Assembly: GCF_000517445.1 (NCBI RefSeq)
Contig: NZ_CP006965.1
Coordinates: forward strand, 1,092,681-1,156,680
DNA from: Thermococcus paralvinellae
GTDB taxonomy: Archaea > Methanobacteriota_B > Thermococci > Thermococcales > Thermococcaceae
DNA length: 64,000 nucleotides
Direction of reading: 5' to 3'
The notes under the pieces: generated by a model
The model's input: only the letters and a program-made list of their open reading frames with translations
Told to the model about the DNA's origin: nothing
Databases searched by the model: none
Position numbers and translations under genes: made by a program
Shown here: one piece after another, positions 1 to 64,000 of the stretch
Numbering within the stretch: the first letter of the stretch is position 1
Layout: each line of letters starts with the position of its first letter

Positions 1-678
1 ATAGAAAGGCCAATTTTAACCGAAGAAATTAATGTTTTGGGAACGCTAAATATCCTGAAAGCTTTAAGCGAAGGGCATGGTAAGCTTATCTTTGCCTCAT
101 CTGCCGCTGTATACGGTGACAATCAAAATCTGCCTCTGAAAGAGGATGATAAGCCCAGACCTCTGTCGCCCTATGGGGTTACAAAAGTCTCTGGAGAATA
201 CTACTGCAGAGTTTTTTACGAACTTTATGGAGTCCCAACAGTAGCTTTGAGGTATTTCAACGTCTTTGGTGAAAGACAAGGATACAACCAGTATGCTGGA
301 GTTATAAGCATCTTTATCAACCGTGCTTTGAAAAATGAGCCGCTGATAATTTTTGGAGATGGGAAACAGACGAGAGACTTCATTTATGTTAAAGATGTTG
401 TTAAAGCAAACATCTTAGTTGCGGAGAAGGAGAGAGCAAACGGAGAAGTGTTCAATGTTGCTCGTGGTGAGAGAACGACAATCCTTGAGCTGGCTATGAA
501 GATCATTGATGCAACAAATTCCTTAAGCTCAATAATCTTTGATAAACCAAGACCCGGCGATATAAAACACAGCCAAGCTGATATAAGTAAAATCAAGAAG
601 CTTGGATTTAAACCAGAGTACTCTCTTGAGGAAGGACTTTTGAGAACGATTGAGTGGTACAGGAGGCAAAAAGCATGA
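1..678 (+). CDS. NAD-dependent epimerase/dehydratase (UDP-glucose 4-epimerase-like), 5' end outside window
   Basis: The reading frame is open from base 1, so the gene starts upstream of the window; about 225 C-terminal residues are visible. It is an extended short-chain dehydrogenase: the catalytic serine region FASSAAVYGD is followed by the YxxxK motif in SPYGVTK, and the substrate-domain signatures RYFNVFGERQ and GDGKQTRDFIYVKDV are typical of nucleotide-sugar epimerases/dehydratases. These enzymes interconvert UDP- or GDP-sugars for glycans of the cell surface. The N-terminal glycine-rich NAD motif is missing only because of the window edge. Its stop overlaps the next start (ATGA), implying one transcript. 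The exact sugar cannot be read from this fragment. Confidence 0.85.
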   Translation: MERPILTEEINVLGTLNILKALSEGHGKLIFASSAAVYGDNQNLPLKEDDKPRPLSPYGVTKVSGEYYCRVFYELYGVPTVALRYFNVFGERQGYNQYAGVISIFINRALKNEPLIIFGDGKQTRDFIYVKDVVKANILVAEKERANGEVFNVARGERTTILELAMKIIDATNSLSSIIFDKPRPGDIKHSQADISKIKKLGFKPEYSLEEGLLRTIEWYRRQKA

Positions 679-1448
679 AAGTCTTGAGCATAACCCTAAG
701 CTCCAAACTGTCGTCCTTTCTGAGGAGAAAGCTTGTTAAAGCCGTTGAAGAGTTCTCAAACAAAATTGAGGCTGAAGAAAATTTAATTATTCTGCCAAAG
801 AAAGAAAAAGCCGAATTTGGAACATTCCTATGCTCAAGCAGCATAATAGCGGGGAAGCATATAGGGAGAACGTACTATGAAGGACTCATATTCTCCACAT
901 CACGGAGATTTGAAAGAGAAGCAGAGATTACGGCAAAGGAACTGCTCCTTGAACCAAAAGAATACAGGGTGGAGGTTGACGTAAACGGAGCTGGAACCTT
1001 AAAATTGCCTGGCTTCAGATTGGAAAACGGCATTTTAATCCTCTACATACTACCCAAATACATTTTTGAATTCTCACAAGAGAATCTAACACTGGCAACT
1101 CAAGAAGATTATGCCCAGATAACATTTTCTCCGCTAGAATATGGATTTAGAGGGGAAGTTTCTCTGAGTCTGAATAAGGCGAAAGAAGTTAGAGTTCTTC
1201 TCAAGGGAAACAAAGCCGAGGAATTTCTGTTCTGGGATAATGAAAGCGGTTCATTCACCTATAACTTTATAGATGAACCGCTGGTAATTATCTCACATGA
1301 GAAGCTCATAACACCAAAAGAATTTGCCAGAAGTCTTGGAAAAGTCTCAATAATTAGCGGACACGGAGAATTTGGGATTGTAGGAGAAATGGTGCTGCCT
1401 CTAAAGAAAGAGGTAAGAGAAAGCATAAAGCTGGCGGTTACTTTTTAG
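675..1448 (+). CDS. Conserved hypothetical protein, 257 aa
   Basis: I do not recognise this family. The start at 675 is chosen because AGGAGG lies at 661-666 and the ATG overlaps the stop of the upstream epimerase as ATGA; an upstream in-frame GTG at 654 has no such site. The protein is soluble, has no obvious signal or membrane segment, and alternates beta-rich stretches (about residues 85-190) with charged helices. It contains three short histidine/glycine features such as [11 protein letters not shown] near the C-terminus. The convergent prefoldin gene overlaps its last bases by 11 nt. Translational coupling to a nucleotide-sugar epimerase is the only functional hint. Confidence 0.6.
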
Positions 1449-1884
1449 GAACCTTGAATCCCATTGCTTGTTCTTGCTGTATCTTTTGAGCTTTCTGTGC
1501 CAAATCTTGGAGTTTTTGCTCAATCTGCTGTAATGCATCTTGAGTCTTCTTTATTGCATCTTCGTATTCCTTGATTCTCGCATCTAAGTAAGCAATTGCA
1601 TCTTCTAAGCTTTTCTCAATTGCGTACCCAGCTCCAATGCTGACAATTGCGTGCTTTTTGTCAACTATCATGCCCTTTAGAAATGAGCCTGCTCCAACTG
1701 GAACCAATATCTCAGGCTTTTCGTCTTCAACCTTTTTAAGCTCTTCAAGGGTTTCCTTTACTGCTCTAAACTCATTCATTCCAAGAGTTAAGAGCTCTAA
1801 ATTCTGAGCCAAAAGCTGAGCTTGAGCCTGTAAGAGCTGATACTCATAAGCCAACCTTTCAAGCTGCTCCTGATTCTGCGCCAT
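1438..1884 (-). CDS. pfdA: Prefoldin subunit alpha
   Basis: 148-aa subunit of the heterohexameric prefoldin chaperone, which holds unfolded proteins and hands them to the thermosome. N- and C-terminal helices are Gln/Glu/Leu-rich coiled coils, separated by the beta-hairpin region containing [13 protein letters not shown] and [12 protein letters not shown], which is the signature of the alpha subunit. The start at 1884 (MAQNQEQ) is chosen over the upstream-extended frame because GGTGGTGA lies just before it and the extra 29 residues look non-coding. It is the last gene of the L39e-L31e-aIF6-L18Ae cluster, an arrangement conserved in many archaea. Confidence 0.95.
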
Positions 1885-1963
1885 TTTCACCACCAAAGAA
1901 AAATTGAAGAGTTGCCTTTTAAGGGTTTGCATGATAAAGCTATACAAAAAAGAGGAACAGAAG

Positions 1964-2200
1964 TTAAGCAAGCTCTAGGCTAAGTCTCCTAACTACGGGA
2001 TCTTCAGCTTCCTCGGGGTTAATTTCCTCAATGCTCTCAATCAATATCTTTGTCCTCTTTACCCTGTGCTTGCTTCCAATTTCGGAATAGATGAGCTCAA
2101 CAACGTCCTCTGGCTTTACAGCTCTGTATTCCTTTGTGAATTTTTGCTTTTTCCCTTCTCTTTCGAAAATTCCCTTAACGCGATAAACTTTAACCTCCAT
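1964..2200 (-). CDS. rpl18a: 50S ribosomal protein L18Ae (L20a/LX)
   Basis: 78-aa small archaeal/eukaryotic-type large-subunit protein. The start [12 protein letters not shown] and the segments FTKEYRA and KHRVKRTKI match the LX family in order and length. The stop of the aIF6 gene lies 7 nt upstream, so the two are translated from one message. Its position between aIF6 and prefoldin alpha is the usual archaeal order. Nothing unusual in length or composition. Confidence 0.92.
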
Positions 2201-2206
2201 CCTGCC

Positions 2207-2893
2207 TCACCCCAAAAAGCCCAGTGCTTCCTCAATCTTAACTATTTCAGGACCAGTTGTGAGATGTCCGACAACAACTCCAAAGGAATTAGCTAACATA
2301 CATGAGCCGACAAATGGAACACCTTGATTTGCAGTGCCAAGATAAATGTCAACTTTGAATAAATCTCTCAGCCATTCGAGTTCCTCTTCAGTCGTCTCAG
2401 GGTGAACTAAGCCACCTTTGTTTGTAACGACACCAACACTTCCAACGGCGTGGAACTCAGCTATAACACCGCGCTCTACTTCCACTCCTAAGATATCCTC
2501 AAGCTGCTTCGCTTCTTCTCTTGTGAACTTTGCACTCACGAGAGCTGCTTTGTCATTAGCTAGAATCAAGTTGCCTAAAGCAGTTAGCTTGCTCAAAAAG
2601 GGCTCAACTCTAATATCAAGGTCATGTTCCTTTAGAGCTGCATTAATTCTCTCAAGTTCAGTATCCCAAATGTAATAGGGGACAACAATGGCGTTTGAGT
2701 TTCCAGCAGCAAAAATTCCAATGATTCTTGATTTCATAATGCTTGTTTCAATAATTGGGACTTTTAAAACTTCCCTCAAAACATTGAGCTTCTTTTCTTG
2801 AAGGCCCTCTCTAACCAAGAGAACTTTATCCGTAGCGACACCAAACACACCCAGATAGGGGGAATTTTCGAAGTCAAGTCTTTCTATGTGCAT
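2207..2893 (-). CDS. eif6: Translation initiation factor aIF6
   Basis: 228-aa factor that binds the 50S subunit (L14/L24e side) and prevents premature joining of subunits. The five-fold pseudo-symmetric pentein repeats are visible as recurring patterns of the type NSNAIVVPYY, NDKAALVS, GSVGVVTNKGGLVHP and NSFGVVVGHLTTGPE. Length is normal for archaeal eIF6. The start at 2893 follows GGTGGAAA. It lies within the L39e-L31e-aIF6-L18Ae-pfdA cluster and is presumably co-expressed with the ribosomal proteins. Confidence 0.96.
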   Translation of the reverse strand: MHIERLDFENSPYLGVFGVATDKVLLVREGLQEKKLNVLREVLKVPIIETSIMKSRIIGIFAAGNSNAIVVPYYIWDTELERINAALKEHDLDIRVEPFLSKLTALGNLILANDKAALVSAKFTREEAKQLEDILGVEVERGVIAEFHAVGSVGVVTNKGGLVHPETTEEELEWLRDLFKVDIYLGTANQGVPFVGSCMLANSFGVVVGHLTTGPEIVKIEEALGFLG

Positions 2894-2928
2894 TTTCCAC
2901 CACTCACGAGAAATAAAAATTTAAGAAA

Positions 2929-3318
2929 TCAGCTCTCCGTTGCCTGTTCTTCTGGTTTCTTTTCTTCCTCCTTCTTTTCCTCAGTCTTCTTTTCTTCTTT
3001 CACTGCTTCCTTTACTGTTTTCTTTGCCTCTGGTGGGAGCTCAACGTAGGCAACTCTGACCTTACCTTTTCCTTCAACCTCTTCCTCGACTACCTTAACT
3101 TTAACCCTGAGCTTGCTTGGAGGCTTCTCAATTCCTCTTTCCCAAATCTTTTCGTTAACTTCTGGGGCTATGATAACCTCTTCAGCTTTTGCATGTCTTG
3201 CAACAAACTCCCTAACGAACTTGACTGCCCTTGGTGCTCTCTTCCATCTTGGGGCAATCTTCTTGATTTTCTTTATTGGAACTGTGAAAATAACCTCATC
3301 CCCGACCTTAATCGCCAT
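2929..3318 (-). CDS. rpl31e: 50S ribosomal protein L31e with long charged C-terminal tail
   Basis: 129 aa. Residues 1 to about 98 match L31e: [32 protein letters not shown], and the closing [16 protein letters not shown]31e lies near the peptide exit tunnel. The following roughly 30 residues are almost only Lys and Glu ([18 protein letters not shown]) and go beyond the usual family length of about 90 residues. The start at 3318 follows AGGAGTGATG, and the L39e stop lies only a few bases upstream. The tail is in frame with an intact stop, so it is encoded and not a frame error. Confidence 0.93.
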
Positions 3319-3324
3319 TTTTCA

Positions 3325-3480
3325 TCACTCCTTAAGCTTTGTTCTTCTCCAGTATCTCCTCTTCGGGTGAGTTATAACTCTTCTGTTTGTCTTCACGATA
3401 ACCCACACAGGAACTCTCCTATTCTGCTTAGCAGCCTTCGCCAAGCGAAGCTTCTTTGCAAGAGGCTTGTTCCTTGCCAT
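3325..3480 (-). CDS. rpl39e: 50S ribosomal protein L39e
   Basis: 51-aa very basic protein read directly from the minus strand: [20 protein letters not shown], then [14 protein letters not shown], ending in YWRRTKLKE. This is the full length of archaeal L39e, which lines the exit tunnel. GGGAGGGAT precedes the start. It is the first gene of the L39e-L31e-aIF6-L18Ae-pfdA cluster; the promoter is in the 100 bases upstream. Confidence 0.95.
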
Positions 3481-3534
3481 CTCTATCCCTCCCAAAGTTA
3501 TCGTAATAAGTCCTAACCAAGCTTGAAGCTTAAG

Positions 3535-3546
3535 CTTATTTAAATC
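3535..3546 (-). promoter_or_regulatory. TATA box of the L39e-L31e-aIF6-L18Ae-pfdA operon
   Basis: Minus-strand GATTTAAATAAG fits the archaeal TATA consensus. A start site about 25 nt downstream would fall near 3515, leaving a leader of about 35 nt that contains the GGGAGGGAT ribosome site of L39e. The promoter separates this operon from the PP-loop gene that ends at 3583 on the same strand. Confidence 0.55.
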
Positions 3547-3582
3547 TTCCCATTAATTCAGAGCTAACATTTCAGTTTCCTT

Positions 3583-4188
3583 TTATAAATCTTGCTTCTT
3601 CCATCCCAGAACTCTCGACTGATAGTGCCTCTTCGGGAATATTGTCAATGGGTCTATTCCCTTAAGCCTCAGAAGGTGTCTCAATTCAACTTCATAGTCG
3701 CTCTTTTCCAGCTTTTCACTCTCTCTAATTTCAACGATGAAGAGTTTTTCTGTAAGCTCTCTTATTGTTTTGTAGCCTAACCCAAGTAGAGGTCTTATAT
3801 ACTGAACGTTAAACCTATCTTCAAGGCTCCTTGTCTTCCTCAAATCTAAAAAAGGAACCCTATCATCTCTTCTCGTGCCGTCGCTTATTCTCTCAACCTC
3901 CTCACGGCTTGCGATCTCTTCGAGAGCTGTTTCATGGATAAACTGAATTGCGTTGCTTGGATGTCCATCCCTAATGCACATCTCGGCAGCTTTTTCTAAA
4001 ATTTTCCTATCCAAAAACACAACCTCATGGTTAAAGCCTAACCTATCGGCAGTTTCCTTTGCATATTTCCAATTGTCAAGAAGACCAAAGCTTATCGTGA
4101 TTAATCTTACCTCATAACCTAATTTTTGCAGAATCCAGGCAGCCAATGAGGAATCTTTACCCCCGCTGTAGAGGTGATAGACTTTCAT
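3583..4188 (-). CDS. PP-loop superfamily ATPase (N-type ATP pyrophosphatase), function unknown
   Basis: 201 aa. The PP-loop SGGKDSS sits directly after the first beta strand (MKVYHLYSGGKDSS), as in tRNA-modifying thiolases, QueC and related enzymes that adenylate a substrate. Other visible features are DGTRRDDR in the middle and a C-terminal SRVLGWKK. No Cys pair for thiolation is obvious. The ATG at 4188 places the PP-loop at the normal distance from the N-terminus; a GTG at 4197 (adding MRK) is also possible. A shared, near-symmetric TATA at 4220-4229 may drive this gene and the divergent YhbY gene. Substrate unknown. Confidence 0.75.
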   Translation of the reverse strand: MKVYHLYSGGKDSSLAAWILQKLGYEVRLITISFGLLDNWKYAKETADRLGFNHEVVFLDRKILEKAAEMCIRDGHPSNAIQFIHETALEEIASREEVERISDGTRRDDRVPFLDLRKTRSLEDRFNVQYIRPLLGLGYKTIRELTEKLFIVEIRESEKLEKSDYEVELRHLLRLKGIDPLTIFPKRHYQSRVLGWKKQDL

Positions 4189-4271
4189 CTTCCTCACGGC
4201 AACCTTTAAAAGCTAAACCCTTATAAACTCTTTTGCCTCTTTGCGAGAGGTTGGAATTTGGGGTGAGAGAG

Positions 4272-4688
4272 ATGGAGAAACGTCTACCTGGAAAGGTGAG
4301 AAGAGCTATAAGAGCTAAATATTATGATATTCAGCCTAAAGCTTGGATTGGAAAGAAAGGGTTAGAGGAAAGTGTGATTAACGAAATCAACACTCAGCTT
4401 AAGAAAGATGGTATTCTCAAAGTGGAAATAAGAAAAGGAGCACTTATTGCAACGGGAATGGACAGAAAGCAGATAGCTGAGAAGGTTGCTGAGCTGACTG
4501 ACAGCGAGCTGATTGAAGTGAGAGGCAAAAGATTTATATTATTCCGTCCGAGAGAGGGATGGGAAAAGTATTTAAGGAAGCTTAAGCTTAAGGAACTCTC
4601 AAAGGAGAAGCGGGAAGAGAAACCCGTTAAAAAGGTCAAGCTCGATATTGCTCAATTTAGGAAGAAGTTCAAGAAAGGGAGGGGTTAA
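4272..4688 (+). CDS. YhbY/CRM-domain RNA-binding protein
   Basis: 138 aa. Residues about 10-90 form a YhbY (CRS1-YhbY) domain: [17 protein letters not shown] resembles the GxxG RNA-binding loop region, followed by KVEIRKG and a C-terminal [12 protein letters not shown]. These small proteins bind pre-ribosomal RNA. The tail is Lys/Arg-rich. The start at 4272 follows GGTGAGAG; the longer frame to 4233 would start in non-coding leader. It is separated by only 2 nt from the S19e gene, consistent with co-transcription and a ribosome-assembly role. Confidence 0.85.
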
Positions 4689-4690
4689 AG

Positions 4691-5143
4691 ATGGCGACAG
4701 TTTATGATGTTCCCGGTGATTTGCTCGTTGAGAGGGTTGCTCAAAAGTTGAAGGAGATACCTGAGATCAAGCCACCAGAGTGGGCTCCATTTGTCAAAAC
4801 AGGAAGACACAAGGAAAGGCTTCCAGAACAAGAAGACTGGTGGTATTATAGGGTTGCTTCAGTCTTCAGAAAGATATACATTGATGGCCCTGTTGGTATT
4901 GAAAGACTTAGGACTTGGTATGGAGGAAGAAAGAACAGGGGTCATGCTCCAGAGAAGTTTTACAAAGGAAGCGGAAGCATAATTAGAAAGGCTCTTCAGC
5001 AGTTAGAAGCAGCTGGATTCATTGAAAAGGTTCCAGGTAAGGGAAGAATCGTCACGCCTAAGGGAAGAAGCTTCCTTGACAAAGCAGCAACAGAGCTCAA
5101 GAAGGAGCTTGAGGAAGTTATTCCAGAGCTCAAGAAGTACTAA
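4691..5143 (+). CDS. rps19e: 30S ribosomal protein S19e
   Basis: 150 aa, normal for archaeal S19e. Signature segments: [18 protein letters not shown] at the start, the [20 protein letters not shown] winged-helix region, the [13 protein letters not shown] loop, and the [12 protein letters not shown] helix near the end. GGAGGGG lies before the ATG. It follows the YhbY gene in one transcript and is followed by the PDCD5-like gene after 108 nt. Confidence 0.96.
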
Positions 5144-5251
5144 ACTTCTATTTTTACTTCTCATTCCTAACTTTAATACAATGTTTGAATTTTCTAGTTG
5201 CAATAACTTTTTAACTATCTCGCCATAAATCCTCTTGGCGAGGTGATGTAA

Positions 5252-5590
5252 ATGGCCGAGGATATTGAAGAGATTAGAAAGAGAAAGCTCATGGAATTAC
5301 AGAGAAGGCTTGCTGAGCAGCAAAAAGCCGAAGAAGAAGCTGCAAGACAACAGGCAGAACTTGAAGCACAAATACAAGCAATTCTCAGAAGAATATTAAC
5401 TCCAGAGGCCAGAGAAAGGCTTGCTCGGGTTAAGCTTGTCAGACCAGAACTTGCTCAACAAGTTGAGCTTATATTAGTTCAGCTTTATCAGACAGGACAA
5501 ATTAGGGAAAAAATTGATGATATGAAGCTTAAGAAGATTTTAGCTCAGATTGATGCGAGAACAAGGAGGGAATTCAGAATTAAATGGTAA
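5252..5590 (+). CDS. PDCD5-family DNA-binding protein
   Basis: 112 aa. The N-terminal charged helix (IEEIRKRKLMELQRRLAEQQ) and the core ILTPEARERLARVKLVRP followed by LAQIDARTRREFRIKW are diagnostic of the PDCD5/TFAR19 family, annotated in archaea as dsDNA-binding proteins. Three-helix core plus disordered N-terminal coiled coil. The start at 5252 follows AGGTGATG. Linkage to S19e is conserved in archaea, suggesting a translation-linked role not yet pinned down. Confidence 0.93.
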   Translation: MAEDIEEIRKRKLMELQRRLAEQQKAEEEAARQQAELEAQIQAILRRILTPEARERLARVKLVRPELAQQVELILVQLYQTGQIREKIDDMKLKKILAQIDARTRREFRIKW

Positions 5591-5672
5591 CGAGAGTTAC
5601 ATTAGTCAACTCTGGCATCCTTAAAATTTATATACCTTTTGTGTGTAAATAGATAAGGCGAGTGAAAGGATT

Positions 5673-5945
5673 ATGGAAATCAAAAGAATCATAAAAGAGC
5701 TTGACTTAAAAGGCGAAATCAGCTTAGAGACCTGGAAGCCTATCTCTGCCAAGAGAAATAGTGATGGGACAATTGACATCCTGTATCGTAATTTGTTGCT
5801 GGGAAACGAAAGGGATCCTGTGTTCCTCTGGGTTTATGTTAACGTGGTCGAAGATGAAGAAATTGATGTTAGAATTTTGGAAAAGATGACATTCAAAAAA
5901 GAGGACTTACTCTGGATAATGAAATTTGTCTCAAAGTTTGGTTAA
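5673..5945 (+). CDS. Conserved hypothetical protein, 90 aa
   Basis: No family recognised. The sequence is acidic, mixed alpha/beta, with a beta-rich centre (DGTIDILYRNLLL, VFLWVYVNVVEDEEIDVRIL) and a C-terminal helix ending in KFVSKFG. It has its own promoter: TTTATATA at about 5628-5635, and a ribosome site near GTGAAAGG before the ATG. It sits alone between the PDCD5 gene and TFB, both of which have separate promoters. Confidence 0.65.
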   Translation: MEIKRIIKELDLKGEISLETWKPISAKRNSDGTIDILYRNLLLGNERDPVFLWVYVNVVEDEEIDVRILEKMTFKKEDLLWIMKFVSKFG

Positions 5946-5955
5946 TTTTATATAG
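5946..5955 (+). promoter_or_regulatory. TATA box of the tfb gene
   Basis: TTTTATATAG just behind the stop of the 90-aa ORF. A start site about 25 nt on gives a leader of about 20 nt containing the GGGGGTG ribosome site at 5986-5991. A second A/T stretch TTTATTAAC (5962-5970) is a weaker alternative because it would leave almost no leader. Confidence 0.45.
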
Positions 5956-5996
5956 TATGAGTTTATTAACCGTAACCCGCAGATGGGGGTGTCAAA

Positions 5997-6896
5997 GTGG
6001 AAAAGCGTAGGATATGCCCAGTTTGTGGTTCAACTGAATTTATTTATGATCCTGAGCATGGAGAAATCGTCTGTGCAAAGTGTGGATTCGTCATAGAAGA
6101 AAATATAGTGGATATGGGACCAGAATGGAGAGCGTTTGACGCTTCACAGAGGGAGAAGCGTTCTAGAACTGGTGCACCTGAGAGCATCCTTCTTCATGAT
6201 AAGGGTCTTTCAACTGATATTGGAAGTGATAGAAATATCACCGGATTAATGAGAGAGAAAATGTACCGTCTGAGGAAGTGGCAGAGCAGGTTGAGGGTTA
6301 GTGACGCAGCCGAGCGTAATTTAGCCTTTGCTTTAAGCGAGCTTGATAGGATTGCTTCACAACTCAAGCTTCCAAAACACGTTGAGGAAGAAGCCGCAAG
6401 ATTGTATAGAGAAGCAGTGCGAAGAGGACTTATTAGAGGAAGATCAATCGAGAGCGTTATTGCTGCCTGCGTTTATGCTGCATGCAGATTGTTGAAAGTT
6501 CCAAGGACTTTAGATGAGATTGCTGATATTGCGAGGGTTGATAAAAAGGAAATTGGAAGAAGCTTCAGATTCATTGCCAGAAACCTCAACCTGACTCCAA
6601 AGAAGCTCTTTGTCAAGCCGACAGATTACGTGAATAAGTTTGCTGATGAACTCGGCTTGAGCGAAAAAGTCAGAAGGAGAGCCATAGAACTCTTGGAGGA
6701 GGCTTATAACAGGGGTCTGACGAGTGGTAAGAGCCCAGCGGGGCTTGTTGCAGCTGCATTGTATATTGCTTCACTGCTTGAAGGGGAGAAGAGAACTCAG
6801 AGAGAAGTTGCAGAGGTTGCAAGGGTTACTGAAGTAACCGTCAGAAACAGGTACAAAGAATTGGTAGAGAAGCTTGGGCTCAAAATAACAATCTAA
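5997..6896 (+). CDS. tfb: Transcription initiation factor B (TFB)
   Basis: 299 aa. An N-terminal zinc ribbon (CPVCG and CAKCG, residues 7-29) is followed by the B-finger/linker region (WRAFDASQREKRSRTGAPES), then two cyclin folds of about 90 residues each (starting near RNLAFALSELDRIASQL and DYVNKFADELGLSEK). The C-terminal helix-turn-helix EVARVTEVTVRNRYKEL contacts BRE. TFB recruits RNA polymerase to TBP-bound TATA boxes. The start is a GTG with GGGGGTG 6 nt upstream; no in-frame ATG exists nearby. It closely resembles TFB1-type proteins of Pyrococcus. Confidence 0.97.
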   Translation: MEKRRICPVCGSTEFIYDPEHGEIVCAKCGFVIEENIVDMGPEWRAFDASQREKRSRTGAPESILLHDKGLSTDIGSDRNITGLMREKMYRLRKWQSRLRVSDAAERNLAFALSELDRIASQLKLPKHVEEEAARLYREAVRRGLIRGRSIESVIAACVYAACRLLKVPRTLDEIADIARVDKKEIGRSFRFIARNLNLTPKKLFVKPTDYVNKFADELGLSEKVRRRAIELLEEAYNRGLTSGKSPAGLVAAALYIASLLEGEKRTQREVAEVARVTEVTVRNRYKELVEKLGLKITI

Positions 6897-6997
6897 ACTT
6901 TCTTTTATCTACCCACCAGATTGGATGCTCACTACTAATGCTGATAACAGTACTAAGTAACTATAAAAAATTATAAAAAATTATAGAAATAAAAAAA

Positions 6998-8023
6998 TCA
7001 CCTTTTTATAAACCAGCTCTCCAAAGTTGACTGCTTTCCAGCCTTCATTGCTTTCTTCAGCCTTTCTAGGCCATTCTTTACCCTTTCCTCACTGAAGTCA
7101 TGCTCATCACAGAGGAACTTTAAAATGCCCTCCTCATCTGGCATCTTCCAGACAAGCTTGTAATCATCCGTGACAGGTGGATTTAGGAAGAACTCCTTAA
7201 TTGCATATAAATCAACGTCGCTCATCTTTTGATACTTCTTTAGGGGATCTTTTGAATACTTGACTATTTCCAGAGCTTTCTTTGGACCAACCCCCTTGAT
7301 TCCTCCTGGATTATAATCAGTTCCAACCAGAATAGCGAGTTCTATGAGCTTCTCCCTGTCAATCTTCAGTTCTTTTAAAACTTCCTCCAAAACAATTAGC
7401 TCTGGCTTCACTTCAACATAAACATCTTTTCCAGGAAGCTTTCTTCTGCCTGTTATTGTCAAATTCCTAACAAGCCTTGGTGCTCCAAACAAAAGTGAGT
7501 CATAATCCTGAGAAGCTGAAGCCCAGACTTTACCTTTTGATGCCATGTAGGCCGCTTGAGCCTCACCTTCACTTGGAGCTTGCACCCATGGAATGCCCAT
7601 AAGGTCTAACAACTTTTTAGCATCCTCTATCAGCTGCTCATTCACCCGTGAAGCTCTCTGGGCGTATTTCTTTGCTTCCTCCAAGTCTCCTCTTGCTAAC
7701 GCCTCCTGCCACTTTTCCTCAGCTTCTTCCCTCGCTTCGGCTCTCTTTTCAAGCTCCTTCTTCTTGAATTCTGGTGGCTTTCCATCAAATACATAAGCTG
7801 GTTTTATTCCCACTTCCATGAGATTTATCGTCCTGTAGAACAGCCCAGAGAGGTGTGAAGTTATTCTTCCTTTAGAGTCCATGAGAGGTGTCCCATCTCT
7901 TTGTCTGATGATAGAGAGGAACTGATAAATTGCATTCAGGGCATCGATGGCTATTTTCCTTCCGTTTAGGTTTTCAATCTCAATTTCCTTCCTTGGAATG
8001 AGCTCGCCTATCTGAACTCCCAT
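6998..8023 (-). CDS. fen: Flap endonuclease 1 (FEN-1)
   Basis: 341 aa. Structure-specific nuclease that removes 5' flaps in Okazaki-fragment maturation and repair. The N-region starts [14 protein letters not shown]; metal-binding acidic residues lie in the N motif ([18 protein letters not shown]) and I motif ([24 protein letters not shown]), and a helix-hairpin-helix is visible at [20 protein letters not shown]. The C-terminal [10 protein letters not shown] is a PCNA-interacting (PIP-like) tail. The ATG overlaps the stop of the upstream PsiE-like gene (TGATG), so the two are translationally coupled. Confidence 0.97.
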
Positions 8024-8448
8024 CACTCCTCACCTATCCTAATGTATAGATACCCTAACACAAATATAAGTCCTGCGATTGCAAAAAGCTTTAGGGCATC
8101 CAATTCCTTGAAATCAGAAGCAACGACAAGCTTTTGAATAAGGGCAACTATTCCAACCTCCAATATGTGGGTTAGGCTAACACGGTGCTGCCTTAAGTAA
8201 ATTATCAGGATTCTGTAAGTCTCTATGAGGATTATCGTAACGAGGACATTTGCAATCAATAGCTTAGGCTCAGCAACTTTGTATGTGAGCTTGAAGTTCA
8301 AATAAATGGAATACACTGTAAGGTAGAGTATGAAAAACAAGAATACCATAACCACCATATCAAAGCATATCTCAAGGGTCTTTCTAAAGGCCTTATGAAC
8401 CTGCGTATATTGGGCGACTTTCTCTTCTTCCATCTTTGCCATTTTCAT
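8023..8448 (-). CDS. PsiE-like (phosphate-starvation-inducible E family) membrane protein
   Basis: About 141 aa. After a short charged N-terminus ([16 protein letters not shown]) there are four hydrophobic segments: [56 protein letters not shown] and [16 protein letters not shown], matching the four-helix PsiE family of unknown function. Start codons at 8448, 8442 and 8433 are all possible; none has a strong ribosome site because the C/D box sRNA occupies the region just upstream. The gene overlaps FEN-1 by TGATG. The frame extending to 8604 runs through the sRNA and is not believed. Confidence 0.75.
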
Positions 8449-8505
8449 CAGCCTACCGGTGTGCTCATCACCCCTCAGATGAGGGGAAGGGTCATCATCA
8501 CTTTT
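8444..8505 (-). ncRNA. C/D box guide sRNA (predicted)
   Basis: On the minus strand all four boxes are present in order: C box GTGATGA (8501-8495), D' CTGA (8478-8475), C' GTGATGA (8471-8465), D CTGA (8451-8448). The D' guide interval is 16 nt and the D guide interval is 13 nt, close to the 12-nt norm of archaeal sRNAs. Such RNAs bind L7Ae, Nop5 and fibrillarin and direct 2'-O-methylation five nt upstream of D/D'. An AT-rich TATA-like stretch (TTTTAAAATTAAA) is about 20-25 nt upstream. The 3' end abuts the PsiE-like start, so the RNA may be processed from that transcript. Confidence 0.75.
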
Positions 8506-8781
8506 ATTTTCCCAGTTTAATTTTAAAACATTGCTCTCCAAATTAGCGTATGAGCATGTTGCCCAAAGCGATTTTGGAAAGCTACTGATGACCTGCAAAT
8601 GCACATAAATTTTGATTACTCTTCAAAGTTTTCAATTCTTGATTTTCATGCATTTTGAAATTTGGAAACTTTTTTTAATACTTACTTTTTTCAAAATAAA
8701 TTTTACTATTATAAAACACAAAATTTAAATAACCTAATGTCATAACAGTTATGAAAGAATAACTCTTCAGGTGACATGGTC
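8506..8781. other. Non-coding interval with promoters and a 13-bp palindrome
   Basis: No credible gene. On the minus side it contains the TATA-like element of the C/D box RNA. On the plus side AATTTAAAT (8722-8730) is a TATA box for the broken membrane-protein gene; the predicted start site near 8751 falls inside the perfect palindrome CATAAC-A-GTTATG (8741-8753), a possible operator. Confidence 0.5.
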
Positions 8782-9361
8782 ATGAATAGAAACTACAAAA
8801 TTGTCATTATAGCTTTAATATTCATTTTCGTTTTTATCCTTATATCTCTCATATCTTCATTGATTATCCTCAAGCGACAATTCGCGACCAGTGCGCAGCA
8901 ATAAAAGGTTTTTCTCTAGGTTACATACCGACGTCTAATCTTAATACATCGTTTGTCATTGGAAACTATATTGTAGTATCAACCCAAATCAGGGTCCCCT
9001 TTCGTACCCTTATGTGAGAGAGTGCATATTCCACGGAGATAAGATAATAATTGAGGTATACATTGATAACTGCTTTGTTCCATCTTCAGAAAAAAGTGAA
9101 AGTGTTTGTCCTCTTTATGGGCATGAAGGAAGTTCTTCCGTTCTTATTGTGGGAGCTAAAAACTTTAATAAGTTCAATAAGATTCGTGTAAATATCTATA
9201 CAGGATACGAGCTTGAAACAGCAAAAGTAAACAATTTAAAGCTTGAAAAGACCGTTGAATTTGATATAAGGTTTTATAGTACAATGTTTAGAAGTCTAAT
9301 TGTAGTGATTGCGTTTATTTTTGTCAGAATAATGAAATTACTGTTTCAGAGATTACCATGA
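8782..9361 (+). pseudogene. Broken gene for a two-TM-anchored hypothetical protein (two apparent frameshifts)
   Basis: Three consecutive reading frames together look like one protein. 8782-8904 encodes a 40-aa peptide (start MNRNYKIVIIALIF, one long membrane segment) with AGGTGAC 6 nt before the ATG. A second frame then continues protein-like sequence (GFSLGYIPTSNLNTSFVIGN) to a stop at 9015. A third, 115-aa frame opens at 9014 and ends in another membrane segment (SLIVVIAFIFVRIMKLLF). Adding one base at two places, the second in the CCCCTTT run near 9000, would give one ORF of about 190 aa. Either a decayed gene or sequence error; family unknown. Confidence 0.55.
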
Positions 9362-9519
9362 GATAACTGTGGAAATCTCTCAATCCCTCTTGTTCAATTA
9401 CTGTTCAAAACCCATGGTTTATTTAACAAGTGCCGATAGGACAATCGGCAAATTGATAAGAGAAAAGTTATAACTGATTTTTCAGATTAACCTTTGTAAA
9501 GTTTATTGGGGTGAAGGAA

Positions 9520-10908
9520 ATGAGTATTGAGGCACTATTCAAGCCAAAGAGCGTTGCCGTCATTGGAGCTTCTGGAAAGCCAGGGAAAATAGGTTATGCC
9601 ATCATGAAGAACCTCATTGAGTATGGCTATGAAGGGAAAATATACGCAGTCAATGTCAAAGGTGGAGAAATCGAGATAAGTGGGAGAAAATTCAAGGTTT
9701 ACAAGAGTATTCTCGATGTTCCTGATGAAGTTGATATGGCTGTTATTGTTGTCCCAGCCAAGTTTGTTCCTCAGGTTGTCGAGGAATGTGGAAAGAAAGG
9801 AGTTAAGGTGTTACCCATTATAAGCTCAGGATTCGGTGAGCTTGGACCAGAAGGCAAGAAAGTCGAGGAACAGCTTGTAGAGATAGCTCACAAATATGGT
9901 ATGAGAATTCTCGGTCCAAACATCTTCGGTGTTGTTTACACACCAGCAAAGCTCAACGCAACCTTTGGTCCAACAGATGTTATGCCTGGCAACTTGGCCT
10001 TGATCAGCCAGAGCGGTGCTCTCGGTATAGCTCTTATGGGATGGACAATTCTTGAGAAAGTTGGTCTCTCAGCAGTTGTCAGCATTGGAAACAAGAGTGA
10101 CATTGATGACGCTGACCTCTTGGAATACTTCAAAGACGACGAAAACACAAAGGCGATCCTCGTCTACATGGAGGGTGTTAAGGATGGTAGAAAGTTTATG
10201 GAGGTTGCAAAAGAAGTCAGCATGAAAAAGCCAATCATAGTCATTAAGGCCGGAAGAAGCGAGAGGGGTGCAAAGGCAGCAGCATCACATACAGGAAGCT
10301 TGGCAGGTGCTGACAGCATTTACACCGCAGCATTCAAGCAGAGTGGTGTTCTGAGAGCATTAACAATTGGCGAAGCCTTTGACTGGGCGAGAACACTCAG
10401 CAACTTACCAGAACCACCGGGAGAGAACGTCGTCATCATCACAAACGGCGGTGGAATTGGAGTCATGGCAACAGATGCAGCTGAAGAGGAAGGACTAAAG
10501 CTCTATGACAACTTAGAAGAGCTCAAAGTCTTTGCAAACCATATGCCACCCTTCGGAAGCTACAAGAACCCGGTTGACTTGACCGGTATGGCCGATGCTA
10601 AGGCCTATGAAGGTGCTGTTAGAGATGCTTTAGCCCATCCAGAGATGCATGCAATAGCTGTTCTCTACTGTCAGACCGCTGTTTTGGATCCAAGAGATTT
10701 AGCAAGAATAGTCATTGATGAGTACGAGAAGAGTGGAAAGAAGAAGCCAATAGTCGTCGCAATTGTTGGTGGAATTGAGGCAAAGGAGGCAATTGATATA
10801 CTCAACGAGAACGGCATCCCAGCATATCCCGAACCAGAGAGAGCCATCAAGTCATTAGCCGCTCTGTACAGATGGAGCAAGTGGAAGGCAAGCAAGAGGA
10901 AAGAGTGA
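9520..10908 (+). CDS. acdA: Acetate--CoA ligase (ADP-forming), alpha subunit (ACD I type)
   Basis: 462 aa. Converts acyl-CoA + ADP + Pi to acid + CoA + ATP, the main substrate-level ATP step of peptide and sugar fermentation in Thermococcales. Order of domains: CoA-binding Rossmann domain (VAVIGASGKPGKIGYAIMKNL), then two succinyl-CoA-ligase-like domains with GPNIFGVV, LISQSGALG, and the phosphorylated histidine in AASHTGSLAG. Near-identical in pattern to the 462-aa Pyrococcus ACD-I alpha subunit. The start at 9520 (MSIEALF) follows GGGGTGAAGG; a GTG at 9511 lies within that site. The beta subunit is not in this window. Confidence 0.95.
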   Translation: MSIEALFKPKSVAVIGASGKPGKIGYAIMKNLIEYGYEGKIYAVNVKGGEIEISGRKFKVYKSILDVPDEVDMAVIVVPAKFVPQVVEECGKKGVKVLPIISSGFGELGPEGKKVEEQLVEIAHKYGMRILGPNIFGVVYTPAKLNATFGPTDVMPGNLALISQSGALGIALMGWTILEKVGLSAVVSIGNKSDIDDADLLEYFKDDENTKAILVYMEGVKDGRKFMEVAKEVSMKKPIIVIKAGRSERGAKAAASHTGSLAGADSIYTAAFKQSGVLRALTIGEAFDWARTLSNLPEPPGENVVIITNGGGIGVMATDAAEEEGLKLYDNLEELKVFANHMPPFGSYKNPVDLTGMADAKAYEGAVRDALAHPEMHAIAVLYCQTAVLDPRDLARIVIDEYEKSGKKKPIVVAIVGGIEAKEAIDILNENGIPAYPEPERAIKSLAALYRWSKWKASKRKE

Positions 10909-10925
10909 TTTTCTCTTTTTTTCTC
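10909..10925 (+). terminator. U-rich terminator behind acdA
   Basis: Directly after the stop codon the plus strand reads as an almost pure pyrimidine tract with runs of T (TTTTCTC followed by T7). Archaeal RNA polymerase stops at such U tracts without needing a hairpin. The next gene begins 65 nt later with its own ribosome site. Confidence 0.55.
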
Positions 10926-10989
10926 AATCTCTTACTTCTTGTGAAAACACTTAATAACTTCCCATGCCAAATTATTCTAAGGGAGAAGT

Positions 10990-11688
10990 ATGTTAATCGG
11001 TTTAATCTCAGACATCCACTCCAACTGGGAAGCTCTTCAAGCTGTTTGGAGAGAAGTAAAGAAAGCAGATGTAATCTTCTGCATGGGTGATTTAGTTGGC
11101 TACGGCGCAAATCCTAATGAAGTTGTTGAATTCTTCAGGGAGCAGATGAAAAAGAGAGAAATTCTCTGTGTGAGAGGAAATCATGATAATGCTGTTGCTT
11201 TTGGGACAGATTGGGGGTTTAATCCCTATGCTAGAGCGGCTGTGAGATGGCATCAGCGGGTTATGAGCATTGAGAACCTCAAATTTTTAAGAAGATTGCC
11301 GATAAGACAGCTCTTTACTGATGATACTGGAAGGAGCTATCTCATAATTCATGGTTCTCCGAGAGCACCTTTGGACGAGTATTTGTTTCCTTGGTTCCCA
11401 GACAGCGAGCTCAAAGATGTTCTGAGCTATGTGAAGCAAGATGACTTGGTCGTTGGGCATACCCATATGCCAATGCTCAGGGAAATTGAAGGAAGGAGAA
11501 TAATAAATCCAGGGGGTGTTGGACAACCGAGAGACGGGAATTGGAAAGCAGCATATGCTTTCATTGATACGGACACTCAAGAAGTCATTTTTGAGAGGAT
11601 TGAGTATGACGTCGACAAAGCTGTGAGAAAAATAATTGAAGCTGGATTACCCAGGTTTTTGGCTTACAGACTTTATGAAGGATATTAA
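10990..11688 (+). CDS. Metallophosphoesterase (YfcE/MJ0936-like family)
   Basis: 232 aa. All calcineurin-like motifs are present in order: SDIHSN (DxH), MGDLVGYG (GDxxxxG), RGNHDN (GNHD), IHGSP and VGHTHMPM (GHxH). These bind two metal ions for phosphodiester hydrolysis. Size and motif order match archaeal YfcE-like cyclic-phosphodiesterase relatives; the natural substrate is not known. The start follows AGGGAGAA. It faces the PRC-barrel gene convergently with only 12 nt between stops. Confidence 0.9.
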   Translation: MLIGLISDIHSNWEALQAVWREVKKADVIFCMGDLVGYGANPNEVVEFFREQMKKREILCVRGNHDNAVAFGTDWGFNPYARAAVRWHQRVMSIENLKFLRRLPIRQLFTDDTGRSYLIIHGSPRAPLDEYLFPWFPDSELKDVLSYVKQDDLVVGHTHMPMLREIEGRRIINPGGVGQPRDGNWKAAYAFIDTDTQEVIFERIEYDVDKAVRKIIEAGLPRFLAYRLYEGY

Positions 11689-11700
11689 ACAGGAAAGAGA

Positions 11701-12006
11701 TCAAGGAGACTGGAGCTTTTCTTTTACAGTCCTCAATCTTCTAAGCTTAGACTTAACTGCCAACTTTGAAGAGTCAATTATTATCACTTCTCCAATGCTT
11801 TTGACGGCACTTATTGGGATTAAAAGCAGCCCCTCGTGGTCAGTGACAAATTCACTTGTATCTAAATCTTCATCTGGTTCAGCTACAATTACAAGCAAAT
11901 CACCAGTTTCTTCATCAAAGCTCAAATCGTAAACCCATCCAAGTCTTATCCCTGTATCTGTAATGAGCTCAACATCCCTAAGCTTTGAAGCCTTTATCTT
12001 TACCAT
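11701..12006 (-). CDS. PRC-barrel domain protein (CdpB-like)
   Basis: 101 aa, essentially one PRC-barrel: KASKLRDVELITDTGIRLGWV at the start, FDEETGDLLVIV, then LIPISAVKSIGEVIII. Short stand-alone PRC-barrel proteins are widespread in Euryarchaeota, and in haloarchaea two of them (CdpB1, CdpB2) take part in division with SepF; assignment here is by family resemblance only. The start ATG at 12006 is chosen because GAGGTGG lies just before it; a GTG at 12015 would be within that site. A TATA-like TATACAAAAAA lies upstream on the minus strand. Confidence 0.75.
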   Translation of the reverse strand: MVKIKASKLRDVELITDTGIRLGWVYDLSFDEETGDLLVIVAEPDEDLDTSEFVTDHEGLLLIPISAVKSIGEVIIIDSSKLAVKSKLRRLRTVKEKLQSP

Positions 12007-12120
12007 CTTTGCCACCTCAGAATTTTAAACTATACTATTAGTCGGGTTTTTTGTATAAAAATCTTTTCTGCATGAGCAAAAACCGAAAAGTGAAATGAAA
12101 AATAAAAAGCAAATTCCCAC

Positions 12121-14625
12121 TTAACCTGTGAAGTAATCCATCTCCTTTCTCTCTTTAGGTGCTTTCCTGCTCTCTTCGAACTGTTTATAATACTCAATCA
12201 TGTATTTTGTAACACTCGGCCTTATCTTCTTCATAGCTTCTTCAAAGTCCTTCCGCGAGACCTTGAGCTTTTCAAGGAATTCTTCACTTTGTTCTTCAAT
12301 GAGCTCTTTTGGTGTCTTTGCCACTACTCTTCTTAAAGCATTCATTGCTGCCTCTCTCACAAGTGCTGCTATATCGGCTCCAGTATATCCCTCAAGCTTC
12401 TTGGCAAGCTCTTTTAAGTTTACATCTTCCGCTAAGGGCACTCTCCTCGTGTGGACTTTTAGAATCTCATATCTTGCTTTTTCGTCTGGTGCTGGGACCA
12501 AGATCAAGCGGTCAAATCTTCCTGGCCTGAGCAGTGCTGGATCTAGAATGTCAGGCCTGTTGGTTGCTGCAATAACAACAACGCCACTATTCTCTTCTAA
12601 CCCGTCCATCTCTGTCAACAGTTGGTTAATTATCCTATCGGTTACCCTGTTTACATCGCTTCCCCTCATTGGAGCAATTGCGTCAATCTCATCAATGAAC
12701 ACTACCGTTGGTGCAGCTTGCCTTGCCTTCCTAAAGATCTCTCTTATTCTTTTTTCGCTTTCTCCTACCCATTTGCTTAAAACCTCTGGACCTCTGATTC
12801 CAATGAAATTGGCCTCACTCTCTGTTGCAACAGCTTTAGCGAGCATAGTTTTACCTGTACCTGGTGGGCCATAGAGGAGGATTCCCTTTGGTGGAGTTAT
12901 TCCCAAGCGCTGAAAGGCCTTTGGATACTTGAGCGGCCATTCGACAGCTTCTCTAAGTGCCTGCTTCACATTTTCTAGTCCTCCAATATCCTCCCAATGC
13001 ACATTTGGAACTTCGAGCATTACTTCCCTTAAAGCAGATGGCTCAACCATCTTCAAAGCTTCATAGAAGTCTTTTTTAGTAACTTTAAGTTCCTGAAGAA
13101 CTTCCGGTGCAATCTTTTCTTCTTCTGGATTAATCTTGCCCTCTTGGATTAGCCTTCTCAGAACGACCATTGCAGCTTCTCTAGCTAAAGCTGCCAAGTC
13201 CGCTCCAACGAATCCGTGCGTCTTTTCAGCTAATTCATCAAGCATCTTATCAATCAGCTTGGCCTTAACTTCACGGTAAATTTCCCCGTCACTCTTGAGA
13301 ATTTCCTTTATCTCTTCTTCATCTCTGGCTTTCTCAACTTTCTTGATGATTCCCTCAAGCTTCTTTTTATCGAAGCGCTCTTCTTTGAGGAAGTCTTTAA
13401 GAACCTTCAAAACTGACGGCTTATCGTAGTCCGGCTCAAGAGGCATTCCTCTTGTGTGAATCTGGAGGATTTCTTTTCTACCCTGCTTGTCTGGAACTCC
13501 AACTTCAATCTCTCTGTCGAATCTTCCTGGTCTTCTTAGAGCTGGATCAATTGCATCAGGTCTGTTTGTTGCGGCTATAACGATGACTTTTCCCCTTTTC
13601 TTCAGTCCATCCATTAAAGTTAAGAGCTGACTAACAACCCTCTTCTCGACTTCTCCGGTAACCTCTTCTCTCTTTGGTGCAATTGCATCAATTTCATCAA
13701 TGAAGATTATGCTCGGAGCGTTTTCTTCAGCTTCTTTAAAGACCTCTCTTAAGCGCTCTTCACTCTCACCGTAGAATTTGCTCATGATTTCTGGACCGTT
13801 GATGGCTATAAAGTGAGCATTTGTCTCATTCGCCACAGCTTTTGCAAGTAAAGTCTTACCCGTTCCCGGCGGGCCGTAGAGCAAGACTCCCTTAGGTGGC
13901 TCAATTCCAAGACGTTCAAACAGTTCCGGGTGCTTCAACGGTAGCTCAACCATTTCCCTAATCTTCTGAATCGCATCCTTGAGGCCACCTATGTCTTCAT
14001 ATGTAACCTCTGGAACCTTCTCTTCCCTAACTTCGACTGCTTGGGGAAGAACTTCAATTTCGGTGTTGTATGTTATCTGAACTATTCCCTTGGGATTTGT
14101 GTTCACAACAATAAACTTTAATTCACCAAAAGCCAATGGGAGTGCTTCAAAGAACCCCCTAAAGAACTCATCGAAAGGAGAACCTGTATAAAATTCTTCT
14201 CTTCCACTTGCAACTATAATGTCGCCTTTCACAACTGGTCTGCCAAGAAGGTTCTGCTTAATCATGTCTCCAGGAATTTGTATAAAAACTCCCTTTTGAG
14301 CTGGTGCTAGAACGACTTTCTTTGCTTCTTTGACTTCAGCTCTTCTAACAGTTACATAATCCCCGATGCTGACCCCAGCATTTCTCCTGATGTAACCGTC
14401 CATTCTAATTATGTCTAACCCCCTGTCATCTGGATGAGCATTTGCAACAATTGCAGCAGTTGTTCTTTCTCCCTCAAGCTCAACTATGTCTCCAGGTTCA
14501 ACTCCCAGTTCACGCTGATATTTTCTGTCAAATCTAACTATCCCTCGCCCTACATCTCTTTTCAGAGCTTCAGCAACCCTAAGTTTGATTTCATCTTTAA
14601 TCTCGTCCTTTTTTCCTAAAATCAT
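12121..14625 (-). CDS. CDC48/VAT-type AAA+ ATPase
   Basis: 834 aa. Residues 1-190 are the CDC48 N-domain (double-psi barrel plus CDC48_2), then two AAA+ modules: D1 Walker A GPPGTGKT at about 251-258 with [13 protein letters not shown], and D2 Walker A at about 586-593 with [13 protein letters not shown]. The protein unfolds substrates for the proteasome and dissociates complexes. Between the D1 core and its lid there is a charged helical insert (about residues 401-463, e.g. [18 protein letters not shown]) making this longer than bacterial relatives. GGAGGTG precedes the ATG at 14625; the upstream-extended frame is rejected. It overlaps the upstream gene by 29 nt. Confidence 0.95.
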
Positions 14626-15388
14626 CTTTACACCTCCTTTGGTGAATCTCAATGGCTTCCTCCAACGTTAAATTACCCTTAGCAACTTCACGTGCAAGTT
14701 CAGATGAAATTGTAATTCTACCTCCACTCATAATTCTGCTTCTGCTCTTTATATGCTCAATCTCCTTTTTAGTTGGCTCGTTTGTGTAAATCAATTCTCC
14801 AATTTTAACTTCTCTCCCTTCCCTTAAAGCTATGTTGATTGATGCAACTATATCTTGAACTTGAGAGCCTTCAACACCGCCCACCTTAGGTGTCGTTCCT
14901 CTCTCGTTCACGAGAATTACTGGATAATCATCACCTAAAACCCTTGCAAGAGCCTTGAGCATTAATATACGGTGCCTTTTTGCTCCATGCCCAATCTTGA
15001 TTTTTGCTTTTGGATACTTCTCGAGAAGTTCGAGGATTACATCCACATCCTTGGGGCTCTTCAAATGGTAAACCTCAACTATTCTGTTATCACCAACAAC
15101 TGCAACTCCAGGCCTCTCTCCAGGATCTATTGCAATAAAAACCTTTCTGAATTTCTTCCTCCCCTCAAGTCTCGCTAAAAGCTCATCTATGAAGTTCTCG
15201 TTCTTAACGATTATCTTAACTGGAAAGTTGACTTTATCATAATCCTCTTCACTTGTCAGAACAACCTCAACGTCAAAAGGAATTTTCTCATCTAAGCGAA
15301 GGCTGTAAAAAGGGATTCTATACTCTTTAAGCACCTTTGAAGCGATATAGTACACGCGAGCATTTCTTGTTACAATCGCAACTCTCAT
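14597..15388 (-). CDS. RNase H-like fold protein of unknown function (YqgF/DUF460-like)
   Basis: 263 aa. The central segment [26 protein letters not shown] has the DxG...-beta-hairpin pattern of the RuvC/YqgF RNase H-like fold, followed by [17 protein letters not shown] and VNERGTTP, with [15 protein letters not shown] near the C-terminus. The N-terminal 90 residues ([20 protein letters not shown]) look like a receiver-type alpha/beta domain. It may be a nuclease or resolvase relative; no activity is proven. The start at 15388 replaces a longer frame without coding character. Its 3' end overlaps CDC48, so the two are coupled. Confidence 0.7.
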
Positions 15389-15495
15389 GGTTTGAGATAC
15401 GCAGTTAGGTGTTAAAAAGGTTGAGGGAACAAGGTAAATCAAAGTGCTTACCTAAAGCTTTTTTATTAAAAGACAGAGCTTTTTATGGTGATGGT

Positions 15496-16698
15496 ATGGC
15501 ATTCCTAAAGGTTATTCCACTCGAAGAAGCGTTGAAAGTTATCAATTCATTTCCCTTAGAGCCCAAAATTGAAGAGATAAAGCTCGAAGAAGCCTTGGGA
15601 AGAGTGCTGGTTGAAGACATAGAAAGTCCAATTGATGTTCCTCCATTCGATAGGGCAACTGTTGATGGGTATGCTGTAAAAAGCAAAGATACATGGAAAG
15701 CAAGCGAAACAAATCCCGTAAAATTAAAAGTCGTTGGGGAAATAAACGCTGGGGATACCCCAGAGATAGAGCTGAAAGATGAAGAAAGCATTTACATTTC
15801 AACAGGTGCTCCTCTGCCAAAGGGGGCAGATGCTGTTATTCCCTTCGAGGAAGTTGACAGAGAAAACGAGTGGGTAATCATATACAAGCCAGTATATCCC
15901 GATTATGGAGTCATGAAAGCTGGAGCAGATATACCAAAAGGAAAGCTTCTATTGAAGAAAGGGACAAGACTAGGCTTTAAAGAGACTGCTCTGCTTTCTG
16001 CAGTGGGATTTGAAAAAGTCAAGGTTTTTGCAAAGCCCAAAGTTGCTGTGATAAGCACGGGAAATGAAATTATTTTACCAGGTAAAAAGCTGAAATATGG
16101 CCAGATTTATGATATAAATGGCAGGGCAGTAAGTGACGCTGTAAGAGAGCTCGGAGGGGAGGCATACTTCTTAGGAATAGCAAGAGATGACAGAGAGAGC
16201 TTAAAAGAAAAGATACTTGAGGGGCTGAAGTATGACATTATAATCCTTTCAGGAGGAGCGAGCGGAGGAATTAGGGATTTAACAGCATCAATAATTGAAG
16301 AACTCGGTGAGATAAAGGTTCACGGAATAGCTATTCAGCCGGGCAAGCCAACAATAATCGGACTTATAGAGGGAAAACCCATTTTTGGTCTGCCAGGATA
16401 CCCAACAAGCTGTCTGACAAACTTCACTCTGCTTGTAGCACCGCTCATCAAGAAACTTCTCGGTCAGAGTCAGGAATACAGAAAAGTCAAGAAAAGACTT
16501 GCTCACAAAGTTTTCTCTGTAAAAGGAAGAAGACAGTTCTTGCCAGTGAGGATTGAAAATAATAAAGCCGTGCCGATACTAAAGGGAAGCGGTGCTGTTA
16601 CGAGCTTCATTGATGCAGATGGATTTATAGAAGTACCTGAGAACGTTGAGATACTCGACGAAGGAGAAGAAGTTGAGGTGATATTGTTTGGTGTTTGA
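15496..16698 (+). CDS. moeA: Molybdopterin molybdenumtransferase MoeA
   Basis: 400 aa. Inserts Mo or W into molybdopterin; in Thermococcales tungsto-enzymes such as aldehyde:ferredoxin oxidoreductases need this. Motifs: PPFDRATVDGYAV, TGAPLPKGADAVIPFEEV, ISTGNEIILPG, GQIYDINGRAV, LSGGASGGIRD, and the substrate-binding PGKPTIIG with GLPGYPTS. The C-terminal beta-barrel domain (from about residue 325) completes the gephyrin-E fold. The start at 15496 follows GGTGATGG; the frame extending to 15409 is leader. Single gene with its own transcript. Confidence 0.95.
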   Translation: MAFLKVIPLEEALKVINSFPLEPKIEEIKLEEALGRVLVEDIESPIDVPPFDRATVDGYAVKSKDTWKASETNPVKLKVVGEINAGDTPEIELKDEESIYISTGAPLPKGADAVIPFEEVDRENEWVIIYKPVYPDYGVMKAGADIPKGKLLLKKGTRLGFKETALLSAVGFEKVKVFAKPKVAVISTGNEIILPGKKLKYGQIYDINGRAVSDAVRELGGEAYFLGIARDDRESLKEKILEGLKYDIIILSGGASGGIRDLTASIIEELGEIKVHGIAIQPGKPTIIGLIEGKPIFGLPGYPTSCLTNFTLLVAPLIKKLLGQSQEYRKVKKRLAHKVFSVKGRRQFLPVRIENNKAVPILKGSGAVTSFIDADGFIEVPENVEILDEGEEVEVILFGV

Positions 16699-16779
16699 AT
16701 TTTGCTTTATCATTTTATCAATCTCACTAACAAATGATTTTTAAACTTCTCCTTCGCTTTAAATTCTTAGGTGAATGCT

Positions 16780-18147
16780 ATGCTTGACATAAAGCTCATT
16801 CGTGAAAACCCCGACATTGTTAGGAGAGATCTCATAAAGCGCGGTGAACTTGAAAAGCTTAAATGGATTGACGAAATTCTTGAGCTTGACAAAAGGTGGA
16901 GGGAGAACCTTAGAAAGATTAACCAGCTGAGAAGGGAGAGGAACAGAATAGCTGTCGAGATAGGCAAAAGAAAGAAAGCCGGAGAACCTGTAGATGATTT
17001 ACTTGCAAAGAGCAAAGAGATAGTTAAGCAAATTGAAGATATTGAAAGAGAAAATGAAGAGATAAAGAAGAAAATTGACTTTTACCTTTGGAGATTGCCA
17101 AACATAACTCATGAAAGCGTTCCAATAGGAAAGGACGATACGGAAAATGTTCCGATAAAGTTCTGGGGCAAGGCAAGAGTCTGGAAAGGTCACCTCGAGA
17201 GCTTCCTTGAGCAGAGCCAAGGAAAGATGGAGTATGAAGTTCTGGAGTGGAAGCCAAAGCTTCACGTTGACTTACTCGAGATTTTGAGAGGCGCAGATTT
17301 TGAAAGAGCTGCAAAGGTCAGCGGTTCAAGATTCTACTACCTCCTCAATGAGATTGTAATCTTAGACTTAGCCTTAATTAGATTTGCTCTTGATAAGCTA
17401 ATTGAGAAAGGATTCACACCGGTTATTCCTCCATATATGGTCAGGAGATACGTTGAAGAGGGTGTTACAACCTTTGACGACTTTGAAAACGTGATCTACA
17501 AGGTTGAAGGCGAAGACTTGTATCTAATCCCAACAGCAGAGCACCCATTAGCCGGAATGCATGCCAATGAGATAATTGACGGAAAAGATTTACCACTCCT
17601 CTACGTTGGAATCTCACCGTGCTTCCGTAAAGAGGCAGGAACTGCAGGAAAGGACACAAAGGGAATTTTCAGGGTTCACCAGTTCCACAAGGTTGAGCAG
17701 TTTGTCTATTCAAGACCAGAAGAAAGCTGGGAGTGGCATGAAAAGCTCCTCCAGAATGCTGAAGAGCTGTTCCAAGAACTCGGAATTCCTTATCGCGTAG
17801 TCAACATCTGTACTGGAGATTTGGGCTACGTCGCCGCCAAGAAGTACGACATTGAAGCATGGATGCCTGGTCAAGGAAAATTCAGAGAAGTTGTCAGCTG
17901 TTCAAACTGTACTGACTGGCAGGCGAGGAGATTAAACATTAGATTCAGAGACAAGACTCATGAGAAGCCGAAGTTTGTGCACACCTTAAATTCAACAGCA
18001 ATAGCAACCTCAAGGACAATAGTTGCCATTTTGGAGAACTTCCAAGAGGAGGATGGAACAGTTAAGATTCCAAAAGCCCTATGGAAGTACACAGGATTCA
18101 AAGAAATTGTACCAGCAGATAAGAAAGAGAAATGCTGTCAAGGTTGA
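16780..18147 (+). CDS. serS: Seryl-tRNA synthetase
   Basis: 455 aa, standard (not methanogenic) type. The N-terminal long coiled-coil arm (LDKRWRENLRKINQLRRERNRI to about residue 95) binds tRNA-Ser. Class II motifs follow: motif 2 CFRKEAGTAGKDTKGIFRVHQFHKVEQF and motif 3 LNSTAIATSRTIVAILENFQ. The start at 16780 (MLDIKLIREN) has AGGTGA five nt upstream; a GTG at 16771 is inside that site. It converges on the RNase P gene with a 10-nt overlap of the coding ends. Confidence 0.96.
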   Translation: MLDIKLIRENPDIVRRDLIKRGELEKLKWIDEILELDKRWRENLRKINQLRRERNRIAVEIGKRKKAGEPVDDLLAKSKEIVKQIEDIERENEEIKKKIDFYLWRLPNITHESVPIGKDDTENVPIKFWGKARVWKGHLESFLEQSQGKMEYEVLEWKPKLHVDLLEILRGADFERAAKVSGSRFYYLLNEIVILDLALIRFALDKLIEKGFTPVIPPYMVRRYVEEGVTTFDDFENVIYKVEGEDLYLIPTAEHPLAGMHANEIIDGKDLPLLYVGISPCFRKEAGTAGKDTKGIFRVHQFHKVEQFVYSRPEESWEWHEKLLQNAEELFQELGIPYRVVNICTGDLGYVAAKKYDIEAWMPGQGKFREVVSCSNCTDWQARRLNIRFRDKTHEKPKFVHTLNSTAIATSRTIVAILENFQEEDGTVKIPKALWKYTGFKEIVPADKKEKCCQG

Positions 18148-18527
18148 CTTTTGTTCTTAACTCTCTCCTCAAGCCTTTTCCTTCGTTTCTCCTTCTGCTC
18201 TCTCAAATAAGGATGCCTCATAATGTGTCCGCATTCAAGACACTTGATAACAACATGCGGCATCCTCTTCTGCCTCAGCCTAACTTGAGCATTAACTCCT
18301 GGCACTAAAAACGAATGGCATCTTTTACAGTATCGCCGCTTCCACTTTCTTGGCATTCTCACTTTAGCTTTCTGCTGCACAGCTAGAGCTATTTCAACAT
18401 ATCTATTGGCTAATTCCTTATCATAAGGAAAAACCCTCTCAGCTAATGTGAAAAGAATGTTAATTCTCTCTAGAGCAATTTTTCTCTTCTCTCTCTGCTC
18501 CTTCTTTCTCAAAAACTTCTTTGACAT
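18138..18527 (-). CDS. rnp4: Ribonuclease P protein component 4 (Rpp21)
   Basis: 129 aa. Part of the archaeal RNase P holoenzyme that matures the 5' end of tRNA, paired with Rpp29 on the RNA. The zinc ribbon is visible as CKRC and CLEC (around residues 68-71 and 95-98), with basic flanks (MPRKWKRRY, REQKEKRRKRLEERVK). N-terminal helices match Rpp21. The start at 18527 (MSKKFLRKKEQ) is preferred; a GTG at 18536 would add three residues. The gene follows the OB-fold protein by about 10 nt, so they probably share a transcript. Confidence 0.93.
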   Translation of the reverse strand: MSKKFLRKKEQREKRKIALERINILFTLAERVFPYDKELANRYVEIALAVQQKAKVRMPRKWKRRYCKRCHSFLVPGVNAQVRLRQKRMPHVVIKCLECGHIMRHPYLREQKEKRRKRLEERVKNKSQP

Positions 18528-18537
18528 TTCAACCACT

Positions 18538-20064
18538 TCACTCCGGCTTTACCATTTTAAGCTTTCCAAAGAAGGGTTCATAAAGGTGGCCTTCTGCAAT
18601 TAATCGTTCTATGATTTCTTTAGCATAGGCCTCTTTAAATCCATATTCAAGCAACGCTCTATAAAATTCCTCTCTAGTGACAATCCCATCAATAGACGTT
18701 GCTTCCAAGTCCATGAAGATACTCAGTGCAGTATTTGCCCTCTTATCCCCGCTAATGTATCTCTCATAAGTTCCCACAGCCCTCAATATGACTTTTTCTG
18801 GCAGTTCATTCATCCATAAATCGAGAATCTCTTGATTTATAAGCAAGACATCATGGATAATGCCTGTATCAATTTTCCCTTCAAATCTACCAATCGAACC
18901 TAAAATATGAGCGCTCAAAAGGTAACGTGTGTTTGTTTCAAATATCATGCCCTTGAGCCTCAAGGCATCAAATTTTTCACCATATTCATGGCGGTTCTTC
19001 ATTATCCAGCGCTCAAATCTGTCCCTGAATTTTCTCATAACTTCATCCCCAGCACTAAGTGAGGCTATTTTCTCCCTTTCTTTGAAGATTGTTATAATAA
19101 CATTTGGAATCAAATCTTCGAGTTCTCTATTTCTCTCATAACCAACAGGTTCATTGAGGATGAATGGGGTTTCAGATGAGTAAGCTAATGGATCATCTGG
19201 TGATAATAGGCTGTATTTCTTTGGTGTCAAAAATACAGCATTTTTGTTTTCAAAATGTTCAATAGCCCAGTTTGGGGCAGGAATTTGTCTTGTGAGGATT
19301 TTCTTGTTGTATGGGACATAGTATTTCAGGTTTGTATTGTTAGGATCAAAGAGAATGAAATCTAAATCGAGCTCTGACTCAACAAAAGTTTCTTTGTTAT
19401 CTTTCCTCAGCTGTAACTCTCTTGGAAAAAGGGATGATAAATAGTGCATAGCTTCCCAAACTGATAGAATAATTTTTTGCTCATCCTTGAATACTGAAAA
19501 AGTAACTCCTTCCCCCCAGTTCTTTTTTGCGCCTACAATTATTGGAGAGGCAAAGAGAGAGTAGATTATCGCTTTCTCAAAGTCATAGTTGGCATATATA
19601 GTTTTCATGAACAAGTCCTCAAGTTCTCTCTTGCTTAGAGCCATTTCCTCATATTCGAGCCAGTAATCAGAGTAATCTGCACTCTCAAGAGATTCAACAT
19701 GGACCATACGCAGGTTTCCATATGAATAGCTGTCGATAATTCCGCTGACTTTTACGTATTCTCCGCTCTTAAATTTGGCATTAATTTCACTTTTTTCGGT
19801 GATTTTGAGAACAAGATATGTTCTTAACTCAGCCTTTTTAAGTTCGCTTGGGGAAAGAGGCGAGAGGATATAGTAGAGAGCATCCTTTGGAGCATAAGGT
19901 GGCTGTCTAAGAAGTAAAAAGCCTTGAACTTCAACAAGCTCACCATTCTTTAAACCCTGGATTTTGCTCTGGAAATCTCTAACCCTTTTAGCCGGCGTAA
20001 GCTTTTCCCGCCTCCCAGCAAACTTTAGAAGTTTAAACGCATAATCCTCCATCAAACTTAACAT
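18538..20064 (-). CDS. Hypothetical protein with N-terminal OB-fold-like region, 508 aa
   Basis: Family not recognised. Residues about 30-125 look like an OB fold (GELVEVQGFLLLRQPP, YVKVSGIIDSYSYGNLRMVHVESLE), a nucleic-acid-binding theme also found at the N-terminus of MCM-like proteins, but no Walker motifs follow. The middle third is mixed and aromatic-rich. The last 60 residues (GIVTREEFYRALLEYGFKEA, IIERLIAEGHLYEP) resemble a winged helix. The first ATG is at 20064, but the TATA shared with 5S rRNA would place the start site near 20052, exactly at a second ATG (MEDYAFKLL), so translation may be leaderless from there. Linked to Rpp21, suggesting an RNA or DNA role. Confidence 0.65.
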   Translation of the reverse strand: MLSLMEDYAFKLLKFAGRREKLTPAKRVRDFQSKIQGLKNGELVEVQGFLLLRQPPYAPKDALYYILSPLSPSELKKAELRTYLVLKITEKSEINAKFKSGEYVKVSGIIDSYSYGNLRMVHVESLESADYSDYWLEYEEMALSKRELEDLFMKTIYANYDFEKAIIYSLFASPIIVGAKKNWGEGVTFSVFKDEQKIILSVWEAMHYLSSLFPRELQLRKDNKETFVESELDLDFILFDPNNTNLKYYVPYNKKILTRQIPAPNWAIEHFENKNAVFLTPKKYSLLSPDDPLAYSSETPFILNEPVGYERNRELEDLIPNVIITIFKEREKIASLSAGDEVMRKFRDRFERWIMKNRHEYGEKFDALRLKGMIFETNTRYLLSAHILGSIGRFEGKIDTGIIHDVLLINQEILDLWMNELPEKVILRAVGTYERYISGDKRANTALSIFMDLEATSIDGIVTREEFYRALLEYGFKEAYAKEIIERLIAEGHLYEPFFGKLKMVKPE

Positions 20065-20075
20065 TTACCGAAATG

Positions 20076-20084
20076 TTTATAAAT
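20076..20084 (+). promoter_or_regulatory. Promoter (BRE/TATA) of 5S rRNA, usable in both directions
   Basis: CCGAAATG followed by TTTATAAAT is a strong BRE/TATA. About 25 nt downstream lies the first base of 5S rRNA. The box is nearly self-complementary, and on the minus strand it reads ATTTATAAA about 25 nt before the ATG at 20052 of the divergent OB-fold gene, so one TATA may serve both genes. Confidence 0.65.
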
Positions 20085-20105
20085 CCTCCTTTGAAGGTAT
20101 GTATC

Positions 20106-20231
20106 GGTACGGCGGTCATAGCGGCGGGGTTACACCCGGTCTCGTTTCGACCCCGGAAGTTAAGCCCGCCAGCGATCCCGGGTGTACTGCCCTCCGAGAG
20201 GGGGCGGGAAACCGGGGACGCCGCCGGCCAC
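20106..20231 (+). rRNA. rrf: 5S ribosomal RNA
   Basis: The sequence carries the archaeal 5S landmarks: the 5' strand GGCGGTCATAGCGG, the conserved loop region TTTCGACCCCGGAAGTTAAG, the GATCCCGGGTGTACTG arm, the CCTCCGAGAGGGGG helix, and the closing ACGCCGCCGGCC that pairs with the 5' end. It is a solitary gene: no 16S, 23S or tRNA lies within the window, as is known for an extra 5S locus in Thermococcales. Exact ends are uncertain by two or three bases. Confidence 0.95.
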
Positions 20232-20392
20232 TCAAACTGTTTTTCTGTTGAGTTTTTAGAGAATCCAGCGTACTTTAGCGAGTAAGCATTTGATTCTGCG
20301 AAAGCAAAGTCTGTTAGGGAAAGGTTTAAAAACTAAATTCTCCTTTGCTATCTTGACAGCTCGATGAACGATGAAGTTTGGAGGGATGTGAA

Positions 20393-20764
20393 ATGGCAAA
20401 GCCAAGTTATGTAAAGTTTGAGGTTCCAAAGGAGTTGGCTGAGAAAGCCCTTGAGGCTGTTGAGATTGCAAGAGACACTGGAAGAATAAGGAAAGGTACA
20501 AACGAGACAACAAAGGCTGTTGAGAGAGGACAAGCAAAGCTCGTTATCATTGCCGAGGACGTTGACCCAGAGGAGATTGTTGCACACTTACCACCACTCT
20601 GTGAGGAGAAGGAAATTCCATACATTTATGTTCCAAGCAAGAAGGAGCTTGGAGCTGCTGCTGGTATTGAAGTTGCAGCGGCAAGCGTTGCTATAATCGA
20701 GCCTGGTAAGGCTCGTGAGCTTGTTGAGGAAATCGCTATGAAGGTTAGGGAGCTTATGAAGTGA
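20393..20764 (+). CDS. rpl7ae: 50S ribosomal protein L7Ae
   Basis: 123 aa. K-turn binding protein of the ribosome, of C/D and H/ACA box sRNPs and of RNase P. Signatures: [19 protein letters not shown], the RNA-binding [27 protein letters not shown], and [24 protein letters not shown]. The start at 20393 (MAKPSYVKF) follows GGAGGGATGTG. A TATA (GGTTTAAAAAC, about 20324-20335) lies upstream. Its partners in this window include the predicted C/D box RNAs. First gene of the L7Ae-S28e-L24e block. Confidence 0.97.
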
Positions 20765-20856
20765 GCTCCCTCCTCCTTCCCTTTACATTCATATTCATCG
20801 AAAGATTTAAAGGTCATTGGGTGAGGTTTTTTATAGCTATCATAGAGGTGTGAGGA

Positions 20857-21066
20857 ATGAGCGACGAAGGATACGCTGCTGAGGTTATTGAAATCGTCGG
20901 AAGGACTGGAGTTACGGGTGGCGTTACTCAGGTTAAAGTTAGAGTTTTAGAGGGCAGAGATAAGGGAAGAGTTATCAGAAGAAACATTAAAGGCCCAGTG
21001 AGAGTTGGTGACATTGTAATTCTTAGAGAGACCGAAAGAGAAGCAAGAGAGATTAAGGCAAGGTGA
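20857..21066 (+). CDS. rps28e: 30S ribosomal protein S28e
   Basis: 69 aa with the S28e OB-fold sequence: [21 protein letters not shown], then [22 protein letters not shown] and the closing [21 protein letters not shown] precedes the ATG. The L24e start follows 5 nt after the stop, so both are read from one mRNA. Confidence 0.96.
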
Positions 21067-21071
21067 TGTAA

Positions 21072-21281
21072 ATGGCAAGGTGGAATGTCTGCTCATACTG
21101 TGGAAAAGAATTCGAACCGGGAACAGGAAAGATGTTCATCAGAAACGATGGCAGGGTTTTCTTCTTCTGCTCAAGCAAGTGTGAAAAGTACTTCCTCATG
21201 GGCAGAAACCCAAGAAAGCTCAAGTGGACAAAGGCATTCCAAGAGGCAAAGCTCCAGAGAGCAAGAAGCAGAAGAAGGTGA
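21072..21281 (+). CDS. rpl24e: 50S ribosomal protein L24e
   Basis: 69 aa. Zinc-binding large-subunit protein: [21 protein letters not shown], then CSSKCEKYF provides the second Cys pair, followed by [19 protein letters not shown]24e contacts aIF6 on the 50S subunit. AGGTGATG precedes the ATG. In related genomes ndk and infB follow directly; here two accessory genes intervene. Confidence 0.96.
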
Positions 21282-21304
21282 GCTTTTTGTTCTTTATTTT
21301 TTAA
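21282..21304 (+). terminator. U-rich terminator behind rpl24e
   Basis: Three T runs (T5, T3 and T6) directly follow the L24e stop, which fits intrinsic archaeal termination. It marks the end of the ribosomal-protein transcript ahead of the accessory insert. Confidence 0.5.
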
Positions 21305-21388
21305 TCCACTAACAGTATTACGTTCCTAAGTAGTTATAAAATTCTATAGGAATAACACAACTTTGTTAAGTATCGCTCATCCGAAAAT

Positions 21389-21398
21389 CTTAAATATC
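21389..21398 (+). promoter_or_regulatory. Promoter of the accessory secreted-protein pair
   Basis: CCGAAAAT followed by CTTAAATATC is a good BRE/TATA. The predicted start site near 21418 leaves a leader with a G8 ribosome site (21433-21440) before the ATG at 21444. This gives the inserted genes transcription independent of the ribosomal operon. Confidence 0.55.
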
Positions 21399-21443
21399 TC
21401 CAGTAAGTTTATATCAAATTGAAATCCTCCTTGGGGGGGGCGA

Positions 21444-21862
21444 ATGCAAAGATGGGTAATTTTGTTTGTAATTGAACTGTGGATACTAAGTATTTTTGAA
21501 AGTGTAGCAGCATACTCTTCTACATACGATGTTGTTCTATGGGACGATGGGCCATCATTCTATGACACAAGGACAGTTGGCTCTTGGCCGCAAAATGTAC
21601 ATTTGTAATTAAAGGAGAGCTTGTAACATACTCAACGTCTTGGTATCAGGGAGAAGGATGCACCGAATTGTTCATACCATTTTTGGGATACTTTATTTTC
21701 AGCCAAGCGATAGGGACTGTAGAGAACAGCGCTGGATTTCGTGATGTCTCGTATTTCAGCAAAGTATCCTTTGTAAAAAGTTTCTACTATCCCTATCCCA
21801 GAGATGGTCCAAGCTCTACACTAACAGTAGGATGGCACTACAAACACTATTACTATGGGTGA
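21444..21862 (+). pseudogene. Secreted hypothetical protein gene with a single apparent frameshift
   Basis: The first frame (21444-21608) starts with a signal-peptide-like stretch (MQRWVILFVIELWILSIF) and reads DVVLWDDGPSFYDTRTVGSW before a premature stop. The protein-like sequence goes on in another frame (CTFVIKGELVTYSTSWYQGE) to the stop at 21862. One extra A in the AAAA run at 21592-21595 would join them into an ORF of about 139 aa with two cysteines and many aromatic residues. Family not recognised. The downstream gene starts 22 nt later, so the pair may form one transcript. Confidence 0.5.
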
Positions 21863-21883
21863 AAATCTGAGGAGGTGATGACA

Positions 21884-22597
21884 ATGAGAAAAAGCATCCT
21901 TATATTGTTGATTACTATTTTAGCAATCTCGGGAACTGTGGCAATTACATTAGCGTACAATCCTATGCCCGCTTCCGAAAAAATAGCTGAACGAATCAAT
22001 ACAATAGAGAAATATTCATTCACAGAAATTATTCAAAGCAATCAGTATTTCGGCAAAATTAAAGAAGTAAATGGCTCGAAGGAAGCGATCATGAAGTTTG
22101 CATATAAAAGTAGTGGAAAGAGATGGGGATGGATAGATCTAAAAACAATGTCAGCTGAAGTATTTGAAGAGTACTACATAAATGGCACACTTGTTATGAG
22201 AACATATGCAAAAGTAGAAAACGGCAAATTAAGCGGATATGTCGAGCTAGAAGATGGCAAAAAGTTATCTTTAACTCAAGTACTTGAGGAAAACTATGGT
22301 ATTACACCAGAAAAAGCTGTCGAAATGTTTATGCACAACCACCCACTAGCTGCACTTAACTCTAAGCTTAAGCACAACATATTAATACCAGTAGAACCAT
22401 CTCTTAAAGACAAGCTATTAATGACATTAGGATTAAAAGAAACAGTCTACATGTACAAGTTGCCTTCAGAGGGGAACATGGAATGGAAAATCATTGTTAA
22501 AGGGGATGGTACCCCACAAAAAATTGAACTGATATCCCATGATTCTACCGTTCCAGGTGTTGTAAAAGCAATTATCAAAATTAACCCTGCAAATTAA
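21884..22597 (+). CDS. Secreted hypothetical protein, 237 aa
   Basis: The ATG at 21884 has GGAGGTGA five nt upstream; the GTG at 21875 lies within that site. Residues 1-26 (MRKSILILLITILAISGTVAITLAY) are a signal peptide or N-terminal anchor. The rest is hydrophilic beta-rich sequence: YFGKIKEVNGSKEAIMKFAY, WGWIDLKTMSAEVFEEYYING, KVENGKLSGYVELEDGKKL, which looks like a two-sheet outer-surface domain. No family recognised. It lies between L24e and ndk, away from any known partner except the broken gene upstream. Confidence 0.65.
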   Translation: MRKSILILLITILAISGTVAITLAYNPMPASEKIAERINTIEKYSFTEIIQSNQYFGKIKEVNGSKEAIMKFAYKSSGKRWGWIDLKTMSAEVFEEYYINGTLVMRTYAKVENGKLSGYVELEDGKKLSLTQVLEENYGITPEKAVEMFMHNHPLAALNSKLKHNILIPVEPSLKDKLLMTLGLKETVYMYKLPSEGNMEWKIIVKGDGTPQKIELISHDSTVPGVVKAIIKINPAN

Positions 22598-22676
22598 TAA
22601 GTTTTTCTTAAGCTTTTTATTATTTTAGACCAAAAAGCATTTTAACACTTCATGCTAAGCTCTTCTGGTGTTGCCA

Positions 22677-23183
22677 ATGGCTGACAATAAGGTTGAGCGC
22701 ACATTAGTAATAATAAAGCCAGATGCCGTTGTTAGAGGATTAATTGGAGAAATCATCTCGAGATTTGAAAGGAAAGGTCTTAAAATTGTTGGGATGAAGA
22801 TGATTCACATTGATAGAGAGCTGGCAGAGAAGCACTATGAGGAACACAAAGGGAAGCCATTCTTCAATGCTCTCATTGACTACATAACAAAGGCTCCCAG
22901 TATTGTTATGGTCGTTGAAGGCCGTTACGCTATCAGCGTTGTGAGAAAGATGGCTGGTGCAACTGATCCAAAAGACGCAGAGCCCGGAACAATTAGAGGT
23001 GATTTGGGCTTGGATGTTGGAGATGCAATTTACAATGTTGTCCATGCAAGTGACAGCCCAGAGAGCGCAGAGAGAGAAATAAGCCTCTACTTCAAGCCTG
23101 AAGAAATTTTTGAATATTCAAAAGCTGCCGACTGGTTCTACAAGACGCACTGGGATAAAGAGAAAGGGGAGTGGATTGAGTAA
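22677..23183 (+). CDS. ndk: Nucleoside-diphosphate kinase
   Basis: 168 aa. Transfers phosphate between NTPs and NDPs through a phosphohistidine in [16 protein letters not shown]; other motifs are [19 protein letters not shown] and [21 protein letters not shown]. The C-terminal extension ([21 protein letters not shown]) is typical of the archaeal form. The start at 22677 (MADNKVERT) follows GGTGTTG; a TTG at 22668 adds three residues. Normally adjacent to L24e and infB. Confidence 0.96.
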
Positions 23184-23293
23184 ATTTTCTTTTCTACCAA
23201 ACTTTTAAAAGCCATTTTTTTAAATTAGCTTGGAGCCTACACTAAGTTGACGCTCATTTAATAATTTGACAAAACGACAAGAAGGTGGGGAAA

Positions 23294-25087
23294 ATGAAAA
23301 GAATTAGGCAACCAATTATAGCTGTTCTTGGTCATGTTGATCACGGTAAGACGACTCTGCTTGACAAAATCCGTAAAACAAATGTTGCTGGTAAGGAAGC
23401 GGGAGGAATAACCCAACACATAGGTGCAACTGAAGTTCCTATTGATGTTGTTAAGCAAATTGCTGGACCTCTCTTAAAGCTCTGGAAGGGCGAGATAAAG
23501 CTTCCTGGCTTGCTGTTCATTGACACTCCCGGTCACGAGGCATTCACAAGTTTGAGAGCGAGAGGTGGTAGCTTAGCTGATTTAGCCATTCTCATTGTAG
23601 ACATAAATGAGGGTTTTCAACCCCAGACCATTGAGAGCATTGAAATCCTGAGAAGATATAAAACGCCTTTCATAGTCGCTGCTAACAAGATTGACAGAAT
23701 CAAGGGCTGGAAAATTCAAGAATGGGAACCATTCTTAGTAAACATCAAAAAGCAAGATCAGAGAGCTGTACAGGAGCTTGAAACAAAGCTCTGGGAGCTT
23801 ATTGGAAAGTTTTATGAGATTGGCTTCCAGGCGAACAGGTTTGATAGGGTTCAGGACTTTACACGTGAGTTGGCTATCGTTCCAATTTCAGCCAAGTATG
23901 GAATAGGCGTTCCAGAGCTTTTAGTCCTCATAGCTGGTTTATCTCAGAAATACCTAGAACAGAAGCTCAAGATTGAGGTCGAGGGTCCAGCGAGAGGAAC
24001 GATCCTTGAGGTTAGGGAGGAGCCGGGATTAGGAACAACTATTGACGTCATAATCTATGATGGAACCCTTCATAAAGACGATACCATAGTGGTCGGTGGA
24101 AAAGATAAGGCAATTGTAACAAAAATCAGGGCATTGCTTAAGCCAAAACCCTTGGATGAGATTAGAGATCCAAGATTCCGCTTTGATCAAGTTGATGAAG
24201 TTGTTGCAGCAGCGGGTGTTAAGATAGCAGCTCCAAACCTTGAAGAAGCCTTAGCAGGTTCACCAGTGATAGCATGCAGGAGCGAAGAGGAAATCGAGAA
24301 AGCGAAGCAGGAGATTCTTAACCAGATTAAGAGCGTTGTCATAAGTACTGATAAGGTTGGTGTAATAGTTAAGGCTGATACCCTTGGAAGCCTTGAAGCG
24401 TTAAGCAAAGAGCTCCAAGAGAAAAATATCCCAATTAGAAAAGCTGATGTCGGAAATATAAGCAAAACCGACGTCATGGAGGCTTTAAGTGTAAAAGAGG
24501 AGAAGCCTCTCTACGGCGTTGTCCTCGGATTCAACGTCAAAGTTAACGAAGATGCAGAGGAAATTGCGAAAGCCAAGGGTGTTCCCATCTTCGTTGGAAA
24601 CATTATCTATAAGATAATTGAGGACTACGAAGCATGGGTAAAAGCGGAAGAAGAGAAGAGGAAAAAAGAACTGCTAGCTAAGACAATATTTCCAGGTGTT
24701 ATAAGACTGTTCCCAGATGAGCGTTACGTCTTCAGGAGAAGTCATCCGGCAATAGTTGGTGTTGAGGTTCTTGAGGGGAGAATTAAGCCCGGCTATACAT
24801 TGATAAAGCAAAACGGACAGAAGGTCGGAACAATAAAATCTATTAAATCCAAGAATGACTTCCTCCAAGAGGCAAAGAAGGGAGAAGCTGTTGCAATAGC
24901 CATAGATGGAGCAATAGTGGGCAGGCATATCCATCCCGGAGAGATTCTCTATGTTGATCTAAGCAGAGACGACGCGATAAGGCTCGTAAAGGAGCTTAGA
25001 GACATGCTTGACGAGACCGATATAAAAGCTTTAAAAATGATTGCAAAGGTTAAGGCAAGAGAAGACCCGTTCTGGGCGGCGCTTTGA
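23294..25087 (+). CDS. infB: Translation initiation factor IF-5B (aIF5B/IF-2 family), intein-free
   Basis: 597 aa. GTPase that promotes subunit joining. The G domain has G1 GHVDHGKTTLL, switch II DTPGHEAF, and AANKIDRI (NKxD). Domain II, the domain III alpha/beta fold (VGVIVKADTLGSLEALSKEL) and the C-terminal domain IV follow in order without interruption. Some Pyrococcus IF-2 genes carry an intein; this one does not. AAGGTGGGG lies before the ATG at 23294. A T-rich tract follows the stop (25088-25100). Confidence 0.96.
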   Translation: MKRIRQPIIAVLGHVDHGKTTLLDKIRKTNVAGKEAGGITQHIGATEVPIDVVKQIAGPLLKLWKGEIKLPGLLFIDTPGHEAFTSLRARGGSLADLAILIVDINEGFQPQTIESIEILRRYKTPFIVAANKIDRIKGWKIQEWEPFLVNIKKQDQRAVQELETKLWELIGKFYEIGFQANRFDRVQDFTRELAIVPISAKYGIGVPELLVLIAGLSQKYLEQKLKIEVEGPARGTILEVREEPGLGTTIDVIIYDGTLHKDDTIVVGGKDKAIVTKIRALLKPKPLDEIRDPRFRFDQVDEVVAAAGVKIAAPNLEEALAGSPVIACRSEEEIEKAKQEILNQIKSVVISTDKVGVIVKADTLGSLEALSKELQEKNIPIRKADVGNISKTDVMEALSVKEEKPLYGVVLGFNVKVNEDAEEIAKAKGVPIFVGNIIYKIIEDYEAWVKAEEEKRKKELLAKTIFPGVIRLFPDERYVFRRSHPAIVGVEVLEGRIKPGYTLIKQNGQKVGTIKSIKSKNDFLQEAKKGEAVAIAIDGAIVGRHIHPGEILYVDLSRDDAIRLVKELRDMLDETDIKALKMIAKVKAREDPFWAAL

Positions 25088-25121
25088 TTTTTTATTTTCT
25101 CATAGGTTATAAATCTCCGCC

Positions 25122-25243
25122 CTAACATCCCCTATAGTCTTTTTCTGACAGAGATTTTATGTATCTAATTCCTGTGCCTATTCCAACATCTTCAAAAGAT
25201 CTTCAGCTTTTTCATCTGGCATATACACATTCCATGTCTTCAT
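25122..25243 (-). pseudogene. Tiny ORF coupled to the DUF234 ATPase gene, possibly frameshifted
   Basis: The ATG at 25243 overlaps the ATPase stop as ATGA. The intact reading is only 21 aa (start MKTWNVYMPDEKAEDLLKML, stop at 25178-25180). One extra G near 25183 would continue it as GIGTGIRYIKSLSEKDYRGC to a stop at 25122, giving a 40-aa peptide that resembles a small ribbon-helix-helix or antitoxin-sized protein. Function unknown; the gene arrangement suggests a partner of the ATPase. It may equally be a chance ORF. Confidence 0.3.
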
Positions 25244-26616
25244 TTTTCGTCCTTCTTTCCAATAAGCCTTTCGAAATCCTCCAAGTCCCAGACCAGCCAG
25301 CCCTCCTCCCTTAACCTTTCCTTCCTCTCAATCCTTTTAGCAACCAATCCATAGCTTTTCTCCCAATCGTCCAGCCCAACTAGCCCACTTTTTCGCTCCA
25401 AGTCCTTCAAGATCCCCCTCGCTTCCCTCTCGCTCAGCTCCTTCCACTTCACCTCTACAAATAACGCCCTCTTTTCTCGCTCATTCAACGCAACAAGGTC
25501 AATCTCCTCATTCTTACGCCACCACTTCCCGATCTTCGTGAACTTAAATGGGAGCTTTCCCCTCCTGTTCAGCTCCCTGAGGAACTGCTCGGCAACCTTT
25601 TCGAAAACGAAGCCCAAATACTGGTTATACTCCTCCTCAAAGTTCTCAATATATCCGAACTCAAGAAGCTGAGAGCGGTTGGGGTAGACAAAGCGGAACC
25701 AGAAGTTAAAGTAGAGGTCGCTGAGGTAGTAGCGTGCGTTCCTCCTCCGTTCGGGTTCCCCAACAGGATGCCTCTCCTCGACTATGTGAAGGGTCTGGAG
25801 GTTGCTGAGATATTGGGAGACCGTCGAACTTGGCAAACCCGTAAAGCTCACTATATCGCCGAACTTTGTCTTGCCAAAGGCTATTGCCTTGAGTATTGCG
25901 AAGTAGCGCGCCGGCTCTCTCAGTTCTGTTCTAAGCAAAAATTCCGCCTCATCAAAGAGGGGTTTATTTGGCTGGAATACCCCTTCAAGCTTCTCTCCAG
26001 CGCTCAGCCTGAACTGAACCTCCTTTATATAAGCCGGGATGCCATCTGTTATGCCGTAAATTCTAACGAGTTCTTCCCAGCTTTTTTCAGGGAAAAACTC
26101 GCGCAGATGGAAGAATTTTAAGGGTTCAAGCTTTATTGAGAGAGTTCTCCTTCCATAGAGCGGACTTTTGTATCCGAGAACTTGGCTTTCCATGATGCTT
26201 ATTGAAGAACCTGTGAGGACGAGCTTAAGGTTTTTTGAACTGTCCCAAATCTTTTGAAACTTTGAGATTATTGCCCTGTTGGACTTAATAAGGTTCGGAA
26301 ACTCATCTATTATCACAATGACATTTGAACCATCAAGAAGCTCGAAAAGCTCCTCCCACGAGAGTTCTGCCTTTGCTATGATGGGATTTCCAAGAACTTC
26401 AGCAGTTAATTTCCTGAACATCAGAAGATTTTCTTCTTCAAGTGTTTCTTCGGCGAAAAAATAAATATGGTTAAGACTCTTCACGGATTTTTGAACGAGA
26501 GCGGTTTTTCCCACTCTTCTGCGTCCGTAAACAATTATAAGCTCCTTTCTTCTGCTGATGTATGCTTTTCTCAATGCCTCAAGCTCATTTTCACGGTTCA
26601 CAAATTGTTCATACAT
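25240..26616 (-). CDS. Archaeal AAA ATPase with C-terminal DUF234 nuclease-like domain (copy 1)
   Basis: 458 aa. The N-terminal STAND/AAA module has Walker A GRRRVGKTALV and Walker B VIVIIDEFPNL, then a winged-helix region (FGDIVSFTGLPSSTVSQYL) and the C-terminal DUF234 part. Within it EEIDLVALNERE and ALFVEVKWK fit a PD-(D/E)xK nuclease core. This family is abundant in Thermococcales and of unknown function; links to mobile elements or defence are often suspected. The ATG at 26616 is about 28 nt from the TATA at 26639-26648, so translation may be leaderless; a palindrome covers this spot. The closest relative in the window is at 41227-42618. Confidence 0.88.
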   Translation of the reverse strand: MYEQFVNRENELEALRKAYISRRKELIIVYGRRRVGKTALVQKSVKSLNHIYFFAEETLEEENLLMFRKLTAEVLGNPIIAKAELSWEELFELLDGSNVIVIIDEFPNLIKSNRAIISKFQKIWDSSKNLKLVLTGSSISIMESQVLGYKSPLYGRRTLSIKLEPLKFFHLREFFPEKSWEELVRIYGITDGIPAYIKEVQFRLSAGEKLEGVFQPNKPLFDEAEFLLRTELREPARYFAILKAIAFGKTKFGDIVSFTGLPSSTVSQYLSNLQTLHIVEERHPVGEPERRRNARYYLSDLYFNFWFRFVYPNRSQLLEFGYIENFEEEYNQYLGFVFEKVAEQFLRELNRRGKLPFKFTKIGKWWRKNEEIDLVALNEREKRALFVEVKWKELSEREARGILKDLERKSGLVGLDDWEKSYGLVAKRIERKERLREEGWLVWDLEDFERLIGKKDEK

Positions 26617-26648
26617 GATTATGATAATCAAGCCTGAACTATTTAAAC
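26617..26648 (-). promoter_or_regulatory. Leaderless promoter with palindrome at the ATPase copy-1 start
   Basis: Minus-strand GTTTAAATAG (26648-26639) is a TATA box that overlaps the end of the upstream methyltransferase gene. The expected start site coincides with the ATG. The palindrome GATTAT-G-ATAATC (26617-26629) directly abuts the ATG, a position where a repressor would block initiation. Confidence 0.5.
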
Positions 26649-27905
26649 TTTTCTCACCAGCTTAACAACAGCCTCAACGTGCGGCGTATGCGGAAACATA
26701 TCGATTAAAACAGCATCTTCAATCTGGTAAGCCTTCTCTAAGTGTTTCTCATAGTCAAGCTTGAAAGCCTTTGGATTACAGGAAACATAAATAATGTTCT
26801 CAATGTTGCTCTTTACCAAGAGCTCCGCAACTTCCTTAAGCCCTCTCCTTGGAGGATCAACTACAACAGTATCGTAATCTCCGATTGGCGTTTCTTCCGC
26901 CTTCCCAATTCTAAAAACCGCATCAACACCGTTGAGTTCAGCGTTTTTGTTCGCCATCTCAACTGCAAAGGAATTAACTTCAACTCCCTCAACCTTAAAG
27001 CCCCTCTTAGCAAGCCAGATTCCAAAGGTTCCAACTCCCGAATATAAGTCTAGAACTTTCTCACCTTCTGTGAAGCCCTCAACAGCTTTCAACAACAAAG
27101 GCAGGGCATAAGAATTTGCCTGGAAAAAACTGTTCGGGTGAATTAGATAAACCACATCCTCAATCCTTTCGCGGATGTAAGGTTCCCCAGCTATAAGGTG
27201 TGACTCTCCTCTTGGGTCATCTCTTTCATCGGCTTTAAAGCTCCAGTAGAGGGAATCTGCAAAGGAGAAGTAGTCCCTAAAAGCTTCCGCAAGCTTTTCA
27301 TTCGGCTTAATGTGGGCTATAAGGTTTATCATGACCTCGTCTGTAGATTTGCCCTCTCTAACGCTCAAGTAGTGAACATCTCCACTTTTCCCTTTTAAAT
27401 CCCAGGCTTTAAGATTCTCTTCCTTCATAAACTCCTTTAAAGTCCTCAGATAATCCCAAGTTTTGTTTGAGAAGACAGGGCACTCTTTGACATCAACGAT
27501 GCTTAAGGGTTTGGCATACTCCTTAAATCCAATTCCATGAGTCGTTACAATGAAGTTACTTGAATTCCTGAATCCAAAGAGTCTTGGTGAGCCTTTGACT
27601 TCAGCTTCTATGCCAGTAATTCTCCTAAAGGTTTCCTGCTTGAGTTTTAGCTGTTCCTTATATTTGATGTGCTGCCACAAGCAGCCTCCACACTTTCCAA
27701 AATGCATGCATCTTGGAGTCTGTCTGAGTTGAGAAAACTCAGTAACTTCAAACCTCTCAGCTATAATCCTCCCAAATCTCCTTCTTGTTTTGTAAACTTT
27801 CACAAAGTCTCCAACAACAGTATAAGGGACATAAATTGGTTTTTCAGCCTTTAAAACACCTAAACCTTCATCGCTCATCTCTTCAATGTAGCCTTGAGCT
27901 TTCAT
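26643..27905 (-). CDS. (Uracil-C5) RNA methyltransferase, TrmA/RlmD family
   Basis: 420 aa. An N-terminal TRAM-like OB domain (residues 1-55) precedes an iron-sulfur motif with CMHFGKCGGCLW and CPVF. The SAM-binding Rossmann core has DLYSGVGTFGIWLAKRG, DTVVVDPPRRGLKE and the catalytic Cys in YVSCNPKAF. Homologues in Pyrococcus abyssi make m5U54 in tRNA or m5U in 23S rRNA; sequence alone here does not choose between them. The start at 27905 (MKAQGYIEE) is the first Met of the TRAM domain. The ATPase TATA is embedded in its 3' end. Confidence 0.9.
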   Translation of the reverse strand: MKAQGYIEEMSDEGLGVLKAEKPIYVPYTVVGDFVKVYKTRRRFGRIIAERFEVTEFSQLRQTPRCMHFGKCGGCLWQHIKYKEQLKLKQETFRRITGIEAEVKGSPRLFGFRNSSNFIVTTHGIGFKEYAKPLSIVDVKECPVFSNKTWDYLRTLKEFMKEENLKAWDLKGKSGDVHYLSVREGKSTDEVMINLIAHIKPNEKLAEAFRDYFSFADSLYWSFKADERDDPRGESHLIAGEPYIRERIEDVVYLIHPNSFFQANSYALPLLLKAVEGFTEGEKVLDLYSGVGTFGIWLAKRGFKVEGVEVNSFAVEMANKNAELNGVDAVFRIGKAEETPIGDYDTVVVDPPRRGLKEVAELLVKSNIENIIYVSCNPKAFKLDYEKHLEKAYQIEDAVLIDMFPHTPHVEAVVKLVRKV

Positions 27906-27947
27906 GGGGAAAAAGTTGAAAGGAAAGCTTAAAAGAATATCGAAACC

Positions 27948-29165
27948 TTAGAATTCCTCATTATAGAGTTCTGCAAGCCTCTTTATACCCTCATCAATGT
28001 CCTCTTTGCTTGGTCTTGAGAAGTTAAGCCTTATTGTATTCCTTCCACTTTCATCTGTGTAAAATGGCTTTCCTGGAACCACAACAACTCCTTTCTTCTC
28101 CATCAGCTCACTTGCAAAGGCCATTCCGTCGGCATTTTCTGGAAGAAACAGCATAACAAACATCCCAGCTATTGGCTTCGTGAATTCTGCATTAGGCAGA
28201 TGTTCCTGGAGAGCGTTTATCATGACATCTCGTTTCTCTTTATAACCTTGGAGTGCTCTTTTTAGATGGTATTCCTCAAAATATCCTCTCTTCAAATATT
28301 CCAGGGCAATGTATTGAGAAATTGTTGGAGCACAGAAGTCTATTGGAGACTTCTCCATCAGAACTTTATCCCTGATCTCTCCTTTCGCTATTACCCACCC
28401 AATCCTAAAACCTGTTCCAAGAACCTTACTCAGTGTTCCAGCCACAATGACTCTTCCCTCTTTATCAAGCGCCTTCAATGGTCTTATTTCCCTGTCTTCG
28501 TATTTCATGAAATTATATGCTGTATCCTCAACTATTAAAAGGTCATACTCACTCGCGATTTCAAGGAGGGCTTTTCTTCTCTCTTCACTCATTGTTACTC
28601 CCATAGGGTTCTGGCCTGTTGGAATTGTGTAGATGAACTTCAGCTTTTGTCCTTTAGATCTGAGTGCTCTAATCTTTTCTTCAAGAATGTCTATTTTCAT
28701 GCCCTCAGTGTCAACAGGAACCCCTTCAACCTTCGCCCCAAGCTGCTCAAACGCCAGTATTGTATTGATGTAGCTCGGATTCTCAGTGATTACAACATCT
28801 CCAGGATCGATAAGAACTCTTCCAAGCAAATCAAGAGCTCCAGTGCCTCCTACAGTTATTATTATCTCTCCTGGAGAAACCTCTATATGCTCATACTTTC
28901 TGAGGAATTTAGCAACCTCTTCTCTGAGTTCAGGAATTCCATTTGCTGGGGTGTACATGACAGAGCTGGGAATATTAGTCAAAACTTCCTTTGCAAGCTC
29001 TCCCAAAACTTCTCTTGGAATTAAATTAGGATCCGGATCTCCAGCAGCTAAAGAGATGAGGTTCTTCCCTTTGCTCTGGAGCTCTGCAGCTTTTTTCATA
29101 ACTTCTGCCAGTGCTGACCCTTTAATCCAGTTGGCCCTTCCAGCCAAAAATTTATTATAGTCCAT
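27948..29165 (-). CDS. PLP-dependent class I aminotransferase (aromatic/2-aminoadipate-like)
   Basis: 405 aa. Fold-type I: LISLAAGDPDPNLIPREV at the N-terminus, the GGTGALDLLGRVL and NPSYINTILAFE cofactor region, IPTGQNPMGVTMS (Asn), VEDTAYNFMKY, and the Schiff-base lysine in GTLSKVLGTGFRIGW; the C-terminal RLNFSRPS arginine binds the carboxylate. The closest relatives by pattern are archaeal aromatic/kynurenine/2-aminoadipate aminotransferases of Pyrococcus. It probably starts amino-acid catabolism, feeding keto acids to ferredoxin oxidoreductases. GGAGGGG lies before the ATG. Divergent from gyaR. Confidence 0.9.
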   Translation of the reverse strand: MDYNKFLAGRANWIKGSALAEVMKKAAELQSKGKNLISLAAGDPDPNLIPREVLGELAKEVLTNIPSSVMYTPANGIPELREEVAKFLRKYEHIEVSPGEIIITVGGTGALDLLGRVLIDPGDVVITENPSYINTILAFEQLGAKVEGVPVDTEGMKIDILEEKIRALRSKGQKLKFIYTIPTGQNPMGVTMSEERRKALLEIASEYDLLIVEDTAYNFMKYEDREIRPLKALDKEGRVIVAGTLSKVLGTGFRIGWVIAKGEIRDKVLMEKSPIDFCAPTISQYIALEYLKRGYFEEYHLKRALQGYKEKRDVMINALQEHLPNAEFTKPIAGMFVMLFLPENADGMAFASELMEKKGVVVVPGKPFYTDESGRNTIRLNFSRPSKEDIDEGIKRLAELYNEEF

Positions 29166-29269
29166 GATAACCCCTCCAATGAGAATCTTAGCATTAAGAT
29201 ATATATCATCATGATATTAATATTTTGCCCATACAAAAGTACAAGCGAAAATATAAGAGTGGTGATACC

Positions 29270-30280
29270 ATGAAGAAACCCAAGGTGTTCATCACCAGAA
29301 AAATTCCAGAGACTGGAATCAATATGATCAAACAGTATTATGAGGTAGAAGTCTGGAGAGATGAAAATGAGCCCCCGAGAGACGTCCTGCTTGAGAAAGT
29401 TAGAAATGTTGATGCCTTAGTAACTCTGCTGAGCGACAAAATTGACAGAGAAATTTTTGACAATGCTCCAAGGCTTAAAATCATTGCCCAATACGCTGTC
29501 GGCTATGACAACATTGACATTGAAGAGGCTACAAAAAGAGGAATTTATGTCACCAATACGCCAGACGTTTTAACCGAAGCTACAGCGGATTTCGCTTGGA
29601 CTTTGCTTTTAGCAACAGCAAGGCATTTAGTTGATGCAGATAAATTTGTGAGGAGTGTGGAATGGAAGAAAAGGGGAGTTGCATGGCATCCGCTCATGTA
29701 TCTCGGCTATGATGTTTATGGGAAGACAATCGGAATAATAGGATTTGGAAGAATAGGGCAGGCGATAGCGAGAAGGGCTAAAGGCTTTAACATGAGAATC
29801 CTTTATTATTCTCGCACAAGAAAGCCTGAAAAAGAGAGGGAACTTGGAGCTGAGTTTAAACCGTTAGATGAGCTGCTTAGGGAGAGCGACTTCGTGGTTT
29901 TAGCAGTTCCATTAACAAATGAAACCTACCATATGATAAACGAGGAGAAGCTTAAGCTCATGAAGCCAACGGCAATACTTGTCAATATTGCAAGAGGAAA
30001 GGTTGTTGATACAAAAGCCTTGATTAAAGCTCTCGAAGAGGGCTGGATTGCTGGAGCGGGCTTAGATGTCTTTGAAGAAGAACCTTACTATAATGAGGAG
30101 CTTTTCAAGATGAAGAATGTAACTCTCGCTCCCCACATAGGCAGTGCAACTTATGGAGCAAGATATGCAATGGCAGAGCTTGTTGCAAGGAATTTGATAG
30201 CCTTCGCTAAAGGTGAAGTTCCGTCGACACTTGTGAATAGAGAAGTGCTGAATGTTAGGAAGCCTGGATTCGGCCGATGA
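29270..30280 (+). CDS. gyaR: Glyoxylate reductase (GyaR)
   Basis: 336 aa. D-2-hydroxyacid dehydrogenase family, reducing glyoxylate (and hydroxypyruvate) with NAD(P)H; closely matches the characterised Thermococcus litoralis enzyme in motifs and length. NAD-binding [13 protein letters not shown], catalytic Arg in [13 protein letters not shown], Glu in [13 protein letters not shown], and His in [11 protein letters not shown]. The start at 29270 follows GGTGATACC; the longer frame from 29225 is leader. Its stop codon lies inside the possible C box of a guide RNA. Confidence 0.95.
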
Positions 30281-30329
30281 GGAGCTGGATCCGACCTGAG
30301 GGGTGATGATGGAGGTACTGTCCGAGGCT
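30272..30329 (+). ncRNA. Possible C/D box guide sRNA overlapping the gyaR stop
   Basis: A good D'/C' core is visible: CTGA (30296-30299) and GTGATGA (30303-30309). The outer boxes are degenerate: C as CCGATGA (30274-30280), which contains the gyaR stop, and D as CCGA (30322-30325), placed exactly 12 nt after C'. GCC (30273-30275) can pair with GGC (30326-30328) as a terminal stem. The interval C to D' is 15 nt. Less certain than the neighbour because of the degenerate outer boxes. Confidence 0.45.
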
Positions 30330-30388
30330 TCAGATGATGATCCCACCCTTGGCTGATGTGATGATGAAGCCTCGTGGTTCTGACACCC
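30330..30388 (+). ncRNA. C/D box guide sRNA (predicted)
   Basis: A textbook layout: C ATGATGA (30334-30340), 12-nt guide, D' CTGA (30353-30356), C' ATGATGA (30361-30367), 12-nt guide, D CTGA (30380-30383). Both guide intervals have the length of archaeal guides. Guide sequences are TCCCACCCTTGG and AGCCTCGTGGTT; the RNA targets were not identified by eye. No separate promoter is obvious, so it may be processed from the gyaR 3' end together with the candidate just upstream. Confidence 0.8.
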
Positions 30389-30402
30389 TTACACCATATC
30401 TC

Positions 30403-31113
30403 TTATATTAAATCTCTGAATCTCTTCGCATCATCACACATATAGACGTTGTTAAAGTAAATGTAGCTTTCCTTTTTGTTCCACTCTTTCACTCGTTCTG
30501 CAATCTTTTCAAGCTCTTCATCAGTATATTTGTGCTTGTAAATTATCCTTCCGTTTTCGTATGCCCCATGAAGGCGATAGTAATTGATGTCTCCTCTGTG
30601 GAGCGGCTTTCTGATGAGAGGGTCTGTTACATCAATGACATCAAATTCTCTCACGAATTTCTTTATCCCCTTCTCGCTCCAGCCTCTAAGCTCAACAGCT
30701 ATCTCAATGTCCCTGCTTATCTTTGAGAAGAACTTTTCTGCATTGGCAAAGCTTTCTTCGGTTTCCTTAAAACTTTTGGGAAGCTGAATTAAAATGAATC
30801 TTGCGTTCAAAATTCTTGCTTCGTTGAGTGTTATCTCCCAATACTTGAAGACCTCATTGGTGGGCTTTAAAAGTCCAACATCTTTGCTTGGCTTAACGTT
30901 GCTCCTCCTCCACGTTGGACTATTGGCTGGATGTGTTATTCCCTGAAAAGCCTTGATTGAAAACACAAATCCTTCAGGTGCTTCGCTCCTCCACTTTTTG
31001 AGGGTCTTTTCTTCCAAAATTCGGTAAAAAGTCTGCTGAATTTCAACTGTCTTAAAATCTTGAAAGTACTTCTTTCTTGCTTCACAAAAGCCACAGGTGC
31101 CAACAAAAATCAT
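30403..31113 (-). CDS. DUF72 family protein
   Basis: 236 aa TIM-barrel-like DUF72 protein. Signatures are the N-terminal IFVGTCGF, VEIQQTFYRI, the middle FSIKAFQGITHPA, the RFILIQLPKSF strand, ELRGWSEKG, and the C-terminal YIYFNNVYMCDDAKRF. The biochemical role is unknown; related to AP-endonuclease-like barrels by fold only. GGTGAGACC precedes the ATG. It is transcribed towards the guide RNAs behind gyaR. Confidence 0.88.
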   Translation of the reverse strand: MIFVGTCGFCEARKKYFQDFKTVEIQQTFYRILEEKTLKKWRSEAPEGFVFSIKAFQGITHPANSPTWRRSNVKPSKDVGLLKPTNEVFKYWEITLNEARILNARFILIQLPKSFKETEESFANAEKFFSKISRDIEIAVELRGWSEKGIKKFVREFDVIDVTDPLIRKPLHRGDINYYRLHGAYENGRIIYKHKYTDEELEKIAERVKEWNKKESYIYFNNVYMCDDAKRFRDLI

Positions 31114-31169
31114 GTGGTCTCACCAAAATTAGAATCGACAGTTCAAAAAATAAAGCTATTGACAAACCC

Positions 31170-31847
31170 CTATTTCCATTCCAAATGAGTTCTCTTAACA
31201 ACCAAAACTCCTGAATAGGTGTATTCGTCCCAAACTTTCTCAACATCATCAAAAACTATCTTCGCTTTGAAGAACGGCGCATCCTTAACGAAGGTCTCAA
31301 ATTCCCCGCCCTCCCCTCCAATGTGAATGCCATATTTTCTGTTCAGCTCTTTAAGCTCCTCAATGGCTTTTTCATCAATAATCCTTCCAAGCCACTTCTT
31401 ATCCAGACCGTAAGCAGATACTCCAACTATCACAATCTCAAAGCCGGCATGAAGCATATCCCTCAAAAGCATTTCTGGGTTCTTGTGCCACAGGGGAGTA
31501 TAGCTTCTCAACCCAAGCTCATGACAAACCCTCTCAATCCTCACTCTCTGGTATTCGCTCTCCAAAGCTCCAGCAACAACTCCATCAATGTCCAAGCCTT
31601 CAAGAACCCTCTTTAAGTCCTCAACTTCCTTTTCTTTTTCTCCAGTAGTGTACCCTTTGATTAGGGGAATTCCTATCGCCTCAGCCTGCAAATCTGTTAG
31701 ATGAATGTTCGGGACATGATACATATAGCTCTCTTCACTTTTAGAGTGAATGCTAACCAAATATTTTACATCAAATCCCTGCTGCATTGCCCAATATAAG
31801 GCATAAGTTGAGTCCTTTCCTCCCGAAAATAAAGCCGCTATCCTCAT
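31170..31847 (-). CDS. Diphthine--ammonia ligase-like ATPase (Dph6/MJ0570 family)
   Basis: 225 aa. PP-loop [10 protein letters not shown] follows the first strand MRIAALF. Further family motifs are [20 protein letters not shown] and [20 protein letters not shown], and the C-terminal [15 protein letters not shown]. Dph6 amidates diphthine on elongation factor 2, the last step of diphthamide synthesis. The start at 31847 (MRIAALF) has GGTGGG upstream; a 48-residue upstream extension crosses the divergent promoter and is rejected. A second, unrelated PP-loop protein lies at 3583-4188. Confidence 0.9.
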
Positions 31848-31945
31848 ATTCCCACCCGAAAGTTTTAAATTAACCTTTGGTGAATTTAATGATGGTATCA
31901 AAATAAGATTCTCAATGCATCTTAAAAAAGCTTGGGGGTGATTCA

Positions 31946-33259
31946 ATGGTTCCAGAGAAGGCAGTAATTCTTGCAGCTGGACTTGGAACAAGGTTGGGAA
32001 AGCTAACTGAAGAAACTCCCAAAGGCCTTCTAAAAGTTGCTGGGAGAGAAATCCTTTATAGAACTATGAAAGTTCTCCAAGAACTAGGCGTTAGGGAGTT
32101 CATAATCATCACAAATCCAAAATATGAGACTAAATTTAGGAAATTTGCTGAGAAGAACGGCTTTAATGCTCGAATAATAATAAACGAACATCCGGAGAAA
32201 GGCAATGGATATTCCCTTTATCTAGCCAAAGATTGGGTTGATGGAAGGTTCATCCTTGTGATGAGTGATCATATTTATGAGAGGGCATTTCTTGTGAAAG
32301 CAGCAGAAGGAGAGGGGCCAATAGTTGATGAAGCGCCAAGATATATTAGCATTGATGAGGCAACAAAGGTTAAAATCAAAGATAACCGTGTGGAAGACAT
32401 TGGAAAGCACCTCAAGGAGTTTGATGCTATTGATACTGGATTCTTTGTCTTAACTCCCGAGATATTTGAGGTTGCTGATGAAATTCTGTCAGAAAAAGGA
32501 AAAGCCGAGCTGAGTGAGATTGTAAAAAAAGCAAAGCTCAAAGTAACTTTTGTGAGTGGATTTTTCTGGATGGACATTGACACTCCACAGGATATTAAAA
32601 AAGCCAGGAAGCTGATAGTTCAGACCTCTGTAAAAGGGAGTGGAGATGGCTTCATATCGAGGCATTTGAACAGAAAGATTTCCACGAGAATAAGCACTCT
32701 CCTCGTTGATTATGTTACTCCAAACCAGATGACCGTTGTAACTTTCTTGCTTGGCATTTTATCAGCCCTAGTGAATTTTATCAGCGTCCCTTTGGCTGGG
32801 ATTACGTACCAAATAAGCTCTATTCTTGACGGTGTTGATGGGGAGATTGCACGTGCAAGCATGAAGACGAGCAGATTTGGTGGTTATGTGGACTCAATTC
32901 TTGACAGATACGTAGACTTTGCATTTCTGCTCACATTGGCTTATGTTACAATTAAAGAACCGCTCTGGTGGGCAATAGCTGTGACAGCAATCTTTGGCTC
33001 TGCAATGGTGAGCTATTCAACGGAGCGCTATAAGGCAGCATATGGAAGCGACATTTACAGCGACATCCCCACAATGCGATACCTTATCGGAAAGAGGGAC
33101 GAGAGGATATTCCTAACAATGTTATTCTGCTTAGCTGGGCAAATAAAAGCTCTCTTTGCTCTATTAGCGATCTTAGCAAATCTTAGAATAGCGGCGACAG
33201 TTTGGCTGGTTTGGAAGTTAAAGAACAATGCACATAAGTGTAACTATCACGATATCTAA
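31946..33259 (+). CDS. Bifunctional CTP:inositol-1-phosphate cytidylyltransferase / di-myo-inositol-phosphate-phosphate synthase
   Basis: 437 aa fusion. The first 225 residues are a nucleotidyltransferase ([33 protein letters not shown]). Residues from about 230 form a CDP-alcohol phosphatidyltransferase with the motif [10 protein letters not shown]...[13 protein letters not shown] and several membrane helices. It makes CDP-inositol and joins it to inositol-1-phosphate, giving phosphorylated DIP, a compatible solute of hyperthermophiles under heat stress. GGGGGTGATT precedes the ATG. The gene for the precursor enzyme (inositol-1-phosphate synthase) is 6.7 kb downstream. Confidence 0.93.
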
Positions 33260-33309
33260 TAGAAAAATTTAAAAACTTCAAATTGTATTATACTAGTGGT
33301 GGTAACATC

Positions 33310-34703
33310 ATGAAGAGAAAGAGTTGGAAGATACTGGGTTTGGTATTGACAGTATTAGTGATAGCAACAACAGCAGCCGAGGCGTTGCCGTTTCTTGGAA
33401 ATTCCATAAGTTTAGTCTTTGTAGATGAAGAAGGAAAGCCGCTTACAGAACTCTCAAAGAACGTTGAGGTTCAGGTGCAAATAGATGCTCTATTGCCCGA
33501 AGGAGAGGAAGTTTACAAAACCATATTTTACGGTAGCCTTAAGAAGCCACGCTTCTTTGGCTTCTTGAAAAAGGGAAACACTATCAAGTTGTCAGCTGAA
33601 AGTAAAGATTTTAGCACAGTACTTCGAGAATGGAACAAAGTACATCCAGAGGGGATTGACACAGCTTTGGTAATTTCAGTCTGGATTCTCGATTATGAAC
33701 ATAACCAGCTTTACAGAGGCTTTACTGTAGTGAACTACAACACAAAAAAGTTAAGACAATGGGATTGAGAAAAACTGTAAAAATTAATGTTCACGAGCTA
33801 GCATCTGAGTCATTGCCCAAAGATGTCACTCCACTTGGTTCAAACAGACATTTCTACATATGGAGAACAGACTGGAGCTTATCCTGGAGACCTACAAGCT
33901 ACATAGAGGTTCCAATCTTGATAGTCAAAAACAAGAATTCTAATGGACCTACACTAAGTGCGTGGGTAGATATTGTGAGAAACAGATACAGCAGGTTTGA
34001 CTACACTTTTGGATATGGATATAAAATTTCCCAAAAAGATACTCCATCTCTGGATATCTACAGCGGACAATACTACACCATAAGGAAGAGACTGAGATTT
34101 GGAGATGACATGCTAATCCAACCAGGCAAATCAGGTTATATCTATATCAAGGCAAAACCCTTCCATCTTCATGAAAAAGAGTACAGATGTGTTGGGAGTT
34201 TAAATAGATGTACTCCCACTGGCTATGAAAGAATCCAAGAGGGAATAAGGGAAGTCAAAACTTCAGGAAGCAGAATAATTGGAGGAGCTCGAGAGAATTC
34301 TCTTCCACCCTATAGTGTCATGAGCAAAATCTACTATGGAACAACACTTGATTACGTGGGTAGGCTTAATATCAACGAAAAGATATATCTTGGAGAACTC
34401 TTTAACAATGAAGGATCATGCACTTTTAGCTTTGGTTTTGGGATACCAGTTGGTGCTTTAGCCGCTGCTTTTGGACCAGTTCCTCTATGGGCTTCTGGGC
34501 TTTCAGTATCATTCCACTATGAAACATCAGATTCACTTGAGGTTTATGGTGGAATAAAAAATAGAGGTGCAAACCCTTGGGGACATAACAAAACAGTTTA
34601 TCTCAACACTAGGATTAGTAGGTATACATATCATTCAGGAACATGCAACATGAAAGTTCCAGTTGGGGTCTACATAGAAGCAAAGACAAGCAGATGGAGT
34701 TAA
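33310..34703 (+). pseudogene. Large secreted hypothetical protein split by one apparent frameshift
   Basis: First part 33310-33768: signal peptide (MKRKSWKILGLVLTVLVIAT) and beta-rich sequence ending TVVNYNTKKLRQWD. Second part 33759-34703 in the next frame begins GLRKTVKINVHELASES and runs 310 residues. The two overlap by 10 nt with no ribosome site for the second. One extra A in the A6 run at 33744-33749 fuses them to about 465 aa. The second half is rich in Tyr, Trp and Gly with a Cys pair (RCVGSLNRC), suggesting an extracellular beta-sandwich protein. Family not recognised. Confidence 0.55.
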
Positions 34704-34981
34704 TGTTTTACTTTTTCTCTTTTGATTATTGTCATGAAGTGTGTATTATACCAAGCATAATCTAATCTTAAGGACTGTCACCTCGGTTGTGCTAACTATG
34801 AACTATCAATTAAGTTCCCATGTTCATAGTAAGGAAAATTTTGGATATGGGTTTGTAGCAAATGCATTATTTACTAAACACAAGAGTTGCTTTTTTCATT
34901 TAAAAGTTTCACTGATTTAAATATATCCGGCTAAGAGAAAATTAAAAGTAAATGGGAACATGAAGAATCCTGATTCCCCCG
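34704..34981. other. Intergenic region with a T-rich terminator and an inverted repeat
   Basis: No gene seen. T-rich tract (34704-34722) just behind the secreted-protein stop. A perfect 9-bp inverted repeat ACTATGAAC (34795-34803) / GTTCATAGT (34822-34830), loop 18 nt, has no assigned role. AT-rich sequence precedes the ABC-transporter 3' end. Confidence 0.4.
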
Positions 34982-36070
34982 TTACTCCTCCAAAAACTCC
35001 AACGCTTTCTCTGTCTTTTTATCGAACAGGACGATTCTATCTTCCCTAATCTTCACTGTTACCTTTTCTCCAAATGTGAAGTGCTCTCCCTCTGGTGCAA
35101 ACACTTTAACAAATGCTCCACTGTTTACTGAAACAGTAACTATCTGCTCCCTCCCAAGAGGTTCGAAAGAGTAAACTTCCCCAACTAATCCTTCACTGAT
35201 GCCCTTTACAACCTCTGCATCATGCGGTCTAAATCCAAGGAGCACTTCCTTTATGTCGAGCTTTTCAATCAGCTCCTTATACTGAGCAGGAACAGGTATC
35301 CTGCTTTCGTAAACCCTTAAGTAGCCATTTTCAACCTCCGCTTCAACAAAGTTCATGGGCGGATTTCCAAGGAATCCTCCAACGAACTTGTATTTTGGCT
35401 TGTAGTAGACGTCATCTGGAGTCCCTACTTGGAGTATCTTCCCTTCCCTAATCACAGCTATTCTGTCGGCCATTGCCAATGCCTCAGCTTGGTCGTGAGT
35501 AACGTAAACTGCCGTAATGCCTAACTCCTTCTGCAGTCTCTTCAGCTCAGCTCTAACTTCAATTCTAAGCAGAGCATCTAAGTTGCTCAGAGGCTCATCC
35601 AAGAGCAGGACATCCGGCTCTTTAACTAAAGCTCTTGCTATTGCAACTCTCTGCTGCTGACCACCGCTGAGCTGCCAGGGATATCTATCAAGCAAGTTCT
35701 CGATGTGAAGCATCTTTGCGACTTCTCTCACTTTCTTTTCAATTTCCTGCTTTGGGACTTTTCTCAGCTCAAGGGGAAATGCTATGTTGTCAAAAACTTT
35801 CATATGTGGATATAGCGCCCAGTTCTGGAAGACTAAGCCAACGTTTCTGTCTTTTGGTGGAATCTCTGTAACATCTCGATCGTCAAAGTAAATTCTCCCG
35901 CTCGTCGGCTTGTAAATTCCGGCTATTGTGTAGAGCAGGGTAGATTTTCCACTTCCTGAAGGTCCCAATAAAGCCATGAATTCTCTATCATCAATTTTCA
36001 GATTAATATTATCCAGAGCAGTGAAGTCTCCGAATTTTTTGGTTATCTCCTTGAGGATAATCTTAACCAT
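34982..36070 (-). CDS. ABC transporter ATP-binding protein (MalK/UgpC-type)
   Basis: 362 aa. The nucleotide-binding domain has Walker A GPSGSGKST, Q-loop VFQNWALYPHM, signature LSGGQQQRV, Walker B VLLLDEPLSNLD and H-loop VTHDQAEA. A C-terminal TOBE/OB regulatory domain (about residues 240-362) marks the CUT1 carbohydrate group. The start at 36070 (MVKIILKEI) follows GAGGTGG. It is the last gene of a four-gene operon (binding protein, two permeases, ATPase); the substrate is not defined by this subunit. Confidence 0.93.
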   Translation of the reverse strand: MVKIILKEITKKFGDFTALDNINLKIDDREFMALLGPSGSGKSTLLYTIAGIYKPTSGRIYFDDRDVTEIPPKDRNVGLVFQNWALYPHMKVFDNIAFPLELRKVPKQEIEKKVREVAKMLHIENLLDRYPWQLSGGQQQRVAIARALVKEPDVLLLDEPLSNLDALLRIEVRAELKRLQKELGITAVYVTHDQAEALAMADRIAVIREGKILQVGTPDDVYYKPKYKFVGGFLGNPPMNFVEAEVENGYLRVYESRIPVPAQYKELIEKLDIKEVLLGFRPHDAEVVKGISEGLVGEVYSFEPLGREQIVTVSVNSGAFVKVFAPEGEHFTFGEKVTVKIREDRIVLFDKKTEKALEFLEE

Positions 36071-36080
36071 CTCAACCACC

Positions 36081-36950
36081 TCAACCTTTGATTCCACCCG
36101 AATAACCTTGCAGTAATATTTGCTGTGCCGTAAGGAAGAATATTATCGTTGGGAGCAGATAGAGAGTTCCGGCAGCAGCTATTAGGGGCATGTGGGAATA
36201 CTCAGCCTCAATGTTTGCTTCAATGAATGTTGCTAAAGTCTGGTCAATGAGGAAAGTTCTCACGTAGATTATATCCTGCCAGCCAGCCAAGAATGCAAAC
36301 AAAGCGACTGCCAATATGCCAGGCTTGATTAAAGGCAGCATAATCTTCCACCAGACTTTTATCCTTGAGGCTCCGTCAATTATGCCCGACCACTCAAATT
36401 CCCATGGTATTGTGTCAAAGAAGCCCTTCATTAGCCAGACAGACATTGGAATTTCGAGAGCTGCCCTCGCTAAGATTACGTAAAAGAAGGAATAAAGCCT
36501 TATTATATCCGGACTCTGTGGGAAGGTTAAGCGGTAGAGCAAATAGACGCCAACAATTAAAGCCACACCTGGGAAAGCGTGCAAGATTAAGAGCAGAACC
36601 ATCATATGCTTTCTTCCTCTAAAATCAATTCTTGAGAGTGAGTAGCCTGACAAAGCGCTGATGAAAGTTACAACTCCAGCCACTCCTAAGGCAACTACAA
36701 GCGTGTTGAATGTAACTTTCAATATGTTAGTCCTTATTCCACCCGTTGTAGCTAGTTTCCCTTGGAACACATTAATCCAGTTTTCCAAAGTAAAGCGGAA
36801 TGAGCTCAAATCTAAGTTAGTGACCATCTCCTTGCTGAAGCTTGAAAGCACTAATAGAGAAAAGCCAAGGATCAAAGGCAAGCTTGCGAAGAGGATTGCA
36901 AGGATGATTACCCACTCATACTTGCTTGGCCTTGTTTCTACGTCCTTCAT
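36081..36950 (-). CDS. ABC transporter permease (MalG-type)
   Basis: 289 aa with six hydrophobic segments, starting WVIILAILFASLPLILGFSLL. The EAA loop, which docks onto the ATPase, is visible as WEFEWSGIIDGASRIKVWWKIMLPLIKPG. The ATG overlaps the upstream permease stop by one base (TGATG), with GGTGA before it. MalG-type subunit of a CUT1-family importer. Confidence 0.92.
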   Translation of the reverse strand: MKDVETRPSKYEWVIILAILFASLPLILGFSLLVLSSFSKEMVTNLDLSSFRFTLENWINVFQGKLATTGGIRTNILKVTFNTLVVALGVAGVVTFISALSGYSLSRIDFRGRKHMMVLLLILHAFPGVALIVGVYLLYRLTFPQSPDIIRLYSFFYVILARAALEIPMSVWLMKGFFDTIPWEFEWSGIIDGASRIKVWWKIMLPLIKPGILAVALFAFLAGWQDIIYVRTFLIDQTLATFIEANIEAEYSHMPLIAAAGTLYLLPTIIFFLTAQQILLQGYSGGIKG

Positions 36951-37897
36951 CAGAAGTCACCTCTTGGCCTTTTCATCATTTTCTCAAATTGCAAAACTTT
37001 TAAAGTCACGAATCCCCCTATTACACCAATAATCGACAAAATCACTGCTGCCGCTGCTGCTAATCCTTGGTCTTGCTCTCCTCTCCCAAATGCTGTGTTG
37101 AATACGTATAATGCTAGGGTAGTTCCATAGTCTCTGTTTACCAAGTCCCACTGGACTAGGAGGAAGATGTGCGGATACGTTGTGAGCAAACTTAAGAACT
37201 GCCACGTTAAAACATAAAGGAAGTGCCACTTTGTGAGGGGGATTAGGATTTTTCTTGAGATTTCCCAAGCTGATGCACCATCAACTCTCGCAGCAATGAT
37301 AAGCTCCTTTGGAATCTGATTTAAGGCTGATGTGAAGACTATCATACCAAAGCTCACACCAACAAGACCATTCACAAAAATGATTATGCTCCAAGCTCCC
37401 CAAGGTACAGTTTGACCCCAGGGAATTGGCTGAGAAATTATACCAAGCTTCATTAAAATTGAATTTAATGTTCCAATTTCACTTCCATGGAAGAAATAAT
37501 ACCAGACAAGACTGTAAACGGCAATTGGAGACATTCTTGGCAGAAGCCAGAGGAGCCTAAAACTTGAAGCTGGCTTTTCACTTATGAAGAAAGTAGCTAA
37601 AGCTAACGCTAAACCTCCAAAAACGTTAATGATGAGCGTAATCCCAACGAAAACCACAGTTGTTAAAATCACAGCCTTAAAAGTTGGGTCGTGCTGGAAC
37701 ATGTAAAGCAGTCTTTGATAGTTGTAGAATCCGACAAATTCAGTGAGATATTTCTCAACGTTCCAGTTTCTCATTCGAGTGAAGCTTATATAAACGGTCA
37801 TAACTAAAGGCACTAAGTAAAACAGCACAACCATCAAAATCATTGGAGAAAGAAAAAAGGAAAGGGCTGTAAACTTCTCCCTATTGATTTTATTCAT
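36950..37897 (-). CDS. ABC transporter permease (MalF-type)
   Basis: 315 aa, N-terminal membrane helix (SFFLSPMILMVVLFYLVPLVM) and five more; EAA loop ELIIAARVDGASAWEISRKILIPL. MalF-type partner of the MalG-like permease. GAGGTGAG lies before the ATG at 37897, 12 nt behind the binding-protein gene. Confidence 0.92.
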   Translation of the reverse strand: MNKINREKFTALSFFLSPMILMVVLFYLVPLVMTVYISFTRMRNWNVEKYLTEFVGFYNYQRLLYMFQHDPTFKAVILTTVVFVGITLIINVFGGLALALATFFISEKPASSFRLLWLLPRMSPIAVYSLVWYYFFHGSEIGTLNSILMKLGIISQPIPWGQTVPWGAWSIIIFVNGLVGVSFGMIVFTSALNQIPKELIIAARVDGASAWEISRKILIPLTKWHFLYVLTWQFLSLLTTYPHIFLLVQWDLVNRDYGTTLALYVFNTAFGRGEQDQGLAAAAAVILSIIGVIGGFVTLKVLQFEKMMKRPRGDF

Positions 37898-37909
37898 GTT
37901 CTCACCTCT

Positions 37910-39559
37910 TCACTGTGGGAACTTCCAGTCCTTTGGAATCTCTCCGACGATTTCGACATTTTGAGCAAGCTCTGGGTCTGCCTTAACTTTCTGGATGATG
38001 TAGTTAACTCCATCTTCTGGTGTCATTTCTCCTCTGAGAACCTTGTCAACTGCTTCCTTGAAGATGTCTGCCAGTGCTGGGTACTTTGGATGAGCTGGAG
38101 CTAAGTGTGTGTATTCAAGCATGTAGCTGACATCTGCGAGGAATTGAGCGTTGATTGGGTTGACTGTTGCTTGGACAATGTCTTTTATGTTGTCTTTAAC
38201 TGTCTGATCCAAATCGAGGTTGAGGTTCTTTAAGTCATTGAGCCACTTCTCGTCTTTGATAAGCTTTGCTGCCTCTTTTCTAACTGGGAGGTGTGCTGAG
38301 ATAACACTGTGGATTGCGTTGATGTCTGGGTCGCTTGCCTTTATGAGCATGAGGAATGCAAGTTTGTGGTAAACATCTTTAAGCTCGTCATACTTTGGAT
38401 TCTGTGCACCAGCTTTTGAGTTGATCATCCAGACGAAGGGTTGGCTGAGTGTTACTGGCTTGTCTCCCTTCTCACCAGCTGGGAATAAAGTATAAGCGAA
38501 CCACTCTTTCACTTCTTCGGGTTTGAGTCCTCTTGGCTCCCCACCGCCTTTAGCATAGTACTGCTTGGTCTGCCACTCTGTCCAGTACCATGTTCCACCA
38601 ATGTCGAATAAAGTTCTACCCTCAACAATTGTTGGGTGAATCTGCTTAGCCCAGTCCCAGCTCATTATGTCCTTTGGAAGCAAGCCATCTTGAGCAAACT
38701 TCCACTCAACATAGAGCCACTTATACACAGCTGGAACATCAACGACGAGCTTTCCAGTCTTCTCGTCATAGAGCTTTCCACCAAAGGCGAAGATGAACTG
38801 TATTAGGTCTGGGTGGGCTGAACCCTTTCTGTGAATCAATCCCCACTCAGCAGCACCGCTCTCTTTAGCCTTCTTAGCCCAGTAATAGACGTCGCTCCAT
38901 GTGAACTCTCCATTCTTCACCTTTTCGGGAAGGGTGTTCACATCAAGTCCAATCTTTGCAGCAACGTCTTTTCTAACGTAGAGTGGCCTTGCCTCAGTGT
39001 CCTGTGGCAGGCCATAAAGCCTTCCATTGAACTTTGAAGCCTCTATGAGTGATGGATAGAAGTCATCAATGACACTCTTGTAGGCGTTTGCATAGTCCGT
39101 TATGTCGAGAATGTAGCCTTCATCTGCCAGTGTTGGAAGGAACGCATAGGAGTTCACAAAGAAGTCTCCAGCCTGTCCCAGTGGTTGCTTGCTGAGGTAC
39201 TCCTTGTAGGCATCTTGGAAGGAGGCAACGTAGTGTGTGTCTGTAATCACAATTTTCACTTTAATTCCATTCTCTTCCCAAACCTTGTTTATCCTTCTTG
39301 CAGCTTCGACAATACCATAGACTCTCATGACACTGTTGGGGTCACCTGAACCCCATGCAGAGAACTTGACCTCATTAATTCCATTTTGCTCAAGAACCTT
39401 TCCTATTGCAATTACATCCTTTGTAAAGTCTCCAGTAAGTTGAACTTCTGCAGAAGGAGCTTGTGTCTGAGTTGCTGTTTCTTTCTCGCCGCCGATACAA
39501 CCGCTGGCAATCACTCCAAGAAGCAATATTGCAATTAACCATACAGCTCTTGCTTTCAT
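37910..39559 (-). CDS. ABC transporter extracellular solute-binding lipoprotein
   Basis: 549 aa. Lipoprotein signal with lipobox-like ASGC (VIASGCIGGE) so the protein is membrane-anchored; a Thr/Gln-rich linker follows. The body is a family 1 solute-binding fold typical of sugar importers (WGSGDPNSVMRVYGIVEAAR, GRLYGLPQDTEARPLYVRKD, WAYTLFPAG-like C-terminal lobe). It is larger than the T. litoralis trehalose/maltose protein and does not resemble it closely, so the ligand is open. The start at 39559 follows GGGTGATG. The location between two DIP-synthesis genes invites an inositol/polyol substrate, but this is guesswork. Confidence 0.88.
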   Translation of the reverse strand: MKARAVWLIAILLLGVIASGCIGGEKETATQTQAPSAEVQLTGDFTKDVIAIGKVLEQNGINEVKFSAWGSGDPNSVMRVYGIVEAARRINKVWEENGIKVKIVITDTHYVASFQDAYKEYLSKQPLGQAGDFFVNSYAFLPTLADEGYILDITDYANAYKSVIDDFYPSLIEASKFNGRLYGLPQDTEARPLYVRKDVAAKIGLDVNTLPEKVKNGEFTWSDVYYWAKKAKESGAAEWGLIHRKGSAHPDLIQFIFAFGGKLYDEKTGKLVVDVPAVYKWLYVEWKFAQDGLLPKDIMSWDWAKQIHPTIVEGRTLFDIGGTWYWTEWQTKQYYAKGGGEPRGLKPEEVKEWFAYTLFPAGEKGDKPVTLSQPFVWMINSKAGAQNPKYDELKDVYHKLAFLMLIKASDPDINAIHSVISAHLPVRKEAAKLIKDEKWLNDLKNLNLDLDQTVKDNIKDIVQATVNPINAQFLADVSYMLEYTHLAPAHPKYPALADIFKEAVDKVLRGEMTPEDGVNYIIQKVKADPELAQNVEIVGEIPKDWKFPQ

Positions 39560-39568
39560 TGTCATCAC

Positions 39569-39959
39569 CCACTAGCAGTTTTCAAAAGCTAGAGCCGAAA
39601 AGGCTCCAAAAGGGTTATTTAAGAAGGTAAATTAGGGCCATATTTTAGTTAGCTTTTGTTATTTATAAAATTTATGGACTTTGGAAGATTTAGAAAGGAT
39701 TTACTCCACTCCTATGAGTAGTATTCAGCATAAAATGTGCGAAATCCTTAAAAATCCACCAATATTAATAAATATTTGGAAGCTTTTCCTTGTTATATTA
39801 CAACATATCTCCCCGTATATTCGAGTTTTAACAAGTCTCTGGAGCTTTCAAATTTGCTAGACGAGGACTCTTGATATTATATTATTATTAAAGATTTCAC
39901 AACCAAAAACTATTTAATAGTTATAAAATAATTAACAGCAAGAAAAGGAGGTGGTAGAA
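39569..39959. promoter_or_regulatory. Divergent promoter region between ABC importer and inositol-1-phosphate synthase
   Basis: AT-rich 390-bp region without a gene. For the minus operon two TATA-like boxes are seen (about 39660-39670 and 39615-39624). The hairpin GAGCC-GAAAA-GGCTC (39592-39606) lies between the second box and the binding-protein start, so it is near the start site or in the leader. For inositol-1-phosphate synthase, TATTTAATAGTTATAAAA (about 39911-39928) and AGGAGGTGG are upstream of 39960. Confidence 0.5.
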
Positions 39960-41111
39960 ATGGTGAGGGTTGTTATACTTGGGCAGGGATATGTTGGGAG
40001 CATATTTGCAATAGGAGTTGAAAGAATCAAAAGAGGAGACCTTGGCTACTACGGAATTCCACTGGCAAATGAGTTACCAATAAAAGTAGAGGACATTGAG
40101 ATTGTAGGTTCTTATGATGTTGATAAGAGCAAGATTGGAAGACCCCTCTACGAAGTTGTCAAGAGATACTGGGAAGACGAAATCCCGGAGAGCCTCAAGA
40201 ACGTTGTAGTGAGGAAGGGCATTCATTTGGGAAGCCTCCGCAACCTGCCAATTGAAGCTGAAGGCTTGGAAGACAAGATGACTCTCAAAGAAGCTGTAGA
40301 AAAGATTGTTGAGGAGTGGAAGGAACTCAAGCCAGATGTCATTGTCAACGTTTGTACAACTGAGGCATTTAAGCCGTTCAACAGCAAAGAAGAGCTAATC
40401 AAAGCCATAGAAAATGACAACAGAGAAAGACTAACAGCGACACAAGTTTACGCTTATGCTGCTTCGCTGTATGCAAAAGAAGTAGGTGGAGCGGCTTTCG
40501 TAAATGCAATTCCAACATTGATAGCAAACGACAATGCATTCCTTGAACTTGCAAAGGAGAGCAACTTAGTCATCTTTGGAGACGACGGTGCAACTGGTGC
40601 AACACCATTGACAGCTGACATCTTGGCTCATTTAGCTCAGAGAAATAGATATGTTAAGGACATTGCCCAGTTTAACATCGGTGGAAACACAGACTTCTTA
40701 GCTTTGACAGACAAAGAGAGAAACAAGAGCAAAGAATACACAAAGTCAAGCGTGGTGAAGGATATTTTAGGCTACGATGCACCGCACTACATCAAGCCAA
40801 CTGGATTCCTTGAACCCCTTGGAGATAAGAAGTTCATCGCAATGCACATTGAGTATGTCAGCTTCAACGGAGCCCTTGATGAGCTTGTCATAACTGGAAG
40901 AATCAACGACAGCCCAGCTTTGGCTGGACTATTAGTTGACCTAGTCAGACTAGGAAAAATTGCTGTTGAGAAGAAGGAGTGGGGAACGGTTTATGAAGTC
41001 AATGCTTTCTACATGAAAAATCCAGGACCAGCAGAGAAGGGCAACATTCCAAGGATTATCGCTTATGAAAAGATGCGCCAATGGATAGGGCTTAAGCCGA
41101 GATGGCTGTGA
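39960..41111 (+). CDS. myo-Inositol-1-phosphate synthase
   Basis: 383 aa. NAD-dependent isomerisation of glucose-6-phosphate to L-myo-inositol-1-phosphate, first step of DIP synthesis and of archaeal inositol lipids. Rossmann motif VVILGQGYVGSIFAIG; conserved catalytic-domain sequences ATQVYAYAASLYA, GDDGATGATPLTADILAHL, FNIGGNTDFLAL, and KPTGFLEPLGDKK. The start at 39960 follows GGAGGTGG; a GTG at 39951 is inside that site. Together with the DIP synthase at 31946 it defines a compatible-solute locus around the ABC operon. Confidence 0.95.
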   Translation: MVRVVILGQGYVGSIFAIGVERIKRGDLGYYGIPLANELPIKVEDIEIVGSYDVDKSKIGRPLYEVVKRYWEDEIPESLKNVVVRKGIHLGSLRNLPIEAEGLEDKMTLKEAVEKIVEEWKELKPDVIVNVCTTEAFKPFNSKEELIKAIENDNRERLTATQVYAYAASLYAKEVGGAAFVNAIPTLIANDNAFLELAKESNLVIFGDDGATGATPLTADILAHLAQRNRYVKDIAQFNIGGNTDFLALTDKERNKSKEYTKSSVVKDILGYDAPHYIKPTGFLEPLGDKKFIAMHIEYVSFNGALDELVITGRINDSPALAGLLVDLVRLGKIAVEKKEWGTVYEVNAFYMKNPGPAEKGNIPRIIAYEKMRQWIGLKPRWL

Positions 41112-41196
41112 GTTGTGGAGATTATTGAGCGAAGGTATAGTGATCTTCCAGCTCGTGTTATTTTATTTTTTAGTTCCAACAAGCATGTTCGAAAAT

Positions 41197-41226
41197 CTTA
41201 AATAGTTATAGCTTGAGTATTATACT
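41197..41226 (+). promoter_or_regulatory. Leaderless promoter with palindrome at the ATPase copy-2 start
   Basis: CGAAAAT plus CTTAAATAG (41197-41205) form BRE/TATA. The distance to the ATG at 41227 is about 26 nt, so the mRNA likely starts at the codon. The 11-bp palindrome AGTAT-T-ATACT (41216-41226) directly precedes the ATG, mirroring the arrangement at the first copy but with a different sequence. Confidence 0.5.
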
Positions 41227-42618
41227 ATGACAATAACTTTTGTTAACCGGGAGTCAGAACTATCATTTATGGAGGAGCTTTGGAAGAGGGAGAATGCATT
41301 CCTGCCGGTGTACGGAAGGCGAAGAGTTGGAAAAACCCGCCTAATTAAGGAGTTTATAAAGGACAAGCCTTCTCTTTACTACCTCGCTCGAAACAGCACC
41401 TACATGGACAATCTCAGGGAGTTTGCCAGCGTAGTTCTTGAAAAGTTCCCCTCGCCTTTTCTGAACCCCTCATCATTCTCAAGCTTTTCGGACGTTTTCA
41501 GATACCTTGCTGAGAAGGGGAAGCTTATAGTCGTTATAGACGAGTTTCCCTATCTCATTCACTCAGATAAAAAAGTTCTCAGTGAGTTTCAGTATATTGT
41601 TGATGAAGTCGTTAGAAATTCACGGCTTCATTTAATCTTGGTAGGCTCAAGTGTAGGAATGATGGAAGAGCACGTCCTGAGCCAAAAAAGCCCCCTTTAC
41701 GGACGGAGGGATGGCCAAATAAAGCTCGACCCATTAGACTTTTTCAATTCCTGGAAGCTCTTAGGGACTGACGTTGAAGAGGCCCTGAAGATTTACGGAA
41801 TAACCGGCGGGATTCCAGCATATCTCCTTCTGTTCAGACGCTTTGAAGATGTTAAAAGCGTGGCTTTCAGCAAAAGAGGCTTTCTTTATGCTGAAGCGGA
41901 TTTTCTGCTTTCGAGTGAGCTGAGAGAGCCAAGGGTTTACAAGCTTATCCTGAAAGCAATAGCTGAAGGAAAGACGCGCTTCAACGAGATAAGCACCTAC
42001 ACGGGCATCCCCCGCTCGAACCTCTTCAAGTACGTTGAGGTTCTTGAAAGGCTTGGCTTCCTCAGGAGAGAGATTCCTGTGACGGCACCTCCAAAAACAA
42101 AGCACACCAGATACAGGATAGCCGACAGCTACATGACCTTCTACTTTAGGTTCATTGAAAAATACCGGAACGAAATTGAGCTCGAAAGCCTTGACTTCTG
42201 GGAGGACTTTTTAGGGGAATACAACCACTACCTTGGCTCGGTTTTTGAGAGAGTAGCAAAGCAGTTTCTGGTCGAATTGAACAAGGCTGGAAAGTTACCG
42301 TTCAAGTTCACTAAGATTGGAAGGTGGTGGCATAAGAGTGAGGAGATTGATATCGTTGCTCTCAACGAGCGGGAGAGGAAGGCGCTGTTTGTGGAAGTCA
42401 AGTGGAAGGATTTGAGCGAGAGAGAAGCAAAAGGGATTTTGAAAGACCTTGAAAAGAAGACTGAACTTGTAGGGCTGGAGGGGTGGAAGCACCATTACGG
42501 ACTGATTGCTAAAAACGTTGAGAGGAAAGAAAAACTAAGGGAAGATGGCTTTCATGTCTGGGACTTGGAGGACTTTGGCTCTCCTCATTCTCCTTTGTCA
42601 GCCTTGACAAACCGTTAA
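41227..42618 (+). CDS. Archaeal AAA ATPase with C-terminal DUF234 nuclease-like domain (copy 2)
   Basis: 463 aa. Walker A GRRRVGKTRLIKE, Walker B VVIDEFPYLIH, winged helix (FNEISTYTGIPRSNLFKYV) and a PD-(D/E)xK-like core EEIDIVALNERE...ALFVEVKWK. The last 130 residues are far more similar to copy 1 (25240-26616) than the first 330, showing strong constraint or exchange of the nuclease-like part. No ribosome site is found upstream. A hairpin GTTTTC-GCCGG-GAAAAC follows the stop (42620-42636) and may end the transcript. The family has no established function. Confidence 0.88.
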   Translation: MTITFVNRESELSFMEELWKRENAFLPVYGRRRVGKTRLIKEFIKDKPSLYYLARNSTYMDNLREFASVVLEKFPSPFLNPSSFSSFSDVFRYLAEKGKLIVVIDEFPYLIHSDKKVLSEFQYIVDEVVRNSRLHLILVGSSVGMMEEHVLSQKSPLYGRRDGQIKLDPLDFFNSWKLLGTDVEEALKIYGITGGIPAYLLLFRRFEDVKSVAFSKRGFLYAEADFLLSSELREPRVYKLILKAIAEGKTRFNEISTYTGIPRSNLFKYVEVLERLGFLRREIPVTAPPKTKHTRYRIADSYMTFYFRFIEKYRNEIELESLDFWEDFLGEYNHYLGSVFERVAKQFLVELNKAGKLPFKFTKIGRWWHKSEEIDIVALNERERKALFVEVKWKDLSEREAKGILKDLEKKTELVGLEGWKHHYGLIAKNVERKEKLREDGFHVWDLEDFGSPHSPLSALTNR

Positions 42619-42721
42619 GGTTTTCGCCGGGAAAACGTATTTTAGGAGAAACACCAAAATAAGTGAGAAGTGAGTACTGATAAGTCGTCAACAACACATC
42701 CTCAAAGGTGAAACACAATGT

Positions 42722-43426
42722 ATGGGCCATACGATCGGGAAATTGGCGGAATTGAAAGCGGACACATTCGCAGAAAGACGAAAGAGGAAAAAATACCACG
42801 ATACACTAGGAGAGCATCTACACCATTTCCACGATGACTACGAATTGTTTCGAAAAATCGTCAAGACGTTGTATCCAGAAGCTGAGGAAACTGAAATCCA
42901 GAAATACGCCGTTCAAATAGAGTCAAGCGGAGACCGCAGCAAGGGGTTCGGGATCTGGATAGAAGGATATGGGAAGCATGCTGAGCAGGTGCCAGCATGG
43001 GAGTATCCAAAACTCTCCCTGTTCTACCGTCTGCTGACCGCACTAACAGCGATGAAGCATCATCTAGACATAGAAGACGCATACCGTGCATTATCAGTCG
43101 AACTTCCAAAGAGGTTGAGCCACAGGGTTTCAAGACCCGACGAAATAGACGAAATAGAAAAGAAGGTTGAGGAACTCGTTAAAGAAGGCTTAATTCCAGA
43201 ATTCTCGAAAAGAGACGTCGTTGATCTGGCAAAGGAGCTATCAGAGATCGTATACGAGATATTTCCAGATAAAGAATCTATACTCAAACATCGTGAAAGA
43301 ATATTAAAACAAACTCGAGAAGATAGGAGCTGGGGCGTCAAAGATAAGGGCTTAGGAGACTACTGGTATGAGGTAGTACTAAGGGACGTCCTGAAGAAAC
43401 ACAGCAAAAAATCACCGAAATTATGA
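42722..43426 (+). CDS. Hypothetical protein, 234 aa (start region doubtful)
   Basis: No family recognised. Charged, mostly helical protein with a His-rich patch (GEHLHHFHDDYELFRK) and aromatic core (WEYPKLSLFYRLLTALTAMKHHL). The ribosome site AGGTG (42706-42710) fits an ATG at 42718 in another frame better than this ATG. That frame reads MYGPYDREIGGIESGH, stays protein-like, and would join this one if the A6 run at 42788-42793 had one A less (KTKEEKYHDTLG). The next gene overlaps its stop as ATGA. Likely foreign or accessory DNA. Confidence 0.5.
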   Translation: MGHTIGKLAELKADTFAERRKRKKYHDTLGEHLHHFHDDYELFRKIVKTLYPEAEETEIQKYAVQIESSGDRSKGFGIWIEGYGKHAEQVPAWEYPKLSLFYRLLTALTAMKHHLDIEDAYRALSVELPKRLSHRVSRPDEIDEIEKKVEELVKEGLIPEFSKRDVVDLAKELSEIVYEIFPDKESILKHRERILKQTREDRSWGVKDKGLGDYWYEVVLRDVLKKHSKKSPKL

Positions 43427-44622
43427 AGAGGGGGACGGCACAGCTCCCCACTCCGCCAGCAGGAACGAAGATCATCAAAGAAACCACTCCTCCGCTCCAG
43501 GAAGTGGCGCTGAAAACCCTCAAGAACCTGGGAGTGGACATAAAACTGGAAACGGGAGACGTGGAGGAGAGGAAGTCGAAAATATTCTCGTGGCTGGTGA
43601 AGAATGAGCTCATTGAAGTTGGTGAGGAGAACGGGAAGCCAGTAGTGAAGGCATCTGATAAGCTCAGGAAGATATTGGGAACAAAGAATTCGAAAGCAGT
43701 GGCGGCGATGATAAAATGGGCGGCGGAGGAAGAGGGGACCACATTAGAGCACGTGGAGCCCGTGGCAAAGGTGCTCGCCGCTCTGGAAGAGTTCAGGCAG
43801 ATAAGCAAGAAGAAAGACCCCGCACTGGCAAAGGCGTTGGAAAAGGCCATGAAGAGCAAGCACACCATCAGGGAAATATACTACATGCTCCAAGGCATTT
43901 ACACGCCGGAGGAGCTGTCGAGGAAGTGGAGCGAGAAGTTCGGCACGATAAGCCTTGTACAGATGTTCGAACGCTATCCAGAACTGGCGAAGGCAACCCT
44001 TAAGGCAATGGAAGAAATGAAAAAGAAGGGGATAACAGCACCGCCCGTGCCGAAGTACTGGGCAAACCTCCCCCAGAAGATAAAGGACGGAGCTGCAGCG
44101 GTGAAAGGCTTTGAAAAGGCTCTCAGCTTTGCCACTGCGGGAAGATTGGCTTTCAGCGCTTTCGAATCCATTGCAATCAGGGGGCTCCCAGAGAGCGGTA
44201 GGGAAATTGAAACTCTGCTATCTGAGATACTTGAGCGCATTCCGCTGCTTGCGCCGTGGGTCAAAGAAATTCCAGAGCAGCTACAAAAAGAAGTTAAACA
44301 GCTCGCCAGGCTCTTAGCCCTTATGAAAGACCCTGAATATATAGGGGTGCTTGAAGCTGAACTCCAACCGATGGTTGAGAAGATTCCAGAAAGTAAAAAG
44401 GTAGGTCTCTTCAGGAGGGAGTCTCCAAGAAGAAAGGTTGAGGACTTTGCGACTCTGCTCATGGAGGGCAACCTGAGCGAGGAAGAAGCGGAGAGAAAGG
44501 CTGAAGAACTTAAAGGATACCTGAAAGCCTATCTCTCGGAGGATGAGATAGAGGCACTGCTCGATGGCTTGATGCTTCCGTTCAGGGCTAAGAAATTCCT
44601 TAAAGCTTACGGGGGACGCTGA
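43423..44622 (+). CDS. Hypothetical helical protein, 399 aa, likely frameshifted at its end
   Basis: No family recognised. The N-terminus is Pro/Thr-rich (TAQLPTPPAGTKIIKETTPP), then a predicted winged-helix-like stretch (SKIFSWLVKNELIEVGEENG), followed by long amphipathic helices. Codon use and GC are unlike the surroundings: 36 of 60 bases are G or C in 43741-43800. Behind the stop the next frame continues protein-like to 44830 (DAESFLFDYAHAVASRFLTV). One G less in the G5 run at 44611-44615 would fuse both parts to about 468 aa. Translationally coupled to the preceding gene. Confidence 0.55.
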   Translation: MKRGTAQLPTPPAGTKIIKETTPPLQEVALKTLKNLGVDIKLETGDVEERKSKIFSWLVKNELIEVGEENGKPVVKASDKLRKILGTKNSKAVAAMIKWAAEEEGTTLEHVEPVAKVLAALEEFRQISKKKDPALAKALEKAMKSKHTIREIYYMLQGIYTPEELSRKWSEKFGTISLVQMFERYPELAKATLKAMEEMKKKGITAPPVPKYWANLPQKIKDGAAAVKGFEKALSFATAGRLAFSAFESIAIRGLPESGREIETLLSEILERIPLLAPWVKEIPEQLQKEVKQLARLLALMKDPEYIGVLEAELQPMVEKIPESKKVGLFRRESPRRKVEDFATLLMEGNLSEEEAERKAEELKGYLKAYLSEDEIEALLDGLMLPFRAKKFLKAYGGR

Positions 44623-44830
44623 GAGCTTTCTCTTCGATTACGCTCATGCTGTGGCATCGCGGTTCCTTACGGTTGAGGCGCACCTTTATCAAGCCATCAA
44701 AGATGGGAGCTTTGAAAGCCTCCACGATGCTCTGGTGAAAACCCTTGCCCTGATGCCGTCGCTTGAAGGCTATGATAGAGTTCCCCTTAAGAAGTTCGAG
44801 GAAACAAAGAGGCTGCTGAGCAGACTCTGA
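44623..44830 (+). pseudogene. Out-of-frame continuation of the preceding gene
   Basis: A frame open from 44573 to a stop at 44828-44830 encodes AHAVASRFLTVEAHLYQAIK and KTLALMPSLEGYDRVPLKKF, plainly protein-like. It has no start codon before GTG 44651 and no ribosome site there. Best explained as the C-terminus of the 43423 gene after a G-run shift. Two short inverted repeats follow (TGAGAA/TTCTCA at 44828-44849; TATCATG/CATGATA at 44859-44883). Confidence 0.45.
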
Positions 44831-44943
44831 GAAAGTTTTTGAGTTCTCAAACAGATACTATCATGGAGATGCAACTCATGATAACATTAGAAGAACAGTG
44901 AAACTGCTCCAATAATTTCCCAATATAGATAGGGGGCTAAGTT

Positions 44944-45538
44944 ATGAAAAAGCAAATAATAGTCTCTTTTTTCCTTGTCTCCATTTTATTTCTTGCATTC
45001 CTCACTCTGTTTTTTTAATAACACTGCAGAGCTAAAAGAAAAACAAGGAGATTACAACAAAACAACGTTGCATATTGACCCCCTCTCTAAAGGGAATTTG
45101 TCTCTTTCCGTTAGGGTTTCTCCAAAAGTTTTGACACCAAATGAAAGCTTTAATATAGCTGTTAGGCTGAGGAATATTGGTAATACCTCTGTTAGAGTAG
45201 TAAGCCCTGTGTGGATGGCAAGCTTACATATTGCAGTTTACTTTGAGAATGGAACTCGAATTAAATACGCTGGTCCAAGACCTTCCTTCCTGCCCTTAAC
45301 AAATGAAAACCTCAAGATTCTTCAACCTGGGGAGGAGATTGCTAATATTTACGAATTTTCATGGGATGCAAAACCTGGACGAGGTGGAGTGAAAGATTGG
45401 TACTTCCCATGGAAAGGTAAGTATAAAGTTGTGATTACATACAATCCAAACCTAGAATATTCAAAGATAACGCTTCCCTACTGGAGGGAGAAAATACTGA
45501 AAGCTGAAGACTGGTTTGAAGTTAGATTTTCAGACTAA
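44944..45538 (+). pseudogene. Secreted or lipoprotein-like hypothetical gene with a T-run frameshift
   Basis: GGGGG lies before the ATG at 44944, which encodes a signal peptide (MKKQIIVSFFLVSILFLAFL) and stops at once after CTG and T7 (45010-45016). With six T instead of seven the frame continues as LFFNNTAELKEKQGDYNK and runs to 45538, about 198 aa. The mature part contains SVRVSPKVLTPNESFNIAVR and RLRNIGNTSVRVVSPVW, resembling an Ig-like beta-sandwich of archaeal surface proteins. Family unknown. The second frame alone has no proper start. Confidence 0.6.
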
Positions 45539-45551
45539 ACGTCCATCATAC

Positions 45552-47480
45552 TCAGTTTTTCTCTTCTTCCAAATTTCTGTAAAACCTTCTTAAATAGAGC
45601 TTCATTCTCGGCAGATTAACGGGTTTTATAGTTTCGTTCATCCAATCGGGTAAATCTTTTCGTATCGAGCTCCAAAGAACGCGGTAGTCCAGAATAATTA
45701 TTGCTCCTTTCTCTTCGGCACTTCTATGAACTCTTCCAGCCGCTTGAACAAGCTTTCTGTGAGCCGGCAGATAATAACCGTAGTATCTTCCCTTTCTTGG
45801 GAACTTCTTTTCAAAATACCTTATTTGAGCTTGAACTCTCGGAGTAGGCCTTGCATATGGGATTCCGACCAGAACAACACCGTTCATTTCATCTCCCGAA
45901 TAATCCTGTCCTTCACTGTTCCTACCACCCATAACCCCTAACAAAACTCCACCCTCTCTTTTTGCCTCCTCTTTAAATGCTCTAACCAAAATGTCATTCC
46001 CCTTAGAGCTTGCATTCTTCTTCTCAATGAAAACCTTTTTGCCAACCTCTTCCTCAATTCTCAAATGAACGTTGGCGGATAAGAGACCTTGAAGGACTTC
46101 ATATGAAGCCGTAAAAACACCAACATTCTTGGGAATGAGCTTTGCCGCTTCAACAATGTATTCAGCCATTTTTCTGTATAACTCTAAATTCCTTCCCTCT
46201 CCTCTCGTCGAGACGTCCTTAGCGACTAAGACAAGAGCATTCTCTTTCTTAACCATCCTCGGGAACTTTTTAAGCTTTGCATTCTCAATTCCCATAATGT
46301 CTTTAAAAGCCTCAAGAGGTGTCAGCGTTCCGGACATGAAAATAGCCGATTGCACATCGTTTATGAAATCCAAAGCCCTAGAAGGGTCTAAAGCGACCAA
46401 TTCAAGGGAAAAACCCTTATCCTTGCTCATTATAAAGAGATAATCCTCCCTACCAATTACAGAAAGCCAGTTCAACAGAAATTCCCCGACTCTTCCAACA
46501 TAAGAACGTGGAGGCTTGTTCTTCTCAATTTTATCTTCTCTAATTGCATCTCCTACCTCAACCATCTCTCTCAAAATCCTGACTAAAAGTCTCTCACTGA
46601 TATTAAGAATATTAAAAACATGAGCAAATATGCTTTCTGGAAGAACGGGAGCTTCCTCAACTTCCCTATCCTTTAAACGCTCATTGTAGAGATTCTCCAG
46701 CCCTTTTAAGAAGATGCCCAAAAAGTTTGCAATCTCATGCTCGTTATACTCTTCAGCCTCTTTTATCGCCCTGGTTATGCTGTTAAGGGTTATCTTATCG
46801 CTTAAAACGTCAATAGCTTGATTTGGTAAGTTGTGAGCTTCATCAAAAATTACTATCAAATCCTCATAATCAACTCCTAAACTCTCAATGAAGGCCTCTC
46901 TAATAATTGGATTGAGCATGTAGAGGTAGCTCGCAACAATCACATTCGCCTTTTCTCCTACTTTCCTTGTAACTTCATAAGGACAAAGCTCTAAGAGCTG
47001 GGAGTACTGGAGAATCTCAATTGGCTGGGAAGGGGAATTTCTGAAGTATTCAACAATCTCGTTAAATTCATCTTTCTTTTTCTTAACGTTCTCAAAGTAG
47101 TCACACTTGTGGAGCTTTTTGAGGTTTTTACACACAATCATGGCATTGTAAGCATCAGGAGCAAAGTTTTGAATGTAAGAGTGGAGGCAGAGCTCTTTTC
47201 TGCTTCTAAACTCTACACCGCTAACGGGGTTTATCTTATTTATCTCCTTGAGTTCCTCTATAACCCTATCCATCTGTTTATGAGTTCTGGCTAGATAAAC
47301 AACCTTAAAACCCATGCTCAAGGCATAAGGTAACACTCCAGCAAGAACGCTTATTGTTTTTCCAAAACCAGTTGGAGCTTCAATTACTAAATTCTCTCCT
47401 TTTCTAACTGCCTCATCAACTAACCTAATGAACTCCTCTTGATTTGGACGCAGTGATTTATAGGGGAAGTAATCGCTCAT
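45552..47480 (-). CDS. XPD/Rad3-type DNA helicase with iron-sulfur cluster
   Basis: 642 aa, superfamily 2. Motif I APTGFGKTIS, motif Ia YLARTHKQMD, Walker B DEAH in IVIFDEAHNL, motif III FMSGTLTP, motif V GRNSEGQDYSGD and motif VI QAAGRVHRS. Four cysteines for the [4Fe-4S] cluster are present between motifs Ia and II (ELCLHS, IVCKN, HKCDYF, ELCPYE). 5'-3' helicase implicated in nucleotide excision repair in eukaryotes; the archaeal role is less clear. The start MSDYFPYKSLRPNQEEF is normal. Diverges from the 95-aa membrane protein. Confidence 0.93.
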   Translation of the reverse strand: MSDYFPYKSLRPNQEEFIRLVDEAVRKGENLVIEAPTGFGKTISVLAGVLPYALSMGFKVVYLARTHKQMDRVIEELKEINKINPVSGVEFRSRKELCLHSYIQNFAPDAYNAMIVCKNLKKLHKCDYFENVKKKKDEFNEIVEYFRNSPSQPIEILQYSQLLELCPYEVTRKVGEKANVIVASYLYMLNPIIREAFIESLGVDYEDLIVIFDEAHNLPNQAIDVLSDKITLNSITRAIKEAEEYNEHEIANFLGIFLKGLENLYNERLKDREVEEAPVLPESIFAHVFNILNISERLLVRILREMVEVGDAIREDKIEKNKPPRSYVGRVGEFLLNWLSVIGREDYLFIMSKDKGFSLELVALDPSRALDFINDVQSAIFMSGTLTPLEAFKDIMGIENAKLKKFPRMVKKENALVLVAKDVSTRGEGRNLELYRKMAEYIVEAAKLIPKNVGVFTASYEVLQGLLSANVHLRIEEEVGKKVFIEKKNASSKGNDILVRAFKEEAKREGGVLLGVMGGRNSEGQDYSGDEMNGVVLVGIPYARPTPRVQAQIRYFEKKFPRKGRYYGYYLPAHRKLVQAAGRVHRSAEEKGAIIILDYRVLWSSIRKDLPDWMNETIKPVNLPRMKLYLRRFYRNLEEEKN

Positions 47481-47551
47481 CTTGACTCATCAAAAAAGTT
47501 ATTAATGCTTCTTTTTAACTTTTCTCACAGAGATTAAAAGAGGGGGCTAAA

Positions 47552-48890
<1,339 letters not shown>

Positions 48891-48985
48891 TTAGATGTCC
48901 ATCTTAATGGTCTCAGCAGAGATATTTAAGGTTTTAGGTCACCAGAGTCAATAAAGCTTTATAATTTAAGCTCAAAGGTTAAAAT

Positions 48986-49384
48986 ATGGACAAGAGAGAA
49001 CTGTTTGGTGCGTTTTTATTAATTATCTGGGTTCCTATGAATGCTAAGCTTTTACTGTTTTGTAGTGAGAAGATAAAGAGTTCCATTATATTTATAAGCT
49101 TTTCAATCTTCTGGATTGTTGTGTTGACATTTCTTGCTGGGTTATTTGTGTTGAAATCCCTTAAGCTTCGTTATTCTACATATTTCAAGACTATAGCGTT
49201 ATCATCTTTGATATTTGCAGGATATACAGCAAGAAACACGATACTTGACAAAGATCTTGTAAAACACGATCTCAATGACACTCTTGGAGCTTTCTTTGAA
49301 GGTTTACTGTTTTGTGGGCTCTACTTGATAATATTCCTTGGAAGCTGGATGTTCTATGCAACAAAATTTGAAGAAAGAGGATAA
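48986..49384 (+). CDS. Hypothetical four-helix membrane protein, 132 aa
   Basis: No family recognised. Hydrophobic segments at residues 7-25, 32-55, 68-82 and 103-125 with short loops suggest a multi-pass membrane protein, including two cysteines in membrane regions. It ends 3 nt before the convergent antiporter gene. An AT-rich promoter-like stretch lies upstream, but no strong ribosome site. Confidence 0.55.
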   Translation: MDKRELFGAFLLIIWVPMNAKLLLFCSEKIKSSIIFISFSIFWIVVLTFLAGLFVLKSLKLRYSTYFKTIALSSLIFAGYTARNTILDKDLVKHDLNDTLGAFFEGLLFCGLYLIIFLGSWMFYATKFEERG

Positions 49385-49386
49385 AA

Positions 49387-50949
49387 TCAGTGAAGAACTT
49401 TTGAAGCAAGGTTCAAAATTGCATTTACATAGCTATTGTAGTCTATTGTCTGTGTCGCTGCAGGAGTTATGAGCTTATCTATGACGACTGGTGCCATTAG
49501 TCCAGTTGCAAGGCAGATTAATGCCAGCAGCAGACAAACTAAGCTCATGCTCATTGGCTCTTTGATTTCCAAGTTTTCTTTTGGTTTTCCTAGCCAGATG
49601 ACGTAGAATACGCGCATGTAAGCAATTAAGGCAGTTGCTGAGCTGATGACGAGAACTAACGCTAAAACTAAACTCATATCAAGGAAAGCATTAAAGAGCA
49701 ACAATTTACTGAAGAATACGTTGAGTGGTGGAATTCCAACCAAGCTTAATGTTGCAATTGCAAGGCTGAATGTTGCAATTGGCATTCTTCTTCCAAGTCC
49801 AGCTAAATCCTCCACGTTTCTAGAACCAACAGCATGAATGAAGACTCCAGCCGCAAGGAAGAGTAATGCCTTAGCAATCGAGTGATTGATAATGTGGAAT
49901 AATGCCGCCTGAAGTCCAAGCTGAGTGCCAAGCCCAACAGCCATGAACAGATAACCCATATGCATAATTGTTGAATATGCAATGAGCTTCTTAACGTCTT
50001 TTTGAACATTCATCATCAAAGCACCAAAGAGTGCAGAGATTGCTCCCAAAACTATTACAATCGTGCTTAACATACTGACTACATGAGCAAGCTCTGGCGT
50101 TAACTGACCACCGTAAACCGTGTATAGGAACCTAATCAAGGCATAAACACCAACGTTTACGACCAAACCAGAGAGCACTGCTGAAATTGGGCTTGGAGCT
50201 GCTGGGTGAGCTTCAGGAAGCCAGAAGTGATTCGGCACAATTGCCGCTTTAATAAGGAAAGCCCACGTAGCCAAAGCCAAAGCAACACCAGAGGCAATGA
50301 CAATATTCCCAACTGGACTGCCAGTGACCGGGAATTGAATACCGTGAACCTTTGCTGACAAATCAGCAAAATTCACAGTACCAAAAGCTCCGTAAAACAC
50401 TCCCAACGCTAAGAAGTACATTGTAGTACCAATGGCACCAATGAGAGCGTATTTTAATCCTGCAGTCACTGAATCACCCCTGTCGCGATAGAACATTACT
50501 AAAGCATAAGCTGCAATGCTCGTAACTTCAATCATAACAAAAAGATTAAAGGCATCACCTGTAAGCAATACACCAAGCAAACCTGCTTCTAAGCCCAAGT
50601 AAAGTGTATAGTACCACTCTAAACCTTCCTCGTGCTCTAAATATCTATAAGAGTAAATCGTAATGAGGAACATTAGTGCGGCAGTAACTAAGGCTATTAA
50701 AGCCCCTAATTTGTCAACCTCATACACAATTCCAATTGGAGCAACCCACTTGCCAAAAGTGTAAATTAGAGGCTTGTCTGAAGCATAAGTTACCTGAAAG
50801 AGTTTGATAGAGCTGATTAAAGTCAAACCTGTTCCAATTAGAGCATAAGTTTGGACGATTTTTCTGTTTCCTTTGATTATGATTGAGAATAATGGTAGTG
50901 CAAATGCGAAGAGGATTGGAATGATTGGGGTCAAGCCAACAACGTTCAT
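49387..50949 (-). CDS. mnhD: Mrp/Mnh antiporter subunit D (proton-translocating NuoM/N-like)
   Basis: 520 aa with about 14 hydrophobic helices. Conserved quinone/proton-channel motifs: GDAFNLFVMIEVTSIAAYALV, KAAIVPNHFWLPEAHPAAPSPISAVLSG (key Lys and His), and LLFLAAGVFIHAVGSRN. It forms the ion channel of the Mnh module of the CODH-hydrogenase complex. GAGGTGG lies before the ATG. It is the last gene of the long minus-strand operon starting at 59000. Confidence 0.92.
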   Translation of the reverse strand: MNVVGLTPIIPILFAFALPLFSIIIKGNRKIVQTYALIGTGLTLISSIKLFQVTYASDKPLIYTFGKWVAPIGIVYEVDKLGALIALVTAALMFLITIYSYRYLEHEEGLEWYYTLYLGLEAGLLGVLLTGDAFNLFVMIEVTSIAAYALVMFYRDRGDSVTAGLKYALIGAIGTTMYFLALGVFYGAFGTVNFADLSAKVHGIQFPVTGSPVGNIVIASGVALALATWAFLIKAAIVPNHFWLPEAHPAAPSPISAVLSGLVVNVGVYALIRFLYTVYGGQLTPELAHVVSMLSTIVIVLGAISALFGALMMNVQKDVKKLIAYSTIMHMGYLFMAVGLGTQLGLQAALFHIINHSIAKALLFLAAGVFIHAVGSRNVEDLAGLGRRMPIATFSLAIATLSLVGIPPLNVFFSKLLLFNAFLDMSLVLALVLVISSATALIAYMRVFYVIWLGKPKENLEIKEPMSMSLVCLLLALICLATGLMAPVVIDKLITPAATQTIDYNSYVNAILNLASKVLH

Positions 50950-50960
50950 TTTTCACCACC

Positions 50961-51446
50961 TCATTCAAAGATTTTCTTAGCATACTTCTCAAAATCTTCG
51001 CAAATTTCCTTCTTTGCCTTCTCTGGTTCTTCTGTTGTGACATTAATCCAATTCACATACATATACTCATCATCCAAGTCTACAACAACTGTTCCTGGAG
51101 TGTTAGTGATTGAGTTTGCCACGAGGGTTTTCGCATAATCTGTCTTCACATCAATTGGCACTTTAACAATCCCAGGCTCATACTTGCCCGTGATTGTTCT
51201 AATCATCACATCCAGATGTGCTTTTGTTTCTGCGACAATCATGTACCAGATGAAGTAAATTACAGCCCAAAGCCACCTGACTGGATTTAACGCCTTAGCA
51301 TCCTCCTTAACTAAATACTTGCCAACTAACAAGCCAACACCGATTGCTACAATTAATCCAGTAACTAAATCAAATGGCTTAGTTGAACCCGTGAAGAGAA
51401 TGTAGGTTATAAATGCTAGCAATGCAGTTGGAATTACACCTCTCAT
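50961..51446 (-). CDS. mnhE: Mnh antiporter subunit E
   Basis: 161 aa. The MnhE pattern is visible: LVTGLIVAIGVGLLVGKYLV, LNPVRWLWAVIYFIWYMIVAE, and the hydrophilic C-terminal part with ITNTPGTVVVDLDDEYMYVNWI. The start overlaps the MnhC stop as ATGA with GGGGTGAGA upstream. Stator subunit of the antiporter module. Confidence 0.9.
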   Translation of the reverse strand: MRGVIPTALLAFITYILFTGSTKPFDLVTGLIVAIGVGLLVGKYLVKEDAKALNPVRWLWAVIYFIWYMIVAETKAHLDVMIRTITGKYEPGIVKVPIDVKTDYAKTLVANSITNTPGTVVVDLDDEYMYVNWINVTTEEPEKAKKEICEDFEKYAKKIFE

Positions 51447-51856
51447 TGACTCTCACCCCTTAAAATTGCTGGAATCTTTTCACCTAATTCTCTGGTGTCA
51501 ACGGTCCCGTACAAGCGATAAATTTGGACTATTGAGAAGGCTATGAGAACGTTAACGGCCATTCCAATGACGACTGCCGTAATTACCAAAGCTTGCGGCA
51601 GAGGATCGACTGCCATTGAAAGGAACGGCTTCAAAGCGTCCTTTGAAAGTGATGGCAAAATGGGTGGAGCGACTGGGTAAATCAATCTGTAACCCAGCAA
51701 AACTACAATCAGATTTGCTGTATCGCCGAAGATTGTTAGTGCAATGAGTTTTTTCACCAAGTTAGGTCTTCTTGCAATTCCATAGAGGCTTATCACTATT
51801 GTTGTGAGTAGAGATAGTATAATGACTGCCCAGATGAATGTTATCACTTCATTCAT
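51443..51856 (-). CDS. mnhC: Mnh antiporter subunit C (NuoK-like)
   Basis: 137 aa. Three hydrophobic helices with the NuoK/MnhC pattern (LVKKLIALTIFGDTANLIVVLLGY, DPLPQALVITAVVIGMAVNVLIA). A long loop (PVAPPILPSLSKDALKPF) lies between helices 2 and 3, as in hydrogenase-linked MnhC. The ATG at 51856 is preferred over the TTG at 51862 because GGAGGG precedes it; it overlaps the MnhB stop by 8 nt. Confidence 0.9.
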   Translation of the reverse strand: MNEVITFIWAVIILSLLTTIVISLYGIARRPNLVKKLIALTIFGDTANLIVVLLGYRLIYPVAPPILPSLSKDALKPFLSMAVDPLPQALVITAVVIGMAVNVLIAFSIVQIYRLYGTVDTRELGEKIPAILRGESQ

Positions 51857-52619
51857 TCTCAACCCTCCTCAAGAATTTCTTGAACACACTTTCGGGAATT
51901 GCTAGCAGTAAAAACACTGCCGTGAATCCAGCACCAACTGCGAGGAACTCGAAGAAGTTATAGTAAATTAGTGAACCACCCACTAATTGTCCTCCAAGTT
52001 CTGCTGGGAAGACTGGTTGATTCTGCATAATGAAGCCGTCATTAAGCAAGGGGACTAACGCTACGAGAGCAATTCCTAAGAGACCAATGGAACGCAGGAT
52101 TAATGCTCTTGTTTTGTCTAAACCACTTTCCTCCAAGGCATACTTTGAGTAAGCCGCAATTATGAGGAGAGGTGCTACTGCCAGTGCTGAACCGCCCTGG
52201 AAACCACCACCAGGTGTGAGGTGACCGTGTAATGCTATTGAAGCTGAAACAGCAAGAATCATTGCAACAATGATTTTCGTCACCGACTTTATGACGAGAG
52301 TTAACCCACCACTGAATTCCTCCGTCTTCTGTTTAGCCTCTTTTTCTTGCTTCTTGTTTAATCTGAAGAGTGTTAAACTACCAATGATTGCAAGGAAGAA
52401 CACTGAAGTCTCAAAGAGAGTATCAACACCACGATAATCCCATAGAATTGAAGTCACAACCTCAGGACTCTTTGCCGAATAATCACCAAAATAACTGTTC
52501 TCCAAGTAGAATTCGCCAAGAGGTCTGACTTGGGTTTGTGGTGTGATTTTTGGGGTAATGTAGTAGGCTAACGCGAAGATCGTGATTAAGATGATTGCAA
52601 GCGGGATGAGTTTCCTCAT
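51849..52619 (-). CDS. mnhB: MnhB-type antiporter subunit with MbhE-like N-terminal extension
   Basis: 256 aa. The C-terminal 140 residues carry the MnhB motif IALHGHLTPGGGFQGGSALAVAP and following helices. The first 110 residues have a signal/helix (LIPLAIILITIFALAYYI), a periplasmic loop (VVTSILWDYRGVDTLFETSVFF) and a helix, which in the Pyrococcus MBH operon is a separate subunit (MbhE). Fused subunits of this kind are known from Mnh-linked complexes. ATG follows the upstream stop directly. Confidence 0.88.
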   Translation of the reverse strand: MRKLIPLAIILITIFALAYYITPKITPQTQVRPLGEFYLENSYFGDYSAKSPEVVTSILWDYRGVDTLFETSVFFLAIIGSLTLFRLNKKQEKEAKQKTEEFSGGLTLVIKSVTKIIVAMILAVSASIALHGHLTPGGGFQGGSALAVAPLLIIAAYSKYALEESGLDKTRALILRSIGLLGIALVALVPLLNDGFIMQNQPVFPAELGGQLVGGSLIYYNFFEFLAVGAGFTAVFLLLAIPESVFKKFLRRVENE

Positions 52620-52874
52620 TTAAACCACCTCGTAGCGGGTTGTTTTACTTACTACAAACACAAGCAATGCTGTATAAATTCCAACAGCAATGGCAACGTA
52701 TGCTAGGACTATATCAGGAGCCATTAGGATGTAGAAGGCTATTGAATAAGCTATTGCTTGGACTGCTGAAAAACCGATGGCCTTGAGCAAGTCTTTTTCA
52801 ATGATTGCGAGATAAGAAAATATTAGTCCAATGATTACTGTGATGAGGAGCATTAGCAAGTGGATTTCAATCAT
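52620..52874 (-). CDS. DUF4040 membrane subunit (MbhD-like) of the antiporter module
   Basis: 84 aa, three hydrophobic helices. The sequence YLAIIEKDLLKAIGFSAVQAIAYSIAF and LMAPDIVLAYVAIAVGIYTALLVFVV match the small DUF4040/MbhD family, the equivalent of part of MnhA/B or NuoJ. Its start overlaps the MnhG stop; the stop TAA directly precedes the next ATG. Confidence 0.88.
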   Translation of the reverse strand: MIEIHLLMLLITVIIGLIFSYLAIIEKDLLKAIGFSAVQAIAYSIAFYILMAPDIVLAYVAIAVGIYTALLVFVVSKTTRYEVV

Positions 52875-53226
52875 TCTCCCTCACCTCTGCCAAGTGATCC
52901 ACCTTAGGCTCCCACGTGACAAGCTTAGCCTTGTGGGCAGCGTATGCTAAGGCATGTGCTCCTGCTGGAGCCGCTAGAAGAACTATAACTCCAGTAACAA
53001 AGCTTGCACCAGCAATGGCATACTTGTTTGGCAGAAAATCAGAGCCTAACGCAAGAAAGCCAACGCCGAATAACGGCACTACTGCTCCTCCAATAGTTCC
53101 TACCGTAGCAGCGTGTAAGCGAATGTAAAAGTTCGGGAATTTAAGCAACCCTAACGCCCCAAACAAGTCGCAAATCCCACCAATGACTATCATGATTGCT
53201 CCAATGTAAAAGAGGATTTCGTTCAT
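52867..53226 (-). CDS. mnhG: Mnh antiporter subunit G
   Basis: 119 aa. MnhG pattern: IGGICDLFGALGLLKFPNFYIRLHAATVGTIGG, then LLAAPAGAHALAYAAHKAKL. Three membrane helices. Overlaps both neighbours by several bases, indicating a tightly coupled operon. Confidence 0.92.
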   Translation of the reverse strand: MNEILFYIGAIMIVIGGICDLFGALGLLKFPNFYIRLHAATVGTIGGAVVPLFGVGFLALGSDFLPNKYAIAGASFVTGVIVLLAAPAGAHALAYAAHKAKLVTWEPKVDHLAEVREND

Positions 53227-53507
53227 GCGCCCACCTCCTTGCTGACCAAATGTTTAGCAATGTAAATGTCCAACAAGTAAGCCCACAATGCCAGAGTTAT
53301 TGCTGCACTAATTAGGAATGCTGACTTGAAGTAAACTGCAAGAATTGCCATGAATGCTGCAATATCAAAAGACATACAGTCAACTGCTAGGATTATATCC
53401 ACTATCGCTGGACCCTTAAATGCCCTGATTGCATAAATGATGAATGCTAAAAGGTAAAGCGGAATAACAAATTTCATTAAAAGAAAAAACTGACTTTCAA
53501 GGCTCAT
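53223..53507 (-). CDS. mnhF: Mnh antiporter subunit F
   Basis: 94 aa, three helices with the MnhF pattern (FKGPAIVDIILAVDCMSFDIAAFMAILAVYFKSAFLISAAITLALW). The ATG at 53507 has GGAGGGG at the right distance; an ATG at 53522 would add five residues. It overlaps the hydrogenase small-subunit stop, linking the antiporter and hydrogenase parts in one mRNA. Confidence 0.9.
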   Translation of the reverse strand: MSLESQFFLLMKFVIPLYLLAFIIYAIRAFKGPAIVDIILAVDCMSFDIAAFMAILAVYFKSAFLISAAITLALWAYLLDIYIAKHLVSKEVGA

Positions 53508-54078
53508 TGATTTCCCCTCCATCTGTCTTAACTATGATGTTGGGAACAAAGTGTCTTGTCTCCTTTGCTTCTCCAAAAAGAATTTCAACTATATCCCTCT
53601 CTGTCTTCTCGTCGAGTTCTTCGATGTAAATTTCTCTTTTCTGCTTCTGCTTTACTAAGCCTCTTGCCATCGCTACAGCGTAAATAATAGCTTCGGGCTT
53701 AGGAGGACAGCCTGGAATGTAAATTGTAGTCGGCGGTTCAATACCGTATTCCTCCTTGAGGATTTTGTAGAGCTCTTTCACGCCGCCAATCACTGCATAG
53801 GTATCATACCATATCCCGCCACCACAGGCACATGAGCCGATAGCTAAGACTATCTTCGGCTCTGGAACTGCCTTCAATGCCTCAATGACCTTTGGCAAGC
53901 ACTCCCTTGTGACTGGACCTGTAAAAGCTATTGCATCAGCATGTCTTGGTGAACCAACGAGCTTAATTCCAAATCTTTCAACGTCTTGCTTGGGAGCAAA
54001 TATATTGAGTATTTCAATATCACACCCATTACAGCTCCCACTGTTTAAATGAAAAACCCATAAACTCTTCTCAAACAT
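53497..54078 (-). CDS. Membrane [NiFe] hydrogenase small subunit (NuoB/HycG-like)
   Basis: 193 aa. Carries the proximal [4Fe-4S] cluster ligands: SGSCNGCDIEIL, the third Cys in VTRECLPKV or GSCACGGG, and the CPPKPE motif. Forms the electron-transfer partner of the large subunit. ATG at 54078 follows GGGGGAT; the frame from 54099 includes the ribosome site. Group 4 hydrogenase by context and by the short form without a signal peptide. Confidence 0.93.
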   Translation of the reverse strand: MFEKSLWVFHLNSGSCNGCDIEILNIFAPKQDVERFGIKLVGSPRHADAIAFTGPVTRECLPKVIEALKAVPEPKIVLAIGSCACGGGIWYDTYAVIGGVKELYKILKEEYGIEPPTTIYIPGCPPKPEAIIYAVAMARGLVKQKQKREIYIEELDEKTERDIVEILFGEAKETRHFVPNIIVKTDGGEINEP

Positions 54079-54589
54079 ATCCCCCACCACCTTTTGCAAA
54101 AATCAACTGCTCAGAAATTCTCCTAGCCCTGCATTCTGGGCACAAGAACATCATCTCCCTTTCCCAAGGTTGAAGTTCCTTTGCTGAGTAAAGCAAATGC
54201 CTAAAGGTGTCAAATGGCCTGCCGCATTCTTCACAGCGAACCATTTGAAGTTCAACAAACTGATGCAAATCCTCTTCAGAAAGAGTTGCCAGCTCAAATT
54301 CCTTTGTGAGCTTTATTGCTCCGGTGGGACACACATCTTGACAGCGGGCACAGAAGATACATCTCCCTATGAAAAGATGAACTACCCTGACTCCCTTTTC
54401 TAAGTCATCATAAACTTGCAGTGCTTGAGGAGGACAAGCATTTGAGCATGATGTACATCCAATGCATTTCTCTGGATCGATTACAGGTTTTCCTCTAAAG
54501 CCCTCTGGAACTTCAAGTGGGACAAAAGGATACTTCTCCGTTACTCTCCCAATACTTATAGACTTGGCGATAAGCTTAAACCTCCCCAT
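54071..54589 (-). CDS. Hydrogenase 4Fe-4S ferredoxin subunit (HycF/NuoI-like) with Zn-ribbon-like tail
   Basis: 172 aa. Two [4Fe-4S] motifs: CIGCTSCSNACPP and CIFCARCQDVCPT. The C-terminal third has two further CxxC pairs (VRCEECGRPF and LCPECRARR) that look like a zinc ribbon and could bind metal or tune assembly. It relays electrons from the CODH ferredoxin to the small subunit. Starts 3 nt after the large subunit stop, overlapping the small-subunit start by 8 nt. Confidence 0.92.
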   Translation of the reverse strand: MGRFKLIAKSISIGRVTEKYPFVPLEVPEGFRGKPVIDPEKCIGCTSCSNACPPQALQVYDDLEKGVRVVHLFIGRCIFCARCQDVCPTGAIKLTKEFELATLSEEDLHQFVELQMVRCEECGRPFDTFRHLLYSAKELQPWEREMMFLCPECRARRISEQLIFAKGGGGYV

Positions 54590-54592
54590 CGC

Positions 54593-56206
54593 TCACAGCC
54601 TCCCGAGATAATCATCCAAAGAGCATCTACAAACTTTCTCTCCATCAACAATAACCATGTGATCTGTACACGAGAAGCACGGGTCTATTGAGGCTATGAT
54701 TATTGGTGCATCTGCCAATTTTTCTCCCATGAGCATTATAGGAACTGCAGGCAGGTTGTTGTATGTTGGTGCTCTTGGACGCCATCTGTAAACTTTGTTG
54801 CCTCCTTCAGTAATTACAAAGTGTACATCTTCCCCTCTCGGAGCTTCTGTCACCCCAATACCGATGGCATATTCTGGGAGTTCATAATCTTCGTTTAGAA
54901 TGTCTCCCGGTGGTAGTTGATCTAAAGCCTGCTCAATTAGCCAGAAGCTTTCAAATGTCTCCTCATATCTAACCAAAAATCTTGCGAGAACATCTCCATC
55001 TTTATAGACAGGCACTTTAAAGTCCAAGTCTCCATAAGCAGCATATGGATGGTCTCTCCTTACATCGGTATCAATACCAGAAGCTCTTGCAACTGGTCCA
55101 ACTACACCTATTTCTCTTCCCTCCTTCTTTGGCAGAACTCCTATTCCTTCCATCCTGCTTATAAGCTCCTTCATTCCAGAAGCATTATCAAGAACTTCTT
55201 TTGTTTCTTTCTTTGTTTTTTCAAGAATCTCAAGCACTTTTTTCTTCTTTTCTTCATCAATGTCTCTCCTAACTCCACCGATGAGGTTCATTCCATAGGT
55301 TTTTCTGTTTCCAGTCAAGAGTTCTGCCAAGTCCATAAATGCCTCTCTTATACGCCATGTGTGCATGAATCCAGAGTCAAAACCAAGCAGATGAAATGCA
55401 ACTCCAAACCAGAGCAGATGTGAGTGCAGTCTTTCAAGCTCAAGGAGTATAGTTCTTATGTAGAGCGCTCTCTCTGGAACTTCAATTTTAGCAGCATCTT
55501 CAACGGCTTGAGCATAGGCACAGTTGTGTGTGTAGCCGCAAATTCCACAAATTCTCTCAGCTAAGAATGGAATTTGGTTTATAGTCATCCTTTCCTCTGC
55601 CAGCTTTTCCATTCCTCTGTGAGTATGGAATCCCCTGTAAACTGCTCCGACTATCTCTTCACCCTTAACATGAAGCTCAAACACTTCTGGTTCGTGAAGC
55701 GTTGGATGATAGGGCCCCACTGGAACCTCCATAACTCCAGGCTTTTTCTCCCTCTTTGGAGGTTTGAACTCAACTTTTGGAGGCCTCTCATTGTAGTGGA
55801 ACTCCTTCCTCAATGGATGAATTCCTTCAGGCCAGTCGTCAGGTAGAATAAGCCTCAGTGGTTCTGGATGCTCATCAAAGAAAATCCCAACCATGTCCAT
55901 TGCTTCTCTTTCCGCCCAGTTTGCACCGCTTATAACTGGTGTAATTGAAGGAATCCTTAAGTTGCTTGCAACTGCCTTGAGAATTACGTACCTCTTTTCA
56001 GCCTCACAGTTAAAGATGTGATACATTGAAAAGCCTACTCCCAATAAGCGCTCGTCAACGCCAACCCCCGTTGCATAATAACAGCCCGCCTTGAAAAGTA
56101 GCTCTGCAGTGGGTCTAAGCTTATCATTTGGAACCAAGGTTAAGATTACTTTCTCGTCATGCCTGAGGATTTTAGCATTATTTCTTTTCAAAATTTCAAG
56201 TAGCAT
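54593..56206 (-). CDS. Membrane [NiFe] hydrogenase large subunit fused to NuoC-like domain (HycE type)
   Basis: 537 aa. Residues 1 to about 165 are NuoC-like (ISGANWAEREAMDMVGIFFDEHPE, LRKEFHYNERPP). The rest is the catalytic subunit; both Ni-binding motifs are intact: RICGICGYTHNC and DPCFSCTDHM. It is therefore a real hydrogenase, not an NADH-dehydrogenase relative that lost Ni. The C-terminus has no obvious long processed tail beyond the second motif (about 25 residues). ATG 56206 follows GGGGTGGTG. Confidence 0.95.
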   Translation of the reverse strand: MLLEILKRNNAKILRHDEKVILTLVPNDKLRPTAELLFKAGCYYATGVGVDERLLGVGFSMYHIFNCEAEKRYVILKAVASNLRIPSITPVISGANWAEREAMDMVGIFFDEHPEPLRLILPDDWPEGIHPLRKEFHYNERPPKVEFKPPKREKKPGVMEVPVGPYHPTLHEPEVFELHVKGEEIVGAVYRGFHTHRGMEKLAEERMTINQIPFLAERICGICGYTHNCAYAQAVEDAAKIEVPERALYIRTILLELERLHSHLLWFGVAFHLLGFDSGFMHTWRIREAFMDLAELLTGNRKTYGMNLIGGVRRDIDEEKKKKVLEILEKTKKETKEVLDNASGMKELISRMEGIGVLPKKEGREIGVVGPVARASGIDTDVRRDHPYAAYGDLDFKVPVYKDGDVLARFLVRYEETFESFWLIEQALDQLPPGDILNEDYELPEYAIGIGVTEAPRGEDVHFVITEGGNKVYRWRPRAPTYNNLPAVPIMLMGEKLADAPIIIASIDPCFSCTDHMVIVDGEKVCRCSLDDYLGRL

Positions 56207-56208
56207 AA

Positions 56209-57090
56209 TCACCACCCCACCAAGGCTATAATCCACACAATTAAAGCCACAGCAGAAAGCTTCTTCATCAGCTTGACAGCTTGGTCAATTCTAAATCTTC
56301 CATAGTATGCCTCGAATGTCGAATAAATAACTGAAAGGATTACTATACCAATGAGGTAGTAAACAAGTCTTACTGTCGTCTGAACTGGAAGGATAAAGTT
56401 CAAAAGCAAGCTGTAAAGGAGGAGACGTTTTAGGAATATGGAATACTCAAGTAAACCAAGATGCTTTCCACTGTATTCAATTAGAGGTCCCTCAATAATC
56501 TCAGGTTCAGCTTCGGCAATATCGAAGGGTAATCTGGCACTTGCAACGTATATCACAATGAAAAGCAAAATTAATGTAAGAGCTGATGAAATCCTCAAAG
56601 GCAACGGGAACAGCTGTTCAAAGCTTAAACTTTTACCTATTACTGCTATCGTACCTATAATGAAAGCTAAGAGCAGTTCTTCACTCATAAAGAGGGAAAC
56701 CTCTCTGTTTGAACCTATCTGGGCGTAAGCATTCCCTGAGGAGAACGCTCCGATGACAAAGCTCAAAGTTGCCAAGCCAAGGAGATACACCACAACTATA
56801 AAGTCTCCAACGAAATTTATTGAGCTGGGCAAGAGTGTAGGAATAATCAAATAAGTCGTCAAAACAGCTGTAAAAGTTACATAAGGAGCTAGCTTGTAGA
56901 GAGATACAACGGAATCTTGGGGTTCAACTGTGGGTCTCTTGAAGAGCTTTATCAAATCCCACCATGTCTGGAGTATTGATGGTCCTTGTCTGTTCTGCAA
57001 ACGTGCTCTGATTTTCCTCTCAAAACCATCTATCACTGGGGCGATAAGCAGGGCAAATGCTAAATTGATCGCTATGAAAATGACGTTCAT
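56209..57090 (-). CDS. Membrane hydrogenase subunit (NuoH/HycD-like)
   Basis: 293 aa with about eight hydrophobic helices. Family features: FERKIRARLQNRQGPSILQTWWDLIKLFKR, LPFDIAEAEPEIIEGPLIEYSGKHLGLLE. It anchors the hydrogenase peripheral arm at the membrane and contributes to ion coupling. GGAGGTG lies before the ATG; overlaps the upstream gene by 4 nt (ATGA). Confidence 0.93.
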   Translation of the reverse strand: MNVIFIAINLAFALLIAPVIDGFERKIRARLQNRQGPSILQTWWDLIKLFKRPTVEPQDSVVSLYKLAPYVTFTAVLTTYLIIPTLLPSSINFVGDFIVVVYLLGLATLSFVIGAFSSGNAYAQIGSNREVSLFMSEELLLAFIIGTIAVIGKSLSFEQLFPLPLRISSALTLILLFIVIYVASARLPFDIAEAEPEIIEGPLIEYSGKHLGLLEYSIFLKRLLLYSLLLNFILPVQTTVRLVYYLIGIVILSVIYSTFEAYYGRFRIDQAVKLMKKLSAVALIVWIIALVGW

Positions 57091-59000
57091 AGGCTCACAC
57101 CTCCCAGAATTGCCACCAAAATCACTATCAGAATCATTGCAAGGGAAAGCATTGAGTCTAAATCATAAGATAAGACCTCAAGCTGGATTCCAAACTTCTT
57201 TCCAATCTTGACAACTTTCTGCACAAATCGTTTACTAGCATTTCCTAACGTATAGACCTCACCGAAAGCCTCTGTAAAGTCTTTGTAATAAGCGTCAGCA
57301 GGCATGCTCATGTTGAGGTCTTCACTTCTCCCGGTCTTCCAAGTTGGTATTACACTGCCTCTCGATGGAATAAGTAGCAGAGCTATTAATGTTGAAACCA
57401 TCAAGAATGAAAAGATTATTATTGGCGAATAGCTGGCTGTTTTTGGCACAACAAGGGAAGGATAAATTACAAAAGAACTCAAGGAAATTTGAACACCTAT
57501 TGAGTCTAAGGCTTGTGATATCATTTTCAACGGAATAAAGGGATAAATTCCAAATATTATACAAAGCAAAGCTAAGAGAAGCTGAGGAGCAGACATTAAG
57601 ACAGGAACTTCCTTTGCATCAATGTCCTTAACTGCGGGTTTTGTAAAGATTGCCGTGAAATATTTTACGAAAGCTCCAAGGGTCACAGCACTTATGAAAA
57701 TCGCAATTATTCCAAAGAGCGAAGTTGCCGGAGATGAAAGTGTCGAGATGTAAATCATCCATTTGCCCACAAATCCGTTGAGAGGTGGCATACCAGCTAT
57801 TGCAAGTGAACCTATTAAAGCAGCGAAAGCTGTTAGGGGCATCTTCTTTGCTAAACTTCCTAAATAATTCAAATCTCTTGTCCCCGTTTCATACATCACT
57901 GAACCAGCCGTAAGGAATAGAAGTCCTTTGAAGAGGGCATGATTTATTGTGTGGAAGAGTGCAGCAGCTAGAGCTATACTTCCGAAGAGCTGATCTCCGT
58001 TCGCAAGGAAGTAAATTCCGGCTCCCATGGGTAAAAGGATATATCCAATGTTGTCTATACTTGAAAAAGCCAATAAACGCTTTGAGTCTTCCTGGAGCAG
58101 GGCATACATTATGCTGAAAAATAGTGTCAGAACTCCAAATACGGCTATTACAATCCCAATCTCTGGCTTTAATGGGAAGAAGCTAATGAAGAACCTGAGC
58201 AACATGTATATCGGCAGTTTAATCATAATACCACTCAGCAAGGCTGAAACATTGCTCGGGGCCTCTGGGTGAGCATCAGGAAGCCATGAGTGGAATGGTA
58301 CCATAGCTGCTTTAACTCCAAATCCTATGAGCAATGCGAATGTCAAGACATAAAGCATTCCAGGATGAGCTGAGAGATAAGCTGGTAAAATCTTGGCAAC
58401 CTCAGAATAGTTAGCGTTGAAGCTTGTGACTTTAAGAATTATTAACACAACAGCCAATACAAGAAACTCAGCTCCAGCTTTTGTCATGCAGAAGTACTTG
58501 AATGCTGCCTTTACTGCTTTCTCTTCACTCTGTTCAAATGCAACTAAGAACTGTGAAAATAGACTCATAAGCTCCCAGAAGATTATAAACCATATCAAAT
58601 CCCAGCATATCAGTACAAGATACATTGTCAACAGGAAAATTGGATAGTTGAAAGTGTAAACACGCATGTCCTCTTTGTCAAAATACTTCTCCATGTATTT
58701 GATGCCATAAACTGACGCACAGAGGCTTAAAATTCCCAGTATCAGCAAGAAAAATGCCGAAAGTGAATCAACTCTAAAGACTAACCAGTTGAGAGACGCA
58801 AAAAGCGAGGATGAATTGAACAAGCTGTATTTAAGCTCAAGGGTCGTTCTAAACCCTAAGACTCCAATGTATATCATCACTACTGATGCTATTGCTGATA
58901 GTGTACTTACTATCTTGAGAACTATTTTTGCTTTTGACAACCCTACCAGTGTCGCTATAATTAATATACCAATAGGTATTAACAACATCTGGCTTTCCAT
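57087..59000 (-). CDS. Hydrogenase membrane subunit (NuoL/HyfB-like, proton-pumping)
   Basis: 637 aa, about 14-16 helices. Signatures: WELMSLFSQFLVAFEQSEEKAVKAAFKYF, KAAMVPFHSWLPDAHPEAPSNVSALLSGI (key Lys/His), and MPPLNGFVGKWMI. It is the first gene of the hydrogenase operon and is preceded by the 215-bp regulatory region. GGGTGAA lies before the ATG at 59000. The C-terminal amphipathic arm (about residues 560-600) is hydrophilic. Confidence 0.92.
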   Translation of the reverse strand: MESQMLLIPIGILIIATLVGLSKAKIVLKIVSTLSAIASVVMIYIGVLGFRTTLELKYSLFNSSSLFASLNWLVFRVDSLSAFFLLILGILSLCASVYGIKYMEKYFDKEDMRVYTFNYPIFLLTMYLVLICWDLIWFIIFWELMSLFSQFLVAFEQSEEKAVKAAFKYFCMTKAGAEFLVLAVVLIILKVTSFNANYSEVAKILPAYLSAHPGMLYVLTFALLIGFGVKAAMVPFHSWLPDAHPEAPSNVSALLSGIMIKLPIYMLLRFFISFFPLKPEIGIVIAVFGVLTLFFSIMYALLQEDSKRLLAFSSIDNIGYILLPMGAGIYFLANGDQLFGSIALAAALFHTINHALFKGLLFLTAGSVMYETGTRDLNYLGSLAKKMPLTAFAALIGSLAIAGMPPLNGFVGKWMIYISTLSSPATSLFGIIAIFISAVTLGAFVKYFTAIFTKPAVKDIDAKEVPVLMSAPQLLLALLCIIFGIYPFIPLKMISQALDSIGVQISLSSFVIYPSLVVPKTASYSPIIIFSFLMVSTLIALLLIPSRGSVIPTWKTGRSEDLNMSMPADAYYKDFTEAFGEVYTLGNASKRFVQKVVKIGKKFGIQLEVLSYDLDSMLSLAMILIVILVAILGGVSL

Positions 59001-59215
59001 TGCTGTTCACCCAAATTTTTCTTAATTTGACTTGATTTTAGCAAAGTGTCTATTTACACACTACATTGCCCGAAATACATTGGGTGAAATTTTTATTCAT
59101 GAAACGAAACTCATACATCTGTGAAATTTTCTGTGGAGTTATGTTTATATATTTTGCCTAATGTATTCATTTTAAACCTTTGGTTAAAACGTACATTATG
59201 GAACAAAAATGAGTA
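59001..59215. promoter_or_regulatory. Promoter region of the hydrogenase-antiporter operon with tandem repeats
   Basis: No gene. On the minus strand a TATA-like TAAATA lies about 50-60 nt before the ATG. Just upstream are two direct repeats of 13 bp with 10 identities, ACATTGCCCGAAA (59063-59075) and ACATTGGGTGAAA (59077-59089), period 14 nt. This is the position of an activator site. AT-rich sequence fills the rest up to the CooT stop. Confidence 0.45.
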
Positions 59216-59410
59216 TCAAACAGAAAGTCTCAAATAAACCTTGTGGGAGATGAAATCAATATAGTCAATCTCATATCCCTCAAGAACTAACTCTTTACCG
59301 AGTAGATTCTTTACAATGATTTTTCCATCTTTAACCTCAAGTAGGGTCACATCTGTCATAACGACCTCTGCTTTTCCATCTTCAAGGACTATGACTTTTG
59401 ACTGACACAT
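59216..59410 (-). CDS. cooT: CooT-family nickel-binding protein
   Basis: 64 aa. Begins MCQSKVIV, with the Cys2 that binds Ni in CooT of Rhodospirillum rubrum, then the short beta-rich pattern VMTDVTLLEVKDGKIIVKNL and LVLEGYEIDYIDFISHKVYL. CooT is thought to deliver Ni for CODH maturation. It is one base from cooC, consistent with one transcript. Size and gene neighbourhood are the main support. Confidence 0.8.
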   Translation of the reverse strand: MCQSKVIVLEDGKAEVVMTDVTLLEVKDGKIIVKNLLGKELVLEGYEIDYIDFISHKVYLRLSV

Positions 59411-59411
59411 T

Positions 59412-60218
59412 TTACAACACCTTTGAACGCTTTTTTATACTCAATATCCTTTTTGCAAGAGCTTCTACGTCTTTATACACCGCAGAATCCTTTGGAATTG
59501 CATCAACACCTTTTCCTTCATTATCCGTATAGATTACGCTCTCATCGAAGCTTACGAGATGATAAGGTGTTGAATCTGAGAAGACTTTTGCATAAAGCTG
59601 GGATGCCTTTATGGAATTGCGAACTTTATTTATTACAAGGATTATGTGTGGTATGTTGAGCTGCTTCCCCATTTCTATGAGCTTCCTCGCTATCAATAAA
59701 GATTTCAGCGTTGGTTCTGCCACACAGATCATAGCATCAAATTTTTCTGCCAATCCTCTTCCGAAAACCTCCGCTCCAGCTTCGCTATCTACAATAACAA
59801 TATCCTTTTCAGATAGCAAAACATGCAGCAAAAATGCTCTTGCGAGAGCTAACGCTGGACATAGACAACCTTCTTTACTCTGCTCTATGCTTCCAACTAC
59901 TACAAGCTTCAAGTTTGGCTTTATTTTTATACCATATTGTTCAGCCAAATCATCGACTTTTGGAGTCAGTGAGAACAAAACTCCCCATCCTTCTCCTGGT
60001 TTTGCTCCAGTTCTTTCCTCTGCAAGCTTTTCATTCCGTGAAAGGGGGACAACTTCTAAAGCTTCTTCGAATGGAATTCCTAAACTTTGAGCAAGATTTG
60101 GAACCGAATCTGTGTCCAAAGCCAGTATGTTATACCCCTTATCGGCTAAGATATGGGCCAATAAAGCTGAAATCGTGGTTTTTCCGACCCCTCCCTTTCC
60201 AGCAACAAGTATCTTCAT
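59412..60218 (-). CDS. cooC: CO dehydrogenase maturation ATPase CooC
   Basis: 268 aa, MinD/SIMIBI-type. Deviant Walker A AGKGGVGKTTIS at residues 7-14, DTDSVPN, then switch II DSEAGAEVFGRG, and NKVR in the base-recognition loop. CooC uses ATP for Ni insertion into the C-cluster. A CxC motif (GCLCPA) matches the metal-binding site of CooC dimers. AGGTATT lies before the ATG at 60218. A palindrome GTGAT-TAA-ATCAC (60232-60244) lies between it and cooS. Confidence 0.93.
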   Translation of the reverse strand: MKILVAGKGGVGKTTISALLAHILADKGYNILALDTDSVPNLAQSLGIPFEEALEVVPLSRNEKLAEERTGAKPGEGWGVLFSLTPKVDDLAEQYGIKIKPNLKLVVVGSIEQSKEGCLCPALALARAFLLHVLLSEKDIVIVDSEAGAEVFGRGLAEKFDAMICVAEPTLKSLLIARKLIEMGKQLNIPHIILVINKVRNSIKASQLYAKVFSDSTPYHLVSFDESVIYTDNEGKGVDAIPKDSAVYKDVEALAKRILSIKKRSKVL

Positions 60219-60293
60219 TTTAATACCTCCAGTGATTAAATCACGCTTCTCCTATAATTGCTTTTTCAAAACTAAAAACTAAAAAGGGAAAAA

Positions 60294-62195
60294 TCAAACA
60301 GGCCACTTAAGCTTCTTCCTCTTCTCAATTATTACATTGTATATTGTCTCTGCTGCTTTCACTGGATCTGGCTCAACGTAGAACTTTCCTCCTAGGAGAT
60401 CCTCTATGTCATCCGTGAGTAGTTTGGTGACTTTCTGGCTTCCAAGGACTGGTGGGACAACGCCCAAGTGCGTGAAGACACCGCTTGCAACGAAGTAAGT
60501 TCCTATTGCTACTGCCTTTTCGCTCATCCATTCTGGAGCAGAGCCCGCCACCGGTAAGTCTGAAATGTCAACATCAAGTGCATTGGCGAGAGCACTCAGG
60601 ACCAAGAGGATTCTTGAACAGTCAACACAGCTTCCCATGTGGAGACATGGTGGAATTCCAAGTGCTTCACATATCGCTTTTAATCCTGGACCAGCCATTT
60701 CAGCTGCTTCAGGAGTTAGTAATCCATGCATTGCTGCAGCAATTCCCCAACAGCCAGTTCCCACGACCAGAATATCCCTCTTGATAAGTTCCTTGGCCAA
60801 GGTGACGTGACCGTAGTTCTGTTTGACCCTAGGATTGTTACATCCAACTATTCCAACAATTCCCTTTATTGTCCCATCCTTGAGAGCATTTATTAGAGGC
60901 TCTAATGTTCCACCAAGGGCTTCAAGTATTGCCTCAACGCTAAATCCGGCGACCAACTCCATTTTGTGCTCTGGAATGTAAACCTTTGCTGGAACTCTGT
61001 TCTTGTAGTTTTCAATTGCAATCTTGATAATCTCCTTAGCTATCTCGTCTGCTCTCTCTGGCTTGAATTCAATATGTATTGCCCCTGGAATACGAGCTTT
61101 TGGTTCAGTTGTTATTATTTTAGTGTGGTAACATGATGCGACGTCGACTAATGATGGCATTAAACACTGATAGTCAACTATCACTGCCTCAACTGCACCT
61201 GTTATAATCGCCAATTCTTGCATCAAGAAGTTTCCAGCAACCTGAACTCCCATTCTCGAGAGAACTTCATTTCCAGTACAGCACATTCCAGCAACGTTGA
61301 TTCCCTTTGCCCCGTACTGCTGTGCCAGCTTCTGCATCTCTTCACTCTGAGCAATTTCGGCTATTTTCATAGAGAGAATTGGATTATGACCATGGACAAT
61401 TATGTTAACCATATCCTCCTTCAAGACTCCCAAGTTTGCCAGTGACTTTATTGGCTTTGGTGTTCCGAAGAGAATGTCGCTCAGATAGGTAGCCATCATT
61501 GAGCCACACCAGCCATCTGCCAGGGCAGTCCTTACACCATGCAGTAGAAGGCTAACCGGGTCTGCATCACATCCGATGTGGGTTCTGTGCATGCTCAAAC
61601 AGATTTCCCTATCGATTGCTCTTGGTAAGACTCCAAGTTTCTTCCAGACCTTAATTCTTTTGCTTGGTGCTGTTCCCATAAGCAATCGCACAGGTTCCTC
61701 ATCCTGCTTTCCAAACTCCATCTCAAGAATGTGAGCAACTTCTAGTGCAATTTCATTTTCACTCTTGCCCTCTGTTTTTACGCCTAGAATCTTTGCCAAT
61801 TCCTTGAGTTTTTCAACATCAGTTAGCTTGTAATCTTTGAACTTCCCCTCGGCAACACCCTTGAACACATGAACCACATCTCTTGAATGATCACTGTGAC
61901 CAGCAGCACCAGCGGCTATCATTCTTACAATGTTCCTTGCCACTATTGTGTCTGCATCTGCACCACAAACACCTTTAGTAGGCCCAGCACCGAATGGATC
62001 TATCCTACATGGTCCCATAGTACAGTTCCTACAACAAACACCCAAGAGGCCAAATCCACACTGCGGTTGCTGCTCTAAAAATCTATGCCAGGCAGTTTTA
62101 ACTCCGTCTTCTTCGGCTTTTTCAACAAGTTTCCCAACACCGGGGGTTATGGAAACTTGCTTTGAGGGAACCTTATATTTGATATATTCAACCAT
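60294..62195 (-). CDS. cooS: Anaerobic carbon-monoxide dehydrogenase catalytic subunit CooS
   Basis: 633 aa. Ni-Fe-S enzyme oxidising CO + H2O to CO2 with two electrons. The N-terminal Cys-rich part CGFGLLGVCCRNCTMGPCR supplies the D- and B-cluster ligands; GHSDHSRDVVHVF, MCCTGNEVL, GCNNPRVKQNYGHV and GTGCWGIAAAMHG supply C-cluster residues. Length is normal for monofunctional CooS. ATG at 62195 follows AGGAGGTG; the TTG-type upstream start would add three residues. Transcribed behind the ferredoxin gene with a gap of 12 nt. Confidence 0.97.
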   Translation of the reverse strand: MVEYIKYKVPSKQVSITPGVGKLVEKAEEDGVKTAWHRFLEQQPQCGFGLLGVCCRNCTMGPCRIDPFGAGPTKGVCGADADTIVARNIVRMIAAGAAGHSDHSRDVVHVFKGVAEGKFKDYKLTDVEKLKELAKILGVKTEGKSENEIALEVAHILEMEFGKQDEEPVRLLMGTAPSKRIKVWKKLGVLPRAIDREICLSMHRTHIGCDADPVSLLLHGVRTALADGWCGSMMATYLSDILFGTPKPIKSLANLGVLKEDMVNIIVHGHNPILSMKIAEIAQSEEMQKLAQQYGAKGINVAGMCCTGNEVLSRMGVQVAGNFLMQELAIITGAVEAVIVDYQCLMPSLVDVASCYHTKIITTEPKARIPGAIHIEFKPERADEIAKEIIKIAIENYKNRVPAKVYIPEHKMELVAGFSVEAILEALGGTLEPLINALKDGTIKGIVGIVGCNNPRVKQNYGHVTLAKELIKRDILVVGTGCWGIAAAMHGLLTPEAAEMAGPGLKAICEALGIPPCLHMGSCVDCSRILLVLSALANALDVDISDLPVAGSAPEWMSEKAVAIGTYFVASGVFTHLGVVPPVLGSQKVTKLLTDDIEDLLGGKFYVEPDPVKAAETIYNVIIEKRKKLKWPV

Positions 62196-62207
62196 CAAAA
62201 GCACCTC

Positions 62208-62849
62208 CTAATACCATCTAACTTCTGAATAAGCCATATACACATCCATTAACCTAGCTTTCTCTTCTTCCTTCTTTTCTTCGCTAACTGGTTTCATGTA
62301 TATCAATCCCGGAATCTTTAAACCAGAAATGAGCTGCTCTGCTCTATCTTTTCTGATTTCGTCCAGAAGTTCTTCCAAAGTGCCAAACTTCAAAGCCTTG
62401 GTTGGACATGCCTCGACACACGCTGGTTCCTTTCCTGCTCTTACTCTATCAATACAAAAGTCACACTTAAGAACAACCTTGTATTCTGGTTCATACTTGG
62501 GATGTCCAAATGGACACGCCATGACACACATTAGACAACCAATGCACTTATTCGAATTCAAGACAACAAATCCCTCTTCGCTCTTTTTAATTGCACCAGT
62601 TGGACAGACTCTTTCACATGGTGCGTCTTCACAGTGCTGGCATCTCATTGGAACGTTGAAGAAATCTGCAACAACAACCTTTATTCTAGGCTTTGGTGTC
62701 GGTTTTTCGAAGATTGCTCCAAAGAGGTCTTTACTCATTGAATGTTCCACAGCACATGCTATTTCACATGAACGACAACCTGTGCATTTTTCTGGGTTGA
62801 TGTAAATCGTTGGTTTCTCTAAATCTGTATTCATGGAAAGAAGTGACAT
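62208..62849 (-). CDS. cooF: CooF-type 4Fe-4S ferredoxin subunit
   Basis: 213 aa with four [4Fe-4S] clusters: CTGCRSCEIACAVEH, CQHCEDAPCERVCP, CIGCLMCVMACPF and CDFCIDRVRAGKEPACVEACP, the pattern of HycB/CooF polyferredoxins. It carries electrons from CooS to the membrane hydrogenase. The C-terminal SGLKIPGLIYMKPVSEEKKEE is hydrophilic. GGGTGG precedes the ATG at 62849. First gene of the CODH operon. Confidence 0.94.
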   Translation of the reverse strand: MSLLSMNTDLEKPTIYINPEKCTGCRSCEIACAVEHSMSKDLFGAIFEKPTPKPRIKVVVADFFNVPMRCQHCEDAPCERVCPTGAIKKSEEGFVVLNSNKCIGCLMCVMACPFGHPKYEPEYKVVLKCDFCIDRVRAGKEPACVEACPTKALKFGTLEELLDEIRKDRAEQLISGLKIPGLIYMKPVSEEKKEEEKARLMDVYMAYSEVRWY

Positions 62850-62881
62850 TGTTATCCACCCAGATTAAAGTAAACAAACAA

Positions 62882-62906
62882 GATTAATAAATAGGCCGTG
62901 TTCGGC
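62882..62906 (-). promoter_or_regulatory. cooF promoter with inverted repeat
   Basis: Minus-strand TATTTATTAATC (about 62893-62882) is the TATA box, giving a leader of about 15-20 nt before the ribosome site. Right upstream, GCCG-TGTT-CGGC (62895-62906) is a short perfect inverted repeat overlapping the BRE position. A regulator bound here could control CODH transcription. Confidence 0.45.
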
Positions 62907-62923
62907 TGATAGAACAAAAGATA

Positions 62924-64000
62924 TCATTTATATTCGTATAGAGAAACAAGAACTTTTTCCCGAATATGCTTATATTCTCTCAAGAGTTCCTTAGCAAAGT
63001 CAGTCAAGATTGTTATGCCCTTTTTTCTTCCCCCTCTTACAGAAATCAACAGTGCTACTCCTAGTTTTTCTTCTAAATTCTTGATTCTTTCCCAGTAAGT
63101 TGATGGAGAAACTCCCAGAGCTTTACATGCAGCCCTAAATGAGTTAACTTGAGATATAAGCTCCAAAAGTTCCAAAATATCACCTAGAATCTCAATACCA
63201 TCCTTTGCTACAAAATAGACATTAATACGAGGAGATAATCCTATGGTATTGTGGCTTATAACACAAGGAGAAAAGAGCATCTTTCTAAGTTCTTCTCGTG
63301 TTATTCTCCTATAATTTATTTCAAATCTTGAATGAGGACATTTAGAAAAATTCCCATAAGGGCTGAGATACAAAGTTCTGCACTTTTCTCCACTCGTAGA
63401 TGTCAAAACTGTGATTGGATAATTCTCTATGAAGACTTTTATGGCATTGTAAAAGTACTTCTTACCATAATGGAGCCCAATTTCGACGTTTTCTTTCTTT
63501 GCCACCTTTTCGATGAATTTATCTGTATTGGGAGAATTATAGAACTTGGGACCTATTGTTATTTTTAACCCGTAACTTTTGCATAGATCAATAATTGACA
63601 AAACATTAACAAAATCGTAATTTGAATCAAGAAGTACATATGCCTCAAGGTTGTCTATTCCTTGAGACAGGAGCATCTTTACAGTCTGGATATTAGTCTT
63701 TAACTCTCTATATGATGGAATAACCAATGATATGAAATCAACATTTTCCAGCGATGTTCTGTGAAGGAGATTTTTAGATACCGAAACTGGCAAGAAAAGG
63801 GTGATTTTTCTACATAGCTCCCTAATTTCATGAATAATAATATTGATTTTGGAATGAAGAAGAGGATTTGGACAGAGTAATAGTCCCTCATTGAATTTGA
63901 AGTCATCAAGATAGAATCTCAGCTTTTCTAGGGCTTCAAGAGGCAACATAACTCCTGCACAGCCAAATTTCTCTTTCCAAGGGCATATCAGACAACTACT
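62924..64000 (-). CDS. Regulator fusing a Cys-rich radical-SAM-like part to a ModE/LysR-type HTH (start outside window)
   Basis: The frame is open through the right edge, so the ATG at 63949 is not necessarily the start: upstream codons read SSCLICPWKEKFGCAGV, giving C-x2-C-x7-C just before it. About 359 residues are visible. The middle looks like a TIM-barrel-type alpha/beta fold (NVDFISLVIPSYRELKTNI, DLCKSYGLKITIGPKFYN) with CRTLYLSPYGNFSKCPHSRF, similar to C-terminal parts of radical-SAM/SPASM proteins. Residues near the end (SQVNSFRAACKALGVSPSTYWERIKNLEEKLGV) are a ModE/LysR-type winged HTH. Located 75 nt upstream of cooF on the same strand, it is the best candidate regulator. Confidence 0.7.
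   Translation of the reverse strand, partial: SSCLICPWKEKFGCAGVMLPLEALEKLRFYLDDFKFNEGLLLCPNPLLHSKINIIIHEIRELCRKITLFLPVSVSKNLLHRTSLENVDFISLVIPSYRELKTNIQTVKMLLSQGIDNLEAYVLLDSNYDFVNVLSIIDLCKSYGLKITIGPKFYNSPNTDKFIEKVAKKENVEIGLHYGKKYFYNAIKVFIENYPITVLTSTSGEKCRTLYLSPYGNFSKCPHSRFEINYRRITREELRKMLFSPCVISHNTIGLSPRINVYFVAKDGIEILGDILELLELISQVNSFRAACKALGVSPSTYWERIKNLEEKLGVALLISVRGGRKKGITILTDFAKELLREYKHIREKVLVSLYEYK

Follow-up and report, generated by a model that had tools for sequence, protein, structure and literature searches.

Guide RNAs at archaeal gene boundaries

Archaeal C/D box sRNAs bind L7Ae, Nop5 and fibrillarin and direct 2'-O-methylation to the N+5 position; their guides span about 12 nt between the boxes. 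Gaspin 2000 is cited for 46 sRNAs (in the available part of PMC7994747). For six species, the same source reports that 7% of archaeal C/D genes overlap the 5' end of an ORF, which lowered expression of a downstream gene (Tripp et al. 2017, via PMC7994747), and that 25% overlap an ORF 3' end, with the stop codon in box C in almost half (PMC7994747). In T. kodakarensis, 11 potential snoRNAs lie within 5'-UTRs and 12 in 5' coding regions (PMC4247193, available text). Guide RNAs are known to occur at gene starts, although only as a minority. Another leader element is the k-turn of l7ae, a simple k-turn that masks the Shine-Dalgarno sequence of this gene and through which L7Ae represses its own mRNA (PMC5539422, accessible part).

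The window, the whole 64,000-nucleotide stretch of Thermococcus paralvinellae DNA that was analysed, carries such an element directly before a psiE-like gene and fen1. The kind of element is already known and Rfam detects this sRNA, which corrects the preliminary description, according to which few automated annotations include such RNAs. The matching family RF00095 (snoPyro_CD, a Pyrococcus C/D box sRNA) has the same four boxes, length and spacing; the window sRNA lies a mere 2 bits above its threshold, and the family consensus appears to leave the target unfixed. The T. kodakarensis 5'-end snoRNAs belong to the same archaeal family and show the same arrangement. The 5'-overlapping archaeal C/D genes are similar in that the final base of box D also belongs to an ATG here, with a conserved start 5 nt further on. 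They differ in that a true overlap exists here only if psiE starts at 8448, and in that the ortholog stands ahead of one PsiE-family gene in 20 genomes but 3' of a diverged family member in the other 32.

The literature search found no publication joining at least three of PsiE, flap endonuclease, sRNA and Thermococc-; the ortholog could be contained in the 2014 T. kodakarensis supplement or in Gaspin 2000. The available text of PMC9014305 holds nothing on the psiE-fen1 sRNA locus, apart from one unrelated passage.

Anatomy of the sRNA

On the minus strand, the sequence runs GTGATGA (8501-8495), 16 nt, CTGA (8478-8475), GGG, GTGATGA (8471-8465), 13 nt and CTGA (8451-8448). Direct reading thus agrees with the two GTGATGA and two CTGA boxes, with spacers of 16 and 13 nt, that had been described at 8505-8444. 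A second, overlapping C box, ATGATGA at 8498-8492, lies 3 nt inside the first GTGATGA, and the model UGAUGA of RF00095 is aligned onto 8497-8492. With box C at 8498-8492, both guides are 13 nt long; the guide lengths first given, 16 and 13 nt, are kept for the second guide and revised for the first.

The RF00095 match scores 47.0 bits against a gathering threshold of 45, with an E-value of 1.1e-6 for the 64-kb window. Nine more C/D families match below their own cut-offs at a lax threshold: sR4 at 8424-8472 and the remaining eight on the RF00095 stretch. The pattern TGATGA-N10-16-CTGA-N3-RTGATGA-N10-14-CTGA has one match in 64 kb, both strands included, and none in 100 dinucleotide-preserving shuffles. 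The genome also contains a fibrillarin gene (PF01269, 341.2 bits). Both guide cores, CCTTCCCCTC in the D' guide and CGGTAGG in the D guide, are identical across the 13 sRNAs chosen for alignment A2, a statement that describes this choice, made without the degenerate L066/G035 copy; in that copy the D' core is degenerate.

Judging by these features, the minus-strand element at 8501-8448 is very probably a canonical double-guide archaeal C/D box sRNA, whose C/D and C'/D' motifs L7Ae, Nop5 and fibrillarin would bind. The identity first proposed holds on three lines of evidence: the Rfam match, conservation beside a PsiE-family gene (52/94 genomes) and an 11-bp guide:23S match in N+5 geometry. The features of the locus are collected in Table 1.

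Table 1. Features of the sRNA-psiE-fen1 locus and further putative C/D box sRNAs of the window (window positions unless stated)
Feature	Position	Strand	Basis
Whole C/D box sRNA (predicted)	8448-8501	-	Rfam RF00095 match 8445-8501; refound by model R1, which includes it, at genome positions 1101128-1101181
Box C, ATGATGA	8492-8498	-	Sequence; RF00095 alignment; TGATGA invariant, first base A/G (13 chosen sRNAs)
D' guide, CCCTTCCCCTCAT	8479-8491	-	11 contiguous Watson-Crick pairs with own 23S 2731-2741
Box D', CTGA	8475-8478	-	Sequence; CCGA/CGGA in some relatives
Box C', GTGATGA	8465-8471	-	Sequence; most aligned rows the same, GTGAGGA or GTGACGA in two
D guide, GCACACCGGTAGG	8452-8464	-	8 Watson-Crick pairs and one G-U with 23S UCUACCGGU
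Box D, CTGA	8448-8451	-	Sequence; identical in 13 chosen sRNAs
TATA box TTTAAA, predicted promoter of the sRNA, probably also serving psiE-fen1	8522-8527	-	Alignment, 20 loci
psiE-like gene	8023-8442	-	Conserved start ATG 8442, in-frame alternative 8448; Pfam PsiE 42.8 bits
fen1, flap endonuclease-1	6998-8026	-	ORF from GTG 8026, likely start ATG 8023; NCBIfam TIGR03674 (fen_arch) 526.6 bits
sR49-like sRNA	30273-30327	+	48.6 bits, just below gathering threshold 50
sR48	30328-30385	+	48.3 bits, gathering threshold 40

Conservation in relatives

The sequence-only model R1, built from the 13 chosen sRNAs, was run on 94 Thermococcaceae genomes. It has matches at E ≤ 0.001 in 58 genomes, among which its 13 model rows and their near copies match by construction, and none in the other 36. 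The 72 matches form two well-separated groups: 52 are strong (E ≤ 2.7e-8), each in a different genome, and the remaining 20 are weaker (E ≥ 2.9e-6). A PsiE-family gene lies within 400 nt on the same strand in 52/52 strong matches vs 0/20 weaker ones. By genus label, strong matches occur in 7/7 genomes of g1, 0/3 of g2, 9/9 of g3, 28/61 of g4, 7/13 of g5 and 1/1 of g6. PsiE is detected in 77 of the 94 genomes, 25 of which have no strong sRNA match beside it, and the 17 genomes without PsiE have no strong match at all. Because 36/94 genomes give no match and 25/77 PsiE genomes have no strong neighbouring sRNA, the sRNA is dispensable; some weak copies were possibly missed, because a large genome search applies stricter filters. 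A class-wide search gained no genome beyond Thermococcaceae (58/115, with fewer candidates scored per genome).

The boxes are conserved in relatives, the opposite of what had been named as evidence against an sRNA. Across 20 loci with the gene order of the window (type A, see below), mean column identity is highest in the sRNA (0.90), followed by the first 100 coding bases (0.82) and the upstream region (0.63).

In an Archaeoglobaceae MAG (L032 458, plus strand), a C/D-like motif with different guides lies about 2.5 kb upstream of FEN-1.

Two gene arrangements

The strong matches fall into two arrangements. In type A (20 genomes, including T. paralvinellae), the sRNA stands directly before a PsiE gene 81-100% identical to that of the window. 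In type B (32 genomes), it lies 3' of a PsiE-family gene that is just 23-41% identical to that of the window. The placement before a PsiE-like/FEN-1 pair is confirmed by Pfam PsiE, NCBIfam fen_arch and a FEN-1 start motif that follows PsiE in 28 of 30 PsiE loci, a subset of all PsiE matches; the motif was not found in L072 and L074.

Fourteen of the 32 type-B loci were read (9 g3, 5 g4). FEN-1 starts 9-12 nt after box D in all nine g3 loci; in eight of them the PsiE frame closes 35-68 nt ahead of box C, and in L091 it stays open through the sRNA. In all five g4 loci (L074, L075, L097, L102 and L103; the genomes of the last two are also those of L070 and L071), the stop codon of the diverged PsiE lies inside box C, and FEN-1 follows 46-50 nt onward in four, not being found in L074. 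Orthologous copies of a single sRNA thus adjoin the start of a gene in some genomes and contain a stop codon in others, which may be the part that specialists find new. On a FEN-1 tree of 28 rows with PsiE-type labels, two A/B label changes are needed and the well-supported branches force one. The deep forks of this tree are weak, and either type may have come first.

The sRNAs of the same five g4 loci have D' and C' boxes that deviate from the consensus.

Predicted guide targets in ribosomal RNA

Both guides were compared with the organism's own 16S, 23S and 5S rRNAs and 44 tRNAs. The best fit of the D' guide lies 5' of the sarcin-ricin loop of 23S rRNA and has G2734 at N+5; shuffled guides equal it in 16/400 cases against rRNAs and tRNAs and in 24/500 against rRNAs. 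The best fit of the D guide, with C2786 at N+5, is weaker and, by itself, ordinary, being equalled by 120/400 shuffles (rRNAs and tRNAs) and 120/500 (rRNAs). The D octamer UCUACCGG occurs twice near the sarcin-ricin loop, giving a second possible site with C2713 at N+5. Both guides matching equally well and lying at most 60 nt apart, a limit set after the result, occurred in none of 400 shuffle pairs. The sarcin-ricin sequence AGUACGAGAGGA lies between G2734 and C2786. None of the 44 tRNAs scanned beats 23S for either guide.

Target patterns had been proposed for both guides. The one for the D' guide is borne out over TGAGGGGAAGG, which has three exact places in the genome: 23S, the complement in the sRNA and 1488864-1488874. 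The one for the D guide is not: the full target CCTACCGGTGTGC has its sole exact place at the sRNA locus, and its rRNA pairing amounts to 9 pairs. Allowing 2 mismatches adds nine places, for a total of 10 vs 7 for the backward control.

The D' guide is predicted to direct 2'-O-methylation at G2734 of 23S rRNA, and the D guide probably directs methylation at C2786, or at C2713. G2734 and C2786 presumably correspond to about 2640 and 2691 in E. coli; counting back from the sarcin-ricin loop, where the organism's own 23S is one base longer, gives 2639 for the same G. A survey of seven species places the 23S methylation hotspots in helices 35, 35a, 61, 68-71 and 90-93 (PMC4644070, available part), and the available text of that source has no mention of Pyrococcus, Thermococc-, sarcin, overlap, 2640 or 2691.

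For relatives, 23S was sought in 18 genomes (with no match in G007 and G093), and about 260 nt around the sarcin-ricin loop of 12 that carry both the sRNA and a 23S match, related and not independent, entered the pairing scan. In 11 of these 12 genomes, an uninterrupted run of 10-12 pairs joins the D' guide to the same part of 23S; in two, the run includes one G-U. In G035 the D' guide is degenerate and the pairing fails. In G080, G084, G026 and G034, the guide lies one base nearer to D', and N+5 shifts to the next G.

Lineages may differ in their D target: in the five g4 genomes tested, which have UCUACCGGAGG at the first site, the D guide pairs there better (two genomes) or equally well (three). 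G008, which has no sRNA match, has both D-target octamers altered in each of its two 23S copies and the D' target kept, whereas three other genomes without an sRNA match (G030, G082 and G085) have both octamers unchanged. A tie between the octamer change in G008 and the absence of the sRNA is a hint, no more.

The two 23S rRNA genes of G008 lie in separate places (L117 and L123); each of the other 15 matched genomes has one.

Predicted transcript and start codon of psiE

The TATA motif TTTAAA lies at -29 to -24 from box C in the type-A alignment. Five of its columns have an identity of 1.00 and the sixth 0.95, against an upstream mean of 0.63 (20 loci). In T. kodakarensis, transcription starts at a median of 23 bp past the TATA box (PMC4247193, available text). 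Position and spacing together predict a start near 8499, at the 5' end of the sRNA. As psiE starts 5 nt past box D, a single primary transcript most likely serves as the psiE-fen1 mRNA too. Co-transcription, with the sRNA as the 5' leader of that mRNA, is accordingly put forward as probable on the layout of the locus, at a good deal less confidence than the sRNA itself; a further promoter inside the sRNA is possible.

The psiE start most consistent with the type-A loci is ATG 8442. This codon is common to all 20, with proteins starting MAKM, MARM, MTKM or MTRM, and it follows box D at a distance of 5 nt in all but one locus, where the distance is 6 nt. Thirteen of the 20 loci have an in-frame ATG two codons earlier (8448 here); in the other seven it is absent or lies in another frame. 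In 14/20, the frame is closed by a stop 3, 8, 12 or 17 codons upstream of the shared ATG. The closed upstream frame and the near-constant gap favour 8442 as the start, with 8448 as the alternative. The final A of box D (8448) is the A of the ATG at 8448-8446, so the overlap of box D with possible psiE starts that had been described applies to that codon; the shared start at 8442 is abutted only. If psiE starts at 8442, the sRNA and psiE abut, with no overlap of the kind reported in the available part of PMC7994747.

Shine-Dalgarno sequences were scored against the organism's own 16S 3' end. The best match in the 20 nt before psiE is 4 nt (TGAT) in all 20 type-A loci, a length reached at 341 of 1000 random window positions. 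The FEN-1 starts of the same loci have matches of 5-6 nt. The fen1 gene of the window, which overlaps the end of psiE, has its Shine-Dalgarno AGGTGA inside psiE, 6 nt before the fen1 ATG. GGTGAT is also present in the C' box, but 24 nt before 8442. In G008 (L059 1440-1510), the one type-A relative without an sRNA match, type-A PsiE and FEN-1 occur and GGTGAT lies 4 nt before the psiE ATG; a 6-nt match is reached at 18/1000 random positions. The missing psiE Shine-Dalgarno is weak evidence, because three other putative starts in the window have matches of 8, 4 and 0 nt, because a ribosome-binding sequence is present on only about half of T. kodakarensis mRNAs (PMC4247193, available text) and because G008 is a single case. 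The lack of a strong Shine-Dalgarno before psiE is not unusual for the Thermococcus group.

Possible consequences for psiE-fen1 expression

The existence of the RNA, promoter use, methylation, co-transcription and an effect on translation are predictions from the DNA, and the following model is built on them. Transcription would start at the 5' end of the sRNA, and one primary transcript would cover the sRNA and psiE-fen1. Ribonucleoprotein (RNP) assembly and trimming would release the sRNA, with psiE left almost leaderless; alternatively, the attached RNP would hinder psiE translation. In either case fen1 would keep its own Shine-Dalgarno. It is plausible, at lower confidence than co-transcription, that RNA processing interferes with psiE translation in this way.

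The closest competitor, which differs in this last step only, is a true C/D sRNA without effect on psiE, the latter being translated from a read-through or separate message. The TATA motif is placed right for the sRNA itself, the boxes alone suffice for maturation with the flanks irrelevant (PMC7994747, available part), and an absent Shine-Dalgarno is common in the Thermococcus group. Box D, however, lies just 5 nt from the start, and a 5' overlap lowered the expression of a downstream gene in another case (Tripp et al. 2017, as summarised in the available part of PMC7994747). This reading can be entertained tentatively, as a serious but weaker contender.

Interference may also be extended to a transcript with two fates, in which excision of the C/D RNP leaves psiE leaderless or dead and escape from excision leads to translation. 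Output of psiE-fen1 would then depend on free L7Ae, Nop5 and fibrillarin and hence on the pace of ribosome production. Selection would keep the guide RNA in the fen1 operon, next to the start codon of one PsiE-family gene or enclosing the stop codon of another. This extension is speculative and, on balance, unlikely.

The main role of the element might instead be cis-regulatory, as a k-turn in the psiE-fen1 leader that L7Ae binds to repress translation, and not that of a working guide. Its position in the predicted leader and the near-constant 5-nt gap to psiE fit such a role; so does the l7ae precedent, with a k-turn site in a 5' leader beside a start codon, as is predicted here (PMC5539422, accessible part), and some 5'-end-proximal predicted snoRNAs of T. 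kodakarensis may be cis-regulatory (PMC4247193, available text). Here, in contrast to the simple k-turn that masks a Shine-Dalgarno, a full guide RNA stands before a start with a Shine-Dalgarno match of at most 4 nt. A regulator would have no need for two guides, a C'/D' motif or a kept core matching 23S, and 32 genomes carry the ortholog on the 3' side of a diverged PsiE-family gene and not before a type-A psiE. A mainly regulatory role in place of guiding is very improbable.

That the stretch is coding, with a psiE ORF starting at GTG 8604 and the boxes a by-product of codons, can be discounted: the frame is open from 8604 here, and for 28 to 66 codons upstream in 6/20 loci, but the stops in the other 14, the keeping of boxes and guides and not of the frame, and the RNA score in Rfam all speak against it. 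The GTG 8604 start, giving a 193-aa ORF through the sRNA, was set aside after comparison of the 20 type-A loci.

If the reading of the sRNA as guide RNA and probable psiE leader is right, the locus provides a natural series for the fate of genes whose leader is a guide RNA: 20 genomes have the sRNA ahead of psiE, 32 have it 3' of a diverged PsiE-family gene, and G008 has a Shine-Dalgarno before psiE in its place. The locus also names a testable pair of 23S methylations around the sarcin-ricin loop. Knockouts exist in T. kodakarensis, and some Thermococcales can be altered genetically (PMC9014305, available text).

Other putative C/D box sRNAs in the window

A tandem pair of putative C/D box sRNAs, sR49-like and sR48, lies at 30273-30385 on the plus strand (Table 1). 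The sR49-like member holds the stop codon of an ORF ending at 30280, presumably a hydroxyacid dehydrogenase gene, and thus represents a 3' overlap.

Follow-up and report, generated by a model that had tools for sequence, protein, structure and literature searches.

A gene directly 5' of, and on the same strand as, the CO dehydrogenase (CODH) genes cooF-cooS-cooC-cooT of Thermococcus paralvinellae (Table 1) bears on how hydrogenogenic Thermococcus species sense CO without a heme of the CooA or RcoM type. The gene runs off the right edge of the window, the 64,000-nucleotide stretch analysed in this study (G000:C1:1092681-1156680 of the complete 1,957,742-bp chromosome); therefore, 12 kb past that edge were added (L002; window position = L002 position + 58000). 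The complete open reading frame comprises 374 codons (L002:4924-6048, minus strand, or 62924-64048 on the window scale), 48 nt of which lie beyond the window, in agreement with the sequence-only reading that the N-terminus is cut by the window edge. It opens with a GTG where it overlaps the upstream gene by 4 bp; translation could also start at the ATG of residue 2 or of residue 4, of which M4 is the invariant one in the orthologue alignment. The N-terminus reads MMNMSILAVQPSSKCDSSCLICPWKEKFGC, and the window edge splits a CX3CX2C motif behind its first cysteine.

Table 1. Features of the corR-CODH region of T. paralvinellae, in window positions.
Feature	Position	Strand	Evidence or size
corR-like gene	62924..64000 in window, ORF on to 64048 outside	-	374 aa
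Radical-SAM-like partial TIM barrel, residues 17-190 (residues 1-16 with C15 outside window)	63479..64000	-	AF2 and Foldseek (MoaA, SuiB, SkfB, viperin, PqqE); sub-threshold Pfam Radical_SAM
C19-x2-C22, in-window share of CX3CX2C (C15/C19/C22)	63983..63994	-	sequence, orthologue conservation
CPNP (C59-P62) where radical SAM has GGEP	63863..63874	-	in-register profile alignment with genuine radical-SAM proteins; invariant
Twitch/SPASM-like Cys site: C223-x13-C237 with G232-x4-C237, C262	63263..63382	-	conservation; aligned with MoaA C-terminal cluster site
Winged HTH (LysR HTH_1; also ModE-like), residues 292-351	62996..63175	-	profile and fold searches
Dyad TGTTC-N8-GAACA holding most of CCGAACACG	62899..62916	-	seen in 5 loci
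CCGAACACG, 9-bp, candidate CorR site	62897..62905	-	kept in 16/16 corR-cooF intergenic regions
Stretch resembling published T. onnurineus EnfR repressor site (AATCTTTTTGTTTACATT), just 3' of TATA-like TTTATTAA	62867..62885	-	comparison, by eye
cooF-like 4Fe-4S ferredoxin, first CODH operon gene	62208..62849	-	profile search
cooS, anaerobic CO dehydrogenase	60294..62204	-	TIGR01702, 777.8 bits
cooC-like P-loop ATPase	59412..60218	-	profile search
cooT	59216..59410	-	PF10133

Identity and distribution of the regulator pair

The overlapping upstream gene encodes a V4R-domain protein (PF02830, 44.4 bits against a cut-off of 31), while the protein under study ends in a Pfam HTH_1 domain (40.9 bits against a cut-off of 26.6, residues 292-351 of 374), bearing out the clear winged helix-turn-helix (HTH) that had been read at this end from the sequence. 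A V4R protein and a LysR-HTH protein beside a CODH cluster make up the CorQR pair of T. onnurineus (PMC6557876), which activates the CODH cluster of that organism (PMC4791640, PMC6557876). The orthologue in T. onnurineus NA1 shares 50% identity with the window protein and lies beside an exact copy (27 of the 27 bases tried) of the codh operator printed in PMC10570040. The gene order V4R-CorR-CooF-CooS-CooC-CooT-hydrogenase is equal in the two loci, and no essential difference separates the two pairs. Given the overlapping V4R gene and the orthologue adjoining the published operator, we are confident in assigning the window gene, on sequence comparison, as the DNA-binding member of a CorQR pair. 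The earlier impression that it resembles no known CO regulator, CorQ/CorR included, was therefore wrong, and its description as a one-component switch is doubtful since a V4R partner is always encoded beside it. Throughout this study, CorR denotes the DNA-binding member and CorQ the V4R protein. Kim et al. 2015 (AEM 81:1708) reportedly named the V4R protein CorQ and the LysR-type protein CorR. The names are assigned the other way round in PMC6557876.

Compared to LysR-type regulators, CorR carries the same HTH_1 domain above cut-off but has it at the C-terminus and lacks a periplasmic-binding-protein-like effector domain; the layout of an N-terminal HTH_1 followed by such a C-terminal effector was not seen in CorR, and the profile search returned no effector domain. 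CooA and RcoM are, like CorR, CO-responsive activators of CO oxidation genes; however, both are heme-based, whereas domain searches of CorR and CorQ found no heme-binding domain at this locus. Compared with every intact relative, the V4R gene of T. paralvinellae has a frame break in an A-run (L002:6464-6600, minus strand, or 64464-64600 on the window scale, outside the window). The conserved N-terminal ~45 residues (MEDI..LMEKWREVYK..) are out of frame with the remainder, intact copies occur in related genomes, and the break is either a sequencing error or a real truncation.

CorR was found in 16 of the 115 genomes of the phylum. All 15 genomes containing the ~780-bit CooS clade carry CorR, directly adjacent by coordinates. 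In the sixteenth, whose genome is fragmented, the gene lies on a very small contig. CorR is absent from genomes with CooS of other types. The presence of CorR thus tracks the hydrogenogenic CODH (15/15 genomes), a pattern that we confidently attribute to co-inheritance. A block V4R-CorR-CooF-CooS-CooC was also identified in another archaeal phylum, in one of the 394 genomes sampled (G739; CorR 57% and CooS 76% identical), and, as this block has no hydrogenase, the regulator pair travels with the CODH genes and not with the hydrogenase. Relatives in three other archaeal phyla were limited to ordinary radical-SAM proteins or were not found, a scan of genome contigs returned three Thermococcus only, and the plasmids searched gave no match. 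Kim et al. 2015 reportedly noted a Korarchaeum homologue, and none was found in the genomes sampled here.

Two further observations concern the CODH genes themselves. The G739 block (L107:5010-14774) lies beside FAD/Fe-S, CCG-domain and FlpD genes (heterodisulfide-reductase-like), with hydrogenase genes absent and an IS200-like transposase gene downstream of corQR-cooFSC; this gene content suggests that CO oxidation may be coupled to an Hdr-type complex in that genome. In the window, cooS is 96% identical in protein and 87% in DNA to T. onnurineus within the gene, compared to ~52-76% in flanking windows, and T. onnurineus is closer than the nearest relative by CorR (89% in protein, 84% in DNA), which suggests that the cooS allele alone may have been exchanged.

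The N-terminal domain of CorR

Searches with the single CorR protein against Pfam, NCBIfam and PDB (phmmer) returned the HTH alone and no radical-SAM match, which would explain the annotation of CorR as a LysR-type regulator; a radical-SAM signal emerged only with family alignment, fold search and profile alignment. Searched singly, five of 13 family members match Pfam Radical_SAM (best E 7.8e-4) and four of 13 match NCBIfam MoaA (best E 3.9e-4), all below the curated cut-offs. The best PF04055 score, 19.0 bits for the orthologue in the L107 block (residues 30-187), falls short of the gathering threshold of 29.5 for the superfamily. In the reverse direction, the CorR family profile picks up genuine radical-SAM proteins (L083, L084) with E values of about 1e-4 to 5e-5 per genome, in a register that places CX3CX2C over CX3CX2C and CPNPLLHPKI over GGEPCLHPRF. 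A profile-profile alignment with 13 archaeal MoaA also has both Cys sites in register, at a low probability (19.5, E 0.0012), and the radical-SAM claim does not rest on it.

Structure prediction gave the clearer signal. A first AF2 model, of full-length CorR, was poor (pLDDT 62), and Foldseek still ranked MoaA first (E 3e-5). The second model, covering the N-terminal part of an orthologue from another phylum, was built from an alignment of family members only, with no radical-SAM sequence, and reached a pLDDT of 79 and a pTM of 0.79. Foldseek again placed MoaA first (E 1.5e-9, TM 0.64 over the query), as for a partial TIM barrel, and the top 17 PDB matches were all radical-SAM proteins, including MoaA, SuiB, SkfB, viperin, a sactipeptide maturase, AbmM, PqqE and BlsE. 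On these models, the predicted radical-SAM fold of the N-terminal part is a firm assignment. The proposal made from the sequence, of a radical-SAM-like, Cys-rich barrel module joined to a winged HTH of LysR/ModE type in a gene upstream of the CODH operon, is thereby supported, and the completed reading frame supplies the CX3CX2C motif, and the models the barrel, that had been expected in the missing part. Of the comparisons suggested at that stage, the fold search returned a MoaA-like fold, whereas Pfam Radical_SAM stayed sub-threshold, SPASM gave no match and ModE fell below its cut-off.

Conservation was assessed in 15 CorR orthologues that are 50-84% identical to the window protein; T. onnurineus NA1 and a single genome from a different archaeal phylum are among their sources. 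Nine cysteines (C15, C19, C22, C59, C156, C223, C237, C262 and C308) are unchanged across this range of identity, which argues that the pattern is not due to chance. C15-x3-C19-x2-C22 forms, in all 15, the CX3CX2C motif that follows the first strand in the radical-SAM superfamily. The C-x2-C-x7-C noted from the sequence corresponds to C19-C22-C30; its first two cysteines belong with C15 to this motif, but C30 is not conserved and was ruled out as a ligand, being missing from the T. onnurineus orthologue. The later Cys-x14-Cys segment exists as the pair C223/C237, although with a spacing of x13, and is followed by the invariant C262. The invariant C223-x8-G232-x4-C237 and C262 come close to the Twitch/SPASM rule (C-x9-15-G-x4-C), with the spacing to the glycine one short and no match to SPASM/Twitch profiles.

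The SAM-binding GGE(P) motif, which is common but not universal, is replaced by CPNP in 15/15 sequences. In radical-SAM enzymes, GGEP normally holds SAM by its amino group, at a site close to the open cluster iron. Judged by this fold geometry, CPNP would place an extra invariant cysteine at that point. CorR therefore shares with MoaA, its closest solved fold, and with other Twitch/SPASM radical-SAM enzymes the CX3CX2C motif, the barrel fold and a second Cys site with GX4C, but differs in CPNP for GGEP, in its C-terminal DNA-binding domain and in its regulatory gene context. The N-terminal ~270 residues are likely a radical-SAM-derived barrel with a Twitch-like extension, predicted to hold one or two [4Fe-4S] clusters; our confidence in this Fe-S content is moderate. 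Since the SAM-binding motif has been exchanged, the domain may act as a repurposed Fe-S sensor and not as an enzyme, and a putative Fe-S or metal-sensing role for CorR is plausible.

The cooF promoter and reception of the signal

CCGAACACG lies just 5' of the TATA-like TTTATTAA (62884-62891), and no word longer than 9 bases is shared by all seven loci of a subset that includes T. onnurineus and the other phylum. In five loci, CCGAACACG is the right arm of a dyad TGTTC-N7/8-GAACA, while other loci have CGTGTTC ~45 bp upstream of it. Its position and conservation fit an activator site by BRE/TATA, and we consider it, with moderate confidence, a candidate operator bound by CorR. The whole genome contains two copies of CCGAACACG; the second, inside an ORF, was not retained as part of a regulon. 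EnfR represses the CODH cluster of T. onnurineus. Its site there covers the TATA box (PMC10570040), and, given the similar stretch in the cooF promoter, EnfR control is probably common to T. paralvinellae.

On balance, we lean towards the view that the window gene is the CorR of CorQR, a CO-responsive activator whose Fe-S domain receives the signal and whose winged HTH binds CCGAACACG. CorR would act together with CorQ, the Cys-rich V4R protein from the overlapping gene, with the Fe-S domain of CorR as the putative signal-receiving module. A cluster in this domain would change its ligation or redox state in response to CO, or to the low-potential conditions that CO oxidation creates, with CorQ assisting or gating this change; the winged helix would then bind CCGAACACG directly upstream of the cooF BRE/TATA, and bound CorR would recruit the basal machinery against the EnfR repressor on the TATA box. 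CorQR is reported to be needed for CO-dependent CODH expression in T. onnurineus. Binding of CO itself at the CorR cluster is speculative.

Less probably, CorQ is the sole sensor of CO or redox and uses its cysteines for this, in the way proposed for the MsvR V4R domain, with CorR only as a DNA-binding arm in which the Fe-S sites are structural. CorQ has five invariant cysteines (C85, C88, C99, C124 and C132), its nearest NCBIfam model is MsvR of methanogens, a weak similarity (43.8 bits compared to a cut-off of 220), and CO sensing has been attributed to the V4R domain (PMC6557876). The conserved V4R cysteines of Methanosarcina acetivorans MsvR affect redox-dependent DNA binding (PMC3729527); however, MsvR combines HTH and V4R in one chain, while here the HTH resides on a separate radical-SAM-like protein. 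In addition, the three separate invariant Cys groups of CorR, including C59 at the normally SAM-facing motif, exceed the need of a scaffold. Considering the CorQ cysteines and the MsvR precedent, either CorQ or CorR, or both, could take the signal.

Where the Fe-S domain of CorR is taken as the receiver, as we favour, the radical-SAM fold could serve as a heme-free gas sensor in which, with CPNP in place of GGEP, the open [4Fe-4S] iron has ceased to serve SAM and gains a fourth ligand in Cys59 or CO, and this switch drives binding of CorR to the CODH promoter, a specific proposal that we hold to be doubtful. It is unlikely that CorR, besides binding DNA, acts as a radical-SAM enzyme that cleaves SAM and modifies CorQ, a peptide or a small ligand, with the product controlling transcription. 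The CX3CX2C motif of every orthologue and a Twitch-like site as in PqqE, SpeY and MoaA relatives would suit such an enzyme, but the invariant CPNP would not, though some true radical-SAM families also lack GGE, and the block V4R-CorR-CooF-CooS-CooC contains no substrate peptide or further biosynthetic gene. Finally, a ModE-like molybdate or tungstate regulator is highly improbable, as the winged HTH resembles ModE (PDB 2ijl, E 4.4e-6) but scores 42.9 bits with TIGR00637, far under the curated cut-off of 98.5, is C-terminal and comes with no match to the Mop domains in CorR, while the MoaA-like N-terminal fold and the CODH neighbours speak against it and the CO-induction data in T. onnurineus contradict it.

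In the CorQR literature searched, the descriptions are confined to the LysR HTH and the V4R domain and leave out the radical-SAM-like part of CorR. A gas or redox regulator that joins a radical-SAM-like domain to a DNA-binding one was likewise not found in the literature searched, the coverage of which was incomplete. CorQR thus appears to be a known system with an apparently undescribed architecture, in which a radical-SAM-derived domain, probably Fe-S-bearing, forms the body of a transcription factor of CO metabolism. This radical-SAM-like architecture suggests a possible route to heme-free CO sensing in hydrogenogenic Thermococcus, and the radical-SAM/Twitch scaffold with its nine invariant cysteines, together with the promoter element, provides concrete targets in an organism that has working genetics and is of biotechnological interest for the production of H2 from CO.
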